Of a DNA stretch of 64,000 nucleotides, positions 1 to 64,000 are shown piece after piece; position 1 is the stretch's first letter; every line of letters begins with the position of its first letter. The position numbers were made by a program, and so were the translations under genes. Location of the stretch: positions 124,001 through 188,000 of the forward strand of contig NZ_JABWGN010000010.1 in NCBI RefSeq assembly GCF_013363975.1, given 5' to 3'. This DNA is from Nonomuraea montanisoli. GTDB lineage: Bacteria; Actinomycetota; Actinomycetes; Streptosporangiales; Streptosporangiaceae. The notes beneath the pieces were generated by a model that did not search any database, was not told the origin of the DNA, and was given only the letters and a program-made list of their open reading frames with translations.

Positions 1-189
1 ACGGCCGACACCGAGCACGGCATGGACGTCGCCCGCCAGGTGCGCACCGGCACGTACGGGGTGAACTGCTTCACCCTGGAGCCCAACGCGCCCTTCGGCG
101 GCTACAAGTCGAGCGGCGTCGGGCGCGAGATGGGCCCGGAGGGACTGACCGGCTACCTGGAGCACAAGTCGATCATGCGGCTGGGCTGA
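1..189 (+). CDS. Aldehyde dehydrogenase family protein, C-terminal end (partial)
   Basis: Frame 1 is open from the first base to a TGA at 187-189 and encodes the last 62 residues of a protein whose start lies outside the window. The segment holds FGGYKSSGVGRE followed by a short tail ending EHKSIMRLG. This is the typical C-terminal oligomerisation region of NAD(P)-dependent aldehyde dehydrogenases. The catalytic Cys and Glu are outside the window, so the substrate cannot be inferred. Confidence 0.85.
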   Translation, partial: TADTEHGMDVARQVRTGTYGVNCFTLEPNAPFGGYKSSGVGREMGPEGLTGYLEHKSIMRLG

Positions 190-270
190 GGGCCTGAGCA
201 GTGGGGCCCCGGCACCGCAGTGCCGGAGCCCCACCGGGATCGGCGAGCACCCAGCGCGCCCCCGCAACGC

Positions 271-374
271 TAGGTGCTGCTCACGCAGCTACCTGTGGAG
301 GCTCGCTGAACGCGAGCCACCATAGGTGCATACAGCAACCTGTGGAGGCCTCCTGAACGGAGGCCACCAGAGGT
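271..374. ncRNA. Candidate structured RNA: tandem covarying hairpins
   Basis: Two hairpins stand in tandem, 291-327 and 338-374. Each has an outer arm starting ACCTGTGG, an A-A mismatch, a 7-bp inner stem and the same TGAAC loop. The inner stems differ but stay paired: GGCTCGC/GCGAGCC in the first, GGCCTCC/GGAGGCC in the second. A third smaller hairpin (AGGT-GCTGC, loop TCAC, GCAGC, then ACCT) lies at 272-294, and its last four bases are shared with the first large hairpin, so the two cannot form together. Compensatory change within one locus supports a selected structure, but a palindromic DNA repeat is also possible. Strand and function are unknown, and it matches no RNA family I can name. 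Confidence 0.45.
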
Positions 375-487
375 GCGCACCGTGGCTCTGCGGCTGGACC
401 AACCACAGAAATGTCCACGCTTGCGAGCCACTGGATGTGGATCACTGTGAGCAACCGCCCGGATACAAGAAGTATGTCCTACGGACC

Positions 488-507
488 CCGCCTAAGGCGG
501 TTTCCTT
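488..507 (+). terminator. Terminator-like hairpin CCGCC-TAA-GGCGG with T/C-rich tail
   Basis: A 5-bp stem at 488-492/496-500 is followed by TTTCCTT. It could end a transcript carrying the upstream hairpins. The rest of 190-565, about 375 bases between the dehydrogenase end and the hydrolase, shows no convincing gene. Confidence 0.35.
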
Positions 508-565
508 CCCCAAGGACTTTCTCCCGGCGGATTTCTTCCATCCGCTCTAGGTAGACGCGTATTAC

Positions 566-1327
566 TCACGAAAGGTTCGTTGTGATCCACTTTCCGATTC
601 GATGGATGAGTTCGGGGGTCGCCGCGGACTCCGCGTGACCGTACCCGGGCTCGATCCAGAGCTCCTTGGGCTCGCGCGCGCCGTCGTGGAGCTGATGGGC
701 GTGCTCCAGCGGGAAGAACGCGTCAGCGTCGCCGTGGACGACCAGCAGCGGCGTCGGCGCGATGAGCGCGGCGGCCTCGTACGGCGGCATCGGGATCGGG
801 TCCCACTGGCCCCGGGCGATCCGCGTGCGCTTGGCCACGCGCGCCGCCCACCGGCCCAGGGGCCGCTCGATGGCCCAGTGGACCTGGCGCATCGGCTTGG
901 TGCCCCGGTAGTACCACCGGGCCGGGCCGCTCACCGAGACCACGGCTCCCACGCCACCGCGCAGCCCCGCGTGGCGCACCGCGACCGACGCGCCCATCGA
1001 GAAGCCCACCAGCGCGATCCTCCGGTAGCCGACCACCCGGGCGTGCCGGACCGCGGCCTCCACGTCGAGGATCTCCAGGTCACCGACCGTCGTCTCGCCT
1101 CCGGAGCGCCCGTGGCCGCGGAAGTCGAAGGCGATCACGCCGCCGTAGCCGCTCAGCACGTGGACGATGCGCCGCGCCGTGCGATCCCGCCACGACCCGG
1201 TGAACCCGTGCGCCACCACGATCCCGACCTCGTCGCCCGCTCCGGCGGCGGGAGGCGTGTGGGCGGCGTCGATGCGGACGCCGTCCTCGGTGCGGAGCAT
1301 GACGGGGAAGTGGGGCGCGAGCGGCAT
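566..1327 (-). CDS. Alpha/beta hydrolase
   Basis: The 253-residue protein has the alpha/beta hydrolase layout. An HGFTGSW oxyanion segment lies near residue 40, the nucleophile elbow GFSMG near 108, an acid in HGDADAFF near 199 and the catalytic His in GYGHAE near 229. There is no signal peptide, so it is probably cytoplasmic. It sits 10 bases after a short ANL-like gene and may be transcribed with the minus-strand genes from 6.2 kb. The substrate is unknown; serine esterase, lipase or peptidase-type members all share this layout. Confidence 0.85.
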   Translation of the reverse strand: MPLAPHFPVMLRTEDGVRIDAAHTPPAAGAGDEVGIVVAHGFTGSWRDRTARRIVHVLSGYGGVIAFDFRGHGRSGGETTVGDLEILDVEAAVRHARVVGYRRIALVGFSMGASVAVRHAGLRGGVGAVVSVSGPARWYYRGTKPMRQVHWAIERPLGRWAARVAKRTRIARGQWDPIPMPPYEAAALIAPTPLLVVHGDADAFFPLEHAHQLHDGAREPKELWIEPGYGHAESAATPELIHRIGKWITTNLS

Positions 1328-1337
1328 GAGGCCGAGC

Positions 1338-1691
1338 CTACGACCCGCCGCCGTCGCTCCCCAGGTCGGCCACGCTGACCACCATCCGCACGTGGGAGCC
1401 GTCGGCGGCGTCCATGGCCTGCGGCAGATCGGAGATCATGACACGGGCGCGGCTGGCGAGGATGCGCCGGCGCAACTGCCACGGGTCGAGCTCGACCGGC
1501 ACCGGCCAGGCCACTCCCCCTGCGGCGATCACCGCGTCGGTCGCCACCAGCAGGTCGGGCCCCACCGGCAGGCAGATGACCACCGTGTCGCCCGCGCGCA
1601 CGCCCCGGCGCCGCAACTGCACGGAGGCCGCGGCCGACCGCTCGTCGAGCTGCTCCTCGGTCAGGCCGACGCCGGTGCCCCAGTCGACCAT
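1338..1691 (-). CDS. Short ANL (AMP-binding) N-terminal-like protein
   Basis: About 117 residues resemble only the first subdomain of acyl/aryl-CoA synthetases: LTEEQLDERSAAASVQLRRR, then GVRAGDTVVICLPVGPDLLV and AAGGVAWPVPVELDPWQL. The P-loop, the A5 and later motifs and the whole C-terminal lid domain are absent, so it cannot be a working adenylating enzyme alone. I chose the internal ATG at 1691 because GGAGGAGC lies just upstream; an ATG at 1709 is the alternative. It follows the LuxR-type regulator gene, and a longer relative lies on that gene's other side. It may be a decayed paralogue or a binding-only protein. Confidence 0.6.
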   Translation of the reverse strand: MVDWGTGVGLTEEQLDERSAAASVQLRRRGVRAGDTVVICLPVGPDLLVATDAVIAAGGVAWPVPVELDPWQLRRRILASRARVMISDLPQAMDAADGSHVRMVVSVADLGSDGGGS

Positions 1692-1764
1692 GACGATGCG
1701 CTCCTCCATGCCGCCACGGTAGGTGCCGGCCGCCGGCCGTGCATGAGGAGGATTATGCAGATCG

Positions 1765-4700
1765 CTATGCAGAAGTGCCCAGGTGCCGGGTCGCCCAGAC
1801 CGCGATCTGCGCCCGCGAGCTGTAGCCGAGTTTGTCCATGATGTTGGCGATGTGCCGGGCCACGGTCGCGGGACTGATCACCAGCTCCGCGGCGATGGCC
1901 CGGTTGGACAGGCCACGGGTGAGCAGCGCGGCGATCTCCTGCTCGCGGGCGGTCAGCAGCATCCGCCGGACCTGCGCGACGGACACCGGCCCCACTGACC
2001 CGCCCACCCCACCCAACGCGCCCGACCCGCCGTCCCCCCCACCCGATCCACCCGATCCACCCGGTCCACCGCCCAGTCCGCCCGGCCCACCGCGCCCGCC
2101 CGGCCCACCGCCCACTCTGCCGGGCCCGCCGGGTCCGCCACTCTGTCCTCCCGGCCCGCCGCGCCCACTCGATCCGCCCATCCCACCCGGTCCGCCCGGT
2201 CCCGCCGGAACCGTCGCGACCGGCGCCCTGGCCGTGCCAGGCGCCGCCGCGATCGACAGCCTCGCCGCGCCAGGTGCGGCCACGACCGGCACCCCGGCCG
2301 CTTCGGACCCCGTCGCGCTCCAGCCTCCTGGAACCCCGGGCATCCCCGCGGCGTCGGCCACCACCTCACCGGTCACAGGATCGCCCTCAGCCGCGACGTC
2401 TGCCACACCTGGGTCGATCACTTCGATCCCGTCCGCCGAGCCGGCGGACCGGACCCTTCTCATCCCCGACCGTGGCGCTTCTCCCCGGCCCGCGAGGACG
2501 AGTGCGGCGACGTCGAGGGGATCGGCCTCCCGGCCCCCCGCCCACAACCCGGCGGTACGGCCCTCGCCCAACCTGGCCCCCGCCCGGGTGAGCAGTTCCT
2601 CGACCCGGGTGCCGGTGGAGCGCTGGCGGATCGCGGCGCGCAGCGTGGCGGCCGCCGCGGCGGCCAGCACCGCGCCCTCCAGGTCGCCTTCGGCCTCGGC
2701 CAGCACCGAGAGCCCCACCAGGCAGCGGGCCACCCCTCGGCGCTCGCCGGCCCGCGTGCTGAGCGTCAGGCTCGCCGCCAGCCGCTCCCGCGCCACGTCG
2801 TACTCGCCCAGCATGGCCGCCACCCGGCCGATCCTGGCCAGACACCGGGACAGATCGACCCCGCTGCTCGGCCCGCAGCCCAGCTCCCGCAGCCACGGCA
2901 CGGCCCTCTCGTAGTGGGTCATGGCCGTCACCAGGTCGCCGCGCGCCTCGGCCACCGCGCCGAGCTGCGCCGCCGTACGGGCCATGATCCAGCGGTGGCC
3001 GTGCTCGCGGGCCCGCAGGAACGCCTCCTCGCCGTGGCGCTGCGCCTCGCGCAACCGGCCGCGGACCAGCGCGACCGCGGACAGACCGGCCAGGGCGGCC
3101 GCCTCGTTCCACGGGTCGGCGGCCGCACGGGCCAGCGCCAGCCCCTCCTGGGCGTAACTCAGCGCGTCGTCCGGCCGTCCCAGGCGCAGCAGCACCATGA
3201 CGCACAGGCTGTGCATCACGCCCACCGGGAACGGCCCCGCGTCGCCGAGCCGCCCCATGCTCTCCGTGACCAGCTCCAGCGCCCGGACCAGCTCGTCGCG
3301 GGCCTCCAGACCGTAGGCGAGATATGCCTTGGCCCGCGCGACCTGCTCGTCCGGCACCTCGCCCAGGTCGAGGGCGAGCAGCCGTTCCACCCAGCCGACG
3401 ACCTCGGTGGGGCCGCTGACGGGCAGCAGGCTCGTGCTGTGGAAGCACAGCCACAGCCCGCGCCGCGCGTCGCCCGACTCGATCGCCCAGTCGAGCGCCG
3501 CCCGCTGGTCGTCGGCCAGGGCCCGTCCGGCGTCGAGGGCGGCCCGCCGCCGCGCCCACGGCAGGCGCGGCTCGACCAGTTCCTCGAAGAAGTGGCGTTC
3601 CTGCAGCCCGCACAGCACCTCGAGGTGGCGTGCGCGCACCACCTCGCGCTCACCCGCCTCGCGCAGCCGGCCCGCCGCGAACCTCTTGATGGTCTCCAGC
3701 AGGCGGTAGCGGCCCCGGCCGTCGTCGCGCAGCACCAGCGACTTGTCGACCAGCCCGCCGAGCAGGTCGAGGATCTCGGGCTCGGAGATGGGCGGCTGCG
3801 CGCACACCCGTTCGGCCAGCTCCAGGTCGAACGCTCCGGCGAACACCGACAGCCGCCGCAGCAGCACCTGCTCGCGCGGCGACAGCAGGTCGTGGCTCCA
3901 CTCGATCGTGGCCAGCAGCGTGCGCTGCCGTTCGGGGGCGGTGCGTCCGCCGGTGGTCAGCAGGGAGAAGCGGTCGTCGATGCGGTCGGCGATCTGCCCG
4001 GGGGTGAGCAGGCTCGTACGGGCGGCGGCCAGCTCCAGCGCGAGCGGGAGGCCGTCGAGGGCCCGGCAGAGCCGCACCACGTCGGGCAGGCTCTCCAGGC
4101 CGAGCCGGGCCCCGGCGGCCGCGGCCCGCTCCCGGAACAACCGCACGGCCTCGGCGTCGCAGGCGCTTCTCACCGCCCGCGGGGCATCCTCCAGGCCACT
4201 CGCGCACGCCCCGGCCCGGAGCGGGCCGATCTCGTCCTGCCCGGCCCAAGGCTCGTCGAGCCCGAACGAGGGCATCCCTTCCGGCGGCCCGTCTCCCTCA
4301 GGACGAAGGATCCCCGCCGGGGACGCCTCATCGCTGGAGCCGACCCCGGACAGGACGACCCCGGCGGGGACGGCGTCCCACCCGGAGAACGCGTCCTGCT
4401 CGGACGGAGCCCCTTCCGCCAGAGCGCCCTCCAGCAGAGCGTCCGCGAACGTGGCGCCGTGTGACCGGGCGTCCGCGGACGTGGCGCTTCGAGACAGAGC
4501 GTCGTTCGGCGTGGCGCCTGGTGCCAGGGCGTCGTTCGACGTGATGTCCGCCCCCGGCCCCGCGGGACCCGCGATGAGCCTGCCGAGGACGGATGAGGCG
4601 GAGGCCGCGGCGGCCAGCGCCGGTGAGAGAGAGGCCGCGTGGGCGACGGCCGGCGGGGGCGAGGCCGGGACGCGGGAGAGGAGGGCGTCGGCCGGAGGCA

Positions 4701-5448
4701 GGTCGAGGGGTGGCACCCGCCAGACGATCTCCCCCGTGATGCGGAGCGGCTCGCGGCTGGTCGCCAGGATCCCCACGTGCCGGCACGAGGCCACCAGCTC
4801 GGCACTGACGCGGGCGCACGCGTCGATCAGGTGCTCACAGTTGTCGAGCACCAGCAGGCAGCGCGTGTCGCCCAGCCGGGCGGTCACGGTGTCGAGCAGC
4901 GGACGGCCGGGCTCCTCGCGCACGCCCAGCACCCTGGCGATCTCGCCCTCGACCAGCTCGGGCCGGGTGACCCGGGCCAGCTCGACCAGCCAGACCCCTC
5001 CGGGGCGGCTCGCCACGAGCCGGGCGGCCACCCGCAGCGCCAGCCGGGTCTTGCCGATGCCGCCCACCCCGCACAGCGTCACCAGTCGCGCCCAGCCGGC
5101 CCCTTCCCCGCGCCGGTGGTCCACCCCGTCTTCTTCCGGCACGCCCCGGTCGAACGCGAGCCGGTCGACCGCGTCCCCCTGTTCCGGCACATCGCGCCGC
5201 CCGTGACGGTCGCCGCCGGCCTGACGCGGCACCGGAAGCGCCCCGCCGGCCCCCGTGCCCACGGGCCCCGCCGCCGAGGGGCCCCCATGAGCGCGTACGC
5301 CGCCCGGGCCCCCATGAGCGCGTACGCCGCCCGGGCCACCGTGAGCGCGTACGGCGCCGAGCAGCGCGCACAGGTCGTCGAGGTCGCGTTCGCGACCGAC
5401 GAATCGGTTGGGCTCGGCGGGAAGGTTGTGCATGGGGGGCTGCGGCAT
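1765..5448 (-). CDS. LuxR-family transcriptional regulator with NB-ARC-type ATPase (LAL-like)
   Basis: About 1,227 residues. The N-terminus has NRFVGRERDL, then a P-loop LCGVGGIGKTRLA near residue 130 and a Walker B segment CLLVLDNCEHL near 200, as in STAND/LAL regulators. A helical TPR-like middle follows. The C-terminus is a LuxR helix-turn-helix with LTAREQEIAALLTRGLSNRA and ISPATVARHIANIMDKLGY. Three low-complexity inserts are unusual: nine-residue VRAHGGPGG repeats near residue 35, an Ala/Ser-rich insert with ten-residue repeats around 275-430 inside the ATPase region, and a Gly/Pro-rich linker before the DNA-binding domain. The start at 5448 lies just before MPQPPMHN; an upstream start would add 13 residues. 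Truncated ANL-like genes flank it, so it may regulate them. Confidence 0.85.
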   Translation of the reverse strand: MPQPPMHNLPAEPNRFVGRERDLDDLCALLGAVRAHGGPGGVRAHGGPGGVRAHGGPSAAGPVGTGAGGALPVPRQAGGDRHGRRDVPEQGDAVDRLAFDRGVPEEDGVDHRRGEGAGWARLVTLCGVGGIGKTRLALRVAARLVASRPGGVWLVELARVTRPELVEGEIARVLGVREEPGRPLLDTVTARLGDTRCLLVLDNCEHLIDACARVSAELVASCRHVGILATSREPLRITGEIVWRVPPLDLPPADALLSRVPASPPPAVAHAASLSPALAAAASASSVLGRLIAGPAGPGADITSNDALAPGATPNDALSRSATSADARSHGATFADALLEGALAEGAPSEQDAFSGWDAVPAGVVLSGVGSSDEASPAGILRPEGDGPPEGMPSFGLDEPWAGQDEIGPLRAGACASGLEDAPRAVRSACDAEAVRLFRERAAAAGARLGLESLPDVVRLCRALDGLPLALELAAARTSLLTPGQIADRIDDRFSLLTTGGRTAPERQRTLLATIEWSHDLLSPREQVLLRRLSVFAGAFDLELAERVCAQPPISEPEILDLLGGLVDKSLVLRDDGRGRYRLLETIKRFAAGRLREAGEREVVRARHLEVLCGLQERHFFEELVEPRLPWARRRAALDAGRALADDQRAALDWAIESGDARRGLWLCFHSTSLLPVSGPTEVVGWVERLLALDLGEVPDEQVARAKAYLAYGLEARDELVRALELVTESMGRLGDAGPFPVGVMHSLCVMVLLRLGRPDDALSYAQEGLALARAAADPWNEAAALAGLSAVALVRGRLREAQRHGEEAFLRAREHGHRWIMARTAAQLGAVAEARGDLVTAMTHYERAVPWLRELGCGPSSGVDLSRCLARIGRVAAMLGEYDVARERLAASLTLSTRAGERRGVARCLVGLSVLAEAEGDLEGAVLAAAAAATLRAAIRQRSTGTRVEELLTRAGARLGEGRTAGLWAGGREADPLDVAALVLAGRGEAPRSGMRRVRSAGSADGIEVIDPGVADVAAEGDPVTGEVVADAAGMPGVPGGWSATGSEAAGVPVVAAPGAARLSIAAAPGTARAPVATVPAGPGGPGGMGGSSGRGGPGGQSGGPGGPGRVGGGPGGRGGPGGLGGGPGGSGGSGGGDGGSGALGGVGGSVGPVSVAQVRRMLLTAREQEIAALLTRGLSNRAIAAELVISPATVARHIANIMDKLGYSSRAQIAVWATRHLGTSA
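1990..2215 (-). repeat. Gly/Pro-rich low-complexity coding linker
   Basis: Here the regulator gene encodes a collagen-like run of GGPGG, GGRGG and GGSGG units just before its DNA-binding domain. On the plus strand this appears as repeated ccacccgg/ccgcccgg units. It is probably a flexible tether and a likely site of length variation between strains. Confidence 0.7.
4441..4550 (-). repeat. 30-bp imperfect tandem coding repeat, about 3.7 copies
   Basis: Units start at 4441, 4471, 4501 and 4531. They encode ten-residue blocks of the type DALxxGATxx in the Ala/Ser-rich insert of the LuxR-family ATPase. The register is exact although the bases have diverged, so the expansion kept the reading frame. 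Confidence 0.75.
5281..5361 (-). repeat. 27-bp tandem coding repeat, 3 copies
   Basis: Units at 5281-5307, 5308-5334 and 5335-5361 encode VRAHGGPGG blocks close to the N-terminus of the LuxR-family ATPase. The first two copies are identical and the third has a few changes, which points to recent expansion. Confidence 0.8.
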
Positions 5449-5500
5449 GTGGTCACCCTGCGTCACGGAACGATCACACTTTCCCACAGTGTCGCACTTC

Positions 5501-6253
5501 TCAGAGGCCGAGGGACCTCACGATCGCTCTTTCGTCCAGAACGTGTAGGTCCGGATCTGCGGAGAGCTTGCGGGCCAGGTCGGGAGAGGCGATCGTGACC
5601 GAGACGGCGTGCTCGGCGATCAGGATGCGGCAGCCGAGGACCGACGGATCCTGCGCGATCACCACGCTGGAGCCCGCGGTCATCGCGATGTCCACCACCC
5701 ACAGCCCCTTGAACGGGTCGGGCTCGTCGCTCACCGCGGCGAGCACGGTGTCCCACTCCTCCAGCAGCAACTCCTCGTCGATCTCGCGCAGGTGGCCGGT
5801 CAGCTCCTCCAGCCGCAGCGTCCGCCCGCTGTACAGGACCAGCGCGGGGCCGCACAGCGGCCCGAAGTCGACCGTGCGCTCGCCCTCCAGGTCGGTGAAC
5901 GGCTGCGCGCCCGGTGACGGCTCCATGGTGAAGACGTGCTCCACGTCGCCCCTGACCGGGCCGTGCAGGCGCTGGGCGATCATCATCCGGGCGGGTCCGC
6001 GCAGGTGGAGCGCCGCCACGCCGCCCGCCCAGACGACGGAGTGGACCGCGACGGCCAGCTCGATGCCGACCGGCAGGTCGATCAGCACCAGCTCGCCGTA
6101 GCGGAGTCCGCGGGCGCGCAGTCCGCCCGCCACGCGCGCGACGCGGCGCGCGAACACGCTGCGGGCCAGCACCTCGCCCGTGCGGACGTCGGTCATCGTC
6201 GGGTCGCCGTCGTGCTCGGCCGCGGCCCCCATAACCAGTTCCGTCCAGGTCAT
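5501..6253 (-). CDS. Truncated ANL (AMP-binding)-like protein
   Basis: The 250-residue protein matches the first half of an adenylate-forming enzyme, with DVRTGEVLARSVFARRVARV, RGLRYGELVLIDLPVGIELA and AGGVAALHLRGPA. The place of the A3 P-loop (usually YSSGTTGxPK) reads LVLYSGRTLRLEELT, so the ATP-binding loop is degraded. Motifs A5-A10 and the C-terminal lid with the catalytic Lys are missing. Activity by itself is unlikely. The ATG at 6253 has no ribosome-binding site, but TACATT ends six bases upstream, consistent with a leaderless message. It precedes the large LuxR-family gene by about 50 bases. Confidence 0.65.
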   Translation of the reverse strand: MTWTELVMGAAAEHDGDPTMTDVRTGEVLARSVFARRVARVAGGLRARGLRYGELVLIDLPVGIELAVAVHSVVWAGGVAALHLRGPARMMIAQRLHGPVRGDVEHVFTMEPSPGAQPFTDLEGERTVDFGPLCGPALVLYSGRTLRLEELTGHLREIDEELLLEEWDTVLAAVSDEPDPFKGLWVVDIAMTAGSSVVIAQDPSVLGCRILIAEHAVSVTIASPDLARKLSADPDLHVLDERAIVRSLGL

Positions 6254-6259
6254 GGCGAC

Positions 6260-6265
6260 AATGTA
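6260..6265 (-). promoter_or_regulatory. -10 element for a leaderless transcript (ANL-like gene)
   Basis: On the minus strand TACATT is followed by six bases (gtcgcc) and then the ATG. No clear -35 hexamer is visible. The spacing would put the transcription start on or next to the start codon. Confidence 0.4.
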
Positions 6266-6290
6266 GGGACCCCAGACGGCTGAGGCATGC

Positions 6291-6302
6291 GCACAATTGT
6301 GC
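6291..6302. promoter_or_regulatory. Perfect palindrome GCACAATTGTGC, candidate operator
   Basis: This 12-bp perfect palindrome lies about 38 bases upstream of the ANL-like gene's start, in the divergent region before typA. Its position suits a repressor or activator site. The regulator is unknown; the neighbouring LuxR-family ATPase is a possible candidate. Confidence 0.4.
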
Positions 6303-6484
6303 ATCCCGCTATGTACCTCTGGCCGACGGCGCCCGTCACGCGCCGGGCCTGCCCAGGTTCGTCCATGATGGCGTCTTACGTCCTCGGCAGGGCGTCCGCA
6401 CGTGCCATGACCAGGGATCAACTAGACTTGACTGAGCCGCGACATCGCGCGGCGGCCCCCACCGACACAGAGCGAGACGTCATC

Positions 6485-8335
<1,851 letters not shown>

Positions 8336-8442
8336 CGCCCCACCAGAGGCGCCGCCCGGCGTCGGCGGACCGCAACTGACGCCGTGACCTGGCCGGACGT
8401 GGACGCGTCCGGCCGGTCGGCAGGGCCCGCACCCGCGTCCTG

Positions 8443-8463
8443 ACAGCCGGGTTCTCCGGCTGT
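8443..8463 (+). terminator. Hairpin downstream of typA
   Basis: An 8-bp stem, ACAGCCGG/CCGGCTGT with loop GTTCT, lies about 110 bases after typA. A second 8-bp hairpin, GGCCGGAC/GTCCGGCC, lies just before it at 8391-8414. Neither has a long T-run, as is common in actinomycetes. Confidence 0.5.
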
Positions 8464-8534
8464 TCGGACAGGTGTGACCACACCGTTACCCCACTGCGGA
8501 GAACATCCGGCCCTGCCCGTGGATCATCCAGACT

Positions 8535-11075
8535 GTGGGGAAGCTCCGGATCGTCGTCGCGTTCGGGCTGGCCATGGTCTCGCTGGCGGCGATCCTCTGG
8601 TGCGTCGTGGCGGCCCGGCCGGTCGTCGCGCCCACGCGTCCGGCGGGCCCCGAGGTCCCCGACACGTGGGAGCTGACGGCCGGGCGCACCGCGGGCGAGT
8701 TCGCGGCCGAGCGTGAGGCCACCACCGAGGTCGTGCTGGGCCGGGCGGGCCGCGCCGACCTGACCGGCGTGCCCGCCGGGCGCATCGACGAGCGGCAGAG
8801 CCAGGTCAAGGTGACGATCACGCACCGGCTGCGGATGCGCGCCGCCGACGAGCTGGCCGCGACGCTGCGGCAGGGCAGCGAGTTCCCCGGCGGCATCCAG
8901 CGCTTCACCGACGACGGGTTCGGCGCGATCAAGGTGCTCGGCGCCGTCCTGGCCCCGACGAAGCGGCTCGCGCCCGTCCTGACCACCTCCGCCGGGCACA
9001 CCACGGTCGAGTTCCGGGTGACGATGCTGCGCCAGCTCCAGCCCGGCGAGCTGATGGAGCTGGCCTTCCGCACGCCCACGGGCCGGCCGCTGATCGTGCT
9101 GCGGCGCGCGGTCACCGTGTTCCCCGGCGAGTGGACGCCGCTGCGCGTGCAGGGCGTGCGGCCGTCGCGGGAGGATCCGGAGCGGCTGGAGTTCGCCGTC
9201 GGGTACTACCCGGTGAGCGTGACCCTGGCCCAGGACTCCTACGGGTTCCCCGACCGCGAGGAGGAGGACGACTTCTCGTGGGCGACCGCGCTCGGCATCG
9301 GCACCGCGGTGGTGCTCGCCTGGTACGTCCTGCGGGCCATGGGCCTGGCCTGGTGGCGGCAGACGGTCAACCGCGAGTTCGCCATCGGCCTGGCGCTGGC
9401 CGCGCCGACCCTGCTGATCCCGCTCGTGGTCAAGGAGTTCACGCCGTTCGCGTACGTGATCCTGTTCGGGGCGGTGCCGGCGCTGGCCGTCTGGCACGCC
9501 GGGCGGGTCCTGCCGACGAGCCCGCCGTGGACGGTGCGCGAGGTGCTGGGCGTGACGGGCCTCGGCGTGCTGCTGAGCGTGGGCATGCTGTCATGGTCGT
9601 GGCTGCACGAGCAGCTGCCGGGCCGCACGCTGCTGACGGGCGCCGCCATCGCGGCGCTGGCTGCCGCCGGCTCCGCCGTGGGCTTCAGCGCCGACCTCGG
9701 CATCCGCATGGTGGCGGTACGGCTGGCCGCGTTCGCCGCCGGGTCGGCGCTCGCCCTGCTGGCGCTCGCGCTGTGGGCCCGGGCGCTGGCCGAAGGCGTC
9801 TACCCGCCCGACAGCGTACGGCTCGTGCTGTCGCTGGGCTGGGCGCTCATCCCCATCGCCGCGGTCGCCGTGGCCACGCGGCAGTGGTCGAGACGGGCGG
9901 TCGTGGTGGCCGTGGTCGCGAGCTTCCTGGTGCAGGGCTGGCCGACCGAGTGGCTGGACGCCGGGTCGTGGAGCCTGCCCCTCGCCACGCCGGGCGTGGA
10001 GCCCAAGCTGGGCGACCTGCCGCTGAGCCCGCTGATGCGGGGCGTGCTCGGCCTGCTGCTGCTCGGGTTCGGGCTGCTGGTGCTGCGGCTGCGCCGCTTC
10101 GGCGGCGCGATCCAGGCGATCAGCCTGCCGGCGGCCGAGGGCACGATGATCTCCGGGCTGATGGTGCTGTACCTGACGCCGCGCGGCAGCATCACGATCG
10201 CCGACAGCGACGTGCCGCTGCCGCTGCTGTCGATCACCTCGATCGTCGCCTGGCTCGCGGCGCGCTGGCTGCTCGTCACCCCGCACCCGTCGGTGGTCGA
10301 GCCCACCTCCGCCGACGAGCACCGCGAGCTGATCAGGGCCGCGCTGCACAAGCGGCTGCTGCTGATCTCCGAGCAGGAGCTGTACCGCATCGGCCGGGGC
10401 AAGATCGGCGCGGGCGAGATGACGATGGACGACTTCGACGAGCGGCGGCAGTCCCTGGAGGAGGCGCTGCGCCTGCACGGACGCGACCCGGAGACCGCCT
10501 TCGCCACCGCCGCGGGATGCCCGCCGTGGGTGAACGGCATGTACGGCTTCGTGGTCAGCCTCCTGCTGAGCCTGCCGTTCGCGTTCCTGTACGGCCGGCC
10601 CAACGGGGTGGACCTGAGCAGCTTCGTGTTCGACACGCGCTACCTGCTGGCGCTGCCCGCCTTCGGGTTCCTGTTCGGGTACTTCTACCCCCGCATCCGC
10701 GGCACCCAGCCCATGACCAAGGCCCTCTACCTCATGGCCGCCGCCCTGGCCACCGAGCTGTCCGGCTACCTGTCGGCGCTGGTCGAGCCGGACATCGGCG
10801 GGCTGGACAAGGTGCAGGTGGTGGCGATCGTGGGCGGCGAGGTGGCGCTGGTCTGCATCGGGCTCGGGCTGTACTGGGAGTGGCGGCTCATGCACCTGGC
10901 CGGGGAGCCGTGGGCGCGGGTGCGCAACATCCGCAGCGTCCGCAGCCTGGCCACGCCGCTGCTCGCGGTGATCATCGCGGCGGTCACCGCGGCCGCCACC
11001 TCGGCGGCCGGGCAGACGGTGGACCGCATCCTCCAGGGCGACGAGCAGGTCACCACCACCTCGACGTCCAAGTAG
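8535..11075 (+). CDS. Large polytopic membrane protein of unknown function
   Basis: The 846-residue protein starts at a GTG. One N-terminal membrane segment (about residues 7-27) leads to an external region of about 220 residues with no motif I recognise. A block of roughly a dozen hydrophobic segments follows, interrupted near residues 590-670 by a polar, probably cytoplasmic stretch (SADEHRELIRAALHKRLLLI, then EMTMDDFDERRQSLEEALRL). Two or more further membrane segments close the protein. It recalls uncharacterised actinobacterial membrane families, but I cannot assign one with certainty. An ATG 13 codons downstream is an alternative start. It converges on the DUF2079 gene. Confidence 0.75.
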   Translation: MGKLRIVVAFGLAMVSLAAILWCVVAARPVVAPTRPAGPEVPDTWELTAGRTAGEFAAEREATTEVVLGRAGRADLTGVPAGRIDERQSQVKVTITHRLRMRAADELAATLRQGSEFPGGIQRFTDDGFGAIKVLGAVLAPTKRLAPVLTTSAGHTTVEFRVTMLRQLQPGELMELAFRTPTGRPLIVLRRAVTVFPGEWTPLRVQGVRPSREDPERLEFAVGYYPVSVTLAQDSYGFPDREEEDDFSWATALGIGTAVVLAWYVLRAMGLAWWRQTVNREFAIGLALAAPTLLIPLVVKEFTPFAYVILFGAVPALAVWHAGRVLPTSPPWTVREVLGVTGLGVLLSVGMLSWSWLHEQLPGRTLLTGAAIAALAAAGSAVGFSADLGIRMVAVRLAAFAAGSALALLALALWARALAEGVYPPDSVRLVLSLGWALIPIAAVAVATRQWSRRAVVVAVVASFLVQGWPTEWLDAGSWSLPLATPGVEPKLGDLPLSPLMRGVLGLLLLGFGLLVLRLRRFGGAIQAISLPAAEGTMISGLMVLYLTPRGSITIADSDVPLPLLSITSIVAWLAARWLLVTPHPSVVEPTSADEHRELIRAALHKRLLLISEQELYRIGRGKIGAGEMTMDDFDERRQSLEEALRLHGRDPETAFATAAGCPPWVNGMYGFVVSLLLSLPFAFLYGRPNGVDLSSFVFDTRYLLALPAFGFLFGYFYPRIRGTQPMTKALYLMAAALATELSGYLSALVEPDIGGLDKVQVVAIVGGEVALVCIGLGLYWEWRLMHLAGEPWARVRNIRSVRSLATPLLAVIIAAVTAAATSAAGQTVDRILQGDEQVTTTSTSK

Positions 11076-11080
11076 CGCCC

Positions 11081-11176
11081 GGGCCGACCTGGCCCCGAGA
11101 ACGGCACCACCTGGCCCGACCTGCCCCCGAGAACGGCACCACCTGGCCCGGCCTGTCCCCGATGACGGCGGCACCT
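11081..11176. repeat. 32-bp tandem repeat, 3 copies, overlapping a stop codon
   Basis: Units at 11081-11112, 11113-11144 and 11145-11176 share the core CCCCGAgaACGGcaCCACCT. The last unit runs into the stop codon of the minus-strand DUF2079 gene, and a fourth, weaker copy lies inside its last codons. The pattern suggests repeated duplication of the gene's 3' end. Confidence 0.8.
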
Positions 11177-12740
11177 AACCCGCCGCGGGCTGACCCGTCC
11201 CCGAGGAGAGCACCACGTAGCCGGCCTGGGAGAACCGCACCCGGTAGCCCTGCTGGAGCAGCGTCCGCACGCGGGCCCGCTGCTCCTCCACGTCCGGGAA
11301 CGGGAACGTGCGGCGGTCCACCACGGCGACCACCCACGGCGCCCGGCGCGGGGTGCGGTCCCACAGCAGCACGGTGGCGCGGCCGGACAGCGCGGGGGCG
11401 AGGTTGTTGGCGGCCTCGACCAGCGCCCCGTCCGGCACGGCGGCCACGGCGGCTGCGGCGGCGCTCTCCCGCGCGTCACGCCGGTAAGAGGCGGGGTCGG
11501 CCAGGTCGGCCAGCGCGAAGAACGGCACGGTCGCGACCGCGAACGCCATCACGCCGACCGCCCACACCCGCGCCACCCGCGCGCCCCAGGGCGCCCGTCG
11601 CGCCTCCAGGCGGTCGCGCAGGCGACGGATCCCGTCCACCCCGGCCGCGAGGACGACGACCACGACGAACGCGTTGTAGTGGTACTCCGGCACCCACCAG
11701 TTGGGGAAGGAACTGGCCAGCATCCGCTCGGCCAGCAGGGGCGCCGCCATGAGCAGGATCGGCGACCCCAGCGCCGCCAGCAGCGTCACGCCGAGCAGCA
11801 GGCCCAGCGTGAGCAGCTTCACGGGCGGGCTGCCGAGCTGCGCCACCACGGCCAGCGGGTCGGTGACCGCGGTGCGGGCGGCGGCCCCCGCGTCCGCCCC
11901 CAGCGCGCCGTACGCCCAGTAGTAGTCGGCCCGTCCCCCGAACAGCGGGATCAGCACCTGCGAGGCCAGCCACGTGGCCGCGAGCCCGCCGGCCACCAGG
12001 GCCGCGCCCAGCGCCCGCCACCCGCGCCGGCCGAGCAGCACCACCCCGAACCCGGCGACGAGCAGCCCCATGTCCTCCTTGACGCACAGCAGCGCCAGGG
12101 CGGCGAGCACGACGTGGGCGCGCCGCCCGGCCTGCCACCGTTCGAGCAGCAGGCCGGTGAGCAGGGGCGCGAACGCGGCCTCGTGGAAGTCGAACGCCGC
12201 CGTCTCCACGACCGGCCACGACAGCGCGTACGCGACAGCCACGAGGTGCGCGGCGCGGACGCCGAGGGCGCGCCGGGTGAACACCCACAGCGGCACGGCC
12301 GCCGCCGCCAGCAGCACGGCCTGCGCGACGAGCAGCGTGGCGGGGCCGTCATGGATCCAGTAGAGGGGCGCGAGCACGGCCAGGACGGGCGACCAGTGGT
12401 CGCCGAGCACGGTGAACCCGGGCCCGAAGTCGTTGTGGACCCCCTTGATCACGGCCACCGGCAGGCCGAGCCGCGAGTAGGACCGGACCGCCTGGTCGAA
12501 GATCACCAGGTCGTACGCCCCGGCCCGGAACCCCGCGAACCGCACGAACGAGACCGCGCCGTACAGCAGGGCCGCCACAACGGTGATCGCCGCCAGGATC
12601 CGCCGATCCCGCTGATCCCGCCGCTCCCCCGCCCGGACGCCGCCACCCGTCGCCGTCACGCCGCCCCGCTCCCCCGCCGCCTGACGCCGCCGCTCGTCAC
12701 CGTCACGCCGCCCCGTCCCCATGCCACCGGACGCCGCCAC
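11175..12740 (-). CDS. DUF2079 family membrane protein
   Basis: About 521 residues with some ten membrane segments. The family pattern is visible in YDLVIFDQAVRSYSRLGLPV, HWSPVLAVLAPLYWI, FDFHEAAFAPLLTGLLLERW, LLCVKEDMGLLV and WVPEYHYNAFVVVVV. DUF2079 proteins look like GT-C-fold membrane glycosyltransferases; the role is not established. The Arg-rich N-terminal 45 residues are encoded by an imperfect 45-bp duplication, so the true start may be further in. The 3' end lies inside a tandem repeat. Confidence 0.85.
   Translation of the reverse strand: MAASGGMGTGRRDGDERRRQAAGERGGVTATGGGVRAGERRDQRDRRILAAITVVAALLYGAVSFVRFAGFRAGAYDLVIFDQAVRSYSRLGLPVAVIKGVHNDFGPGFTVLGDHWSPVLAVLAPLYWIHDGPATLLVAQAVLLAAAAVPLWVFTRRALGVRAAHLVAVAYALSWPVVETAAFDFHEAAFAPLLTGLLLERWQAGRRAHVVLAALALLCVKEDMGLLVAGFGVVLLGRRGWRALGAALVAGGLAATWLASQVLIPLFGGRADYYWAYGALGADAGAAARTAVTDPLAVVAQLGSPPVKLLTLGLLLGVTLLAALGSPILLMAAPLLAERMLASSFPNWWVPEYHYNAFVVVVVLAAGVDGIRRLRDRLEARRAPWGARVARVWAVGVMAFAVATVPFFALADLADPASYRRDARESAAAAAVAAVPDGALVEAANNLAPALSGRATVLLWDRTPRRAPWVVAVVDRRTFPFPDVEEQRARVRTLLQQGYRVRFSQAGYVVLSSGTGQPAAG
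12630..12720 (-). repeat. About 45-bp imperfect duplication in the 5' coding end of the DUF2079 gene
   Basis: The segments 12630-12674 and 12675-12720 share gtcaccGTCACGCCGCCCCG and flanking GC-rich sequence. They encode the Arg/Gly-rich tail before the first membrane segment. Confidence 0.5.
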
Positions 12741-12818
12741 CTCTCCGAGAAGTCCGACAAGTCGTGACGGATTCTGACATCCCTCATCATCCCGCCCCCG
12801 CGACGGTGGCGGGCCCGG

Positions 12819-13472
12819 TCAGCGGCGGCGCGGCAGCTCGCTCCCCCGTACGTGCGTGGCCAGCCAGTCGACCAGCGGCGCGTACGCCCGCCAGCCCTCG
12901 CGCACCCGCTCCACGACCTCCTTCGTGTGGATCCACGGCTCCGGCGGGAAGCGGCGGCCGGCGTGCAGCGAGCGGTGGCGGAGCAGGTCGATGCGCGGAT
13001 GGTCGGGCGGATAGTCGCGGGGCCGGGTCTTCAGCCGGTCGCCGCCCTGCTCGTAGCCGGCCGCGCGCAGCGAGGCGACCACGGCCTCCAGCGGCTCGCC
13101 CGACAGGTCCTCGGCGACCGCCGCGCGGTAGCGGGCGATCTGGTCGGGCGCCTGCGTGTAGCAGCCGCCCGCCGTGAACAGCCCGTCGGCGCCGATCTGG
13201 ACGTACAGCCCGATGCCCGGCATGCGGTCGACGAAGGCGCCCTGGTGGGTCTTGTACGGCGACTTGTCCTTGGCGAAACGGACGTCGCGGTGCGGCCGGA
13301 ACAGATGGGCCTGCCCGAACTCGGCGGCCAGCTCGTCGGTGAGCGCGAGCATGGGCGCCCGCACCGCCTCCTCGTAGAGATGGCGGTGCCGGGTGAAGTA
13401 CGTCTTCGTGTTGTCCGCCTCAAGGCCCTCGTAGAAGACGAACGCCTCGTCGGGGAAGCCGGTGAAACCCAT
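12819..13472 (-). CDS. DUF2461 family protein
   Basis: The 217-residue soluble protein begins MGFTGFPDEAFVFYEGLEAD and contains NTKTYFTRHRHLYEEAV, RPHRDVRFAKDKSPYKTHQG and LYVQIGADGLFTAGGCY. These are the conserved blocks of DUF2461 (TIGR02453), which is widespread in bacteria and of unknown activity. The length matches the family. It lies 33 bases after the deacetylase gene on the same strand and may be co-transcribed. Confidence 0.9.
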   Translation of the reverse strand: MGFTGFPDEAFVFYEGLEADNTKTYFTRHRHLYEEAVRAPMLALTDELAAEFGQAHLFRPHRDVRFAKDKSPYKTHQGAFVDRMPGIGLYVQIGADGLFTAGGCYTQAPDQIARYRAAVAEDLSGEPLEAVVASLRAAGYEQGGDRLKTRPRDYPPDHPRIDLLRHRSLHAGRRFPPEPWIHTKEVVERVREGWRAYAPLVDWLATHVRGSELPRRR

Positions 13473-13505
13473 GGGGCCAGCCTGCCATGCCCCACCGACA
13501 ACCCC

Positions 13506-14348
13506 TCACCGCTCCTTCGGGTTCTCGGCGCCGGTGTACGTCCGGCCCGGCAGCGGCGCCCTGCCGTACAGCTCCGACACCGTGACGAAGCGGTAGCCCT
13601 TCCTCGCCAGCGTGTCGAGCACCCGGGGCACCGCCTCGACGCTGGTCGGGTGGATGTCGTGCATGAGCACGATCGAGCCGGGGGCGGCGGCGCCGGCGCG
13701 CCGCGCCACGATCGCGGGGTCGCGGTCGCGCCAGTCGAGGGTGTCGACGCTCCACAGGATCTGCGCCAGCCCCTCCAGGCGGGCCTGGTCGGCGACGCGG
13801 GCGTCCGTCGCCCCGTACGGCGGCCGCATGAGCCGCATGCGCACTCCGGTGGTGCGTTGCACGATGGCCTCGGTGTCGGCCAGCTCGCTCCTGAGCCGCT
13901 CGTCGGACATGGCGGTCAGCGGCGGGTGGCTCCACGTGTGGTTGCCGAGCTCGTGCCCGTCCTCCACCATGCGGCGGGTGAACCCGGCGTGGTCGGCGGC
14001 CACCATCTCGCCGAGCACGAAGAACGTGGCCCGCACGTGCCGCTCGCGCAGCATGTCGAGCAGCCTACCGGTGTACTCGCCTGGCCCGTCGTCGAAGGTG
14101 AGCGCGACGCACTTGCGCCGCTTGCAGTCGACCACGCGGCGGGCGGGCCAGTCGGGCTGGACGGCGGCCAGGCGGCGGGCGAGCACGCCGGGGTCGGCGA
14201 CGACGGGCGGGCGCGGGGCGGCGGCGGGCGTCGTGGACGTGGTGCCGCACCCCGCCGCCAGCGTCGCCGTCGTCGCCGTGAGCAGCACGGCCACGGTCAG
14301 GTCACGGGTAGTCCTGCGCCAGGTTCCCACGCGACTGTTTGACCAGGT
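13506..14348 (-). CDS. Polysaccharide deacetylase (NodB-like) lipoprotein
   Basis: About 280 residues. A signal peptide ends in the lipobox LAAGC, so the protein is probably lipid-anchored outside the cell. The NodB motifs are complete: TFDDGPGE (metal and base Asp), HTWSHPPL (metal His residues), RPPYGA, VDTLDWRD and LMHDIHPTS. Likely substrates are peptidoglycan or another N-acetylated glycan. The start is uncertain: ATGs at 14369 and 14348 and a GTG at 14330 are in frame, the last giving the most typical signal peptide. The 5' end overlaps the preceding small gene. Confidence 0.88.
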   Translation of the reverse strand, partial: TWSNSRVGTWRRTTRDLTVAVLLTATTATLAAGCGTTSTTPAAAPRPPVVADPGVLARRLAAVQPDWPARRVVDCKRRKCVALTFDDGPGEYTGRLLDMLRERHVRATFFVLGEMVAADHAGFTRRMVEDGHELGNHTWSHPPLTAMSDERLRSELADTEAIVQRTTGVRMRLMRPPYGATDARVADQARLEGLAQILWSVDTLDWRDRDPAIVARRAGAAAPGSIVLMHDIHPTSVEAVPRVLDTLARKGYRFVTVSELYGRAPLPGRTYTGAENPKER

Positions 14349-14607
14349 CATCCCACCACAGTGGGACATCAGCCTGGAGTTCTGTGAAGCGACGCGCCAC
14401 CCTTATGGCACATCCGACCGCATCCGTACCCAAATGCCGACGTTTGACCGGTCCTTCCTGCCATCGGTAAAACCCGTCCCGGTAGCGGACGACCAGGCCG
14501 ATCCAGACGGGCAGCGTGACGTCGTCGCCCATCTCGTACGCGGTCGTGACGCCGAGCACGCGCAGCTCGGCCCGGAGCCGCTCCGTCGCCGCGCGGGCCT
14601 CGGTCAC
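14302..14607 (-). CDS. Small conserved-looking protein of unknown function
   Basis: The 101-residue soluble protein is rich in Arg and Trp, with LPVWIGLVVRYRDGFYRWQE and WWDDLVKQSRGNLAQDYP. I recognise no family. Its end overlaps the start of the deacetylase gene by 30-70 bases depending on that gene's start. Composition and codon use look coding, but evidence is limited to the open frame and position. Confidence 0.5.
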   Translation of the reverse strand: MTEARAATERLRAELRVLGVTTAYEMGDDVTLPVWIGLVVRYRDGFYRWQEGPVKRRHLGTDAVGCAIRVARRFTELQADVPLWWDDLVKQSRGNLAQDYP

Positions 14608-14749
14608 GCGTCACCCCCTGCCGGCGATCGGACGCACACACAGGGATGTACCCACCCACGGCTCACAGCCGACAATGACATGTCGTCATCATGCAGCTCC
14701 GCAGCGTGACGAGGAGGCCGTTCGGCGTCATCGGGACGGCCGGGGCCGA

Positions 14750-15325
14750 TCAGTGGTCGGGAGCCTCGCGCGGCTCGGCCACCACCATGATCAGCCGGAG
14801 CTCCGCGTGGCCCAGGTTCGCGTACCGGTGCGGGCGGTCGGCGGTGAACAGGACGGCCGCGCCGGCCCGGACCAGGTGGCTCCGGCCGTACACGGTGAGG
14901 GTCATCTCGCCCTCCAGCACGGTGACCATCTCGCGGGTGCCGGGCGGATGGGCGTCGCCGTCGTGGTGACGGCCGGGGGCCAGCCGCCAGTCCCACAGCT
15001 CCAGGATCATCGGCTCGTCCGCGCCGACCAGCAGCCGGGCCCGCACGTCACCCTGGTCGAACGTCACCACGTCGGCCTCCTCGACGATCCGCACCGTCGG
15101 CACGTCGGAGACCTCGACGAGGCGCGCCACGGTGACGCCGAGGGCGGAGGCGATCCGGGTGAGCGTCGAGACGCTGGGGTTGGTCCGCCCCTGCTCGACC
15201 TGCACGAGCATGCCCCTGCTGACGCCGGAACGGGCGGCCAGCGCGTCGAGGGTCAGGCCCCGGTGCGAGCGCTGGGCGCGCACGTTGTTGGCGATGGCCT
15301 GCGTGATCGTCTCCGGATCTTCCAT
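14750..15325 (-). CDS. XRE-family regulator with C-terminal cupin domain
   Basis: The 191-residue regulator has an N-terminal helix-turn-helix (LTLDALAARSGVSRGMLVQV then EQGRTNPSVSTLTRIASALG). A cupin_2 domain follows, with RHHDGDAHPPGTREMVTVLE and FTADRPHRYANLGHAELRLI. Such proteins usually repress a neighbouring gene and sense a small ligand in the cupin. It is divergent from an EamA-type transporter, across a 25-bp dyad. The ATG has no ribosome-binding site; TACACT ends six bases before it, so the message may be leaderless. Confidence 0.9.
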   Translation of the reverse strand: MEDPETITQAIANNVRAQRSHRGLTLDALAARSGVSRGMLVQVEQGRTNPSVSTLTRIASALGVTVARLVEVSDVPTVRIVEEADVVTFDQGDVRARLLVGADEPMILELWDWRLAPGRHHDGDAHPPGTREMVTVLEGEMTLTVYGRSHLVRAGAAVLFTADRPHRYANLGHAELRLIMVVAEPREAPDH

Positions 15326-15331
15326 GAGTGC

Positions 15332-15337
15332 AGTGTA
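15332..15337 (-). promoter_or_regulatory. -10 element for leaderless XRE-cupin transcript
   Basis: TACACT on the minus strand is followed by gcactc and then the ATG of the regulator. No good -35 hexamer is seen at 17-18 bases. Confidence 0.4.
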
Positions 15338-15368
15338 GTGATATCGATTTGCAGTCTGGTGCACCTTA

Positions 15369-15393
15369 TGTGTTGTACTGGGAGTGCAACACA
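15369..15393. promoter_or_regulatory. 25-bp dyad, likely operator of the XRE-cupin regulator
   Basis: The left arm TGTGTTGTACT and right arm AGTGCAACACA are separated by GGG, with one mismatch in 11 pairs. It lies in the 90-base divergent region, 23 bases before the transporter start and 44 bases from the regulator start, so binding could control both genes. Confidence 0.65.
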
Positions 15394-15415
15394 ATGGACT
15401 GGACGGTGAGAACAC

Positions 15416-16264
15416 ATGACTGCGGTGATCCTGGCGACCGCGTGCGCCGTGGTGTACGGCACGGCCGACTTCTTCGGCGGGCTGGCCACCCGGCGATCGC
15501 CGGTCCTGGCGGTCGTGGTGCTCTCGCAGCTCGCCGGCCTGGCGCTGATCGCCGGGATGCTGCCGCTGCTGCCCGGCCTGGCGAGCGGCCCGGCGCTGCT
15601 GTGGGGCCTCGCGGCGGGCCTGGCGGGCGCGGGCGGGCTCGTGCTGTTCTACCGGGCGCTGGCCACCGGCGTGATGTCGGTGGTCGCGCCGGTCGCCGCG
15701 GTCACCTCGGCGGCGCTGCCGGTGCTGTGGGGGCTGGCCAAGGGCGAGCGCCCACAGGCGCTGGCCATGGCCGGCGTCGTGCTGGCGCTCGGCTCGGTCC
15801 TGCTCGTCAGCCAGGACCGGTCGCCGGCGCGGCGCGGCGGTTCCCGGGGCTCGGTGCTGACGGCGCTGGCCGCCGGCACGGGGTTCGGCGGGTTCTTCGT
15901 GCTGCTCGACCTGGCGCCGGACGACTCGGGGCTGTGGCCGCTCATGGGCGCCCGCCTGTCGTCGGTGGCGGCCGTGGCCCTGCTCGCCCTGGCCACGCGG
16001 CGCGCGCTGCGGCCGGGGAGCGGCGCGTGGCGCGTGATCGCCGCCGCGGGCGTGCTCGACATGCTGGCCAACGTGCTCTACCTGCTCGCCCAGCGGCAGG
16101 GGCTGGTCAGCCTGGTGGCGGTGCTGGTCGCGCTCTACCCGGCCAGCACGCTGCTGCTGGCCCGGCAGGTGCTCGGGGAGCGGCTGCGCCCCATCCAGGT
16201 GACCGGCGTGACCTGCGCCCTCGCGGCGGTCTCCCTCATCGCCTTCGCCTCCTCCGCCGGGTGA
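15416..16264 (+). CDS. EamA/DMT-family transporter
   Basis: The 282-residue protein has ten hydrophobic segments in two homologous halves of five, as in EamA drug/metabolite transporters. The first half ends near SVLLVSQD and the second has VALYPASTLLLARQVLGERL followed by a membrane segment. It is an inner-membrane exporter of an unknown small molecule. Expression is probably controlled by the divergent XRE-cupin regulator. The start at ATG 15416 is preceded by GGTGAGAACAC. Confidence 0.9.
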   Translation: MTAVILATACAVVYGTADFFGGLATRRSPVLAVVVLSQLAGLALIAGMLPLLPGLASGPALLWGLAAGLAGAGGLVLFYRALATGVMSVVAPVAAVTSAALPVLWGLAKGERPQALAMAGVVLALGSVLLVSQDRSPARRGGSRGSVLTALAAGTGFGGFFVLLDLAPDDSGLWPLMGARLSSVAAVALLALATRRALRPGSGAWRVIAAAGVLDMLANVLYLLAQRQGLVSLVAVLVALYPASTLLLARQVLGERLRPIQVTGVTCALAAVSLIAFASSAG

Positions 16265-16319
16265 CGGGGGCCGGGACACCGGCGGCATGACACTTCCGAC
16301 CCCCGCGTGGCCTGGGCCG

Positions 16320-16348
16320 TTGCACAGGTGGCAAGCGCTTGCTACGTT
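16320..16348 (+). promoter_or_regulatory. Promoter TTGCAC-N17-TACGTT for a leaderless GTG start
   Basis: The -35 TTGCAC (16320-16325), a 17-base spacer and the -10 TACGTT (16343-16348) are followed by six bases and a GTG at 16355. This is the most complete promoter of the leaderless type in the window. Confidence 0.6.
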
Positions 16349-16354
16349 TCGGCC

Positions 16355-17314
16355 GTGCGCCCTGACCGGGCACGACCCGACGGTGAGTCGCTCAGGCATG
16401 TCGCGGTGCCGTACGACTCGGACGAGGACTTCCTGCGGCTGCTCCTGCCGCGCGTGCGCGGCGCGCTGCGTGAGGGCAGGCGGGTGCTGGCGGTCGTCAC
16501 CCCCGCCCGGCTCGCCCTGTTACAGGAGGCACTCGGCGACGACGCGGGCCGCCTCGACAGCCGCGCCCACGGCTCCTGGTACGCCCACCCGCACCGCGCG
16601 CTCGCGGCCCATCACGAGTACACCCTGGGCCGGCGCACCCTGGTGATCGGCGAGCCGCCCTGGGCCGGGCGCGCCGAGCGCGAGATGCGCGAGTGGATCC
16701 GCTACGAGTCGGTGATCAACGCGGCGCTCGGCGGCGCGGCGGCCGAGCTGCTCTGCCTCTACGGCCCGCACGGCGTGCCGGAGGAGGCCCGGGCGCACGT
16801 CCCGCTCACCCACCCGTACCTGCTCGGCCCGTACGGCGAGACGCCCAGCCCGGGCTTCGTCGAGCCGCACGAGCTGGTGCTGACCGGCGACGACCAGCCG
16901 CTGCCCGGCCCGAGCGGGCAGGTGGAGTCGGTGCGGTTCACCGCGCCGGAGCTGCGGCGGCTGCGGCACACGGTCGGCGACTACGCGCGGGCGGCCGGGA
17001 TGGACCGCGACCTGGCCGCGTCGCTGGTGCTGAGCGTGTCGGAGATCGCGGCCAACAGCGTCGAGCACGGCGCCGGGCACGGCACGATCACGATGTGGGT
17101 GAACGGGCGGGAGCTGATCTGCGAGCTCGCCGACCCGGGCGGAGCGCTGGAGGACCCGCTTCCGGGCTACATACCGCCGGAGCCCGAATCCTCGCGAGGA
17201 TACGGGCTCTGGATCAGCCGCCAGCTCTGCGACCTGGTGGAGCTGCGCACGGATGACGGGACGCTGCGCGTGCGGCTCCACATGCGCCTGGGCGGGCGGC
17301 AGGGGACGGGGTGA
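16355..17314 (+). CDS. MEDS-domain / HATPase anti-sigma-type sensor protein
   Basis: About 319 residues. The N-terminal two thirds match the MEDS sensor domain (LRHVAVPYDSDEDFLRLLLP, RRTLVIGEPPWAGR, HPYLLGPYGETPSPGFVEPH). The C-terminus is a histidine-kinase-like ATPase of the RsbW/SpoIIAB type, with N box VSEIAANSVEHGAG, CELADPGG and GYGLWISRQLCDL. Such proteins are predicted to bind or phosphorylate sigma-factor antagonists in response to a signal. I place the start at GTG 16355, six bases after a -10 hexamer; a GTG at 16307 is the alternative. It converges on a SigR-like sigma factor gene with a 4-base gap. Confidence 0.85.
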   Translation: MRPDRARPDGESLRHVAVPYDSDEDFLRLLLPRVRGALREGRRVLAVVTPARLALLQEALGDDAGRLDSRAHGSWYAHPHRALAAHHEYTLGRRTLVIGEPPWAGRAEREMREWIRYESVINAALGGAAAELLCLYGPHGVPEEARAHVPLTHPYLLGPYGETPSPGFVEPHELVLTGDDQPLPGPSGQVESVRFTAPELRRLRHTVGDYARAAGMDRDLAASLVLSVSEIAANSVEHGAGHGTITMWVNGRELICELADPGGALEDPLPGYIPPEPESSRGYGLWISRQLCDLVELRTDDGTLRVRLHMRLGGRQGTG

Positions 17315-17318
17315 GGGA

Positions 17319-17906
17319 TCAGGCCGCCGTGCGCTGGGCCGGAGGACGGAAGGCGCCCTCTTCCACGGCGTACGGCTCCAGCATGGTCCGGAGCTGGCGG
17401 CGGCCCCGGTGGAGGCGGGACATCACGGTGCCGATGGGGGTGCCCATCCGCTCGGCGATCTCCTTGTACGCGAACCCCTCGACGTCGGCCAGGTACACGG
17501 CCACGCGGAAGTCCTCGGGCAGGGAACGCAGCGCGTTCATCACCACGTTGTCGGGCAGCCGCTCCAGCGCCTCGGTCTCGGCGGACTTCAGCCCGGTCGA
17601 GGAGTGCGACTCGGCGGCGTGCAGCTGCCAGTCCTCGATCTCCTCGGCCGCCGAGAGCTTGGGCGAGCGCTGCCGCTTGCGGTAGTCGTTGATGAAGTTG
17701 TTGGTGAGGATGCGGTGCAGCCACGCCTTGAGGTTGGTGCCCTCGCGGAACTGGTGGTAGGACGTGTACGCCTTGGCCACCGTCTCCTGCACGAGGTCCT
17801 CGGCGTCGGCGGTGTTACGGGTCAGGCGCATGGCGGAGGCGAACAGCTGCGACGTCACGGGCACGACATCGCGCTCGAACCAGTCCTGACGCTGCTCTTC
17901 GGTCAT
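17319..17906 (-). CDS. sigR: ECF sigma factor, SigR/SigH-like
   Basis: About 195 residues. Region 2 has [20 protein letters not shown] and [19 protein letters not shown]; region 4 has [20 protein letters not shown] and [20 protein letters not shown]. These match the SigR/SigH group, which governs thiol-oxidative stress responses. In known cases rsrA, the redox-sensing anti-sigma gene, follows directly; here the gene ends head-on against the MEDS-ATPase gene and no rsrA is visible. The ATG at 17906 is preceded by AGGGGG at 13 bases; a longer in-frame form from 17984 is possible and recalls the extended SigR isoform known in Streptomyces. Confidence 0.88.
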
Positions 17907-18134
17907 AGTGATCAAGTTTCCCCCTAGCGCTATCCCATCTCGGCACAGGTCGGCCCGCAGCAAATCCATGGTGTCAACACCCACGTAAGGGCCGCGTTAA
18001 CGGTTACGCCTGGTCAGAGAGGTGAAAGTCCATCTGCTCGCGGCGTGCGTTATCACGTCCACGGCTGGACTTGTCTCAGTACCATAACACTATCCACCCA
18101 ATTCTGCGGAAAAAGTGGCCGGAGTCACATGAGA

Positions 18135-18140
18135 TAGCGT
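18135..18140 (+). promoter_or_regulatory. -10 element TAGCGT upstream of the Cds1-like gene
   Basis: TAGCGT is followed by six bases (atgcac) and the second ATG at 18147, the same spacing as other leaderless candidates in this window. No ribosome-binding site lies close to either ATG. Confidence 0.35.
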
Positions 18141-19220
18141 ATGCACATGGATTTTGTGGATCGTCACGACACGAGGACGCGCCACTGGGTGGCGGAGGCC
18201 ATCCGCACAGTGGAGGCCGACGCCAACCGGAGTTGTGACACGCACCTTCATGTCTTTCCGCTGCCCCCGCAGTGGGGGGTAAACCTCTACTTGAAAGACG
18301 AGTCGGTGCACCCCACCGGTTCACTCAAGCACCGCCTGGCCCGCTCGCTCTTCCTGTACGGCCTGGCCAACGGCTGGATCGGCCCCGACACGACGATCGT
18401 CGAGGCGTCCAGCGGATCGACGGCGGTGAGCGAGGCGTACTTCGCCCGGCTGCTCGGCCTGCCGTTCATCGCGGTGATGCCGGCCTCGACCTCGCCGGAG
18501 AAGTGTCACCTCATCGAGTTCCACGGCGGCAAGTGCCACCTCGTCGACGACCCCACGACGATCTACGACGAGTCGCGCCGCCTGGCCGCCGAGACCGGCG
18601 GCCACTTCATGGACCAGTTCACCTACGCCGAGCGGGCCACGGACTGGCGCGGCAACAACAACATCGCCGAGTCCATCTTCGCCCAGATGGCGATGGAGCC
18701 GCACCCCGTGCCCGCCTGGGTCGTCGTCGGCGCCGGCACCGGCGGCACGTCGTCCACGATCGGCCGCTACATCCGCTACCGGCGCCACTCCACCCGCCTG
18801 GCCGTGGCCGACCCGGAGGGCTCGGCCTTCTACCCGTCCTGGGTGTCGGGCGACGCCTCGGTCACCGCGCGCGGCTCGCGGATCGAGGGCATCGGCCGGC
18901 CCCGGGTGGAGCCGTCGTTCCAGCCGTCGGTGATCGACCGCATGCTGGCCGTGCCGGACGCCCGCTCGATCGCGGCCATGCACTGGGTGCGCGAGGTGAC
19001 CGGCCGCGACGTCGGCGGCTCGACCGGCACCAACGTGGCCGCCTGCGTCGAGCTGATCCGGGAGATGCGCGCCGCCGGCGAGCGGGGCAGCATCGTGACC
19101 CTCATCTGCGACGGCGGCGAGCGGTACCGGGGCACGTACTGCGAGCCGGCCTGGCTGGCCGCCCAGGGGCTGGACATCCACCCGCACCTGGACGACCTGC
19201 GCGGCTTCCTGGCGAGCTGA
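18141..19220 (+). CDS. PLP-dependent cysteine synthase-family protein, Cds1-like
   Basis: The 359-residue fold-type II PLP enzyme has [20 protein letters not shown] with the probable PLP-binding Lys, [19 protein letters not shown] as the substrate loop and [20 protein letters not shown] as the phosphate-binding glycine loop. The overall order resembles actinobacterial Cds1 (cysteine desulfhydrase of Mycobacterium tuberculosis) more than CysK, so release of sulfide from cysteine is plausible. Starts at 18141 or 18147 are possible. The neighbouring SigR-like sigma gene lies divergently, which would suit a thiol-stress link, but this is inference. Confidence 0.82.
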
Positions 19221-19237
19221 CCCGGGGATCGGACCCC

Positions 19238-20230
19238 TCAGGCCGCCCTGGCCGGGTCGACGGAGAAGAACCCGGCCAGGTCGTCCAGCATCGCGTGGGC
19301 GCCCTGGATGCCGACCGCGGTCATCCACGTCTGGTCGCTGACCTCGTGCTTGTCGCCCTTGAGCTTGCCCCACAGCGGGTTGGCGACGAACTTGTCCTTG
19401 TACTTCGTCGCCTCGGGGTCGCCGTAGGTGGCCACGAAGATGTGCTCGGCGTCGAGGTCGGCGATGCGCTCCTGGCTGACGTCGACCACGATCGAGTCGG
19501 TGACCGTGGGCTGGCCCTGCGGGCGCGGGAAGCCGACGTCCTTCAGGACGATGCCGGAGTAGGACTTCTCGACGTACAGGCGGGCCGTCGGCTCGCCGGC
19601 GAAGCGGACGATCGAGACGGTGGGCAGCTTCCCGCCCTCCTTGGTCTTGATCTCCTCCCCGATCTTCGCGGCGCGGGCCTCGTACTCCTTGACCCTGGTC
19701 TCGGCGAGCTCCTCCTTGCCGAGCGCCTGGCCCATGAGGCGGACGTTGTCCTTCCAGATGGCCCCGGTGGTCTCGCTGAAGACGGTCGGCGCGATCTTGG
19801 AGAGCTTGTCGTAGAGGTCCCCGTGGCGCACCTTGGCCGAGACGATCAGGTCCGGCTTGAGCGCCAGGATCTTCTCCAGGCTGGGCTGCTCCAGCGTGCC
19901 GACCGGGACGGCCTCCTTGCCGTACTGGCCGGCGACCGTGCCGAGGTAGTCGGGCAGCTTGGTCTCGATGGAGCGGTAGGTGGTGTAGCCGACGACCGGG
20001 GTCTCCAGCGTCAGGACCGCGTCGACGAAGCTCTGGTCGAGGGCGACGACCCGCTTGGGCTGCGCCGGGATCTTCGTCTCGCCCATCGCGTGCTTGACGG
20101 TGCGGAACGGCTTGCCCGCCTGGCTCGTCTCCGAGGAGCCGGCGGCCGTGGACCCCGTGCCGCCCGCACCACAGGCGGCGGCGAGCCCCGCCACCAGCAT
20201 CGCGGCCACCACCGCGCGCAACCGTCTCAT
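19238..20230 (-). CDS. Iron-siderophore ABC transporter substrate-binding lipoprotein
   Basis: The 330-residue protein has a signal peptide with lipobox LAAAC and then a FecB/FhuD-type periplasmic-binding fold: PKRVVALDQSFVDAVLTLET, LKPDLIVSAKVRHGDLYDKL, TVSIVRFAGEPTARLY and a terminal helix LDDLAGFF. It would deliver Fe(III)-siderophore to the divergently encoded permease. Its promoter region holds an IdeR/DmdR-type iron box shared with that operon. Confidence 0.93.
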   Translation of the reverse strand: MRRLRAVVAAMLVAGLAAACGAGGTGSTAAGSSETSQAGKPFRTVKHAMGETKIPAQPKRVVALDQSFVDAVLTLETPVVGYTTYRSIETKLPDYLGTVAGQYGKEAVPVGTLEQPSLEKILALKPDLIVSAKVRHGDLYDKLSKIAPTVFSETTGAIWKDNVRLMGQALGKEELAETRVKEYEARAAKIGEEIKTKEGGKLPTVSIVRFAGEPTARLYVEKSYSGIVLKDVGFPRPQGQPTVTDSIVVDVSQERIADLDAEHIFVATYGDPEATKYKDKFVANPLWGKLKGDKHEVSDQTWMTAVGIQGAHAMLDDLAGFFSVDPARAA

Positions 20231-20269
20231 CGAAACCCCTTCCCGGGTAAAAAGTTAGGCAACCCTTAT

Positions 20270-20288
20270 TTAGGTTAGCCCTGCCTAA
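20270..20288. promoter_or_regulatory. IdeR/DmdR1-type iron box
   Basis: TTAGGTTAGCCCTGCCTAA closely follows the known 19-bp DtxR-family consensus. It lies between the siderophore-binding protein gene and the permease operon, 40 bases from one start and 45 from the other. It predicts iron-dependent repression of both transcripts. A weaker half-match, TTAGGCAACC, precedes it at 20255. Confidence 0.8.
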
Positions 20289-20333
20289 GCTGGCATACTT
20301 CAGCGGGACGGGCAACTGCCGGAAGGGGACCAC

Positions 20334-21368
20334 GTGAGCGCAACCGCCGTCGCGCCGCGCCTCCACGGCATCCGCCGGCGCCGCGGCCTCGTGCTCGCCG
20401 CCCTGCTCGCGGCCGTGTGCGTCGCGGTGGTGCTGAGCGTCACGATCGGCGCCAAGGCCGTGCCCCTCGCCGACGCGTGGACGGCGCTCACCGCGCCCAC
20501 CGGCACCGAGAACGACATCGTCATCCGCTCGCTGCGCGTGCCCAGGACCGCCCTCGGCGTGCTGGCCGGGCTCGCGCTCGGCGTGGCCGGGGCGCTCATG
20601 CAGGGCCACACCCGCAACCCGCTGGCCGACCCGGGCCTGCTCGGCGTCACCCAGGGCGCCGCGTTCGCGATGGTCGCCTCGATCATCCTGCTCGGCACCC
20701 AGAGCCTGCTCGCCTACATCTGGTTCGGCCTGGCGGGCGCGCTGGTCGCCAGCGTGGCCGTGTTCGCGCTCGGCATGGTCGGCGGGCGGGGCGGGCCCAC
20801 GCCGGTCACGCTCGCGCTGGCCGGCACCGCCGTCAGCGCCTTCCTGTACGCCCTGACCTCCGCGCTCGTGCTGCTGGACGAGCAGGCCATGGACGTCTTC
20901 CGGTTCTGGCAGGCCGGCTCCGTCGCCGGCCGGGGCCCGGACGTGGTCTGGCAGGTGCTGCCGTTCATCGTGGTCGGGCTGGTGCTGGCGCTGGTCAACG
21001 CGCCCGGCCTGAACGCGCTGTCCCTCGGCGAGGACGTGGCCCGCAGCCTCGGCCAGAACATCGCCCTCACCCGCGGTGTGGGCGTCACCGCCGTCACCCT
21101 GCTCACCGGGGCGGCGGTGGCCTCCTGCGGGTCGCTCGCGTTCGTCGGGCTCGTGGTGCCGCACCTGGCCCGCCCGCTGTCCGGCACCGACCACCGCTGG
21201 CTGCTGCCGTACTCCGGGCTGATCGGCGCGGCGCTGCTGCTGGTCGCGGACGTGATCGGCCGCGTCGTCGCCCCTCCCGGCGAGCTGGAGGTCGGCGTGG
21301 TGCTGGCGCTGATCGGCGCCCCGTTCTTCGTGGCGCTCGTCCGCCGCAGGAAGCCGGTGCGGCTGTGA
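20334..21368 (+). CDS. Iron-siderophore ABC transporter permease (FecCD family), first subunit
   Basis: The 344-residue inner-membrane permease has about nine to ten segments. Family blocks include [53 protein letters not shown] and [20 protein letters not shown]. It starts the fepDGC-like operon, and its TGA overlaps the GTG of the next gene. Confidence 0.95.
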
Positions 21369-22420
21369 CGACGACTCGTGCCTCTGTCCCGCTGCGCGTG
21401 GCGGGCCTGTCCTGGCGGGTGCGGCCGCGCGGCGTCGCCGTCACCGTGGGCGGCCTGCTGGCACTGGCCCTGCTGATGGCCCTGAACATGCGCCTCGGCG
21501 ACCTGCCCCTCGGGCTGGCCGACGTCGTGCGCGCCACGTTCGACCCGTCCGTGCCCGAGCACTTCGTGGTGATGGAGCTGCGGCTGCCGCGCGCGCTGAC
21601 CGGCGCGCTCGTCGGCGCCGCGCTCGCCCTGTCGGGCGCGATCATCCAGTCCATCGCCCGCAACCCGCTGGCCAGCCCGGAGATCCTCGGCGTCACCACC
21701 GGCGCGTCGGTGACCGTGGTGGCCGGCGTCGTCATGAGCGGCAGCGCGTACGGCGGCGTCAGCGGCCTGTTCTCCGCCCTCGGCATCCCCGCGCTCGCGC
21801 TGCTCGGCGGCCTGGCCGGGGCCGCGATCGTGTACGCGCTGGCCTGGCGGCGCGGCCTCGACGGCTACCGGCTGGTGCTCGTCGGCATCGGCGTGGCGGC
21901 CGTGTTCACCAACGTGAAGTTCTGGCTGCTGACCGTCGGCGACGTCAACGACACCGGCCGCGCCATGGTGTGGATCAGCGGCTCGCTCAACGGCCGTGGC
22001 TGGGAGCACGTCGTACCGGTCGGGCTGGCCCTGGCCGTGCTCGTCCCGCTGACCCTGCTCGGCACCCGCTCGCTCGACGCGCTGCGCTACGGCGACGACA
22101 CCGTCACCGCCCTCGGCGTCCGGGTCAACCTGGCGCGGGCGCTCATGCTGCTCGCCGCCGTGCTGCTGGCGGCCGTGGCGACGGCCTCGGCCGGGCCGAT
22201 CGCGTTCGTGGCCCTCGCCGCGCCGCAGATCGCGCTGCGCGTGGTGCGCTGCGCCCAGCCGCCGCTGCTGTCGTCGGCCGTCACCGGCGCCGTCCTCGCG
22301 ACCGGGGCCGACCTGATCGCGCGCACCGCGTTCTCCCCGATCGAGCTGCCCGTGGGCATCGTCACCGCGGTGCTCGGCGCGCCGTACCTGATCCACCTCA
22401 TCTGGAGGGCACGCTCATGA
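21365..22420 (+). CDS. Iron-siderophore ABC transporter permease (FecCD family), second subunit
   Basis: The 351-residue partner permease has [56 protein letters not shown] and [20 protein letters not shown]. The GTG start at 21365 overlaps the previous stop (GTGA), and its own stop overlaps the next ATG (ATGA), so the three transporter genes are translationally coupled. It would form a heterodimeric channel with the first permease. Confidence 0.95.
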
Positions 22421-23205
22421 GGCTCCAGGCCGCCGGTGTCACGCTGGGCTACGGCGACCGGATCGTCGTCGACGGGCTCGACCTCGGCATCGAGGCGGGC
22501 ACGGTGACCACGATCATCGGGCCCAACGGGTGCGGCAAGTCGACGCTGCTGCGCGCCCTCGGCCGGCTGCTCAAGCCGCGCGGCGGCGAGGTGCTGCTCG
22601 ACGGCAAGCGCATCGACGGCATGCCGACGCGCGAGGTGGCCAAGGTGCTCGGCGTGCTGCCGCAGGCGCCCACCGCGCCCGAGGGGCTGACCGTGGCCGA
22701 CCTGGTCGCGCGGGGCAGGCATCCGCACCAGACGTGGTACCGGCAGTGGTCGTCCGACGACGAGGGCGCGGTGGCCCTCGCCCTGGAGATGACGGGCCTG
22801 GCCGACCTGGCCGAGCGCCCCCTGGACGAGCTGTCGGGCGGCCAGCGGCAGCGGGCCTGGATCTCGATGGCGCTCGCCCAGGGCACCGACCTGCTGCTGC
22901 TCGACGAGCCCACCACGTTCCTGGACCTGGCCCACCAGGTGGAGGTGCTGGAGCTCGTCCGGAACCTGCATCAGGAGGCGGGCAGGACCATCGTGATGGT
23001 CCTGCACGACCTCAACCTCGCGGCCCGGTACGCCGACCGGCTGGTGGCCATGCGCGGCGGCCGCGTGGTGGCCGCGGGCAGCCCGCACGAGGTGCTGACC
23101 GAGGAGCTGATGCGCGAGGTGTTCGAGCTGGACGCCAAGGTCATCGCCGATCCCGTGGCGGGGACTCCGATGGTGGTGCCGATCCGGCCGCTGTCCCGCC
23201 CCTGA
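22417..23205 (+). CDS. Iron-siderophore ABC transporter ATPase
   Basis: The 262-residue ATPase has Walker [12 protein letters not shown], signature [20 protein letters not shown], Walker [13 protein letters not shown] and the H-loop [14 protein letters not shown]. These are typical of FecE/FepC ATPases for siderophores and cobalamin. It ends in a 65-base convergent overlap with the MFS gene on the other strand. Confidence 0.96.
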
Positions 23206-24436
23206 CGTCCTCGACGGTCAGCCGCCGCAGGGGCGAGCGGGCCACCGCGACGGCGATGACCGCCCAGCTCAGGCCGGCGAACATCATGATCGCGTAGGCG
23301 TCGCGCGCCGCCGCCTCGAACAACCCCGACGCCAGCGCCGCCAGCGGGATGGACGCGAAGGCGATCATCCGGGCCGTGCCCAGGACCCGGCCGAGCAGGT
23401 GGTCGGGGATGAGCCGCTGCCGTACGGTCGCCGTGGCCACGATCATCGTCCCCGCCGCCGAGAACTGCCCCGTCCACGCCAGCCCGATCGGGACCGGGCC
23501 CCGGGCGACGGTCATGAGCAGCATCGACGCCCCGCCGGCCACCAGCGACCAGGTCATGATCCGTCCCGGTGGCCACACCCGGATCAGCCACCCGCCCAGC
23601 AGCGCCCCGGCCACCGCGCCCGCCCCCTGGAAGGCGTAGACGACGCCGATCTGGCCCGGCGTGAACCCGTGGTAGGAGCTGAGGTAGTAGACGAGGTCGG
23701 CCAGCAGCAGCCACACGCCGAAGTTGCAGGCGGACGACATGATCGCGGTCGTGAGCACGGCCCGGTCGCCGCGCAGGAGGAACCGCAGCCCCTCCCGCAG
23801 GTCGGCCGCCATCGACCATCGCTTCCGCCTCTCCCCCGCGTCCGCCGTCGCCCCCTTCCGCGCGCCCCCCTTCACGGTGAGGCGCCCGCCGATGAGGGCG
23901 ATCATCAGCGCCGACAGCAGGAACGACCCGGCGTCCACGTACACCGCGACCTGGTAGCCGAACGCCACCACCAGTGCCCCGCCCGCCATCGGCCCCGCCA
24001 TGCTCACCGCGTGCTCGCCGATGTGGACCCGCGCGTTGGCCTGCGGCAGCCGCTCCGCCGGCACCAGGGACGGCACCAGCGCCCGGAACGCCGGCTGGTA
24101 GAGCGGATCGACCGACGCCAGCAGCAGCGCCACCAGGTAGATCGGCCACAGCCGCCCCACGCCCAGGGCCACCATCGCGGCGAGCACCAGCGTGACGACC
24201 GCGGACGCCGTGTCGCCCAGCACCAGCAGCCGCCGCCGGTCGTACCGGTCCGCCAGCACCCCGCCGACCATCCCCAGCAGCAGGTACGGCACGTACTCCA
24301 TGACGTAGACCAGGCCGGTCCCGAGGGGCGACCCCGTGAGGTCGTAGACCAGGAGCGGCAGCGCCAGGCGGTAGATCCACGTGCCCAGCGACGAGGCCAG
24401 GAACCCGGTCAGCAGGAGCCAGTAGGACCGGCCCAC
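23141..24436 (-). CDS. MFS transporter, exporter-like, in the peptide/TPR set
   Basis: The 431-residue transporter has about twelve membrane segments. It shows [20 protein letters not shown] at the N-terminus and [18 protein letters not shown] as the loop 2-3 motif, as in the MFS_3/enterobactin-exporter-like group. It starts with GTG three bases after the TPR gene's stop, so the two are coupled. It may export the product of the small peptide gene or another molecule. Its last 21 codons overlap the siderophore ATPase gene on the other strand. Confidence 0.87.
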
Positions 24437-24439
24437 GAC

Positions 24440-26164
24440 TCACGCCTCCGCGAGCGCCCGCCGGATGTCGGGGTCTCTTGGAGCCAGCCGCGCGGCCCGC
24501 AGGAGGTCCTGGCGCGCCTCGTCCGGCCGGCCCGCCGCGTTGTGCACCAGATGCCGGTTGAACAGCAGCTCGGCCGTCTCCTCCAGCTTCAGCGCCCGCG
24601 TGAGGTCGGACAGGGCGGCGGCGTGGTCGCCCTCCTCGTAGGCCGCGGCGGCCCGGCCCGCCCAGGCCGCCACCAGGTCCGGGTCGAGCTCCAGGGCGGC
24701 GTCGAACGCGGCCACGGCCTCCGCCCGCCGCCCCTCGGCCGCCTCCACCTGGCCGAGCACGCACCTGAGGTGCGGGCTGCGCGGGTCGAGGGCGAGCCCG
24801 CGCTCCGCGTCGCGCCGGGCCGCGGCGTGCTCGCCCGCCGCGGCCAGCAGCCCGGCCCGGTTCACGTACGCCGGGGCGAAGCGCGGGTCGAGGTCGAGCG
24901 TGTGGTCGAGGTCGGCGAGCGCGCCGTCGAGGTCGCCGGTCGTGTACCGGATCTCCGCGCGGTTGTAGTACGCCTCGGGGAACGGGGGGCTGAGGCGGAT
25001 CGCGGCCTCGAAGTCGGCCCGCGCGTCCTCGTGGCGGCCCAGCTTGTGCAGCAGGGTGCCGCGGTCGAGGTAGTAGTCGGGGTAGCCCGGGTCGGCGCCG
25101 ATGGCGATCGCGTAGTCGGCCAGCGCCTCCTGCGTGCGGCCGGTGGCGGCCAGGAGCTGGGCGCGGTTGGCGTACAGCACGAGCCGGTGGATCGGGTGCG
25201 TGCCGGCCAGGTGCTCCTCGGCCAGGTCGATGGCCTCGCGCACCAGGTCGAGGGCGTTGTCCAGGTTGCCCCTGCGCACCTCGACCAGGGCCTTGCCGTT
25301 GAGGTCGAAGCCCAGGTGGAAGGCCCGCTCGCGGGGGTCCGGCAGCAGCGAGGTGATCGTGACGGCCTCGTTGGCCCAGGACAGGGCCTCCTCCGGGTCG
25401 CGCCGGGCGAGGTCGTGGTGGCGCACCAGCAGCATGGCCGTGGCGTACGCGATCGTGGCGCGGTGCTTGGGGTCGACGGTCAGGCGGCGGGCCCGGTCGT
25501 ACAGGGCACGGGCCTCGTCCTCCCGCTCGACGGCCTCCAGCGAGCCGCCCACGCGCTGCACCAGGGTCCGCCAGCCGTCCGGGTCGCCCTCGTACGTCAT
25601 GCCGCGCAGCGCCTCCAGGCCGGCCTCGGCCATGGCGTGATGGAAGCCCTCGTCGCGGAAGCGGTCGAAGTCGGCGTCGACCGGGCCGCCCGACGGCGCG
25701 GACCGGCCGGGGACGATCCGCAGCAGGCCGGGGTCCACCCGCCTGCGCAGCACCTCGACCAGCTCGGCGTCGGTGGGATCGGCCTCGTCGAGGTTGTCGA
25801 CGGTGACGGTCAGGGGACGGGTGCGGGTCAGATGGTCGCGGACGAACTCGGCCAGACCGTTCGCGATCCTCAAGGTGCGGCGGGCGCCGGGGATGAGGAT
25901 GCGCTGCGCCCTCGGCAGCGTCTCGGCCAGGGAGCGCCTGCGCCGGGGAATGCTCAGCTGCGGCGCCGCGACTCCGATCTCGATGTCGTACGCGGCGACG
26001 AGGTCGGGCCCGCGGCCCGGTGCCCCCGGGACGGGGCGGTCCAGCAGCGCCCCCGGGACGGGGCGGTCCAGCAGCGCCTCGGGGACGAGGCGGTCCAGCA
26101 GCGCGGCCGCGAACGTGTAGGGGCCGTGGAGCCTGCGGTCGGCGTCCAGGACGATGGATTCCAC
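24440..26164 (-). CDS. TPR protein with degenerate ATPase-like N-terminus
   Basis: The 574-residue protein has no signal peptide. Residues 1-150 resemble a STAND/AAA remnant: RTLRIANGLAEFVRDHL, then LTVTVDNLDEADPTDAELVE in the place of Walker B, but no P-loop. From about residue 200 to the end there are about ten TPR units, such as ALADYAIAIGADPGYPDYYL, ARADFEAAIRLSPPFPEAYY and AVAAFDAALELDPDLVAAWA. A nine-residue LLDRPVPGA repeat expands the N-terminus. The GTG start follows GAAGAAGG. It lies between a 24-codon peptide gene and an exporter, so peptide binding by the TPR superhelix is a reasonable but unproven idea. Confidence 0.82.
   Translation of the reverse strand: MESIVLDADRRLHGPYTFAAALLDRLVPEALLDRPVPGALLDRPVPGAPGRGPDLVAAYDIEIGVAAPQLSIPRRRRSLAETLPRAQRILIPGARRTLRIANGLAEFVRDHLTRTRPLTVTVDNLDEADPTDAELVEVLRRRVDPGLLRIVPGRSAPSGGPVDADFDRFRDEGFHHAMAEAGLEALRGMTYEGDPDGWRTLVQRVGGSLEAVEREDEARALYDRARRLTVDPKHRATIAYATAMLLVRHHDLARRDPEEALSWANEAVTITSLLPDPRERAFHLGFDLNGKALVEVRRGNLDNALDLVREAIDLAEEHLAGTHPIHRLVLYANRAQLLAATGRTQEALADYAIAIGADPGYPDYYLDRGTLLHKLGRHEDARADFEAAIRLSPPFPEAYYNRAEIRYTTGDLDGALADLDHTLDLDPRFAPAYVNRAGLLAAAGEHAAARRDAERGLALDPRSPHLRCVLGQVEAAEGRRAEAVAAFDAALELDPDLVAAWAGRAAAAYEEGDHAAALSDLTRALKLEETAELLFNRHLVHNAAGRPDEARQDLLRAARLAPRDPDIRRALAEA
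26024..26104 (-). repeat. 27-bp tandem coding repeat, 3 copies
   Basis: Units at 26024-26050, 26051-26077 and 26078-26104 share gggcggtccagcagcgc and encode LLDRPVPGA-type blocks of the TPR protein. The first two are nearly identical. Confidence 0.8.
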
Positions 26165-26240
26165 CCGAACCTTCTTCCGTGATCCGTCTCCGGTCGCGCT
26201 GCGGCCGGCGTCCCTTCACGGGACGCCGACCGGGCGGGAA

Positions 26241-26315
26241 TCAGCCCACGTGCCGCGGAGCGGCCGCACCGGAGGGCTTCACGGTTCCAGGCTTGTGGAC
26301 GACGACCTTCTTCAT
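26241..26315 (-). CDS. 24-residue basic peptide, candidate precursor or signal peptide
   Basis: A 24-codon frame begins MKKVVVHKPGTVKP and ends APRHVG, then TGA. GAGG lies seven bases before the ATG, a good ribosome-binding site. The product is strongly basic, has no Cys, Ser-rich core or signal sequence, and ends 76 bases before the TPR gene on the same strand. Short leaders of this MKK-VVV-K type with a downstream processing or sensing gene and an exporter suggest a ribosomally made peptide product, but I know of no named family. Evidence is position, start signal and composition only. Confidence 0.5.
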   Translation of the reverse strand: MKKVVVHKPGTVKPSGAAAPRHVG

Positions 26316-26452
26316 CGGGGTGCCTCTCGTGTACCAGCATGACGAGACCGGCGCGAACCGTCGCGGGGCGATCTCTCGGATGACCGGTTCATGTGAACAC
26401 ATGCCGATGTGGGCGATCAAGGCTTTTCCGGGTAAGTAAAATTTCCTGTCCA

Positions 26453-26495
26453 ATTTTCGGAAATAGCCATAACAGGAATGGCCGTATCCGAAAAT
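26453..26495 (-). terminator. Long hairpin downstream of ftsY
   Basis: A 9-bp outer stem, ATTTTCGGA (26453-26461) with TCCGAAAAT (26487-26495), encloses an inner GCCAT/ATGGC stem. It lies within an AT-rich pocket, unlike its surroundings, between the ftsY stop and the peptide gene. It may end ftsY transcription or regulate the peptide set. The remaining bases up to 26316 hold no other clear signal. Confidence 0.5.
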
Positions 26496-26505
26496 AATGC
26501 GGCCG

Positions 26506-27684
26506 TTATTCCCCGATAATCGCGTCCACGAAGACCTCGGGATCGAAGGGCGCCAGGTCGTCGGCCCCCTCGCCGAGACCGGCCAGCTTGACCGGAACCC
26601 CCAGCTCCCGCTGGACCGAGATGACGATGCCGCCCTTGGCCGTGCCGTCGAGCTTGGTCAGCGCGATGCCGGTGATGTTGACCACCTCGCCGAACACCTG
26701 GGCCTGGCGCATGCCGTTCTGGCCCGTGGTCGCGTCGAGGACGAGCAGCACCTCGTCGACGGTGGCCTTCTTCTCGATGACCCGCTTGACCTTGCCCAGC
26801 TCGTCCATCAGGCCCGTCTTGGTGTGCAGCCGGCCGGCCGTGTCGACGATGACCACGTCGGCCTTGTCCTCGATGCCCTTGGAGACGGCGTCGAAGGCCA
26901 CCGAGGCCGGGTCGCCGCCCTCCGGGCCGCGCACGGTCTCGGCGCCGACGCGCTCGCCCCAGGTCTGGAGCTGGTCGGCCGCCGCCGCGCGGAACGTGTC
27001 GGCCGCGCCGAGCACGACCTTCTTGCCGTCGCCGACGAGGACGCGGGCGAGCTTGCCGGTGGTGGTGGTCTTGCCGGTGCCGTTGACGCCGACGACCAGC
27101 ACCACCGCGGCCCGCTCGCCGTGCGGCTGGACGTGCAGGGTGCGGTCGAGGTCGGGGTTGACCTGGATGAGGAGCTGCTCGCGCAGCAGCGCGCGCACCT
27201 CTTCGGGGGTGCGGCTGCCGAGCACCTTGACCTTGGTGCGCAGCTCCTCGACGATCGCCTGGGTGGGCGCCACGCCGACGTCGGCCTTGATCAGCAGCTC
27301 CTCGACCTCGTCCCACACCTCGTCGTCGAGGCGGTCGCGGGAGAGCAGGTCGAGCAGGCCGCGGCCGAGCGCGCTCTGCGAGCGGGCCAGCCGGGACCGC
27401 AGCCGCACCATCCGGCCCGCGGACGGGAGCGGGACCTCCACCTCGGGCTTGACGACCATCGGCTCGGCCGGCTTGACCGGCGGGGGGAGCGTGGTGGTCG
27501 CTCCTTCGCCCTCCTCGGCCCCCGTCTTCGGGCGCTCCTTCTCCTCCTGCGGGAGGGGCGCCGTCTCGGGCGGCTCGACCGGCGGCGCGGACTTGCCGCC
27601 CGGCCTGAAGAGCAGGAAGAGGCCGCCCGCCGCCAGCAGGGCGACGACGACCACGATGACTATGACGCCGAGGTAACCATCCAC
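26506..27684 (-). CDS. ftsY: Signal recognition particle receptor FtsY
   Basis: The 392-residue protein has an N-terminal membrane segment (VIVIVVVVALLAAGGLFLLF), an acidic/proline linker, and the SRP NG domain with GVNGTGKTTTTGKLA, AADTFRAAAADQLQTW, DTAGRLHTKTGLM and TKLDGTAKGG. It docks SRP-ribosome complexes at the membrane for co-translational insertion. It lies downstream of smc in the usual actinobacterial order. Confidence 0.97.
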   Translation of the reverse strand: MDGYLGVIVIVVVVALLAAGGLFLLFRPGGKSAPPVEPPETAPLPQEEKERPKTGAEEGEGATTTLPPPVKPAEPMVVKPEVEVPLPSAGRMVRLRSRLARSQSALGRGLLDLLSRDRLDDEVWDEVEELLIKADVGVAPTQAIVEELRTKVKVLGSRTPEEVRALLREQLLIQVNPDLDRTLHVQPHGERAAVVLVVGVNGTGKTTTTGKLARVLVGDGKKVVLGAADTFRAAAADQLQTWGERVGAETVRGPEGGDPASVAFDAVSKGIEDKADVVIVDTAGRLHTKTGLMDELGKVKRVIEKKATVDEVLLVLDATTGQNGMRQAQVFGEVVNITGIALTKLDGTAKGGIVISVQRELGVPVKLAGLGEGADDLAPFDPEVFVDAIIGE

Positions 27685-27740
27685 AAGATGTCAGTTTTCC
27701 AGATCGACTGTCGTGCTCATGCCCAGGGCGGCGCGGCGGG

Positions 27741-27775
27741 CGCGTCAGGTGGGGCTCGCGCCTCAGGCGGGCTCG
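27741..27775 (-). repeat. About 18-bp duplication spanning the smc stop codon
   Basis: cgcgtcaggtggggctcg (27741-27758) and cgcctcaggcgggctcg (27759-27775) are tandem. The second contains the smc stop (27763-27765) and the codons for its last residues. Confidence 0.5.
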
Positions 27776-30700
27776 CGCTCGCGCAGGCGCTGGCTGACCA
27801 CCTGGGTCACGCCGTCACCGCGCATCGACACGCCGTAGAGGGCGTCGGCGATCTCCATCGTGCGCTTGTTGTGGGTGATGACGATGAGCTGTGAGCTCTG
27901 TCGCAGCTCCTCGAACAGCGTGAGCAGCCGCTGCGTGTTGGTGTCGTCGAGCGCCGCCTCGACCTCGTCCATGACGTAGAACGGCGACGGCCGCGCCTTG
28001 AAGATCGACACCAGGAACGCCACCGCGGTCAGCGACCGCTCGCCGCCCGACAGCAGCGACAGCCGCTTGACCTTCTTGCCCGGCGGCCTGGCCTCCACCT
28101 CGATGCCGGTGGTCAGCATGTCCTCGGGGTCGGTGAGCACCAGCCGGCCCTCGCCGCCCGGGAAGACCCGGCCGAAGACCTGGTCGAACTCCCGCGCCAC
28201 GTCCTCGTAGGCGGAGGCGAACATCTGCTGCACCCGGTCGTCGACCTCCTTGACCACGGTCAGCAGGTCGCGCCGCGTCTTCTTGAGGTCTTCGAGCTGG
28301 GAGTTGAGGAACGCGTGCCGCTCCTCCAGCGCCGCGAACTCCTCCAGCGCCAGTGGGTTGACCTTGCCGAGCTGCTGCATCTGCCGCTCGGCCGCGCGGG
28401 CCCGCTTCTCCTGCTCCTCCCGCACGTACGGCACGGGCGGCTCGCCCGGCACCGGAGCGTCGGGCCCGTACTCGGCGATCAGCGTCTCGGTCTCGACGCC
28501 GAACTCGTCCATGGCCCGCTGCTCCATCTGCTCCAGGCGCAGCCGCTGCTCGGTGCGGGCCACCTCGCTGCCGTGGGCCCGGTTGACCAGCTTGTCCAGC
28601 TCTCCCGTGAGCTCGCGCACCCGCAGGCGCACCTGCTTGAGCTCGGCGTCGACGGCGACGCGGGCGAGGTCGGCGTCGTCGCGCTCGCGCGCGGCCAGCT
28701 CGACGGACGCGCTCAGGGCGGTCAGCACCTGCTTCGCGCCCCGGGTGACGGCCTCGGCCACGGCCGCCTGACGGCGCCGCCGGGCGCGCTGGGCGGCCGC
28801 CTGGGCGCGTTCCTGGCGCTCCCGCTGCGCGGCCCTCAGCAGGCCGTCGGCGCGGCCCTCGATGCCCTTGACACGCTCCTCGGCGGTGCGGACCTGCAGG
28901 CCCGCCTCCATCTCCCGCTGGCGGGCCGCCTGGCAGGCGGCGGCCAGCTCGTCACGGGCGTCGGTGGTGGGCTCGGTCTCCAGCTCCTGGGCGTACTCGG
29001 CCTCGGCGAAGCGCATCTCCAGCTCGGCCAGCTCCTCCAGGCCCTCGGCCCGGGCCTCCTCGGCGGCCGTGACGCTGCGCGCCAGCCGCTCGGCCTCGTC
29101 GTGGGCGGCCTTGGCGGCGGCTTCGAGCTGCGCGAGGCGGCGGGCGGCGTCGGCGCCGCGCTGGTCGGCCTCGCGCTGGCGGGCCCTGACCTGGTCCAGC
29201 GTGCCCTGGGCGGCGCTCACGGCGGCCTGGGCGGTGTCGGCGGCGCTCTGGGCCTCGGTGACGGCCGCCTGGGCCGCCTCCACGGCCGCCTGCGCCTCCT
29301 GCTCGGCGGCCAGCGCCTCGTCGAGGCCGGCGGCGGTCCGCCCGGCGCGCGCCTCGGCCTCCTCCAGGTCGGCGAGGGCGTCGTCGAGCGCCGCGCGCAC
29401 CTGCAGGACGGACGTGCCGCCCTCGGAGCCGCCGCTGGCCAGGTGCGCGGCGACCAGATCGCCTCCCCTGGTGACGGCGCGAAGCTCGGGGTGCGCCTCG
29501 GCGAGGCGGCGCGCGGCGGCCAGGTCGTTGACGACGACGACGCCGTCGAGCACGCGCGCGACGGCCGCCTTCAGCGGTGCGGGCACGCCGACCAGGTCGG
29601 CCGCCCACTCCCCGCCCTCGGGCGCCGCCCCACGCTCCGCCACGCCGCCGACGACCCCGATGGAGCCGCCACCGGAAGCCCCCGCCATGTCCTCGGGCGA
29701 CCCTGCCGTGCCGTTCGCGGAGCCTGTCACGAGGAGGGTGGCCTGGCCGGCCTCCTTGAGGCGGAGCAGTTCGAGCGCCTCCACGGCCGTGCCCACCGAC
29801 TCGACCGCGACGGCCTCGGCCACCGGTCCGAGCACGGCCGCGACGGCCGCCTCGGCGCCCGGCGTGACCTGGAGCGAGGCCGCCAGCGGCCCCAGCACCC
29901 CGGACAGGCCCGTCTCCATCAGCGCCGCGCCGCCGTCGGCGCCCCGGGAAAGCCCCAGCTCCAGCGCCTCGGCGCGGGCGCGCAGCGCGGCCACGGCCCG
30001 CTGGGCCTCCTGGTCGGCGGCGCGGGCCGTGCCGACCCGCGCCTTGGCGGCCTGGAGCGTTTCACGCGGACCGCCGAGCGCCGCCCGCGCCTGCTCGACG
30101 CCGGCCCTGGCCTCCTCCGCCGCGGCGCGCGCCTCCTCGACCACCGCCTGCGCGGTGGACAGCTCCTCGGCCAGCGCCGGGTCGGCGGCGGGCTCCTCGC
30201 TGCGCCGCTCCTCCAGGTCGTCGAGGGCGCGCCGCTCGCGCTCGGTCGCGTCGGCGACCGCCTTGGTCAGGCGGCCGATCTCCTCCTCGGCCGCGCGCGA
30301 CCTGCTGCGCACGGAGTCGACCTGGCCGCGCAGCCGGGCCAGGCCCTCGCGGCGGTCGGCGGCGGCGCGGGCGGCCATCGCGAGCCGCCGCTCCTCCGCG
30401 GCCAGCTCGGTCTCGGTCTCGGCGCGCCGCTCGGCCGCGCCGTCGAGGAGCTCCTGCGCGGCCTCCAGCTCGGCGCGCAGCACCAGCTCGCGCTCACGCA
30501 TGTCGCCGGCCTCGCGTTCGAGGTCCTCGGGGTCGCGGCCGCGGCGCTCGATGGAGGCGGCGTCGAGGGCGTGCCGGTGGCGCTCGGCGGCGAGCTGCTC
30601 CAGGCCGGTCAGGCGTTCGCGCAGCGACGACAGCCGGAACCAGGTCTGCTGGGCGGCGCTCAGCCGCGGCTGGGCCTCGGCCTCGGCGGTCTCCAGGGCG

Positions 30701-31509
30701 GCCTCGCGCTGCTGACCCTCGGCCAGCTCGGTCTCGACCTGGGCGCGCCGGGCGAGGACGGCGGCCTCGTCGGCCGCCTCGCGTTCCAGGGTGGCGCGCA
30801 GGATGCCCATGTCGTCGGCCAGCAGCCGCAGCCGCGCGTCGCGCAGGTCGGCCTGGATCACCGCGGCCTTGCGGGCGATCTCGGCCTGGCGGCCCAGCGG
30901 CTTGAGCTGGCGGCGCAGCTCGGTGGCGAGGTCCTGGACGCGGGTCAGGTTGGCCTGCATCGCGTCGAGCTTGCGCAGCGCCTTCTCCTTGCGCTTGCGG
31001 TGCTTCAGGACGCCCGCGGCCTCCTCGATGAACGCCCGGCGGTCCTCGGGGCCCGCGTGCAGCACGGCGTCGAGCTGGCCCTGACCGACGATGACGTGCA
31101 TCTCGCGGCCGATGCCCGAGTCGGACAGCAGCTCCTGGATGTCGAGCAGCCGGCAGGTGTCGCCGTTGATGGCGTACTCGCTCTGCCCGGACCGGAACAT
31201 CAGCCGGCTGATCGTCACCTCGGTGTAGTCGATCGGCAGCGCGCCGTCGGTGTTGTCGATGGTGAGCGTGACCTCGGCGCGGCCCAGCGGGGGCCGGGAC
31301 GAGGTGCCGGCGAAGATGACGTCCTCCATCTTGCCGCCGCGCAGCGACTTGGCGCTGTGCTCGCCCATGACCCAGGCCAGGGCGTCGACGACGTTGGACT
31401 TGCCCGAGCCGTTGGGACCGACCACGCAGGTGATGCCCGGCTCGAAGCGCAGGGCGGTGGCGGAGGCGAAGGACTTGAAGCCGCGCAGGGTGAGGGTCTT
31501 CAAATGCAA
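27763..31509 (-). CDS. smc: Chromosome segregation protein SMC
   Basis: The 1,248-residue condensin ATPase has Walker A VVGPNGSGKSNVVDALAW near residue 30, two long coiled coils, a hinge at roughly residues 510-690, signature LLSGGERSLTAVAFLVSIF and Walker B FYVMDEVEAALDD. The hinge carries a Gly/Ala/Ser-rich insertion (near SPEDMAGASGGGSIGVVGGV). It compacts and aligns chromosome arms with ScpA/ScpB. The coding strand is extremely GC-rich, so the opposite strand shows long open frames with no support. Confidence 0.97.
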   Translation of the reverse strand: MHLKTLTLRGFKSFASATALRFEPGITCVVGPNGSGKSNVVDALAWVMGEHSAKSLRGGKMEDVIFAGTSSRPPLGRAEVTLTIDNTDGALPIDYTEVTISRLMFRSGQSEYAINGDTCRLLDIQELLSDSGIGREMHVIVGQGQLDAVLHAGPEDRRAFIEEAAGVLKHRKRKEKALRKLDAMQANLTRVQDLATELRRQLKPLGRQAEIARKAAVIQADLRDARLRLLADDMGILRATLEREAADEAAVLARRAQVETELAEGQQREAALETAEAEAQPRLSAAQQTWFRLSSLRERLTGLEQLAAERHRHALDAASIERRGRDPEDLEREAGDMRERELVLRAELEAAQELLDGAAERRAETETELAAEERRLAMAARAAADRREGLARLRGQVDSVRSRSRAAEEEIGRLTKAVADATERERRALDDLEERRSEEPAADPALAEELSTAQAVVEEARAAAEEARAGVEQARAALGGPRETLQAAKARVGTARAADQEAQRAVAALRARAEALELGLSRGADGGAALMETGLSGVLGPLAASLQVTPGAEAAVAAVLGPVAEAVAVESVGTAVEALELLRLKEAGQATLLVTGSANGTAGSPEDMAGASGGGSIGVVGGVAERGAAPEGGEWAADLVGVPAPLKAAVARVLDGVVVVNDLAAARRLAEAHPELRAVTRGGDLVAAHLASGGSEGGTSVLQVRAALDDALADLEEAEARAGRTAAGLDEALAAEQEAQAAVEAAQAAVTEAQSAADTAQAAVSAAQGTLDQVRARQREADQRGADAARRLAQLEAAAKAAHDEAERLARSVTAAEEARAEGLEELAELEMRFAEAEYAQELETEPTTDARDELAAACQAARQREMEAGLQVRTAEERVKGIEGRADGLLRAAQRERQERAQAAAQRARRRRQAAVAEAVTRGAKQVLTALSASVELAARERDDADLARVAVDAELKQVRLRVRELTGELDKLVNRAHGSEVARTEQRLRLEQMEQRAMDEFGVETETLIAEYGPDAPVPGEPPVPYVREEQEKRARAAERQMQQLGKVNPLALEEFAALEERHAFLNSQLEDLKKTRRDLLTVVKEVDDRVQQMFASAYEDVAREFDQVFGRVFPGGEGRLVLTDPEDMLTTGIEVEARPPGKKVKRLSLLSGGERSLTAVAFLVSIFKARPSPFYVMDEVEAALDDTNTQRLLTLFEELRQSSQLIVITHNKRTMEIADALYGVSMRGDGVTQVVSQRLREREPA

Positions 31510-31647
31510 GTGCCGGCCCCCTTCTCCCTGAACGGACTTCGGGAAAGCCTACTGGTCCGCGCGCCCCGTCGCTGGCCACCACGGTGGCGTCATCGCGGGA
31601 AGCCGGAAAGAGGGTGTCAAGACATTCCGAATGAGGGCAAATAACAA

Positions 31648-31670
31648 GGGACGCCTCGCCGAGACGTCCC
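31648..31670 (-). terminator. Terminator after the small coiled-coil gene
   Basis: The stem GGGACG/CGTCCC with an inner CTC/GAG pairing is followed on the minus strand by TTGTTATTTG. It lies just downstream of the 64-residue gene and upstream of smc. Confidence 0.65.
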
Positions 31671-31693
31671 TCAATCTTGCGTTCCGATCACTC

Positions 31694-31888
31694 TCAGGTG
31701 AGTGCCGGCTCGCGCTCCTGCATGCGGCTGAGCGCCTCATCGCGGGTTTGCGCCGCAAGAGCGTCATTCTGAGCCTGAAGTCGGATGAGTTCTGCCTCCA
31801 GGTCACGGATCCGCTGCTGCAGACGCCGCATCTCCGAGACCATTCGAGGGTCAGGACCACCGACGTGGCCGAGTAGAGCCTTCGCCAT
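31694..31888 (-). CDS. Small coiled-coil protein of unknown function
   Basis: The 64-residue protein has a short N-terminal MAKALLGHVGGPDPRMVSEM and then a heptad-rich helix, MRRLQQRIRDLEAELIRLQA. GGAGG lies 10-14 bases upstream of the ATG. A promoter-like TATAGT upstream and a terminator downstream suggest its own transcription unit beside smc. I recognise it only as a small coiled-coil protein; the function is unknown. Confidence 0.75.
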   Translation of the reverse strand: MAKALLGHVGGPDPRMVSEMRRLQQRIRDLEAELIRLQAQNDALAAQTRDEALSRMQEREPALT

Positions 31889-32044
31889 GGTAAAGGGTCC
31901 TCCACGCTGAGTGACCAGACTGGTTCGCGCACTTCATATTCCGCGGGAGGGGTGCGCGTGGTACTTAACAAGAGTCGCACCGGCAGTGTGGGCGGTCAAG
32001 TCGAACGGACCGCCACGCCCCTCGCGGGGCACTCCCGGCATATA

Positions 32045-32074
32045 ACTATACCCCATTTGGGCGGTTTAGCGAAA
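32045..32074 (-). promoter_or_regulatory. Possible promoter of the small coiled-coil gene
   Basis: The -10 TATAGT (minus strand, 32045-32050) lies 18 bases from TTTCGC at 32069-32074. The -10 is good and the -35 poor. The leader would be about 155 bases, in a region without other genes. Confidence 0.35.
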
Positions 32075-32078
32075 GCGG

Positions 32079-32357
32079 CTACCGCTCCCTGAAACCCCCC
32101 AAACCACCTCGGACTTCACTCCACCTCTCCACTACTCCATCGACTCTTCCCGGCGTGTCGCAACCCCGCAGCAACTCCAGCAGCTTGACGCACGCCTCGC
32201 GCGGCCCCTCGGCGACCACCTCGACACGCCCGTCGTCCGTGTTGCGCGCCCAGCCGGCCAGGCCGAGCTCCAGCGCCCGTGCCCTGGTCCACCAGCGGAA
32301 GCCGACGCCCTGCACGCGTCCCCTGACCCAGGCGGTCAGCCGTACGCTCTCCTCCAC
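32079..32357 (-). CDS. acyP: Acylphosphatase
   Basis: The 92-residue protein has the acylphosphatase signature [20 protein letters not shown] with the catalytic Arg, then [19 protein letters not shown] with the catalytic Asn. It hydrolyses acyl phosphates in the cytosol. The position between mutM and smc matches the common actinobacterial order once the accessory LysR/MFS pair is discounted. Confidence 0.93.
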
Positions 32358-32410
32358 GCTCCACCCCTCCCCGACACCTCACCGGCCGCCCGGCGCACGC
32401 GCGGCACACG

Positions 32411-33316
32411 TCACGCCACCTGGCGGCACGCCTCCGGACCCGCCACGCCCGCGGCCGCCTCGGCGAAGGCGCGTACCGCGGCCGTCGCCCCCGCCCGCGG
32501 CCACGCCAGCCCGAGCACCGACGCCGGCAGGCCCGTCACCGGCACGAACACCACGTCCCGGCGCTCGTGGTAGGCCGCCGTCGGCGTGCAGAACAGCATG
32601 CCGCCGCGGCCGAGCGCGACCAGCGTGATGCCCTCCTGGCTGGTGGCGACCGTACCTCCTCGCCGGATGGGCCGGCCCGCCGGGGTGCGCTCGGGCGCGA
32701 CCAGCTCGCGCCAGGCCCGCGGCGCGGGGCCGCCCGGCTCGATCAGCGGCAGCCCGGCCAGCTCCTCCGCGTCCACGGCGCGCCGGTCCGCGAGCGGGTG
32801 GCCGGCGGGCAGGCCCAGGCTGACCGGCACCCGGTTCAGGCCGGCCCCCGTCTCCAGGTCCGGCTCGTCCACCGGCAGCAGCGTGAACGTCACGTCCACC
32901 AGCCCCGCGCGCAGCCGCCCGAACGGGTCGGACAGCGGCACCTCCACCAGCCGCACCTCGCACGAGGGGTACAGCGCCTCGAAGGCCCGTACGGACGCGG
33001 TGACGAGGTCGGTCGGCGTGCCGAGGAAGCCGACGCGCAGCACGCCCGTCACCTGGCGGGCCGCCGCCCTGGCCCGGTCCACCGCGTCGCGCAGCCCGTC
33101 GTACGCCGGTCGCAGGTCCGCGAGGAAACGCTCGCCGAGCGGCGTCAGCCGCACCCGTCTGCTGGTCCGGTCGAACAGCCGGGCGCCGATCCGCGTCTCC
33201 AGCGCCCGTACGAGCTGGCTGACCCGGCCCGGCGACAGGTACAGCCGGTCGGCGGCCCGCGCGAAGTGAAGCTCCTCACTGAGCACCACGAAGCACTCCA
33301 GTTCCCTGAACTCCAT
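32411..33316 (-). CDS. LysR-family transcriptional regulator
   Basis: About 301 residues. An N-terminal winged helix (FRELECFVVLSEELHFARAA, LSPGRVSQLVRALETRIGAR, LFDRTSRRVRLTPLGERFL) is followed by a LysR substrate domain. The ATG at 33316 has AAGGGG five bases upstream. It is divergent from an MFS gene; a T-N11-A palindrome lies between them, so it probably controls that gene. Confidence 0.92.
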   Translation of the reverse strand: MEFRELECFVVLSEELHFARAADRLYLSPGRVSQLVRALETRIGARLFDRTSRRVRLTPLGERFLADLRPAYDGLRDAVDRARAAARQVTGVLRVGFLGTPTDLVTASVRAFEALYPSCEVRLVEVPLSDPFGRLRAGLVDVTFTLLPVDEPDLETGAGLNRVPVSLGLPAGHPLADRRAVDAEELAGLPLIEPGGPAPRAWRELVAPERTPAGRPIRRGGTVATSQEGITLVALGRGGMLFCTPTAAYHERRDVVFVPVTGLPASVLGLAWPRAGATAAVRAFAEAAAGVAGPEACRQVA

Positions 33317-33325
33317 CCTCACCCC

Positions 33326-33338
33326 TTAGTCCAGCTAA
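33326..33338. promoter_or_regulatory. LysR-type operator TTAGTCCAGCTAA
   Basis: TTAG-N5-CTAA is a 13-base dyad of the T-N11-A type. It lies nine bases upstream of the LysR start, in the divergent region with the MFS gene. Confidence 0.55.
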
Positions 33339-33395
33339 ACCTTGCCTGAGCGTCCCGTCATTGTTCCCCCGGCGCCAGGGTCGAAGGCTTGGGTC

Positions 33396-34577
33396 ATGAC
33401 CACCACTGTCTCCCATCCCGCCCCCGTGAAGACGGCGCGCCCCCTCGCCGTGGCCGCCGTCGCGGCGGGCACCTTCACCATTGTCACCAGCGAGATGCTG
33501 CCCGTCGGCCTGCTGACCCCGATCGGCGCCGACCTGGGCGTCTCTGACGGCACGGCCGGCCTGATGATGACCGCCCCCGGCCTCGTCGCCGCCGTCGCCG
33601 CGCCGCTGATCACGCTGGCCGCGCGGCGCCTGGACCGCCGCCTGGTGCTGTGCGGACTGATGGCGCTGCTCGCCGCCGCCAACCTGCTGGCGGCGCTGGC
33701 GCCGGTCTACCCGATCATGCTGGCGGCGCGGGTGCTGACGGGGGTGAGCATCGGCGGGTTCTGGGCGTTCGCGGTGGGCCTGGCGGTGCGGCTGGTGCCG
33801 GAACCGCTGGTCGGCAGGGCCGCGGCGACGATCGCGTCGGGCATCGCGGTGGCGTCCGTGCTGGGCGTGCCCGCCGGGACGCTCGTCTCCTCGGTCGCGG
33901 GCTGGCGGGCGGCGTTCGCGGCCGTCGCGCTGCTCGCCGTGCTCCTGTGCGTCGCGCTGGCCCGGCTGCTGCCGGCTCTGCCCGCCGAGCGGGCCGCGCG
34001 CGTGTCGGACCTGTGGCGGGTGTGGCGCACGGGTCCGCTCAGGGTGGTGCTCGTCGTGACCGCCCTCGTGGTGACCGGCCACTTCGCGGCCTACACCTAC
34101 GTCCGGCCGTTCCTGGAGCAGGCGGCGGGCGCGGGCGCCACGGCCGTGAGCGCCGTCCTGCTCGGGTACGGCGTCGCCGGTGTAGCGGGCAACTTCGCGG
34201 CCGGCGCGCGGGCGGCCCGGCGCCCCCGGGGCGTGCTCGTGACGCTCGCCCTGCTCATCGGGGTCGCGACCGCGGTCCTCGCCGCCGCGCCCGGCTCGAT
34301 CGGCACGGCGACGGCCCTGCTCGTGCTCTGGGGCGTGGCTTACGGGGGCGTGTCGGTGACCCTGCAGATGTGGATCGTCCGGGCCGGCGGCGGTGAGGCG
34401 GGCATGGCCATGCTGACCGCGGTCTTCAACGCGGCCATCTCGCTCGGCGCGTTCGCCGGCGGGCGGGTGGTGGACGGGGCGTCGGCCCCCGCCGTCATGT
34501 GGCTCGGCGCGGGGCTGTCGCTGGCTGCCGCGGCCGTCGCTGGCATCGCGGGCAGGAGAACGACGAACGGTTCATGA
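33396..34577 (+). CDS. MFS transporter (DHA1-type, sugar/drug efflux-like)
   Basis: The 393-residue transporter has about twelve membrane segments, with [20 protein letters not shown] at the N-terminus and [20 protein letters not shown] in the fifth segment. It resembles the AraJ/NepI-like DHA1 exporters. The ATG at 33396 fits the family start; in-frame codons before it are unconserved. The partner LysR gene is divergent. The last 83 bases overlap mutM on the other strand. Confidence 0.9.
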
Positions 34578-35370
34578 ACGCGTCGCGGATGATGGCGCTG
34601 CCGCAGCGCGAGCAGGGCAGGTCGCGGCGGCCGTACACCTCCAGGGAGCGCTCGAAGTAGCCGCTCTCGCCGTTGACGTTGACGTACAGGCTGTCGAACG
34701 ACGTGCCGCCCTGGCGCAGCGCGGCCGCCATGACCTCGCGGACCCCGGCGAGCAACTCGGCGATCTTCGGCCGGGTGAGCGACTGCGTGGGGTGCGCCCA
34801 GTGCAGCCGGGCCAGCCACAGCGCCTCGTCGGCGTAGATGTTGCCGACGCCGCTGATCAGGCTCTGGTCGAGCAGGGCCCGCTTGACCTCGGTGCGCTTG
34901 CGGCGCAGGGCGGCGGCGAACCGGTCGTCGTCGAACGCCTCCTCGAACGGGTCGGGGGCGATGTGCGAGATCGGCGCGGGCACGCCGCCCTCCATCGGCG
35001 TCAGCATGACGTGGCCGAACGTGCGCTGGTCGACGAAGCGCAGCTCGGGACCGCCGTCGGTGAAGGCGAGCCGGAGGCGCAGGTGCTTCTCCAGCGGGGA
35101 GTCCGGATCCACGACGAGGAGCTGCCCGCTCATGCCCAGATGGGCCATGAGCGCCTCCTCGGCGCCCGACAGGGGCATCCACAGGTACTTGCCGCGCCGC
35201 TCGGCGGACAGCAGCACCCGGCCCTTCAGCCGCGCGGCGAACTCCTCGGCGCCCGGCACGTGCCGGCGCACCGCCCGCGGGTGCAGCACCTCGGCCGCGG
35301 CGATCTCGCGCCCGGCGACCCACTGCGCGAGGCCGCGCCGGACGACCTCGACCTCCGGCAGCTCAGGCAC
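34495..35370 (-). CDS. mutM: Formamidopyrimidine-DNA glycosylase
   Basis: The 291-residue enzyme begins [14 protein letters not shown], where Pro2 and Glu3 are the catalytic residues, has the conserved [10 protein letters not shown] and [13 protein letters not shown] segments and ends with the zinc finger [20 protein letters not shown] followed by CPRC. It removes 8-oxoguanine and related lesions. It follows rnc by one base, so the two are likely coupled. The tail beyond the zinc finger overlaps the convergent MFS gene. Confidence 0.97.
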
Positions 35371-35371
35371 C

Positions 35372-36112
35372 CTAGCCCGCCGGCTGGCTCTCGCGCTGCT
35401 CGCGGCGGGCCCGGATGCGGGTCCAGGCCGCCTCGGCCGCCTGCTGCTCGGCCTCCTTCTTGCTGCGCCCGTTGCCCGAGCCGTAGGACTCGCCGCCCAC
35501 GCGCACCTCGGCGGTGAACGACTTGGCGTGGTCGGGCCCGCTCTCCTCGACGTGGTACTCGGGCACGCCGAGCGCCTCGGAGGCGGTGAGCTCCTGCAGG
35601 GAGGTCTTCCAGTCCAGCCCGGCGCCGAGCGAGGCCGAGCGGACGATCAGCGGGTCGAAGAGCAGATGGACCACGCGGAACGCCTCGTCGAGGCCCTTGT
35701 CGACGTAGACGGCGCCGATCAGCGCCTCCAGGGTGTCGGCCAGGATCGACGACTTGTCACGCCCGCCGGTGCCCTCCTCGCCCCTGCCGAGCCGCAGGAA
35801 CCGGCCGAGGCCGAGGCCGCGGGCGACGTCGGCCAGGGCGCGCATGTTGACCACCGCGGCCCGCAGCTTGGCCAGCTGGCCCTCGGGCAGGTCGGGGTGG
35901 TTGCGGTAGAGGGTGTCGGTGACCACCAGGCCCAGCACCGAGTCGCCGAGGAACTCCAGGCGCTCGTTGGTGGGCAGGCCGCCGTTCTCGTACGCGTAGG
36001 AGCGGTGCGTCAGCGCCCGCTCGAGAATGTCGGGATCGAGGCTGATCGACAGCACTCGCTCCAGCTCTGCTCTGGCGACCTCCACGGCCACCGGCTTGGG
36101 ACCTGCGCCCAC
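35372..36112 (-). CDS. rnc: Ribonuclease III
   Basis: The 246-residue enzyme has the catalytic signature [18 protein letters not shown], a second acidic segment [15 protein letters not shown], and a C-terminal double-stranded RNA-binding domain ([36 protein letters not shown]). It starts with GTG after GAGGAGGAAACCC. It processes rRNA precursors and structured mRNAs. Confidence 0.97.
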
Positions 36113-36252
36113 GGGTTTCCTCCTCGGACACCTTCACCTGGCGCGACGGCTGCGGAGGATGCCCGAAAACGTGGTGGGCGTCGGGGGTACAGAGCCCCGG
36201 CGTCCACCACGACCGCGGGCGAGCCGCCGCCGCACGCGACTGAGACGTTCAC

Positions 36253-36283
36253 GCCGACCGGGGCACAATGGCACCCGGTCGGC
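36253..36283 (-). terminator. Hairpin downstream of rpmF
   Basis: A 10-bp stem, GCCGACCGGG/CCCGGTCGGC, has an 11-base loop and lies 19 bases after the rpmF stop. No T-run follows, so it may be a processing site or weak terminator before rnc. Confidence 0.45.
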
Positions 36284-36301
36284 ATCACGTCAACTGCGAG
36301 A

Positions 36302-36481
36302 TCAGGCGGACGGCTCGATGACCTGACGACGGTTGTAGGTGCCGCAGGTGGGGCACGCGATGTGCGGCTGCTTGGGCGAACGGCACTGCGGGCAGCTCAC
36401 CAGGGCGACAGCAGTCGTCTTCCACTGGGAGCGACGGGCGCGGGTGTTGCTCCGCGACATCTTTCGCTTCGGGACGGCCAC
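36302..36481 (-). CDS. rpmF: 50S ribosomal protein L32
   Basis: The 59-residue protein reads MAVPKRKMSRSNTRARRSQW at the start and keeps the four zinc-ligand cysteines (CPQC and CPTC). The GTG start has AGGAGAAGTGAC upstream, and only one base separates it from the DUF177 stop, so translation is coupled. Confidence 0.96.
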   Translation of the reverse strand: MAVPKRKMSRSNTRARRSQWKTTAVALVSCPQCRSPKQPHIACPTCGTYNRRQVIEPSA

Positions 36482-36482
36482 G

Positions 36483-37034
36483 TCACTTCTCCTGATCGTT
36501 ATCGTTCTCGGAAACCAGACCTTGCAACGACGCCCAGCGAGCGTCGATCTTCTCGTGCCGGTGATCCGCTCCGGCCTCGGCCAGCTTGATCCCGCACTCG
36601 GTGCAGAGCCCCGGGCAGTCGTCACGGCAGACCGGGCTCAACGGCAGTGCGAGCACCACCGCGTCGCGGAACGTCGGCTCGAGGTCGAGCAGCTCCCCGT
36701 CGAGCAGCGAGTCGTCCTCGGAGGCGTCCTCGTCGGAGTAGAAGAACAGCTCCTGCAGATCGACCTCGATGTCCGAGGACAACGGGTCGAGACACCGAGC
36801 GCACTCCCCGGTCAGCGGGGCCTGCGCCGTGCCCGACACGAGCACGCCTTCCATCACTGCTTCGAACCGGAGTTCCAGCTCGACTTCGGCGTCCTTGCGG
36901 ACACCGATCATGTCGACGCCGAGATCTGCCGGAGCCGGGAGAGTGAGGCTCATCTGCCGCATCGTGCCCGGCCGCTTTCCCAGGTCGTGGGTGGAGATCA
37001 CCCAAGGCGAGCGGGGGTCGAGGTGCTGAGTCAT
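36483..37034 (-). CDS. DUF177 (YceD) family protein
   Basis: The 183-residue protein has the family's central GECARCLDPLSSDIEVDLQE and a C-terminal CRDDCPGLCTECG, two cysteine clusters that may bind zinc. YceD/DUF177 lies before rpmF in most bacteria and is linked to 23S rRNA and ribosome assembly. The ATG at 37034 has GAGAGCAGG just upstream; earlier ATGs lack a binding site. Confidence 0.92.
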   Translation of the reverse strand: MTQHLDPRSPWVISTHDLGKRPGTMRQMSLTLPAPADLGVDMIGVRKDAEVELELRFEAVMEGVLVSGTAQAPLTGECARCLDPLSSDIEVDLQELFFYSDEDASEDDSLLDGELLDLEPTFRDAVVLALPLSPVCRDDCPGLCTECGIKLAEAGADHRHEKIDARWASLQGLVSENDNDQEK

Positions 37035-37105
37035 CCTGCTCTCGCTAGGCATGGCGGAACTGTCGCCGTCGTACAAGGCCGAAATGAAAGGATACCAGGT
37101 GGCGG

Positions 37106-37582
37106 TCAGCCCCTGAGCCGCTCGACGAGCAGCTTGTGGACCATGTCGGGGACCAGCCCGGACACGTCCCCACCGTACCGCGCGATCTCCTTGACCCGGC
37201 TCGACGACAGGAACGAGTACTCGGGGTTGGTCGGCATGAACAGCGTCTCGACGCCGGACAGCCGGTAGTTGAGCTGGGCCATCTGCAGCTCGTAGTCGAA
37301 GTCGCTGACCACGCGGATGCCCTTGACGATGGCGGGGATGTCGTTCTGCTTGCAGAAGTCGACGAGGAGCCCGTGGAACTTCCGCACCTTGACGTTCGGG
37401 AAGTCCTTGGTCACGGCCTGCAGGATCTCGATCCGCTCGTCGACCGTGAAGAGGCTGCTCTTCTCCAGGTTGATGAGCACGGCCACGGTCACCTCGTCGT
37501 ACAGCCGGGCGGACCGGGCGATGATGTCGAGGTGGCCGTTGGTGATGGGGTCGAAGGACCCCGGGCAGACAACGCGGCGCAA
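37106..37582 (-). CDS. coaD: Pantetheine-phosphate adenylyltransferase
   Basis: The 158-residue enzyme has PGSFDPITNGHLDIIARSA with the nucleotidyltransferase HxGH-like motif (here NGHLD), KGIRVVSDFDYELQMAQLN and SFLSSSRVKEIARYGG. It catalyses the fourth step of coenzyme A synthesis. The start is a TTG with GGAGG four bases upstream. Confidence 0.97.
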   Translation of the reverse strand: MRRVVCPGSFDPITNGHLDIIARSARLYDEVTVAVLINLEKSSLFTVDERIEILQAVTKDFPNVKVRKFHGLLVDFCKQNDIPAIVKGIRVVSDFDYELQMAQLNYRLSGVETLFMPTNPEYSFLSSSRVKEIARYGGDVSGLVPDMVHKLLVERLRG

Positions 37583-37608
37583 GACGCCTCCCTGGTCATG
37601 GGGCAGGT

Positions 37609-38217
37609 CTACGGATTACCGGCGGCGCGACCGTACCAAACGGACGCTTCGCCATAACGGCGAACCCTCTCCTCAACGTAACCATCCGGCCATACCAGGG
37701 CCTTTCCCCGGGTCTCCCTCTCGAACGCCACCAACGCGTCCCCGGCCAGCCATCCGTGATCGCGCAGCAGCTCCAGGACGCGCGCGACCTCCTCGTCGGA
37801 CACCGCGTACGGCGGGTCGGCGAATACGATGTCGTACGGCTCCGGCCCCCCGGTGTGAGTTTGGCCACCCTGCCCCGGGGCGTCCTCTGCCGGCCGGCTC
37901 AGGAACCGCTCGACCTTGTCCGCCACGACGTGCGCGCCGGTGAGGCCGAGCTCCCGCACGTTCGCCCTGATCACCCGGACGGCCTTGGGGTCGGACTCGA
38001 CGAGCACCGCGCGTTCGGCTCCTCGCGACAGCGCCTCCAGCCCGACGGCCCCCGACCCGGCGTACAGGTCCATCACCCGGGCGCCCCGCACGCCGTGCAG
38101 GGAGTCGAGCGTCAAGAGGATGCCTTCGCGAGCTCTGTCGCTGGTCGGTCTCGTGCCGCGCCCCGGCGGGACCGCCAGACGTCGCCCGCCCGCGCTCCCC
38201 GCGATGATCCGAGTCAT
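37609..38217 (-). CDS. rsmD: 16S rRNA (guanine(966)-N(2))-methyltransferase RsmD
   Basis: About 202 residues, with RIIAGSAGGRRLAVPPG, RPTSDRAREGIL, the SAM-binding VMDLYAGSGAVGLEALSRG and the catalytic FADPPYA. It methylates G966 of 16S rRNA. It lies directly upstream of coaD, the usual order. Confidence 0.95.
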   Translation of the reverse strand: MTRIIAGSAGGRRLAVPPGRGTRPTSDRAREGILLTLDSLHGVRGARVMDLYAGSGAVGLEALSRGAERAVLVESDPKAVRVIRANVRELGLTGAHVVADKVERFLSRPAEDAPGQGGQTHTGGPEPYDIVFADPPYAVSDEEVARVLELLRDHGWLAGDALVAFERETRGKALVWPDGYVEERVRRYGEASVWYGRAAGNP

Positions 38218-38379
38218 GTGAGCCATTCTCGCGCACGTCGGCGCAGGTCAAGAGTGGACAAGTGTCGGCCTCGAGAACGCAAGGGTGATTCACATGCCCC
38301 CACCGGCCACGCATGATGGGTGCTGCGGCCTTCGAGGTGACCCAGTAGAAGGCCGACCGGCGTGGTCGTGAGCCCTTCC

Positions 38380-38730
38380 GCACGCCGGTTCCCTCGGCAC
38401 CTGACCCGAGGGGTGGGCCCAGCCGGGGACGGCATTCGGGGGGAGGCCGTCCCCGCGGCTGGGCCCAACACCTTTTCCCGGCCACCCCCGGCCTTCCGTT
38501 TTCCAGCCACCCGGCCTTCCGCCACCCGCGCCTTCCCTTTGCCTGCCACCTTCGGCCTTCCGCTGTCCGGCCCCCGGCCTTCCGCCACCCCGGGCCTGCC
38601 CGTTGCCGGCCCTTCTCGGCCTTCTGCTGTCCGGCCGCTCCCGGACTTCCGGCCTTGGTCGGCCTCTCGGCTCCATCGCCTTCCGGCCTTCGAGCGCGCG
38701 CCCCAGAGCTCCTGCGGCTTCCCTGGCGCT
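38380..38730. repeat. Degenerate CGGCCTTCCG-rich repeat region, no gene seen
   Basis: Between rsmD and recG (38218-38878) there is a 650-base non-coding stretch. From about 38480 to 38700 the motif CGGCCTTCCG and close variants recur at roughly 20-40 base spacing, often followed by a ccaccc or ctgtccgg segment. Long open frames here are low-complexity on every strand and show no protein-like features. Confidence 0.6.
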
Positions 38731-38878
38731 CCAGCCCAGTCGGGGCCCTTCACCCGCCTCCGCATCCGGGCGTCCCACGCCAGGCCCCCAGCGCGGGGGG
38801 CCGCGCTCGGGCCCGCACCCCGGATGTCGCACGGCGCGGGGGGACGGGCCGGGCGCGTCTCGTCGCAGAGGGACGCGG

Positions 38879-41077
38879 CTACGTCTTCTCCAGGTACTCG
38901 GCGCGCTCGTCGGCCAGCAGCCGGTCGATCTCGGCACGCAGGGCCTCGTGCTCTTTCAGCTCCGGGTCGTCGGCCAGCAGCCCCGCCGCCTCCTCGCGGG
39001 CGGCCTCGATCACGTCCTCGTCACGCAGGAGCTGGAGCAGCTTGAGCGACGAGCGCCGCCCCGACTGCGCGGCGCCGAGCACGTCGCCCTCCCGCCGCTG
39101 CTCCAGGTCGACCCTCGACAGCTCGAACCCGTCGAGGGTGGCGGCCACCGCGTCGAGCCGCGCCCGCGCGGGCGTGCCCTCCGGGAAGTCGGACACCAGC
39201 AGGCACAGCCCCGGCAGCCCGCCCCGGCCGACCCGGCCGCGGAGCTGGTGGAGCTGCGAGACCCCGAACCGGTCGGCGTCCATGATGATCATGACGGAGG
39301 AGTTGGGCACGTCGACGCCGACCTCGATCACCGTCGTCGCCACCAGCACGTCCAGCTCTCCCCGGCTGAACGCCCGCATGACCGCGTCCTTCTCCTCCGG
39401 CGGCAGCTTGCCGTGCAGGACGCCGAGCCGCAGGTCGTGGAACGGCCCCTCGGAGAGGAGCTGCGCGACGTCGAGGACGGCCAGCGGCGGCCGCCGCTCC
39501 TCCCCCGACGCCCCCTCGCCGGCCTGTCCGGCCCCGCCCTCCAGGTCGCCCTCGTCGCCCTCGAGGTCGCCGATGCGCGGGCAGACGATGTACGCCTGCC
39601 GGCCCAGGGCGACCTCCTCACGCACCCGCTCCCACGTGCGTTCCAGGTAGTGGGGCTTGTCGGCGGCGGGCACCACGTGGGTGGTGATGGGGGCGCGCCC
39701 GGACGGGAGCTGCGACAGCGTGGAGACCTCCAGGTCGCCGAAGACCGTCATGGCGACCGTGCGCGGGATCGGGGTGGCGGTCATGACGAGCACGTGCGGC
39801 CGCCCGCCGCCCGCCTTCTCGCGCAGCGCGTCGCGCTGCTCCACGCCGAAGCGGTGCTGCTCGTCGACCACCACCAGCCCGAGGTCGGCGAACTGGACGT
39901 GCTCCTGGAGCAGGGCGTGGGTGCCCACGACGACGCCGGCCGTGCCCGAGGCCGCGTCGAGCAGCGCCGCGCGGCGGGCGGCGGCCCCCATGGAGCCGGT
40001 GAGCAGCGTGACCGCCGTGCCGCCGAACATGCCGCCCTGCGCGAGGTCGCCCAGCATCGCGGTGATCGAGCGGTGGTGCTGCTGGGCGAGCACCTCGGTG
40101 GGCGCGAGCAGGACGGCCTGGCCGCCCGCGTCGACCACCTGGAGCATGGCGCGCAGGGCGACCACGGTCTTGCCCGCGCCGACCTCGCCCTGCAGCAGCC
40201 GGTGCATGGGGTGCTCGCGGGCCAGGTCGGCCGCGACCTCCTCGCCGACCGCGGCCTGCCCCTCCGTGAGCGTGAACGGCAGCCGCGCGTCGAACTCGCG
40301 CAGGATGCCGTCGTCGCGGCGCGGGCGCGCCTTGGCGGGCCAGGCGGTCGCCGCCTGCCTGCGCTGGAGCAGCACGGCCTGGAGCACGAACGCCTCGTCG
40401 AACTTGAGCCGGTCGCGGGCCCGCTGCACGTCGCCGAAGTCCTTCGGCCGGTGGATCGCCTCCAGCGCCTCGTCCAGGTCGCGCAGGCCGTGGCGGGCGC
40501 GCAGGCCGGCGGGCAGCGGGTCGGCCAGCGGGCCGAGCGTGTCGAGCACGACCCCGATGGCGCGCCTGATCACCCACGGGGTCAGGTCCTTGCCCGCGGG
40601 GTAGATCGGCACGGGCGCGGCGGAGAACTCCTCGGCGCCGGCCTCGTTCTCCTCGAACAGCTCGAACTCGGGGTGCGTGAGCTGCCAGCGCGGGTGGGTC
40701 CGCGAGCCGAACAGGCCGACCTTGCCGGCGAACATGCCGCGCTTGCCCGGCTTGAGCCGGGACTCGGCGACGTGGGAGCCCTTGCCGAAGAACGACAGGT
40801 AGATCTTGTTACGGGCGGCGTCGACGACCTCGACCTCCAGCCAGGTGCCGCCGCGGTTGCGCATGGGCTTGCGCATGAGCCGGCTCACCTCGCCGACCAC
40901 GGTGACGTGCTCGTCGACCTCCAGCGCGTCGAGCGCGGTCAGCTCGCCGCGCTCGGCGTAGCGGCGGGGATAGTGGCGCAGCAGGTCGCCGACCGTCTCC
41001 AGGCCCAGCACGCTGTGCAGCAGCTTGGCGGTCTTCGGGTCGAGCGCCTTGGCCAGGGGCTCGTCGAATCGGCTCAC
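38879..41077 (-). CDS. recG: ATP-dependent DNA helicase RecG
   Basis: The 732-residue helicase has an N-terminal wedge domain (VTVVGEVSRLMRKPMRNRG), Walker A LLQGEVGAGKTVVALRAMLQ, DEQHRFG, VMTATPIPRT and motif VI region QLRGRVGRGGLPGLCLLV. It rescues stalled forks and processes recombination intermediates. The GTG at 41077 gives VSRFDEPLAKALDPKTAK; the longer open frame upstream runs through other genes. An acidic/Gly-rich insert (DLEGDEGDLEGGAGQAGEGA) lies between the helicase domains. Confidence 0.96.
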   Translation of the reverse strand: MSRFDEPLAKALDPKTAKLLHSVLGLETVGDLLRHYPRRYAERGELTALDALEVDEHVTVVGEVSRLMRKPMRNRGGTWLEVEVVDAARNKIYLSFFGKGSHVAESRLKPGKRGMFAGKVGLFGSRTHPRWQLTHPEFELFEENEAGAEEFSAAPVPIYPAGKDLTPWVIRRAIGVVLDTLGPLADPLPAGLRARHGLRDLDEALEAIHRPKDFGDVQRARDRLKFDEAFVLQAVLLQRRQAATAWPAKARPRRDDGILREFDARLPFTLTEGQAAVGEEVAADLAREHPMHRLLQGEVGAGKTVVALRAMLQVVDAGGQAVLLAPTEVLAQQHHRSITAMLGDLAQGGMFGGTAVTLLTGSMGAAARRAALLDAASGTAGVVVGTHALLQEHVQFADLGLVVVDEQHRFGVEQRDALREKAGGGRPHVLVMTATPIPRTVAMTVFGDLEVSTLSQLPSGRAPITTHVVPAADKPHYLERTWERVREEVALGRQAYIVCPRIGDLEGDEGDLEGGAGQAGEGASGEERRPPLAVLDVAQLLSEGPFHDLRLGVLHGKLPPEEKDAVMRAFSRGELDVLVATTVIEVGVDVPNSSVMIIMDADRFGVSQLHQLRGRVGRGGLPGLCLLVSDFPEGTPARARLDAVAATLDGFELSRVDLEQRREGDVLGAAQSGRRSSLKLLQLLRDEDVIEAAREEAAGLLADDPELKEHEALRAEIDRLLADERAEYLEKT

Positions 41078-41187
41078 GGCACTATGTTCTACCGCCTGAG
41101 ACCGACAGGAACCCATGCCACGGCCCCGGGAGGCGCCGTCGGGTCGCGTGGCACGGGGATCGCGGCCGGGCCGGCGAAGGCCGCCGC

Positions 41188-41280
41188 CGGGTCGTTCCAC
41201 GCCGATGAGAAGCGGGTAGGGGGCGCTCCACGCCGACGAGGAGCGGGTACGGGTCACTCCACGCCGATGAGGAGCGGGTA
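41188..41280 (-). repeat. 31-bp tandem repeat, 3 copies, including a stop codon
   Basis: Units at 41188-41218, 41219-41249 and 41250-41280 share tCCACGCCGAtGAgaAGCGGGTA. The third holds the last codons (LLIGVE) and stop of the DAK-domain gene; the other two are extra copies downstream of it, before recG. Confidence 0.85.
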
Positions 41281-42798
41281 GCCGCCCTGCTCCCCCGCGT
41301 ACACGACGAGATCCACGTCGGGCCGGGTGGCGCGCAGCCGCCCGCCCACCTCCTCCGCCAGCTTCCCCGGCGCGTCCGCGCCGGTCACGAGCGTGACCAT
41401 CTCGCCGCCGCCCGCCACCATCCGGTCCACGACCGCGACGGCCACCTCTCCCAGCTCGCGGCCGATCACGGCCACGTCGCCGTCGATCAGCCCCAGCACG
41501 TCGCCCGGCCGGCACACGCCCACGCTCGTGACGCCCTCGCTGCGGGCGACCACCAGGTGTCCGTGGCGGGTGTGCCCGGCCGCCCCGGTCATGGCCACCA
41601 CGTCGTCGTCGAAGCGGCGCAGCGGGTCGTGGACGGCCAGCGCCGCCAGCCCCTGCACGGTCGCCCGGGTCGGCAGCACGCTGACCACGACGCCGTCCTC
41701 CCTGGCGATCTCCGCGGCGGCGGTGGCGACCGCCTCGGCGCCCTCGTCGTTCGGCAGCACGGCGACCTCGCCGCCCGCCTGCCTGATCGCGGCCAGCATC
41801 GCGGGCAGCGACGGGCGGGTGCCCGGCTCCCGCCGTACCACCACCGCGCCGCACTCCTCGAACAGCGCCGCGATTCCGTCGCCCGCGGCGACGGCCACCA
41901 CGCCCCGGCCCGCGTCGCCGCGGTGGGTCCGCCCGGCGAGATAAGTGATCTTGATCCGGTACGGCCGCCCGACCCGCAGCGCCGCCTCCACCGCGGGACC
42001 AGCCTCGTCCACGTGGACGTGGACGTTCCACAGGCCGTCGCCGCCGACGACCACGAGCGAGTCGCCCATCGCGTCGAGCTCCTCGCGCAGCTTGGCCACG
42101 GCGGCGTCGTCGGCGTCCAGCAGGTACATCACCTCGTAGCCCGCGCCCACCTCGGTCATCGGCGAGACGCGCGACGTCGGCGCGGGGACCTCGTAACGCT
42201 CGCCGGAGTCGCCGGTCACCGCGGTCGCCAGCGACTCCAGGATGATCGCCAGCCCGGCGCCGCCCGCGTCCACGACGCCGCTGCGGGCCAGCACGTCGAG
42301 CTGCTCGGGGGTGCGGCGGAGCGCGGCACGGGCCTCGCGCGCCGCCCGCCGCGCGACGGCGGCCAGGTCGCCGTCCGTGTCCCGCACGGCCCCCGCCGCG
42401 GCGGCGAGCACGCTCAGCACCGTGCCGTCCACGGGCCGCGCGACCGCGTCCCGGGCCAGCGAGGCGGCCCTGTCCAGGCCGGCGCGCAGGTCGGAGCCGT
42501 CTTTCAGCACCTCGGCCAGGCCACGCAGGGCCTGGCTGACGATGACGCCGGAGTTGCCGCGCGCGCCGACGAGCGCCCCGTACGAGAGCGTCTGCCAGAC
42601 GACCGCGCGGTCCACGTCGTCGGGGAGCGCCTCGACGGCCTCGGCGGCGGCCAGCATGGTCAGGTGGAGGTTCGTGCCGGTGTCGCCGTCGGCGACGGGG
42701 AAGACGTTGAGCGCGTCGATCTCCGCCCGCGACCTGCCCAGCGCGTCCGCGGCCAGACGGGCCCAGCGGCGTACACGGGGCGGGTCGAGAACCTCCAT
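41254..42798 (-). CDS. DAK-domain fatty acid kinase-like protein (FakA/YloV family)
   Basis: The 514-residue protein has an N-terminal Dak phosphatase-like domain: [40 protein letters not shown] and [19 protein letters not shown] middle and C-terminal EDD-type region follows. FakA proteins phosphorylate fatty acids bound to FakB for phospholipid synthesis; whether this one does is unproven. It lies between rpmB and recG, the common actinobacterial order. Confidence 0.9.
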
Positions 42799-42840
42799 AC
42801 GCGACGCTCCGCCCTCTCGAGTGCGCTACGGTTAAAGAAG

Positions 42841-42911
42841 GAGGATATCGCCGCATCCGTCCTCGTCCAGTGGCGCGAGTTCGCACCTGGTGGCGCGGAT
42901 CGGATATCCTC
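42841..42911. promoter_or_regulatory. Inverted repeat GAGGATATC / GATATCCTC in the rpmB-DAK divergent region
   Basis: Nine-base arms at 42841-42849 and 42903-42911 are perfect inverted copies 53 bases apart. They lie between divergent starts and could bind a regulator at two half-sites. Function unknown. Confidence 0.35.
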
Positions 42912-42998
42912 GTCTGGCTGGCCGGTTGTCCCGGCATGCCCTCCGCCCGACAAGCATCAGCGGACAGGGCTACATCGACTGTTTTAAGGAGCGATACC

Positions 42999-43184
42999 GT
43001 GGCTTCCGTCTGCGATGTCTGCCGCAAGGGCCCGATCTTCGGCAACAACGTGTCCCACTCGCACCGCCGCACCCGTCGTCGTTGGAACCCCAACATCCAG
43101 ACGGTTCGCGCGGTCGTCGGCGGCACGCCGAAGAAGATGAACGTGTGCACCTCGTGCATCAAGGCGGGCAAGGTCTCCCGCTAG
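42999..43184 (+). CDS. rpmB: 50S ribosomal protein L28
   Basis: The 61-residue protein starts [20 protein letters not shown] and contains [20 protein letters not shown] and [12 protein letters not shown]. It is the zinc-binding form, with CxxC pairs at both ends. The GTG start has AAGGAG seven bases upstream. The upstream open frame in the same phase is not conserved. Confidence 0.97.
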
Positions 43185-43201
43185 CTTCGCGCCTTTCGAC
43201 A

Positions 43202-43236
43202 GGCCCGCCGCTCCCGGCCGAGCGGCGGGCCTTCGT
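43202..43236 (+). terminator. Rho-independent terminator of rpmB
   Basis: A perfect 12-bp stem, GGCCCGCCGCTC/GAGCGGCGGGCC, with loop CCGGCC is followed by TTCGT. It lies 17 bases after the rpmB stop. A short CGTCATGCCCGG-type repeat follows at 43235-43290. Confidence 0.85.
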
Positions 43237-43308
43237 CATGCCCGGACGCATCATGCGTCATGCCCGGGCGAGCCGTCATGCCGCGCGCCCGGGGGCCGGT
43301 GAGGCCGG

Positions 43309-44103
43309 TCAGCGCCACTGCCAGGCGTGGTCGACCGGGCCGATGCCGTCGCCGAGCGGGAAGCCGCGCCGGATCGCGCCCGTGACGTACTCCTTGGCCT
43401 TGCCCACCGCGCCCGGCACGTCCTCGCCCATCGCCAGGTGGGAGGCGATCGCCGAGGCGAGCGTGCAGCCGGTGCCGTGGGTGTGGCGGTTGTCGAGCCG
43501 CTCGGCGGTGAAGCGGTACTCACGCGTGCCGTCGGTCAGCAGGTCCACCGGCTCGCCCGGCAGGTGGCCGCCCTTGACGAGCGCCCAGGCGGGCCCGAGC
43601 TCCAGGATCGCGTCGGCGGCCCGCCGCAGGTCGTCCTCGTCCTCGACCTTGACCGAGGTGAGCTGCTCGACCTCCCACAGGTTGGGGGTGACGACGGTGG
43701 CGACCGGCAGCAGCCGCGTGCGCACCGTGTCGACGGCCTCGGGCGCGAGCAGCGAGTCGCCGTGCTTGGAGACGCCCACCGGATCGACCACGACCGGCGC
43801 CTCGTACGCGCCGAGCCTCTCGGCCACGGTCTCGACCAGCTCGGGCGAGGCCAGCATGCCCGTCTTGACCGCCTGCGCGCCGATGTCGCCGAGCACGGAG
43901 TCGAGCTGGGCGCGAACGGCCTCGGCGGGCAGCTCCCAGTAGCCCTGGACGCCGAGGGAGTTCTGCGCCGTCACGGCGGCGATCACGCTCATGCCGTGGA
44001 CGCCCAGGGCCAGCATGGTCTTGAGGTCGGCCTGGATGCCCGCCCCGCCGCCGGAGTCGGATCCGGCGACGGTCAGCACACGCGGAGGGGTCGTAGCGGT
44101 CAT
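43309..44103 (-). CDS. thiD: Hydroxymethylpyrimidine/phosphomethylpyrimidine kinase
   Basis: The 264-residue enzyme has [20 protein letters not shown] at the N-terminus, [19 protein letters not shown] and the ATP-binding [18 protein letters not shown]. It phosphorylates HMP and HMP-P in thiamine synthesis. The ATG at 44103 follows GGATGGGGGC. thiL is the next pathway gene upstream, separated by an unrelated membrane protein. Confidence 0.96.
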
Positions 44104-44110
44104 GCCCCCA

Positions 44111-44212
44111 TCCAACCATCGCGCGCGGGCGGGCGCCTTCCCCCGTCGTGCGGGCGGGCGCCTTCAACCATCGTGCGGGCGGGGCGTTCAACCCTGGCGC
44201 GGGCGGGCGCCG
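44111..44212. repeat. About 25-bp tandem repeat, 4 imperfect copies
   Basis: Copies share tcaACCaTCGtGCGGGCGGGCGCC. They lie between thiD and the membrane protein gene. The last copy forms one arm of the hairpin at 44201-44228. Confidence 0.7.
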
Positions 44213-44228
44213 TGATCGGCGCCCGCCC
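44201..44228 (-). terminator. Strong hairpin after the CBM2-like membrane protein gene
   Basis: A perfect 11-bp stem, GGGCGGGCGCC/GGCGCCCGCCC, has loop GTGATC and starts nine bases after the gene's stop on the minus strand. No T-run; could be bidirectional. Confidence 0.6.
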
Positions 44229-44236
44229 CCGAGGCG

Positions 44237-46210
44237 CTAGCCGACGGCGCAGTCGCCGCCCACGAGACCGCAGTTCTCCGGCTCGGCGGCGCGGCCGGTC
44301 GCCGTGAAGGTGATCTCGGTCGAGTCGCCCTCCGCCAGCGTGTCCGGCAGGTCGATGATCAGCAGATCGCCGTCCTGCGTGTACTCGGCGCCCGTCAGGT
44401 TCAGCACCCGCCCCTTCACCGGCACCGACACGGTGAGCGACTTGATCGCCTGCGGCGAGGAGTTGACCACGTCGAGGTGGGCCGTGTAGCCGGTGAGCCG
44501 CTGGCGGACCACGTCGAAGCCGACGCTCACCGAACCGCCCCCGCTGGGACCCGTCGTCTCGGTCGCGGTGGGCACGGGGTTGCCCGTCGCGTTGTCGGCG
44601 GGCTGGGTGACCGTGATCGTGCTGGGCTCCTCGGACGGGGTCTCCAGCGCGGTCTCCTCGGTGGGAGTCGGCAGCGGCTCCTGGGTGGGCTTGGCCGCCT
44701 TCTTGGTCTTGCTCGGCTTCGGCTCGGGCGTGGCGGAGCGGCGCGGGGCGCGGACGTTCGTCGTGGTCTGCGGGCCCGGCGTGCCGGCGGTCTGCGTCTT
44801 CTCGGCCGTGGGCTCGTCCGTCGGCGACGCTTCCCCGCTCTCCTCCTCCGTCGGCTCCTCGGTCTCCTCCGTGGCGGGCTGGGAGCCCTGCGGGCCGGGC
44901 TGGTTCGTCGCCTGTACGGCGGCGCAGCCGTCGGCGGGGCAGCCGGACGGCTGCGACGATCCGCTCATCAGCTTCACGCCCGCCACGGTGCCGCCGAGCA
45001 CGACGGCGACGGCGGCCACCGAGAGCAGCGCGAGACGGCCCCGGTTCCTGGCCGGCGGGTCGGCGTACGGGTCGGCGTCGTCGGACGGGGGCTTGCGGCG
45101 CCCGCGGCGGCGCGGTGCGGGGTCGTCGTCGCTCCCGCCGTCCCGGTCGCCGCCGGGCTCGTCGCCGCCCGACCAGCCGGAGCCCAGGAAGCCGTTGTCG
45201 GCGCCTTCCGCCCACGCGGGGGCCTGGGCGTCGACCATGGTCGGGGTGCCGAACACCTTGATGTCGCCCGGCTCCGGCGGCGCCTCCGGGGACTGGGCCC
45301 GGGTCTGCTCGGCGGCGGCGCCGTCGAGGCCGAACATCTGCGTGGCGTCGCCGCCGCGCCCCTGCGGCCCGTCACCGAACGCCTGGGGCTCGGCGGGTCC
45401 GAACGCCTGCGGCCGCTCGCCGAACACGTGGGTCTCGGCCGAGCCGAAGGCGTGGGGCCCCGAGGGCCCGTCGTCGCCGAAGCCCTGGGGACCGGACGGC
45501 CGATCGCCGCCGTACGGGTCGTCGCTCACGAAGCCCGGGGTCGAGGAGGGCCTGCCGTCCTCGAACGCGCGGCGGATGGGGGCGCCCCTCCCGCTGAAGA
45601 CGCGCGTGCCGGAAGGTCCGTCACCGCCGGACACCGGCGGCCCCGAGGGGCTCTCACCGCCGAACGCGTGCGGGCCCGAGGGCCCGTCTCCGCCCGCGGG
45701 ACGTGGACCGGAGGCCCCGAAGGCGTTCGGCCCCGCGGGGCCGTCGCCGCCGAAGTCCTGCGGCATGCCGAAGGTCTGGGTGCTGTCGCCGATCTCGCCG
45801 CCCTGCCCGGGCTCGTCCCAGTGCGGAGGGCGCGCGAAGGCGCCGGTCGTCTCGAACGGCTGCTCCACGGCCGGCCCGGAGCCGGCGCGGGCCCGCGAGG
45901 GCGGCGGCTGGAAGGCACCTGTGGTCTCGAACGGGGACTTCTCCGGCGGGCGGACGGCCGCACCGGGGTCCCGCTGGGGCATCGGCGCCCACTGGCCCGT
46001 CACGCCCGCCTGGTCCGGCAGCTCCGGCCAGCCGGGCTGCTCGGCCCGCTCGTCATCGGAGTCCCAGAAGGAACTCCTGCTGGTCGGATCCGGCGCGGCG
46101 GCCCACTGCGCGGCGCGGTCGGCGAGCCCGAAGTCCTCGTCGTGAGAATCGTCGGACGTGCCGTTCCCCCGTTCGCTCGCGTCGTCGGCTCCACCTGTGT
46201 GGCGGCCCAT
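44237..46210 (-). CDS. Membrane-anchored protein with low-complexity head and CBM2-like C-terminal domain
   Basis: About 657 residues. The N-terminal ~390 are Gly/Pro/Ser-rich and probably cytoplasmic, with repeated units such as GGDGPSGPHAFGG and PFETTGAFxxPP. One membrane segment, LALLSVAAVAVVLGGTVAGV, follows a basic stretch. A Thr/Glu/Pro-rich stalk then leads to an outer domain of about 100 residues (GYTAHLDVVNSSPQAIKSLT, LIIDLPDTLAEGDSTEITFT) resembling carbohydrate-binding module 2. Its last residues hold a likely disulfide (CGLVGGDC). The ATG at 46210 has AAAGGG upstream. It separates thiL and thiD, which usually adjoin. Cell-wall or glycan attachment is plausible; the function is unknown. 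Confidence 0.75.
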   Translation of the reverse strand: MGRHTGGADDASERGNGTSDDSHDEDFGLADRAAQWAAAPDPTSRSSFWDSDDERAEQPGWPELPDQAGVTGQWAPMPQRDPGAAVRPPEKSPFETTGAFQPPPSRARAGSGPAVEQPFETTGAFARPPHWDEPGQGGEIGDSTQTFGMPQDFGGDGPAGPNAFGASGPRPAGGDGPSGPHAFGGESPSGPPVSGGDGPSGTRVFSGRGAPIRRAFEDGRPSSTPGFVSDDPYGGDRPSGPQGFGDDGPSGPHAFGSAETHVFGERPQAFGPAEPQAFGDGPQGRGGDATQMFGLDGAAAEQTRAQSPEAPPEPGDIKVFGTPTMVDAQAPAWAEGADNGFLGSGWSGGDEPGGDRDGGSDDDPAPRRRGRRKPPSDDADPYADPPARNRGRLALLSVAAVAVVLGGTVAGVKLMSGSSQPSGCPADGCAAVQATNQPGPQGSQPATEETEEPTEEESGEASPTDEPTAEKTQTAGTPGPQTTTNVRAPRRSATPEPKPSKTKKAAKPTQEPLPTPTEETALETPSEEPSTITVTQPADNATGNPVPTATETTGPSGGGSVSVGFDVVRQRLTGYTAHLDVVNSSPQAIKSLTVSVPVKGRVLNLTGAEYTQDGDLLIIDLPDTLAEGDSTEITFTATGRAAEPENCGLVGGDCAVG

Positions 46211-46336
46211 GGCAGCCCTTTCTTGCCGGTTACGATGGCCGCCAATCTTCATAACACCTTCGCTACGACTTTGTCCCAGCATTCCCGTGAGTCACATCTC
46301 ATAGTGGGAAATTTTCCTGCAAATCGGGACATCTCG

Positions 46337-47311
46337 TTACTGAAAGTGATCCCAGCCGCCGCGACCCACGTCACGGCCCCGCACGGCCACGCCCTCGCCC
46401 TCCACGACGGCCCCCACGACCTGCCAGGCGTCCCCCAACTCCACGTCGGCCGGGAACACGGCCGCGAGCGCGTGATCCTCACCGCCCGTGAGCACCCAGT
46501 CGACGGGATCGGCCCCGAGCTCCTTGGCGGCGGCGGCCACCGGCTCACCCACCGTGAGGGCGCCCGGGTCCAGCTCCACCCGCACCCCGCCGGCCCGCGC
46601 CAGGTGCCCCAGGTCCTGCAGGAGCCCGTCGCTGACGTCGAGCATCGCGGTGGCGCCCAGCCGCGCCGCCTCCGGCCCGCACGCGTACGGCGGGCACGGC
46701 CGCCGGTGCGCCTCCACCGCCTCGAACAGCGGCCCCGCGTCACGCGGGACGTGCCGGCCGGCCTCCAGCAGGGCCAGGCCCGCCGCGGCGTGCCCCAGCC
46801 GCCCCGCCACGGCCACCACCTGGCCGGGACGCGCCCCCGACCGGGTCACGGGGGGCCGCCCACCCAGGTCGCCCAGGGCCGTCACGCCGAGCACCACCAG
46901 GTCGCTGCGTGCGATGTCGCCGCCGACCACGCTCGCCCCCACGACCGCGCACTCGTCGCGGAACCCGTCGGTCAGCGCGTCGAGCCAGCCGACCGGCAGA
47001 TCCGCCGGCATGCCCAGCCCGACCACCAGAGACGTCGGAACGGCGCCCATGGCGGCGATGTCGGCGAGGTTCTGCGCCGCGGCCTTGCGGCCCACGTCGT
47101 AGCCGCTGGACCAATCGCGGCGAAAGTGCCTACCCTCGAGCAAGAGGTCCGTTGACACCACGACGCGCCCGTCCGGCGCACTCACCATGGCGGCATCGTC
47201 GCCCGGTCCGAGCAGAACACTGGCTCCTTGCGGCAGACGTCCGGAAATACGACTTACCGCTCCGAATTCGCCGAGATCTCCGACTCTGATGACACACCTC
47301 CTGACCCACAC
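46337..47311 (-). CDS. thiL: Thiamine-phosphate kinase
   Basis: About 320 residues, with LLGPGDDAAMVSAPDGRVVV, STDLLLEGRHFRRDW, GRKAAAQNLADIAAMGA and LTGGEDHALAAVFPADVELG. It makes thiamine diphosphate. The start is odd: the nearest conventional in-frame codon is GTG at 47311, but a perfect AGGAGG at 47297-47302 lies six bases before an in-frame ATC at 47290. Starting there gives the N-terminus seen in the family ((M)RVGDLGEFGAVSRI). ATC initiation, or a sequence variant, is therefore possible. Confidence 0.94.
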   Translation of the reverse strand: MWVRRCVIRVGDLGEFGAVSRISGRLPQGASVLLGPGDDAAMVSAPDGRVVVSTDLLLEGRHFRRDWSSGYDVGRKAAAQNLADIAAMGAVPTSLVVGLGMPADLPVGWLDALTDGFRDECAVVGASVVGGDIARSDLVVLGVTALGDLGGRPPVTRSGARPGQVVAVAGRLGHAAAGLALLEAGRHVPRDAGPLFEAVEAHRRPCPPYACGPEAARLGATAMLDVSDGLLQDLGHLARAGGVRVELDPGALTVGEPVAAAAKELGADPVDWVLTGGEDHALAAVFPADVELGDAWQVVGAVVEGEGVAVRGRDVGRGGWDHFQ

Positions 47312-47358
47312 AGGGTACGGTGGCCCTTCGGCGTGATCCAATCGCCCGGGAGGACGTA

Positions 47359-47592
47359 ATGGTGCAGGCCTACATCCTTATTCAGACCGAAGTCGGCAAG
47401 GCGGCGAGCGTGGCAGCGGAGATCTCCGGCATCCCCGGGGTCACGCAGGCCGAGGACGTGACGGGACCGTACGATGTGATCGTGCGGGCGGAGGCCCGCA
47501 ACGTCGACGAACTGGGCAAACTCGTCGTGGCCCAGATCCAGGGCGTCGAGGGGATCACGCGGACCCTGACATGCCCGATCGTGCACATCTGA
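47359..47592 (+). CDS. Stand-alone Lrp/AsnC ligand-binding (RAM) domain protein
   Basis: The 77-residue protein reads MVQAYILIQTEVGKAASVAA, GPYDVIVRAEARNVDELGKL and ends TLTCPIVHI. This is the effector-binding half of Lrp/AsnC regulators without the DNA-binding half. Such proteins may modulate full-length Lrp proteins by mixed assembly. GGGAGG lies just before the ATG. It is divergent from thiL with fewer than 70 bases between starts. Confidence 0.93.
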   Translation: MVQAYILIQTEVGKAASVAAEISGIPGVTQAEDVTGPYDVIVRAEARNVDELGKLVVAQIQGVEGITRTLTCPIVHI

Positions 47593-47622
47593 GGTAGATC
47601 TTTCCGGGAGAACTCGCCGTCC

Positions 47623-48045
47623 ATGCGTGCCGCCGCCCTTTCGCTGCTGCTGCTCACGCTCGCCGCGTGCGGCGCCGTCCAGGTCGAGCCGCCCGCCCCG
47701 CAGGGCGAGGCGGCCACGGCCTGTCAGCGGCTGTCCGGGCTGCTGCCCCGCACGCTGGACGGCGCCGGACGCGGCACGTCCGTGCCCGAGTCGCCGTACG
47801 TGGCCGTCTGGGGCGACGGGGAGATCGCGCTGCGGTGCGGGGTGCCGCGGCCGGCCCGGATGGCGCCGACCGACCAGCTCCAGGAGATCGACGGGGTCGG
47901 CTGGTTCGCCGACCCCGACAAGCCCACGCTCTTCACCGCCGTCGCGGCCCCGTTGTACGTGGAGGCGACGATCGCCGGAACGCACGTGGCGCCCCAGGTG
48001 CTCGCCGACCTCTCGGGCCCGATCAGCCAGGTCACGCCCAAGTAG
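47623..48045 (+). CDS. DUF3515 family lipoprotein
   Basis: The 140-residue protein has a signal peptide with lipobox LAAC and then CQRLSGLLPRTLDGAGR, VAVWGDGEIALRCGVPRPAR and VGWFADPDKPTLFTAVAAPL. DUF3515 proteins are actinobacterial, usually sit between thiL and ddl as here, and are of unknown function. It is probably anchored outside the membrane. Confidence 0.9.
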   Translation: MRAAALSLLLLTLAACGAVQVEPPAPQGEAATACQRLSGLLPRTLDGAGRGTSVPESPYVAVWGDGEIALRCGVPRPARMAPTDQLQEIDGVGWFADPDKPTLFTAVAAPLYVEATIAGTHVAPQVLADLSGPISQVTPK

Positions 48046-48053
48046 TCCCCTGC

Positions 48054-49151
48054 TCAGCGCAGCCCGGCCGGTCGGTGCAGGGCCAGCTGGACCAGATGGT
48101 CCACCAGCTCCGGATAGCTCATCCCCGACGCGGCCCACAGTTGCGGCGCCACCGACAGCGACGTGAACCCGGGCATCGTGTTGATCTCGTTGAAGACGAT
48201 CCGGCCCTCGGGCGTGTAGAAGAAGTCCACCCGCGAGAGCCCTTCGCACTCCAGCGCCTCGAACGCCCGCACGGCCATCGCCCGCAGCTCCTCCGCCACC
48301 TCGCCGGGCAGGTCGGCGGGCACGGTCAGCGACATCTGGTCGGGGTAGTACTTGGCCTCGAAGTCGAAGAACTCCTGGCCGCCCTCGACCTTCACCTCGC
48401 CGGGCCGCGAGGCCCGCGGCGGCTCGTCGCCGAGCGACTCGAGCACCGCGCACTCGACCTCGCGTCCCGTCACCGCCGCCTCGATCAGCACCTTGGGGTC
48501 GTGCCGCCGGGCCTCCTCGACCGCCTCGGCGAGCGTCGCCCGGTCGTACGCCTTGGAGATGCCCTGGGACGAGCCGGCCCGGGCCGGCTTGACGAACACC
48601 GGCCAGCCGAGCTGCTCCTCGGCCTCCTTCAGCACCCGCTCGCGGTCGAGCCGCCAGTCGCGGTCGCGCACCACCAGGTAGCGCCCGATCGGCAGCCCGG
48701 CCGCCGCCATGACGGTCTTCATGTACGCCTTGTCCATGCCGACGGCGCTGGCCAGCACCCCGGAGCCGACGTAGCGCACGCCGGCCATCTCCAGCAGCCC
48801 CTGGATGGTGCCGTCCTCGGCGAACGGCCCGTGCATCACCGGGAACACCACGTCCACCGCGCCCAGCTCGACCGGGATGCTGCCCGGGTCGTAGGCCACG
48901 ATCGAGCCCTGACCGGGCGGCAGCGCCAGCGCGGCGCCGGAGGTGTCGACGCTGGGCAGCTCACCCTCCTCGATGGCGAACCGCTGGTCGGCCGCGGCGA
49001 GCACCCACCTGCCGTCCTGGGCGATCCCGATGGGGACCACCTCGTACTTGTCCTTGTCGATCGCCTCCAGCACGCTGCCCGCCCCCATGAGGGAGACGGC
49101 GTGCTCGGAATTGCGACCCCCGAAAACGACGGCGACGCGTGGCTTGCTCAT
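48054..49151 (-). CDS. ddl: D-alanine--D-alanine ligase
   Basis: The 365-residue enzyme has VFGGRNSEHAVSLMGAGSVL, the ATP-grasp KPARAGSSQGISKAYDRATL and the metal-binding NEINTMPGFTSLSVAPQLW. It makes D-Ala-D-Ala for peptidoglycan. The Tyr/Phe region that separates D-Ala from D-Lac ligases was not analysed in detail. The ATG at 49151 gives MSKPRVAVVFGG; upstream codons look unconserved. Confidence 0.95.
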   Translation of the reverse strand: MSKPRVAVVFGGRNSEHAVSLMGAGSVLEAIDKDKYEVVPIGIAQDGRWVLAAADQRFAIEEGELPSVDTSGAALALPPGQGSIVAYDPGSIPVELGAVDVVFPVMHGPFAEDGTIQGLLEMAGVRYVGSGVLASAVGMDKAYMKTVMAAAGLPIGRYLVVRDRDWRLDRERVLKEAEEQLGWPVFVKPARAGSSQGISKAYDRATLAEAVEEARRHDPKVLIEAAVTGREVECAVLESLGDEPPRASRPGEVKVEGGQEFFDFEAKYYPDQMSLTVPADLPGEVAEELRAMAVRAFEALECEGLSRVDFFYTPEGRIVFNEINTMPGFTSLSVAPQLWAASGMSYPELVDHLVQLALHRPAGLR

Positions 49152-49217
49152 GACGTCCGAATCTACCGGCGTGTTCCCACCACAGCGAGCCAAGCACGCC
49201 GGTGATGTCCGTAATGG

Positions 49218-50237
49218 TCAGACCCCATACCGCTCAGGCTTGGGTGAACGGGACATCAGAAGCATGCCCGCCTCGCTGGGCGACATGCCGTCGTGGACGA
49301 CGCCCACGACGACCTCGGTGATCGGCATCTCGACGTCGTGCTTCCTGGCCAGCTCCAGCACCGACTCGCACGACTTGACGCCCTCGGCGGTCTGCTTGGT
49401 CGCCGCGACGACCTCCTCCAGGGTCATGCCGCGGCCCAGGCGCTCGCCGAAGGTGCGGTTGCGCGACAGCGGCGAGGTGCAGGTCGCCACGAGGTCGCCC
49501 ATGCCGGCCAGCCCGGCGAAGGTGTGCGGGTCGGCCCCGAGCGCCGCCCCCAGGCGCGAGATCTCGGCCAGGCCCCTGGTCATCAGCATGGCGCCCACGT
49601 TGTCGCCCATGCCCATGCCCGCGGAGACGCCGACGGCCAGGGCGATGACGTTCTTGACCGCGCCGCCCAGCTCCACGCCCACCACGTCGTGGTTGGTGTA
49701 CGGGCGGAACCACGGCGGCAGGTGGCAGGCCTTCTGCAGCCGCTCGGCCACGGCCTCGTCGGTGCACGCCACGACGGCGGCCGCGGGCTGGCGCTGGGCG
49801 ATCTCCTTGGCCAGGTTGGGGCCGGACACGACCGCCACCCGCTCCTCGGGGACGTTCGCCACCTCGCGGATGACCTCGCTCATCCGCTTGGTCGTGCCCA
49901 GCTCGATGCCCTTCATCAGGCTGACCAGGACGGCGTCCGGCGGGATGTGCTCGCGCCAGGCGGCCAGGTTGGCGCGCAGCGTCTGCGACGGCACGGCGAG
50001 CACCACGAAGTCGGCGCCGCGCAGCGCCTCGGCCGGGTCGGTCGTCGCCCGCAGCGAGGCGGGCAGCGCCACGCCCGGCAGGTAGTCGAGGTTGGTGTGG
50101 GTGCGGTCGATCGCCTCGACCAGCTCCGGCCGGCGCCCCCACAGCGTGGTCTCGTTGCCGGCCTCGGCCAGGATCATCGCGAACGTGGTGCCCCACGAAC
50201 CGGTGCCGAACACCGCCGCCTTCGTCATCGTCGTCAC
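49218..50237 (-). CDS. gpsA: NAD(P)-dependent glycerol-3-phosphate dehydrogenase
   Basis: The 339-residue enzyme has the dinucleotide motif [39 protein letters not shown] and the catalytic [20 protein letters not shown]. It makes sn-glycerol 3-phosphate for phospholipids. Its start overlaps the stop of the acyltransferase gene by four bases (ATGA), linking two consecutive phospholipid steps. Confidence 0.96.
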
Positions 50238-50944
50238 CGCCCGGCCGGATCGTAGGGAGTCTCGGGTGCCTTCTCGCCGCGCAGCTCGGCGAGCTGCACG
50301 GTGATCGCCGCCATGATGTCGGCGGTCGCCTGGCGCAGCACCTGCCCCTGCGCCGGCTGGCCGGCGTATCCGGACAGGTCGACCGGCGGCCCCACCGACA
50401 CCCGGAACGTCTTGCGCGGGAAGAGCCTGGGCTTCTTCTCCCCGTACGGCAGCAGCTCATGCGCGCCCCAGTGGGCGACCGGGATCACGGGGGCGCCGCT
50501 CTCCAGCGCGAGCCGGGCGGCGCCGGTCTTGCCGACCATCGGCCACAGGTCGGGGTCACGCGTGCAGGTGCCCTCGGGGTAGAAGAGGATCGCGCCGCCG
50601 TCGCGCAGCCGCTGCGACGACACCTGCAGCGAACGGACGGCCTCGCTGCTGGCCCGCTCGACGGGGATCGCGCACAGCGAGCGCACGGCGTGACCGAGCA
50701 CCGGCACCCGGAACAGGCCCGCCTTGGCCAGGATGACCGGCCAGCGCCCCTGGTCGTACAGGAAGTGCGACAACAGCACGGGGTCGGTCCACGACAGGTG
50801 GTTGGCGGCGATGATCACCCCGCCCTGGCGGGGGATCCGCTCCCCGTGGCGCCAGTCGCGGCTGATCAGGAGCCGCGACAGTGGCTTCACGATCACCACG
50901 GCCAGGGACTCCCAGAAACGCGACGGCCGCGTGAGGCGCCTCAT
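50234..50944 (-). CDS. plsC: 1-acyl-sn-glycerol-3-phosphate acyltransferase
   Basis: The 236-residue enzyme has the acyltransferase motif [14 protein letters not shown] (HX4D), then [12 protein letters not shown] and [12 protein letters not shown]. It acylates glycerol phosphates at the membrane. The ATG at 50944 is preceded by GGAGGAGAGC. It is the first gene of a coupled pair with gpsA. Confidence 0.93.
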
Positions 50945-51026
50945 GCTCTCCTCCATCCCGAACGTGGTGTGCGCCCCAAGTCTCCCGGTTGGCCGCGCGG
51001 GATGTCGAGGCGCGATGCTTAACCCT

Positions 51027-51659
51027 ATGAGCAACCGCTGGTCACTGGTCATCCCGGTGAAGACACTGGTCGCCGCGAAGACCCGGATGGCCGCCGCGAC
51101 CGGCCCGCACCGCACGCGGCTGGCCGTCGCCGTGGCCTGCGACACGGTGTCGGCGGCGCTGGAGTGCCCGGCCGTGGCGCGGGTGGTCGTCGTGACCGCC
51201 GACCCCGCCGCCGCCGGGCCGCTCGCCGCGCTGGGCGCGGACGTGGTGCACGACCCCGACCGCGGGCTCAACACCGCGCTGCGCACCGGGGCGGCCCACG
51301 CCGTACGGCTGGCCCCCGGCGACCCCGTGGGCGCCCTCCAGGCCGACCTGCCCGCGCTGCGGCCCGCCGAGCTGGCCGTGGCGCTGGCCGCGGCGGCGGA
51401 GTTCGACCAGGCGTTCGTGCCCGACGCGCTCGACGTGGGCACCACCTTCTACGGGGTACGGCCGGGGCAGCCGTTCACGCCCCGCTTCGGCGGCGAGTCG
51501 CGGGCCAAGCACCTGGCGGTCGGCGCCAAGGAGCTGTGCCTGGACGGCATCGACTCGGTCCGCCGCGACGTCGACACCCCCGACGACCTGCGCGCCGCCG
51601 TCAGGCTGGGTCTCGGTCGGCACACCGCGGCCGTGGTGGCGGAGCTGTGGCCGTCCTGA
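51027..51659 (+). CDS. cofC: 2-phospho-L-lactate guanylyltransferase (F420 biosynthesis)
   Basis: The 210-residue protein has WSLVIPVKTLVAAKTRM, then PDRGLNTALRTGAAHAV, GALQADLPALRPAELAVALA and FGGESRAKHLAVGAKEL. These match actinobacterial CofC/FbiD, which activates phospholactate or phosphoenolpyruvate for coenzyme F420. Starts at 51015 and 51027 are close. The 3' end overlaps the convergent MFS gene by 59 bases. Confidence 0.93.
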   Translation: MSNRWSLVIPVKTLVAAKTRMAAATGPHRTRLAVAVACDTVSAALECPAVARVVVVTADPAAAGPLAALGADVVHDPDRGLNTALRTGAAHAVRLAPGDPVGALQADLPALRPAELAVALAAAAEFDQAFVPDALDVGTTFYGVRPGQPFTPRFGGESRAKHLAVGAKELCLDGIDSVRRDVDTPDDLRAAVRLGLGRHTAAVVAELWPS

Positions 51660-52854
51660 TGCGGGGCGCGGTGACGACCGCCAGGTGGGAGAGGCCGAGC
51701 GCGGCGACGCCCACGGCGAACACCGCGTAGCCGCCCGTCCGCTCCCCCAGCGCTCCGCCGAGCAGCCCGCCCAGCGGGAACGCGCCCCACATGACGAAGC
51801 GCATGGCGGCGTTGACGCGGCCCAGGAGGTGCGCGGGGGTGACCCGCTGGCGGTGGCTGAGCTGGGTGACGCCGAACACCGAGCTCGCCGCGCCGAACAG
51901 CGCCCCCGCCGCGGGCAGGAACGCCAGGCGCCAGCCGGGGCCGGTGGCCAGCGCGGGCAGGTAGACCACGGTGGCCAGCGCCGCCGAGCCGTACAGGGTG
52001 GCGCCCGTGCCGAAGCGGGCGGTCAGCCGGGGCACCAGCGCCGCGCCGGCCAGCGCGCCGCAGGCGGAGGCCGACAGCAGCAGCCCGTACGCGCCGGGGC
52101 CGATCTTCAGCTCCTTGACCAGGTAGAGCGGGAAGCCGACCGCGCAGACGCTGTTGGCGGCCATGACGAGCGCCCCGACGACGGCGACGCGGCGCAGCAC
52201 CGGCTCCCGGACGACGAAGGCCAGGCCCTCGGCCATCTCCCGCCGCAGCCCGTGCCGTGACGGCCGCTCCGCGGCCTCCGGGGGGCGTTCCTCGGCTCGT
52301 ACGCGGGACAGGAGCAGCGCGGAGGCGAGATAGCTGACGGAGTCGGCGAGCAGGGCGACGGGCGCGGTGAGCAGGTTGACCAGCCAGCCGCCGACGCCCG
52401 GGCCGGCGAGGAGCGAGACGTTGCGGGTGACCTCCAGGGCGCTGTTGCCGCGTTCGAGCCGGTCCTCGGGCACGACGGCGGGCAGCAGGCTCATGTGGGC
52501 CACGTCGAAGAACACGGTGCCGAACCCCAGGATCAGCGCCACGGCGTAGAGCTGTGGAAGGGTCAGCACGCCCGCCCAGGCCGCGAGCGGCACCGTGACG
52601 AGCGCCAGGCCGCGTACCAGGTCGGACCAGACGAGGACGGGCAGCCGGCGGACCCGGTCCACCCAGACGCCCGCGGGCAGGCCCACGAGCAGGAAGGCGA
52701 CCATCTGGGCTGCCGAGAGCAGGCCGAGCTCCAGCGCTCCGGCGTCCAGCGCGAGGACGGCGGCCAGGGGGAGCGCGACGATGGTGACCTGCGTGCCCAT
52801 CTGGGTCACGCCGTTCGCCCAGACGAAGCGCCGGAAGTCGGGGTTCGAACGCAT
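51601..52854 (-). CDS. MFS transporter (MFS_3 / enterobactin-exporter-like)
   Basis: The 417-residue transporter has about twelve membrane segments. It shows RRFVWANGVTQMGTQVTIVA at the N-terminus, GVWVDRVRRLPVLVWSD as the loop motif and AHMSLLPAVVPEDRLERGNS in mid-protein. It resembles the peptide-set MFS at 23-24 kb. The substrate is unknown. It sits as an accessory gene between cofC and the cold-shock-like gene and overlaps cofC convergently. Confidence 0.9.
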   Translation of the reverse strand: MRSNPDFRRFVWANGVTQMGTQVTIVALPLAAVLALDAGALELGLLSAAQMVAFLLVGLPAGVWVDRVRRLPVLVWSDLVRGLALVTVPLAAWAGVLTLPQLYAVALILGFGTVFFDVAHMSLLPAVVPEDRLERGNSALEVTRNVSLLAGPGVGGWLVNLLTAPVALLADSVSYLASALLLSRVRAEERPPEAAERPSRHGLRREMAEGLAFVVREPVLRRVAVVGALVMAANSVCAVGFPLYLVKELKIGPGAYGLLLSASACGALAGAALVPRLTARFGTGATLYGSAALATVVYLPALATGPGWRLAFLPAAGALFGAASSVFGVTQLSHRQRVTPAHLLGRVNAAMRFVMWGAFPLGGLLGGALGERTGGYAVFAVGVAALGLSHLAVVTAPRIRTATAPPPRPRCADRDPA

Positions 52855-52905
52855 AAGTAGCGATCCTCGGGGGTTCCGCTTCCCGATGGCAAACGGATTA
52901 GGCTG

Positions 52906-53115
52906 GTGCGCGTGCAGGCCACGGTGCGCACCTTCGACGAGGTCACCCGCTCCGGCACGGTCTTCCTGGACGACGGGACCGTGCTGTCCTTCGGCGCCCA
53001 CGCCTTCGACGCGGGCCCGCTGCTGCTGCTGCGCTCGGGGCAGCGGGTGCGGCTGGCGATGACGGACGGGGAGATCAGCTACGTGACGCTGTCCACGTTC
53101 CCCGTGCCGGAGTGA
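52906..53115 (+). CDS. Small cold-shock-domain-like protein
   Basis: The 67-69 residue product, VQATVRTFDEVTRSGTVFLD then DGTVLSFGAHAFDAGPLLLL, looks like a single OB-fold domain related to cold-shock proteins, without clear RNP aromatic motifs. GTGs at 52906 and 52912 both fit; TAGGCT lies seven bases before the second. It usually lies between cofC and hup in actinomycetes, as here. Confidence 0.75.
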   Translation: MRVQATVRTFDEVTRSGTVFLDDGTVLSFGAHAFDAGPLLLLRSGQRVRLAMTDGEISYVTLSTFPVPE

Positions 53116-53160
53116 TCCGCCGCCGGGCCCCCGCGACCGCGCAGCCCCCGCGACCGCGCA
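53111..53160. repeat. Short tandem repeat of CCCCGCGACCGCGCAG
   Basis: About three 16-base units (the last diverged) lie between the cold-shock-like gene's stop and the hup terminator. Confidence 0.5.
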
Positions 53161-53178
53161 GTCCCCGCAAACGCGAAG

Positions 53179-53207
53179 CGCCCGGCCCCCGAGACGGGGA
53201 CCGGGCG
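53179..53207 (-). terminator. Terminator of hup
   Basis: CGCCCGG/CCGGGCG arms with an inner CCCC/GGGG extension form a strong hairpin 13 bases after the hup stop. On the minus strand it is followed by CTTCGCGTTT. Confidence 0.7.
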
Positions 53208-53219
53208 GGTGCGACGTCG

Positions 53220-53519
53220 TTACTTCTTCTTCGCGGCCTTCTTGCCGCCGGCGTTCACCAGCTCCTTGAAGTCCGAACCAGGCCGGAACTTCGGCCCCCA
53301 GCTCTCGGCGACCTTGATCTCCGCGCCGGTCGACGGGTTCCTGGCCGAGCGGGCCGGCTTGTGGACCATCTCGAACGCACCGAAACCGGTGATCGAGACC
53401 TTGTCTCCGCCGGCCACGGCCTTCTGGACGACGTCGATGATCGCGTTGACCGCTTCGGTCGCCGTCTTCCGGTCGCCGACGCGCTCTACGATGGCATCGA
53501 CGAGCTCTCGCTTGTTCAT
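53220..53519 (-). CDS. hup: HU-family DNA-binding protein
   Basis: The 99-residue nucleoid protein begins MNKRELVDAIVERVGDRKTA, has the HU signature GFGAFEMVHKPARSARNPST and ends in GGKKAAKKK. It bends and compacts DNA. A promoter with 17-base spacing lies 76-104 bases upstream, and a strong hairpin follows. Confidence 0.97.
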   Translation of the reverse strand: MNKRELVDAIVERVGDRKTATEAVNAIIDVVQKAVAGGDKVSITGFGAFEMVHKPARSARNPSTGAEIKVAESWGPKFRPGSDFKELVNAGGKKAAKKK

Positions 53520-53594
53520 GTAAGTTGTGCTCCCCCCGTTACGGCTCGGGGTTCCAGCTAACGAAGTTCGACGTAGAAACCCCTTACTCTCCCG

Positions 53595-53623
53595 AAACTA
53601 GGCCGGATTGCGGGCGAACTCAA
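53595..53623 (-). promoter_or_regulatory. Promoter of hup: TTGAGT-N17-TAGTTT
   Basis: On the minus strand TTGAGT (53618-53623) and TAGTTT (53595-53600) are 17 bases apart, upstream of hup. The -35 just overlaps the stop of the preceding small gene. Confidence 0.6.
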
Positions 53624-53871
53624 TCACCCGGCGTGCTTTCGGGTGCGCGTGGCGTGTCGAGATCGCCGTCCAGGGAGGCCAGGAGAAGATCCAGACGGGC
53701 CGCCGCCCGTGCCGGATCGCGCTTGGCGAGGTCGCAGATCGTCAGATATCGCCGCGCCAGCCGCTCTTTCTCGTCGGCGGGAAGCCCGGTGAGCACGGCG
53801 CTGACGCGGCGGTGCGCCTCGCGCAGCCGCCGCGCCAGCTCGTCGTCGTCTAGACGGTCGTCGGCAGCCAC
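53620..53871 (-). CDS. Small acidic/helical protein of unknown function
   Basis: The 83-residue protein is highly charged and helical ([40 protein letters not shown]). The start overlaps the leuD stop by 22 bases. No family recognised; overlap and codon pattern support coding. Confidence 0.6.
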
Positions 53872-54437
53872 GGCTGCCGCTCATTCTCGTACGCCGCGAC
53901 GTCGTCGGCGTGCCGCAGGGTCAGGCCGATGTCGTCGAGGCCCTCCATGAGCCGCCAGCGGGTGTAGTCGTCGATCTCGAAGCCGACGACCTCGCCGGCC
54001 CAGCGGACCTCGCGGCCCTCCAGATCGACCGTCACCTGCAGCGACGGGTCGGCCTCGGCGGCGGCCTGCAGCGCCTCGACCTTCTCGGCCGGCAGGATGA
54101 CCGGCAGCAGGCCCATCTTGGTGGAGTTGTTGCGGAAGATGTCGCCGAACCGGGCGGCGATCACCACGCGGAAACCGTACTGCTGCAGCGCCCAGACGGC
54201 GTGCTCGCGCGATGAGCCGGTGCCGAAGTCGGGTCCGGAGACCAGGATCGAGGCGCCCTGGTAGGCCGGGTCGTTGAGGACGAAGCCGGGGTCCTCGCGC
54301 CAGGCGGAGAACAGGCCCTTCTCGAAGCCGGTGCGGCTGACCTGCTTGAGCCAGACGGCCGGGATGATCTGGTCGGTGTCGACGTTGCTGCGGCGCAGCG
54401 GCACCGCCGTACCGGTGTGGGTGACGAACGCGTCCAT
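53850..54437 (-). CDS. leuD: 3-isopropylmalate dehydratase small subunit
   Basis: The 195-residue swivel domain has [40 protein letters not shown] and [20 protein letters not shown]. With LeuC it isomerises isopropylmalate in leucine synthesis. GGAGATCCCGACC precedes the ATG. Confidence 0.97.
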
Positions 54438-54449
54438 GGTCGGGATCTC

Positions 54450-54540
54450 CTAGAGGTCGGCAGACGGAAGCACGTCGGTCAGGTGGCCTGGCCGCCTGAC
54501 CGTGACCGCGCTAGAGGTCCGCGGGAGCGGTCAGGTGGCC
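54450..54540 (-). repeat. 61-bp partial duplication around the leuC stop
   Basis: CTAGAGGTC recurs at 54450 and 54511, and GTCAGGTGGCC follows each. The second copy holds the leuC stop and its last codons; the first lies in the leuC-leuD gap. Confidence 0.6.
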
Positions 54541-55896
54541 GGTGACGGCGGTCGCGGCGGCGACCTGCGGCGACACCAGGTGGGTGCGGCCACCCTTGCC
54601 CTGGCGGCCCTCGAAGTTGCGGTTGGAGGTCGAGGCGCTGCGCTCGCCCGGCTGGAGCGTGTCGGGGTTCATGCCGAGGCACATGGAGCAGCCGGCCTCG
54701 CGCCACTCGGCGCCGGCGGCCTTGAACACCTCGTGCAGCCCCTCCTGCTCGGCCTGCAGCTTGACCAGCATCGAGCCGGGCACGATGAGCGTGCGCGTCT
54801 TCACCTGCCGGCCGCGCAGGATCTCGGCGGCCGAGCGGAGGTCCTCGATGCGGCCGTTGGTGCAGGAGCCGACGAAGACGGTGTCGACCTCGATCTCGCG
54901 CAGCGGGGTGCCGGCGGTCAGGCCCATGTACTCCAGGGCGCGCTCGGCGGCGGAGCGCTCGATCGGGTCGGCGAAGCTCGCCGGGTCGGGCACCGACGCG
55001 CCCAGCGGCAGGCCCTGGCCGGGGTTGGTGCCCCACGTGACGTACGGGGTGAGCGTGGCGGCGTCGATCTCGACGACCTTGTCGAAGACGGCGTCGTCGT
55101 CGGTGCGCAGCGACGTCCAGTACTCGACCGCCTGGTCCCACAGCTCGCCGGAGGGCGCGTGCGGGCGGCCCTTGAGGTAGGCGAACGTGGTCTCGTCCGG
55201 GGCGATCAGGCCCGCCCGGGCGCCGGCCTCGATCGACATGTTGCACACCGTCATCCGGCCCTCCATGGAGAGCTTGCGGATGGCCTCGCCGCGGTACTCG
55301 ACGATGTAGCCCTGGCCGCCGCCGGTGCCGATCTTGGCGATGATGGCCAGGATGAGGTCCTTGGCGGTGACGCCCGCGGGCAGCTCGCCCGAGACCTCGA
55401 TGGCCATGGTCTTCGGCCGGTAGGCGGGCAGGGTCTGCGTGGCCAGCACGTGCTCGACCTCGGAGGTGCCGATGCCGAACGCGATGCCGCCGAACGCGCC
55501 GTGCGTGGAGGTGTGGGAGTCGCCGCAGACGATGGTCATGCCCGGCTGGGTCAGGCCGAACTGCGGGCCGATGATGTGCACCACGCCCTGGCCGGCGTCG
55601 CCCATGGGGTGCAGCCGGATGCCGAACTCGGCGGCGTTCTTGCGCAGCGTCTCGACCTGGGTCTTGGAGACCGGGTCGGCGATGGGGCCGAGCACGGTCG
55701 GGACGTTGTGGTCCTCGGTCGCGATGGTGAGGTCGGGCCTGCGCACCTCACGGCCGGCGAGCCGGAGCCCGTCGAACGCCTGCGGGCTGGTCACCTCGTG
55801 GATGAGGTGCAGGTCGATGTAGAGCAGGTCGGGCTCGCCGTCGGCGCGGCGCACGACGTGCTGCTCCCAGACCTTCTCCGCCAGTGTGCGGCCCAT
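54511..55896 (-). CDS. leuC: 3-isopropylmalate dehydratase large subunit
   Basis: The 461-residue aconitase-family enzyme has the substrate segment [20 protein letters not shown] and cluster cysteines in [13 protein letters not shown] and [20 protein letters not shown]. It binds a 4Fe-4S cluster. The ATG at 55896 follows AGCAGGAGATC. It is divergent from ndgR, its expected regulator. Confidence 0.97.
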
Positions 55897-55982
55897 GATC
55901 TCCTCCTGCTTTTCCACGACTGCTGCTTGCCGGCGATGCTCCGCATCGCGGCTCAGTCGCGGTGTGTAGCTTCGCCTCCGAC

Positions 55983-56012
55983 TTGCTTTCTCATATGTCG
56001 AGACGGCAGTAT
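55983..56012 (+). promoter_or_regulatory. ndgR promoter with dyad in the spacer
   Basis: TTGCTT (55983-55988) and CAGTAT (56007-56012) are 18 bases apart, and the ATG is six bases after the -10, so the message is probably leaderless. The spacer holds TCTC-N7-GAGA (55989-56003) around CATATG, a likely NdgR site shared with leuCD. Confidence 0.5.
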
Positions 56013-56018
56013 CGGTCT

Positions 56019-56735
56019 ATGGACAACTCTAGCGGAGTCGGAGTACTCGACAAGGCCGTTCTGGTGCTCAATGCCCTCGAAGCCGGCCCGGCCTCGCTGG
56101 CCCAGCTCGTTCAGGCCACCGGATTGGCCCGCCCCACCGCGCATCGGCTCGCGGTCGCCCTCGAACACCACCGCATTGTGAGCCGTGACACACAGGGCAG
56201 GTTCGTCCTGGGTCCGCGGCTCTCGGAGTTGTCCACGGCCGCCGGCGAGGACCGGCTGCTCGCGGTGGCCGCGCCGGTGCTGATGCAGTTGCGCGACCTG
56301 ACGGGTGAGAGCGCGCAGCTCTATCGCCGCCAGGGTGACGAGCGCGTGTGCGTGGCCGCGGCGGAACGCGCGAGCGGCCTGCGTGACACCGTACCGGTGG
56401 GATCGGCGCTGCCCATGGGGGCGGGTTCGGCGGCGCAGATCCTGCTGGCCTGGGAGGAGCCCGACCGGCTGCACCGCGGGTTGCGCGGCGCCAAGTTCAC
56501 CGCCGCGACGCTCGCGTCGGTGCGCCGCCGCGGCTGGGCCCACAGCGTGGGCGAGCGGGAGCAGGGCGTGGCGAGCGTGTCGGCGCCCATCCGGGGCAGC
56601 GGCGGCAAGGTCATCGCCGCGGTGTCGGTGTCGGGCCCCATCGAGCGGCTCACGCGGGCGCCCGGACGCCTGCACGCCGTACCGGTGATGGCCGCCGCCG
56701 AGCGGATCACCGAATCGATGCGCCGCTCGTCATGA
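56019..56735 (+). CDS. ndgR: IclR-family regulator NdgR
   Basis: The 238-residue regulator begins MDNSSGVGVLDKAVLVLNAL. Its helix-turn-helix has LARPTAHRLAVALEHHRIVS, and the ligand domain has GESAQLYRRQGDERVCVAAA and GVASVSAPIRGSGGKVIAAV. Sequence and position beside leuCD match actinomycete NdgR, which controls branched-chain amino acid and antibiotic genes. Upstream in-frame ATGs lie inside the promoter. Confidence 0.95.
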   Translation: MDNSSGVGVLDKAVLVLNALEAGPASLAQLVQATGLARPTAHRLAVALEHHRIVSRDTQGRFVLGPRLSELSTAAGEDRLLAVAAPVLMQLRDLTGESAQLYRRQGDERVCVAAAERASGLRDTVPVGSALPMGAGSAAQILLAWEEPDRLHRGLRGAKFTAATLASVRRRGWAHSVGEREQGVASVSAPIRGSGGKVIAAVSVSGPIERLTRAPGRLHAVPVMAAAERITESMRRSS

Positions 56736-56798
56736 TCAGGATGGGCGTGGCGGCCCGGCCGCTGTCGTGATCATGAAGCGCCGCACGTCATGATCGGC
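56718..56798. repeat. Imperfect repeat of the ndgR 3' end
   Basis: GCCGCtCGTCATGATCA around the ndgR stop is echoed by CCGCTGTCGTGATCATGA and CGCCGCACGTCATGATCGG downstream. The spacing is irregular. Confidence 0.4.
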
Positions 56799-56851
56799 AA
56801 AAGCACGGATTTGGGGGGCCGAGTGCGCCGTCGGCGCACTAGCCTGAGTGC

Positions 56852-58585
56852 GTGACAGATCGCATCGAGGTAGCCGCCACTGAGCTGCGACCGCTGCTCG
56901 AAGAGTTCATCCTGTGGGCGCGGGTCAACGCGCCCGACAGCGACCCCGAGCTCGTCGGGCCCGCCGCCCTGTGGCACCGTCTCGCCTTCTCCAGCGACCT
57001 CGGCACGTGGAAGCGCGCCGACCTGCGTAACCTGCTCCTGGACCGCATGCCGAAGGTCGTGGAGGACCCGGACTCCGCCGCCGACGGCATGCTGCCGGCC
57101 GTGGACGCGTACCTCACCTTCCTCTCCCAGACCGGGAGGCTGACCAAGGGCTCCGACTCCCTGGACGGCCTGCGGGAGGAGCTCGACGACGTCGAGGACG
57201 AGTTCGTCGAGCTGATGGAGGAGCTCCTCGACGACGCCGAGGGCGACGACGAGGACGAGGAGGAGGAGACCAGCGATCTGGGCGACTTCGAGCCGTTCGC
57301 GGACGAGCTCGCCGACCTGCCCACGATCCGGCTGCGGCCGGACGCCGAGCTGGCCGCCGCCGCCCGCGAGGTGCCGCTGATCGCCAAGGCCCGCGACCTG
57401 GCCGTGTGGGTCGGCTCCGGCCGCCGCGTCGGCGAGGACACCCTGCTGTCCGACGCCGAGGTGGAGGAGGCGCTGGCCGCCGCCGGCCTGCCCAGGCCGG
57501 AGACCGAGGGCTCCCTCGCCGAGGCCGTGCCCCAGCTCTGGAACGTCTGGAACCTCGCCGTCGACCTGGAGTTCCTGGAGCCGGGCGAGGGCAACACGGT
57601 GGCCGTGCAGGACGACACGTCCGAGTGGCCGTTCGGCGACGACGAGGACGTGCTCGACGCCTGGATGCTCGGCCTCCACTCGATCGACTACGGCGACCCG
57701 GAGCTGCCCGACGACGACCTGACCATGGCCCTCGCGGGGCTCACCCGCGGCGTGCTGGTGCGGCTGCTGCTGGCCGGCGGCTCGCGTGAGCTCGACGGCC
57801 TGCGCCAGGAGCTCGCCGACGCCGCCGCCGACCTCGACGAGCTCGGCTCCGACGCGTGGGAGGCCGCCGGCGACCCGCTGGCCCCGGCCGTCGAGTGGCT
57901 CACCGGCTACGGCATGGTCACCCTCGACGAGGCACAGGGGGCCGGCGGGACGCTCAGCCTGACGGCGCTCGGCACCGAGGGCGTCATCCACCTCGTGGAC
58001 GACGCCGACATCGAGATCGACGCGCGGCCCGCCATCGAGTCGATGAGCGCCCACGAGCTGCTCGCGCTCAGCGCCGAGCTGCCGGAGGAGGAGGCCGACG
58101 CCGAGTTCGCCGCCTGGATGCGGCTGCGCGAGCCGGGCCGGGCGGCCGAGGAGCTGCTGGAGGCGGCGGCCGAGGACGAGAGCGACGCGCTCATCCGCGT
58201 CCAGGCCGCCAGCGTGGTGGGCACGCTCGGCGAGGAGGCCGTACCGGCCTGGCAGGCGGCGCTGAAGGAGCCGTCGCTGCGCCCGTACGCGGCCACGCAC
58301 CTGAGCCAGCTCGGGGTCGAGGGGGCGCCCGAGCCGACCCAGGACGACACCCACTGGCTGATCCTGGACATGTGGACCATCTCCGCCGGGCTGGGCCGCT
58401 CGGAGTTCGTCAGCAGCCTGCGCGACATCGGCCCGGACCTGCTCAACAACCTGCTGGAGGTGATCTGGAAGATCCCGCACGCTCACGTGGAGGAGCTGCT
58501 GGACCTGATCTCCCAGGTGCACCCGGACAAGCAGGTCGCCAAGGCGGCCCGCCGGGCGCTGTTCAAGGCCCGCTCGCACCAGTAG
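56852..58585 (+). CDS. Large acidic protein of unknown function
   Basis: The 577-residue soluble protein is very acidic, with a DDAEGDDEDEEEETSDLGDF linker near residue 128. The N-terminus (LLEEFILWARVNAPDSDPEL) and the helical C-terminal third (LIRVQAASVVGTLGEEAVPA, LLDLISQVHPDKQVAKAARR) suggest HEAT-like helical repeats. I do not recognise a named family. It forms its own unit, with a strong hairpin after the stop. Confidence 0.75.
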   Translation: MTDRIEVAATELRPLLEEFILWARVNAPDSDPELVGPAALWHRLAFSSDLGTWKRADLRNLLLDRMPKVVEDPDSAADGMLPAVDAYLTFLSQTGRLTKGSDSLDGLREELDDVEDEFVELMEELLDDAEGDDEDEEEETSDLGDFEPFADELADLPTIRLRPDAELAAAAREVPLIAKARDLAVWVGSGRRVGEDTLLSDAEVEEALAAAGLPRPETEGSLAEAVPQLWNVWNLAVDLEFLEPGEGNTVAVQDDTSEWPFGDDEDVLDAWMLGLHSIDYGDPELPDDDLTMALAGLTRGVLVRLLLAGGSRELDGLRQELADAAADLDELGSDAWEAAGDPLAPAVEWLTGYGMVTLDEAQGAGGTLSLTALGTEGVIHLVDDADIEIDARPAIESMSAHELLALSAELPEEEADAEFAAWMRLREPGRAAEELLEAAAEDESDALIRVQAASVVGTLGEEAVPAWQAALKEPSLRPYAATHLSQLGVEGAPEPTQDDTHWLILDMWTISAGLGRSEFVSSLRDIGPDLLNNLLEVIWKIPHAHVEELLDLISQVHPDKQVAKAARRALFKARSHQ

Positions 58586-58599
58586 CCGTCCGCTTGCGC

Positions 58600-58641
58600 C
58601 GCTGTGCCCCGTGACCGCCTTTCGCGGCTCGGGGCACAGCG
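58600..58641. terminator. Bidirectional terminator between convergent genes
   Basis: A 12-bp stem, CGCTGTGCCCCG/CGGGGCACAGCG, with an inner CCGC/GCGG stem lies between the acidic protein and the nuclease-like gene. It is followed by gttct on the plus strand. Confidence 0.75.
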
Positions 58642-58662
58642 GTTCTCGGTCTGTGGTCCTGC

Positions 58663-59514
58663 CTAGGGAGCGAGGACGTCGTCGAGGGAGTCGGCGGTGG
58701 CGGCCCGACGGATCCACTCCTGGATCTGGGCGAGATCGGTGCAGCCGGCGATCCGCAGCCTGGCCTGCTCGGTCAGGGTGAGGCCGCGCGCCTCCAGAAA
58801 GGTGATCAGGGCCTCGATCTCGCCCTCCGCCTTACCCTTGCCGAAGTGCTCACGAGCGAAGGGACTGTAGACCGGCCACGCCGTTGACGACATGATCTCC
58901 TCCAGGTTCTGCTTCACGCCCACAGAGGCGAGGTCATAAGCGTATTCATAGTACTGCGGAGCGTGTTCGCCGCCGACCTCTGCCAACGCGACGACGAACG
59001 CCTCCACGACGGGGCGGCTCTGGCCGTGGAGCATCACGGACACTGTGGCCAGTTCCATGCATGCGGCGGCTTCGACGGGGTCGGTGATGGCCGGCACCTG
59101 GTCCGGCCCCATGACGAGGGGCGTCAACGAGTACCCCGGCAGCTTCGTGACGATCGGCGCGGCGGCCCAGGCCCCTACCTTGTCCGTCGGGCACACGACG
59201 AGCACCACGACCGGGCAGTCGAGCCGCAGCCACAGGGAGGCAGCGTATCGAGCCCAGGCGATCCGCTTCGTCTCGACGGGCTCAAGCTGGACCTCGATGA
59301 CGACGGCCAGCTCGGGATCCCTCGGGGGCCCCAATGTGATCACCGTGTCGGCGTAGCAGTCACGGGAGTGCCGGTCGTTGAACTCTCCCGTGGTGACCTC
59401 GACATAGGTGTCCGTCGAGAGGTCGGGGTCGTAGAGCCGCTGAAGGATCTCAACGGCGAACGCCGGGCGGCCTCTGAAGAGCCCGTTCAGCGTGTCATGG
59501 ATGATGGATGGCAC
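58663..59514 (-). CDS. PD-(D/E)XK nuclease-like protein (Rpn/transposase_31-like family)
   Basis: The 283-residue protein has a restriction-endonuclease-like core: YADTVITLGPPRDPELAVVI then EVQLEPVETKRIAWARYAAS (Asp...Glu-X-Gln). It ends with a helical LITFLEARGLTLTEQARLRI tail, as in actinobacterial relatives of Rpn proteins. Cys and codon use differ slightly from neighbours. The GTG at 59514 is chosen because the open frame upstream runs through two tRNA genes. Nuclease activity is not proven. Confidence 0.7.
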   Translation of the reverse strand: MPSIIHDTLNGLFRGRPAFAVEILQRLYDPDLSTDTYVEVTTGEFNDRHSRDCYADTVITLGPPRDPELAVVIEVQLEPVETKRIAWARYAASLWLRLDCPVVVLVVCPTDKVGAWAAAPIVTKLPGYSLTPLVMGPDQVPAITDPVEAAACMELATVSVMLHGQSRPVVEAFVVALAEVGGEHAPQYYEYAYDLASVGVKQNLEEIMSSTAWPVYSPFAREHFGKGKAEGEIEALITFLEARGLTLTEQARLRIAGCTDLAQIQEWIRRAATADSLDDVLAP

Positions 59515-59587
59515 ATCGCCGTACGTTATCAGTTGAGTACGGATTGTGACGGGAATTCGCAAAGCCGGATCGAACGAGAACACGAAA

Positions 59588-59618
59588 AACGCCCCGGCGC
59601 GGAGGCGCACGGGGCGTT
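59588..59618 (-). terminator. Terminator of the tRNA-Glu pair
   Basis: AACGCCCC/GGGGCGTT arms are followed on the minus strand by TTTCGTGTT. It lies 14 bases after the second tRNA-Glu. Confidence 0.8.
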
Positions 59619-59631
59619 GTGAGAGAAGACG

Positions 59632-59704
59632 TAGTCCCGACCGGATTCGAACCGGCGCTACCGCCTTGAGAGGGCGGCGTCCTGGGCCACTAGACGACGG
59701 GACC
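59632..59704 (-). tRNA. tRNA-Glu (anticodon CUC)
   Basis: The 73-base cloverleaf has acceptor GGTCCCG / CGGGACT with a G-U end pair, anticodon stem CCGCC/GGCGG around CTCTCAA and T arm GCCGG-TTCGAAT-CCGGT. CCA is not encoded. It is identical to the copy at 59728-59800. Confidence 0.95.
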
Positions 59705-59727
59705 TTCGTTGACTTGTGTGACTGTGG

Positions 59728-59800
59728 TAGTCCCGACCGGATTCGAACCGGCGCTACCGCCTTGAGAGGGCGGCGTCCTGGGCCACTAGACGACGGGACC
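59728..59800 (-). tRNA. tRNA-Glu (anticodon CUC), second copy
   Basis: Identical in sequence to the copy at 59632-59704 and separated from it by 23 bases. The pair is probably one transcript ending at the 59588-59618 hairpin. Confidence 0.95.
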
Positions 59801-59927
59801 GCGTCCCACAAGCAATCCGCCGGGCTGCCCCGGCGACGGACGTAACTCTACCGCACCTCCGAGACCACAACCAAACCGCGATCAGGCGCATGGAGCGGGG
59901 CGGTAGATCGTGGCGCGGTCGTGACGG

Positions 59928-60395
59928 TCAGCCGTGCGTCCGCCTGCCCAGAGCGGCCTCGAAGGCCCGCATCGTCCAAACGATCGTGGCGCGTTCGGCC
60001 GGCGTGAGGTCGGCCAGGACCTCGTCCCAGGCCAGCGCGCTGCCCGCCAGCCACTCGCGGATCGGCTCGACGTACCGCGGCGCGATCGCCACGACCCGTC
60101 GCCGCCGGTCGGCGTCGTCCTCCTGCCGCGTCAGGACGCCGCGGCGCGACAGGTCGCCCACCATGAGGCTGACGGTCGTCGGAGCGATCTCCAGGCGCTC
60201 CGACAGCCCGCTCACCGTGAGCGGGCCGTCGTACTGCAGGTAGGCCAGCAGCGACAGGTGGCGGGGCGCGAGGTCGAGCGTCCGCAGCGCCTCGGGGACG
60301 GGCAGCCGCTTGGCCCGCCCGACGATCCTGGGCATCAGCAGCAGCATCGACCGCACGGCCTGGTCGGTGGTCATGCCGTCCGCGTCGTTGACCAT
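59928..60395 (-). CDS. MarR-family transcriptional regulator
   Basis: The 155-residue winged-helix regulator has LDLAPRHLSLLAYLQYDGPL, LERLEIAPTTVSLMVGDLSR-like recognition helix and DDADRRRRVVAIAPRYVEPI (the DxRxxx wing). GGAGAGGAGCTCC precedes the ATG. It is divergent from a tautomerase gene across two palindromic operators. Confidence 0.92.
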   Translation of the reverse strand: MVNDADGMTTDQAVRSMLLLMPRIVGRAKRLPVPEALRTLDLAPRHLSLLAYLQYDGPLTVSGLSERLEIAPTTVSLMVGDLSRRGVLTRQEDDADRRRRVVAIAPRYVEPIREWLAGSALAWDEVLADLTPAERATIVWTMRAFEAALGRRTHG

Positions 60396-60414
60396 GGAGC
60401 TCCTCTCCGATTAT

Positions 60415-60444
60415 CTTTGATGTCAAAGCTAATTTGATGACAAA
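60415..60444. promoter_or_regulatory. Paired MarR operators CTTTGATGTCAAAG and TTTGATGACAAA
   Basis: A perfect 6-2-6 palindrome at 60415-60428 and a near copy at 60433-60444 lie in the 66-base divergent region. They share TTTGATG-CAAA. Likely sites for the adjacent MarR protein. Confidence 0.75.
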
Positions 60445-60461
60445 CGAACAGAGGGTCCACG

Positions 60462-60848
60462 ATGCCACATCTGACGGTCCGGGTCCTGGAGCCGCAGCTC
60501 GGGGGGAAGGAAACGGCCCTCATCGCCGCGCTGACCGAGGCGGTGGTCGAGGTGTACGGCGAGTGGGCGCGCGACGTCGTGGTGATCCACCTCGACGGCG
60601 TGCCCGCCGGACGGTGGGGCCTGGGAGGCGAGCCGGTCGAGGAGGCGCCGCCCGCGATCATGTTCGGCATCCGCGAGGCGGCGTTCACCCGTCCGGACAG
60701 CGAGGAGCTCGTCGCCCGGCTCGTGCGAACCGTCACCGGCGCCGTCGCCGGCGTCCTCGGCGCGCACCTGCGCGACACGATCACGGTCGAGCTGGTCGCC
60801 ACCCCGGCCGGCCGGACCGCCGTCGGAGGCGTGATCGTCGACGGCTAG
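60462..60848 (+). CDS. Tautomerase-superfamily protein, fused 4-OT type
   Basis: The 128-residue protein keeps the catalytic Pro after Met (MPHLTVRVLEPQL). Two similar beta-alpha-beta halves are visible: residues 2-60 and about 66-128 (AIMFGIREAAFTRPDSEELV). This suggests a fused pair like 4-oxalocrotonate tautomerase dimers. AGAGGG precedes the ATG. It is probably repressed by the divergent MarR protein and may detoxify an unknown carbonyl or halogenated compound. Confidence 0.75.
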   Translation: MPHLTVRVLEPQLGGKETALIAALTEAVVEVYGEWARDVVVIHLDGVPAGRWGLGGEPVEEAPPAIMFGIREAAFTRPDSEELVARLVRTVTGAVAGVLGAHLRDTITVELVATPAGRTAVGGVIVDG

Positions 60849-60851
60849 CCG

Positions 60852-60927
60852 GCGACGTGCGCGAAGCGCGGCCGGCCGGTCAGCAGACCGTGACGTTCGC
60901 GGAGCGCGGCTAGCCGGTCAGCAGGCC
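60852..60927 (-). repeat. 38-bp tandem repeat, 2 copies, including a stop codon
   Basis: Units at 60852-60889 and 60890-60927 share GAAGCGCGGCC/GGAGCGCGGCT and CCGGTCAGCAG. The second holds the last codons (LLTG) and stop of the response regulator. Confidence 0.75.
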
Positions 60928-61527
60928 GCGGCGGTAGGCCTCCGCCACGGCGGCCGCGCGGTCGTGGACGTCGAGCTTGGCGTAGACGTGCAGGAGGTGG
61001 GTCTTGACGCTGGCCTGGCTGATGAACAGCCGCGCGGCGGCCTGCTGGTTGGTCGCCCCGCCCGCCACCAGCCGCAGCACCTCCAGCTCACGCGGGCTCA
61101 GCGCGCCCCGCGCGGGCTTGCGCACCTGCTCGGCCAGGCGGCCCACGACGGCGGGCGCGAGGACCGTCTCGCCGCGTACGGCGGCGCGGACCGCGCGCAC
61201 CAGCTCGTGCGCCGGGGCGTCCTTGAGCAGGTAGCCCGCCGCGCCCGCCTCCAGCGCGGTCAGCACGTCCGTGTCGAACGTGGTCAGCACCAGCACCCGC
61301 GGCGCCGCCGGGCCGAGCGCCCGCAGCTCGCGGATGGCGGTGACGCCGTCCATGCCGGGCATGCGCAGGTCCAGGAGGACGAGGTCCGGGGTCAGCTCGG
61401 CCGCCAGCCTGACCGCCCCGGCCCCGTCGGACGCCTCCCCCACGACCTCCAGGTCCGGCTCCGCGTCCAGCGCCGCGCGCAGGCCGTCGCGCACGATCGG
61501 GTGGTCGTCCACCAGGAGCAGCCTCAT
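60910..61527 (-). CDS. NarL/LuxR-type response regulator
   Basis: The 205-residue protein has a receiver domain with LLLVDDHPIVRDGL, the phosphoacceptor DLVLLDLRMPGMDG and VLTTFD, and a LuxR helix-turn-helix (LSPRELEVLRLVAGGATNQQ, FISQASVKTHLLHVYAKLDV). Its ATG overlaps the kinase stop (ATGA). It is the partner of the preceding kinase. Confidence 0.95.
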   Translation of the reverse strand: MRLLLVDDHPIVRDGLRAALDAEPDLEVVGEASDGAGAVRLAAELTPDLVLLDLRMPGMDGVTAIRELRALGPAAPRVLVLTTFDTDVLTALEAGAAGYLLKDAPAHELVRAVRAAVRGETVLAPAVVGRLAEQVRKPARGALSPRELEVLRLVAGGATNQQAAARLFISQASVKTHLLHVYAKLDVHDRAAAVAEAYRRGLLTG

Positions 61528-62930
61528 GCCTCGCTCCACGCCTCCCCTCCCGCTTCGTGTCCCGTGCGCGCCGGGCGGCCCGCTTCGTGCCCCGTGCGTA
61601 CGGGCTGGCCCGCTTCGTCGTCCATGCGTGCGGGCAGGGCCGGGACGGTCGCCGCGACGGCCGTGCCCCCTCCCGGTTCCGACTCGATCTCCAGCGTGCC
61701 GCCGACTCCCCGCACCCGCCGCCTCATCCCGTCCAGCCCGAAGCCGTCAGTGACCGCCTGCGGGTCGAAACCGGTCCCGTCGTCTCGGACGTCCAGCAGG
61801 ACCGTGTCGTCCTCGTACGAGAGCGTCAGGACCGTTCTGGTGGCGTCGGCGTGCTTGGCGACGTTGGCCAGGGCCTCCTGGGCCACGCGCAGGAGGGTGT
61901 CCTCCACACCGGCGGCCAGCGCCACCGGCGTGCCGGTCAGCTCGAACGTCAGCCCGGCGCGCGCCCCGCGGTTCCAGTCGTCCGCCATGCGGCCGAGGGC
62001 GTCGGGCAGCCGGGAGTCCTCCAGCGGCCCGGGGCGCAGCGCGCTCACCGCCCGGCGCGTCTCGCTCAGACCGCGCCGGGCCAGCTCGGACGCGTGAGCG
62101 AGGCGGCGCCGGCGGTCGGCGTCATGACCGGCCAGGTCGGCGCGGCCGGCGGCGTCGAGCTGCCCGATCAACGCGACGAGGTCCTGGGCGACCGTGTCGT
62201 GGATCTCGCCCGCGACCCGGTGCCGCTCGTCGAGCACGCCCGCGTGCCTGGCCTGGCCGAGCAGCCGGGCGTGCAGGTCGGCGTTGTCGGCCAGGGCGGC
62301 GCGCAGCTCGCCGATGAGGCGGCGGCGCCGGTCGCTCTCGGCGCTGACGTACCAGCCGGCGGCCACCAGCGGGACGGCGATGCCGGCGATCACGGTGAGC
62401 AGCCCGGCGGGGTCGCGCGCCCCGGCCTGGGCGGCGACGATGACGGCGGCCGTGAGCGTCATCCCGGCGATGACCAGCCGGGTGGGCAGCAGGGCGACGG
62501 CCAGCGGATAGCCGGCGGAGGCGAGCAGGGTGAAGGCCGGGTGGTGCGCGGCCAGGATCCCGGCGAGGGCGAGGAAGCCGGCGTAGTGCGCGGCGGCGAG
62601 CGCGGGCAGGTCGTGGCGGCGCGCGTGCGACCACGGGAGCGGCGTCAGCCAGAGGGCCGTCAGCCCCGCCGCGACCGGCCAGGGCACCGAGGCGAGCCAG
62701 GGCGCCACCGCGAGCACGACGTTGCGCGAGCCGCCCGCGCCGTGTCCCGTGGTCGCGCCGGCCCCGGAGTCCCCGGTGAGCGCGGCGGCCACCGTGGAGA
62801 CGACGAGCAGGCCGTAGGCGATCGTCACGTGCACGAGGCGCTCGCGGCCCTCCGGCCCTTCTCCCGCGGATCCGCTCGATGCGGTCCCTCTCAGGCGCCC
62901 GGCCGCCCTCGCGAGCCCTGACATCTTCAC
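61524..62930 (-). CDS. Sensor histidine kinase (HisKA_3 type)
   Basis: About 468 residues. Five or six membrane segments (residues ~30-215) are followed by a dimerisation helix with the phosphoacceptor in VAGEIHDTVAQDLVALIGQL. The ATPase has ALANVAKHADATRTV, DDGTGFDPQAVTDGFGLDGM and SEPGGGTAVAATVPA. The signal is unknown. The C-terminal 30 residues are an in-frame 30-bp repeat (RTGHEAG units). Confidence 0.93.
   Translation of the reverse strand: MKMSGLARAAGRLRGTASSGSAGEGPEGRERLVHVTIAYGLLVVSTVAAALTGDSGAGATTGHGAGGSRNVVLAVAPWLASVPWPVAAGLTALWLTPLPWSHARRHDLPALAAAHYAGFLALAGILAAHHPAFTLLASAGYPLAVALLPTRLVIAGMTLTAAVIVAAQAGARDPAGLLTVIAGIAVPLVAAGWYVSAESDRRRRLIGELRAALADNADLHARLLGQARHAGVLDERHRVAGEIHDTVAQDLVALIGQLDAAGRADLAGHDADRRRRLAHASELARRGLSETRRAVSALRPGPLEDSRLPDALGRMADDWNRGARAGLTFELTGTPVALAAGVEDTLLRVAQEALANVAKHADATRTVLTLSYEDDTVLLDVRDDGTGFDPQAVTDGFGLDGMRRRVRGVGGTLEIESEPGGGTAVAATVPALPARMDDEAGQPVRTGHEAGRPARTGHEAGGEAWSEA
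61551..61640 (-). repeat. 30-bp tandem coding repeat, 3 copies, at the kinase C-terminus
   Basis: Units at 61551-61580, 61581-61610 and 61611-61640 share CGCTTCGTG and CCGTGCG. They encode ten-residue RTGHEAGxPx blocks beyond the ATPase domain. Confidence 0.85.
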
Positions 62931-63046
62931 GAGCCCGCCCCGTCCGTACGGGTCAGGGTCAGCCGATCGGTGGATGCCCGGCCTCCACCGGACGACGAGC
63001 CGCCCGGGCGATGTACGCCCCCTCCGCCCCCGGGGAGCATCGTCAC

Positions 63047-63916
63047 ATGAGCGAACAGACCGAGACCGCCCGGCCGCGCCGGGTCACCACGTTCGTCTTC
63101 GTGACGGGCGCGAACGGGACCGCCTCGCAGGACCCCGAGCTGACCCTGCGCGGCCACCGGACGGTCGGCGTCGACCTTCCCGGCCACGGCGCCGCCGAGC
63201 AGTTCCACCGGGCCTACCAGGCGCCCCAGGACCTGGCCGCGCTGGCCGCCCTGCCCTCCCCCGTGTCGGCCGTGACGCTGGACGACCACGTCGAGGCCAC
63301 CGTGAACGTCGTGCGCCGCGCCGCGGAGCACGGCCCGGTGATCCTGGTGGGCGGAAGCCTGGGCGGCGCGACCGTCACGAGGGCCGCCGACGAGGTGCCC
63401 GACCTGATCGACCGGCTCGTGTACGACGCCGCGTTCTGCTGCACCGCGCTGCGCTCGCCGGCGGAGTACCTGGGGACCCCCGAGGCGGAGGGCAGCCTGG
63501 CCTCCAGCGTGCTGGGCGCGCTGGTCGGCGACCCGCGGGAGATCGGCGCGATCCGGGTCAACTGGCGCTCGGCCGACCCGGTGTTCCTGGACGCGGCCAA
63601 GGAGGCGTACATGGCCGACGCGAGCGACGGGGAGTTCCTGGCGCTGGTGAACGGGCTGCTGCCCGATGAGAGCCTGCTGGTGTCGGGCGGTGACGCGCGT
63701 GGCCGCGCGCAGGCGTGGGGACGGGTGCCGCGCACCTACATCAGGCACGCGCGGGACCGGACGATCCCGCCGGCGCTGCAGGACCGGATGATCAGGGAGG
63801 CCGACGCGGCGACCCCGGGCAATCCGTTCGACGTGCACACGGTGGAGGCTACCCACGCGCCGACGGCGGCGGCTTACCGGCAGATCAGCGACATTCTCGA
63901 TCGGCTGGCGAAATGA
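63047..63916 (+). CDS. Alpha/beta hydrolase
   Basis: The 289-residue protein begins MSEQTETARPRRVTTFVFVT. Its nucleophile elbow is VILVGGSLGGATVTRAADEV, with a late Asp in HARDRTIPPALQDRMI and the catalytic His in VEATHAPTAAAY. GGGGAG lies ten bases before the ATG. It is divergent from the kinase operon. Substrate unknown; it is of the salicylate-esterase / hydroxynitrile-lyase-like group by layout. Confidence 0.85.
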   Translation: MSEQTETARPRRVTTFVFVTGANGTASQDPELTLRGHRTVGVDLPGHGAAEQFHRAYQAPQDLAALAALPSPVSAVTLDDHVEATVNVVRRAAEHGPVILVGGSLGGATVTRAADEVPDLIDRLVYDAAFCCTALRSPAEYLGTPEAEGSLASSVLGALVGDPREIGAIRVNWRSADPVFLDAAKEAYMADASDGEFLALVNGLLPDESLLVSGGDARGRAQAWGRVPRTYIRHARDRTIPPALQDRMIREADAATPGNPFDVHTVEATHAPTAAAYRQISDILDRLAK

Positions 63917-63947
63917 AAAACGGACGCCTCGGTTTCCGAGACATCCG
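63916..63947 (-). terminator. Terminator of tRNA-Gln
   Basis: On the minus strand CGGA..CTCGG-AAA-CCGAG..TCCG is followed by TTTTTCATTT, overlapping the hydrolase stop. A clear rho-independent terminator. Confidence 0.85.
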
Positions 63948-63957
63948 CTGCTCACTG

Positions 63958-64000
63958 CTGGGGTACCAGGACTCGAACCTAGACTAACTGAACCAGAATC
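63958..64000 (-). tRNA. tRNA-Gln (anticodon CUG), 3' part
   Basis: The minus strand reads the anticodon loop TTCTGGT, its stem TCAGT, a T arm with GGTTCGAGTCC and acceptor TACCCCA with discriminator G. The 5' half lies beyond the window. CCA is not encoded. Confidence 0.8.

Follow-up and report, generated by a model that had tools for sequence, protein, structure and literature searches.

The window (the whole 64,000-nucleotide stretch of DNA that was analysed) carries on its minus strand a 24-codon peptide gene, a gene for a protein combining a small head with a TPR superhelix, and an MFS transporter gene. In the direction of transcription, the features are as follows.

About 26453..26495, minus strand: poorly conserved AT-rich hairpin in the interval from ftsY to the peptide gene
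26323..26328, minus strand: ribosome-binding site GAGAGG, 7 bases before the peptide ATG
26241..26315, minus strand: 24-codon peptide gene, MKKVVVHKPGTVKPSGAAAPRHVG, with its ATG at 26315 and a stop ending at 26241
24440..26164, minus strand: head-plus-TPR protein of 574 aa, with a pseudo-AAA head and an OGT-like TPR superhelix
23141..24436, minus strand: MFS transporter of 431 aa, an optional companion (MFS_1, E 3.9e-35)

The original prediction of a 24-codon gene with a good ribosome site agrees with this layout, and a purine-rich stretch occupies the position of that site in most relatives. The gene order and spacings given there also hold: 76 bases separate the peptide gene from the TPR start codon (GTG at 26164), and 3 bases separate the TPR stop from the MFS start codon (GTG at 24436). 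The AT-rich pocket that had been noted upstream of the set spans 26425-26505 (43% GC), contains the hairpin and adjoins ftsY. A second peptide–TPR pair, with the peptide MKRIVVHKPGSAKLTGTASVIHKG, lies on contig 4 of the same genome.

The head-plus-TPR protein is modelled with high confidence (pLDDT 95.6) as a small alpha/beta head of about residues 1-155 followed by an OGT-like TPR superhelix of about residues 160-574, which has conserved Asn residues. The TPR superhelix of O-GlcNAc transferase (1w3b) is among the closest known structures, although the protein here lacks a glycosyltransferase domain. Pfam recognizes only TPR-type repeats and a partial AAA_16 match in the head, which is below the family cut-off (E 0.0034) and covers only the last third of the family model (positions 109-161 of 167). 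An alignment of 50 homologues, some N-terminally trimmed, shows no P-loop pattern (Walker A, [AG]x4GK[ST]) in the first 200 residues. The description of the head as degenerate and ATPase-like is thus borne out, the Walker A motif of STAND/AAA_16 ATPases being absent from that stretch. A profile comparison of the head with the PDB gave one match (E 1.3), and TPR entries took up the whole of the fold search; the head fold is not placed and was barely tested by those searches, so any fold remains compatible with them. A DNA-binding domain was neither found by Pfam nor apparent in the model. PADLOC returned no match for the TPR protein, the MFS protein or one protease from related loci (see below), and a defence system was set aside.

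Searching a genome collection with the TPR protein yielded 123 confirmed relatives, of which the best 80 were kept, nearly all from organisms named Nonomuraea, Streptosporangium or neighbouring genera. A peptide homologue lies beside the TPR gene in 78 of these best 80 loci (77 by pattern and one, L066, by a looser look). In 75 of the 80 it is on the same strand, upstream and at most 420 nt from the start of the TPR match; in L057, L066 and L074 it is on the opposite strand, about 2.4-2.7 kb away. The flank of L068 contained no peptide homologue, and L073, also without a counted peptide, begins at a contig end. Among the window and 41 relatives (L001-L041; n = 42), the mean variability within the peptide frame is 0.13, 0.12 and 0.25 at codon positions 1, 2 and 3, and that of the flanks is 0.55 upstream and 0.52 downstream. 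The pN/pS of the gene is 0.32 in the same set and 0.43 over all 75 sequences with exactly 24 codons. By these substitution patterns, the peptide gene is under purifying selection. The co-occurrence in 78 of 80 loci, the codon-position pattern and the pN/pS of 0.32 rule out a chance reading frame and, as comparative evidence, show the 24-codon frame to be a real, selected gene. The original prediction had staked itself on the small frame being kept next to TPR homologues and had named frameshifts and stops in relatives as evidence against it; the frame is kept, such disruptions were not seen and the homologues found are open frames. Most of the peptide is conserved to His22 in the window's branch, with codons 23 and 24 varying like non-coding DNA; His22 is present in 79 of 79 peptides from the best 80 of 123 loci, and none has Cys at positions 16-22.

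The pairing extends beyond these closest relatives. Of 296 genomes sampled across the class, 12 are matched by the peptide profile and 18 by the head profile (E up to 0.001). For the 21 head matches at E 3e-29 or better, an inspection of coordinates by eye placed a leader-peptide match no more than 2 kb upstream on the same strand in every case, including three weak peptide matches (E 0.002-0.011) that were read in the DNA. In the window's family, head matches occur in 71 and peptide matches in 67 of 150 genomes, usually with one peptide gene per TPR gene. The peptide lies just upstream of 85 of the 89 strong heads (E below 1e-40), and all 87 pairs together have a median spacing of 148 nt. The four unpaired strong heads comprise one with a divergent peptide, MKKIIVCKHTLAKLTGSSSVIHKG (G808), and three with a peptide gene on another contig. 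Peptide-profile matches accompany 2 of the 16 heads between 1e-40 and 1e-30 and none of the 8 weaker than 1e-30 in these 150 genomes; most of the heads without such a match that were fetched turned out to carry other peptides. Taken together, these comparisons show the peptide gene and the head-plus-TPR gene to be a conserved pair.

The other two features noted with the set fared less well. Among the best 80 of 123 loci, the MFS gene adjoins the TPR gene in 15 when roughly called frames are clustered and in 12 by tblastn, which excludes it as the fixed third, core component that had been proposed. Its position differs among the loci that have it, after the TPR gene in those of Nonomuraea type and of Streptosporangium and ahead of it in L057, L066 and L074; its MFS_1 identity was confirmed for L048, L057 and L066. 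With 19.6 bits against the ryptide-type NCBIfam model NF041056, whose cut-off is 575, it shows similarity of the general MFS kind. In a by-eye reading of the alignment, the hairpin is shared by the two closest of six relatives and missing from the other four, the region as a whole has a z-score of -1.81, and no Rfam match was found in 26100-26700. On these grounds it was rejected as a regulatory RNA of the set and is probably not part of the conserved system.

Elsewhere, the same type of leader (KKIxVRKxGxVRLT) and the same TPR partner are joined by a third gene, which is predicted to encode an RRE fused to a site-2-type metalloprotease. In one genome family (f37), 46 of 150 genomes have a protease match, with 16 places at E below 1e-120; these places (L156 and L201-L215) and three further ones (L157-L159) make up 19 protease loci that were examined with their flanks. 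Protease and head are found together in 19 of 19, a flavin reductase in 13 and a SARP-type (BTAD) regulator in 9 (the latter two by tblastn, with Pfam on two each). Among flanking frames of at least 100 codons, no other gene family recurs in at least 3 of the 19 loci except frames antisense to these genes. A locus has a single precursor or a tandem series of as many as nine (L210), and in some loci the 1.2 kb protease gene separates the peptide gene from the TPR gene. Structural modelling supports the predicted RRE–protease fusion in this sister branch; by sequence, the RRE match is weak (E 0.02), and a Foldseek search by itself matched the protease model to nothing at E 0.001 or better (nearest 3b4r, 0.16, and 5v1v, 0.66). 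All 59 precursors found by the leader pattern in 31 protease loci, a pattern that misses one of the nine in L210, have a Cys in the tail and also a Tyr 6-8 residues after T15. The leader is conserved and the core more variable, at 0.67 versus 2.17 bits (24 of 48 precursors). With a predicted RRE-protease, variable Cys/Tyr tails and sometimes tandem precursors, the protease branch shows a RiPP-type anatomy in its gene content.

The protease also accompanies more distant heads in the window's own family: 12 of 14 mid-range heads (L245-L257 and L262) have both protease and precursor. A strong protease match (E below 1e-160) occurs in four of 14 head-bearing genomes, and it is these four that contain the protease loci. 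At three loci whose heads are distant (L258-L260; E about 1e-15 to 1e-17), there is no protease match and the peptides, such as MKKMTIRRKGAVRLLSGARRLWFEWCW, have Trp/Cys tails; the tail pattern of the window's branch therefore does not hold throughout, and loss of Cys is not tied everywhere to absence of the protease. No convincing peptide was found at L247 or L261.

In a tree of 50 TPR proteins, built by a quick method and unrooted, the 16 protease-linked and 34 protease-less proteins are separated by one branch (SH-aLRT 100); because the tree is unrooted, loss of the protease rather than its gain is an assumed direction. The peptides differ along the same divide. All 24 precursors profiled from the protease branch have R7, L14 and T15. 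In group I of the window's branch (n = 17), R7 is replaced by H in 16 and by Y in one, L14 is L or P and T15 varies; group II (n = 7, with SVIHKG tails) keeps R7 in 6 and L14 in 7. K2, V/I6, K8 and mostly G10 and V12 are kept in both branches, and the most conserved part across the two is the N-terminus, not the tail. We infer that the leader changes would reflect relief from the RRE-protease, with the TPR partner still holding K2, V/I6 and K8. Neither the window's locus nor its genome has a protease match, and no candidate for a protease acting in trans was found in that genome. Six of the 14 genomes (G131, G016, G087, G141, G161 and G095) encode a more distant M50-like protein elsewhere, either alone or in addition to the strong protease (E near 1e-45 to 1e-62), and an M50-like fragment gives a weak match in G259; processing in trans is thus possible in the protease-less G131, G016, G087 and G141 and, weakly, in G259. 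The constant leader and variable core expected from the original prediction are a property of the protease branch, the window's branch being conserved to residue 22. Likewise, the idea of a RiPP-like pathway with no usual maturase stands at the level of the family, whose relatives have the leader, the variable core and the RRE-protease; in the window's branch no variable core is seen.

RRNPP regulators are peptide-sensing TPR proteins with an HTH or phosphatase output domain. The pair resembles them in placing a TPR protein beside a short peptide gene, but Pfam finds no helix-turn-helix or phosphatase output domain here and the model shows the small alpha/beta pseudo-AAA head in its place, and the peptide is basic with a conserved N-terminus. 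Of known systems, the RiPP-like branch appears by analogy nearest to the daptides, without their other genes. Daptides have an RRE fused to the intramembrane site-2 protease MpaP and multiple precursors (PMC10036551), and the protease branch resembles them in its several short precursors, conserved N-terminal motif, predicted RRE–protease fusion and actinobacterial hosts. The daptide leader is ELExMEAP and the C-terminal Thr is invariant (PMC10036551), whereas the leader here is KKIxVRKxGxVRLT and neither ELExMEAP nor the C-terminal Thr was found in the precursors inspected. The daptide set of aminotransferase, alcohol dehydrogenase and methyltransferase does not recur in the 19 loci, by a recurring-frame count in which some contigs are short. 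Unlike daptides as described there (PMC10036551), the family has a constant head-plus-TPR protein and a frequent flavin reductase, and the window's branch has no protease. Daptide membership was rejected on the leader, the C-terminal Thr and the enzyme set.

Epipeptides and pearlins share a membrane M50 protease (EpeP, TglG and TmoG) acting on a ribosomal peptide (PMC10885120), but no radical SAM enzyme or aminoacyl-tRNA ligase is common to the 19 loci. A biphenomycin-like cluster, compared by description, has genes for the TPR-rich arginase PbsE, an MFS protein and a metalloprotease near its precursor, but differs in its MNIO and B12 radical SAM enzyme and in a TPR protein of a hydrolase family (PMC12257519). 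TMcins, likewise compared by description, have their leader removed by the site-2-clan membrane protease TmcP, but are staphylococcal, with a transmembrane-helix precursor and a DUF3267-type protease (PMC13252029). The window's peptide has no match in Pfam or NCBIfam, four sister-branch peptides have none in NCBIfam, and two proteases scanned gave no match better than E 0.09. No published description of the peptide family, leader strings included, was found in the open-access literature; the family is apparently undescribed.

On balance, we somewhat favour reading the window pair as a protease-less, two-gene offshoot of this RRE/site-2-protease peptide family, with the TPR protein as a dedicated peptide-binding partner. 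The N-terminal half of the peptide would be a leader for recognition, which in the protease branch may be read by the RRE through the invariant R7, L14 and T15, and the membrane protease there may cut the tail off. The head-plus-TPR protein, the sole partner common to both branches, would also bind the leader, probably in the TPR groove, and could serve as a dedicated carrier or a platform for assembly. In the window's branch, where the protease gene is absent, R7 has become H in group I and T15 is relaxed, the tail would have settled on the Cys-free form [SAT]19-[PAV]20-[KRI]21-H22; the TPR protein may hold the peptide, which would be used as is or trimmed by another protease, and the MFS protein, where present, may export the product. 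Several observations count against this reading: the window's branch lacks a variable tail, and no protease copy was detected in the window's genome; 10 of 97 peptide genes in the 150 genomes are not beside a TPR head; one mid-range locus (L245) has a peptide with His22, MKKIAVHKPEIKQLAGKAATAHGAP, and no protease; and in another (L247) neither protease nor peptide was found. We have filed the pair neither as a proven RiPP nor as a daptide.

An unlikely alternative is that the two genes encode a pheromone and its receptor, the peptide or its C-terminal part being exported and re-entering to be sensed by the TPR superhelix, with the pseudo-AAA head as relay. The conserved Asn residues of the superhelix, the conserved tail of the window's branch, the MFS gene of some loci, the SARP (BTAD) matches in 9 of 19 protease loci and a gene that weakly matches TPR and neighbours several second copies would all suit such a circuit. 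Against it, the TPR protein shows no DNA-binding domain, no exporter is constant and conservation across the branches is concentrated in the N-terminus. We give even less credence to a permanent role in which the peptide, never processed, completes or stabilizes the TPR protein. Near full-length conservation in the window's branch, the missing protease and the usual ratio of one peptide gene per TPR gene point that way; the other branch, where a single TPR gene can be accompanied by as many as nine tandem precursors whose tails differ, and the confident prediction of the TPR protein alone (pLDDT 95.6), do not. A regulatory leader frame (an attenuator or arrest peptide), whose translation alone would control the TPR–MFS operon, fits the short upstream distance and good ribosome site but is highly improbable given selection at the amino-acid level and peptide genes that occur in tandem, have the 1.2 kb protease gene between them and the TPR gene, sit on the other strand at a distance of 2.4-2.7 kb or stand unpaired, orders that make an attenuator unlikely.

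Returning to the protease-less offshoot, a bolder version, which we offer tentatively and with less conviction than the offshoot reading itself, is that the family constitutes a new peptide class in which a pseudo-ATPase TPR superhelix would be the universal leader partner, with no classical maturase. The RRE-site-2-protease branch would release Cys/Tyr-rich products, and the window's branch may have lost the protease, its peptide becoming fixed as an intracellular or exported signal. A peptide family unmatched in the protein-family libraries tried is now uncovered, and its clusters can be sought by the motif KKIxVRKxGxVRLT where an RRE-site-2-protease and a head-plus-TPR protein are encoded alongside. 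The two branches, which differ in protease, tail (Cys/Tyr or His22), R7 and T15, form a comparison set in which leader recognition becomes testable.

The TPR gene of the window carries a 27-bp tandem repeat in three copies (window 26022-26104), which contributes about 18 residues, as LLDRPVPGA repeats, to the encoded protein. These residues are missing in the nearest relatives, the related loci L001 and L006. Residues 40-46 of the TPR protein, which form part of the repeat stretch, are modelled with low confidence in the predicted structure.

Beyond the MFS gene lie the following genes, whose names come from visual inspection:

window 18141-23205, iron-siderophore-type ABC uptake genes (binding protein, two permeases and ATPase)
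window 18141-23205, cysteine-synthase-like gene

The best-scoring model for the window's MFS protein is the general H+ antiporter TIGR00900 (191.6 bits), followed by EntS (104.2 bits), each below its own cut-off. Linkage of MFS and TPR genes is also present in further loci (L048, L053 and L077), all of which lack tblastn matches to the uptake genes.

A variant layout was observed in L057, L066 and L074, in which one strand carries a TPR gene, whose product has 343 aa in L074 and 458 aa in L057, and then the peptide gene, and the divergent strand carries an MFS gene, a TPR-head gene and a gene for a large protein that contains the motif GDLHVH and, judged by eye, is putatively PHP-like. The loci L160-L162 and L164-L166 comprise second peptide/TPR copies and one unpaired peptide. 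Several SVIHKG-type peptides there have in their vicinity a gene for a protein of about 535-554 residues, which matches TPR models weakly (by Pfam on one example) and is possibly a regulator.

A second, more distant group of M50-like genes (E near 1e-50) was found in L185, L186, L188, L189, L191 and L193. Upstream of genes of this group lie short peptides with a different leader, for example MKKLVVRKLEPIKTSAAADCVPSAA and MKLEIRKVENTRLTAHTCNSCES, and the group seems to represent a further precursor family that has no name. The four loci of the group that were fetched (L216-L219) showed no TPR head.

L258-L260 encode very distant TPR heads and Trp/Cys-tailed peptides (...ARRLWFEWCW), and no protease match was found in these three loci. 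In L220, from a genome of the same phylum and another class (G593), an M50-like gene is followed by a gene for a TPR protein with only a weak head match. This locus suggests that the M50-like/TPR pair may extend beyond the class.
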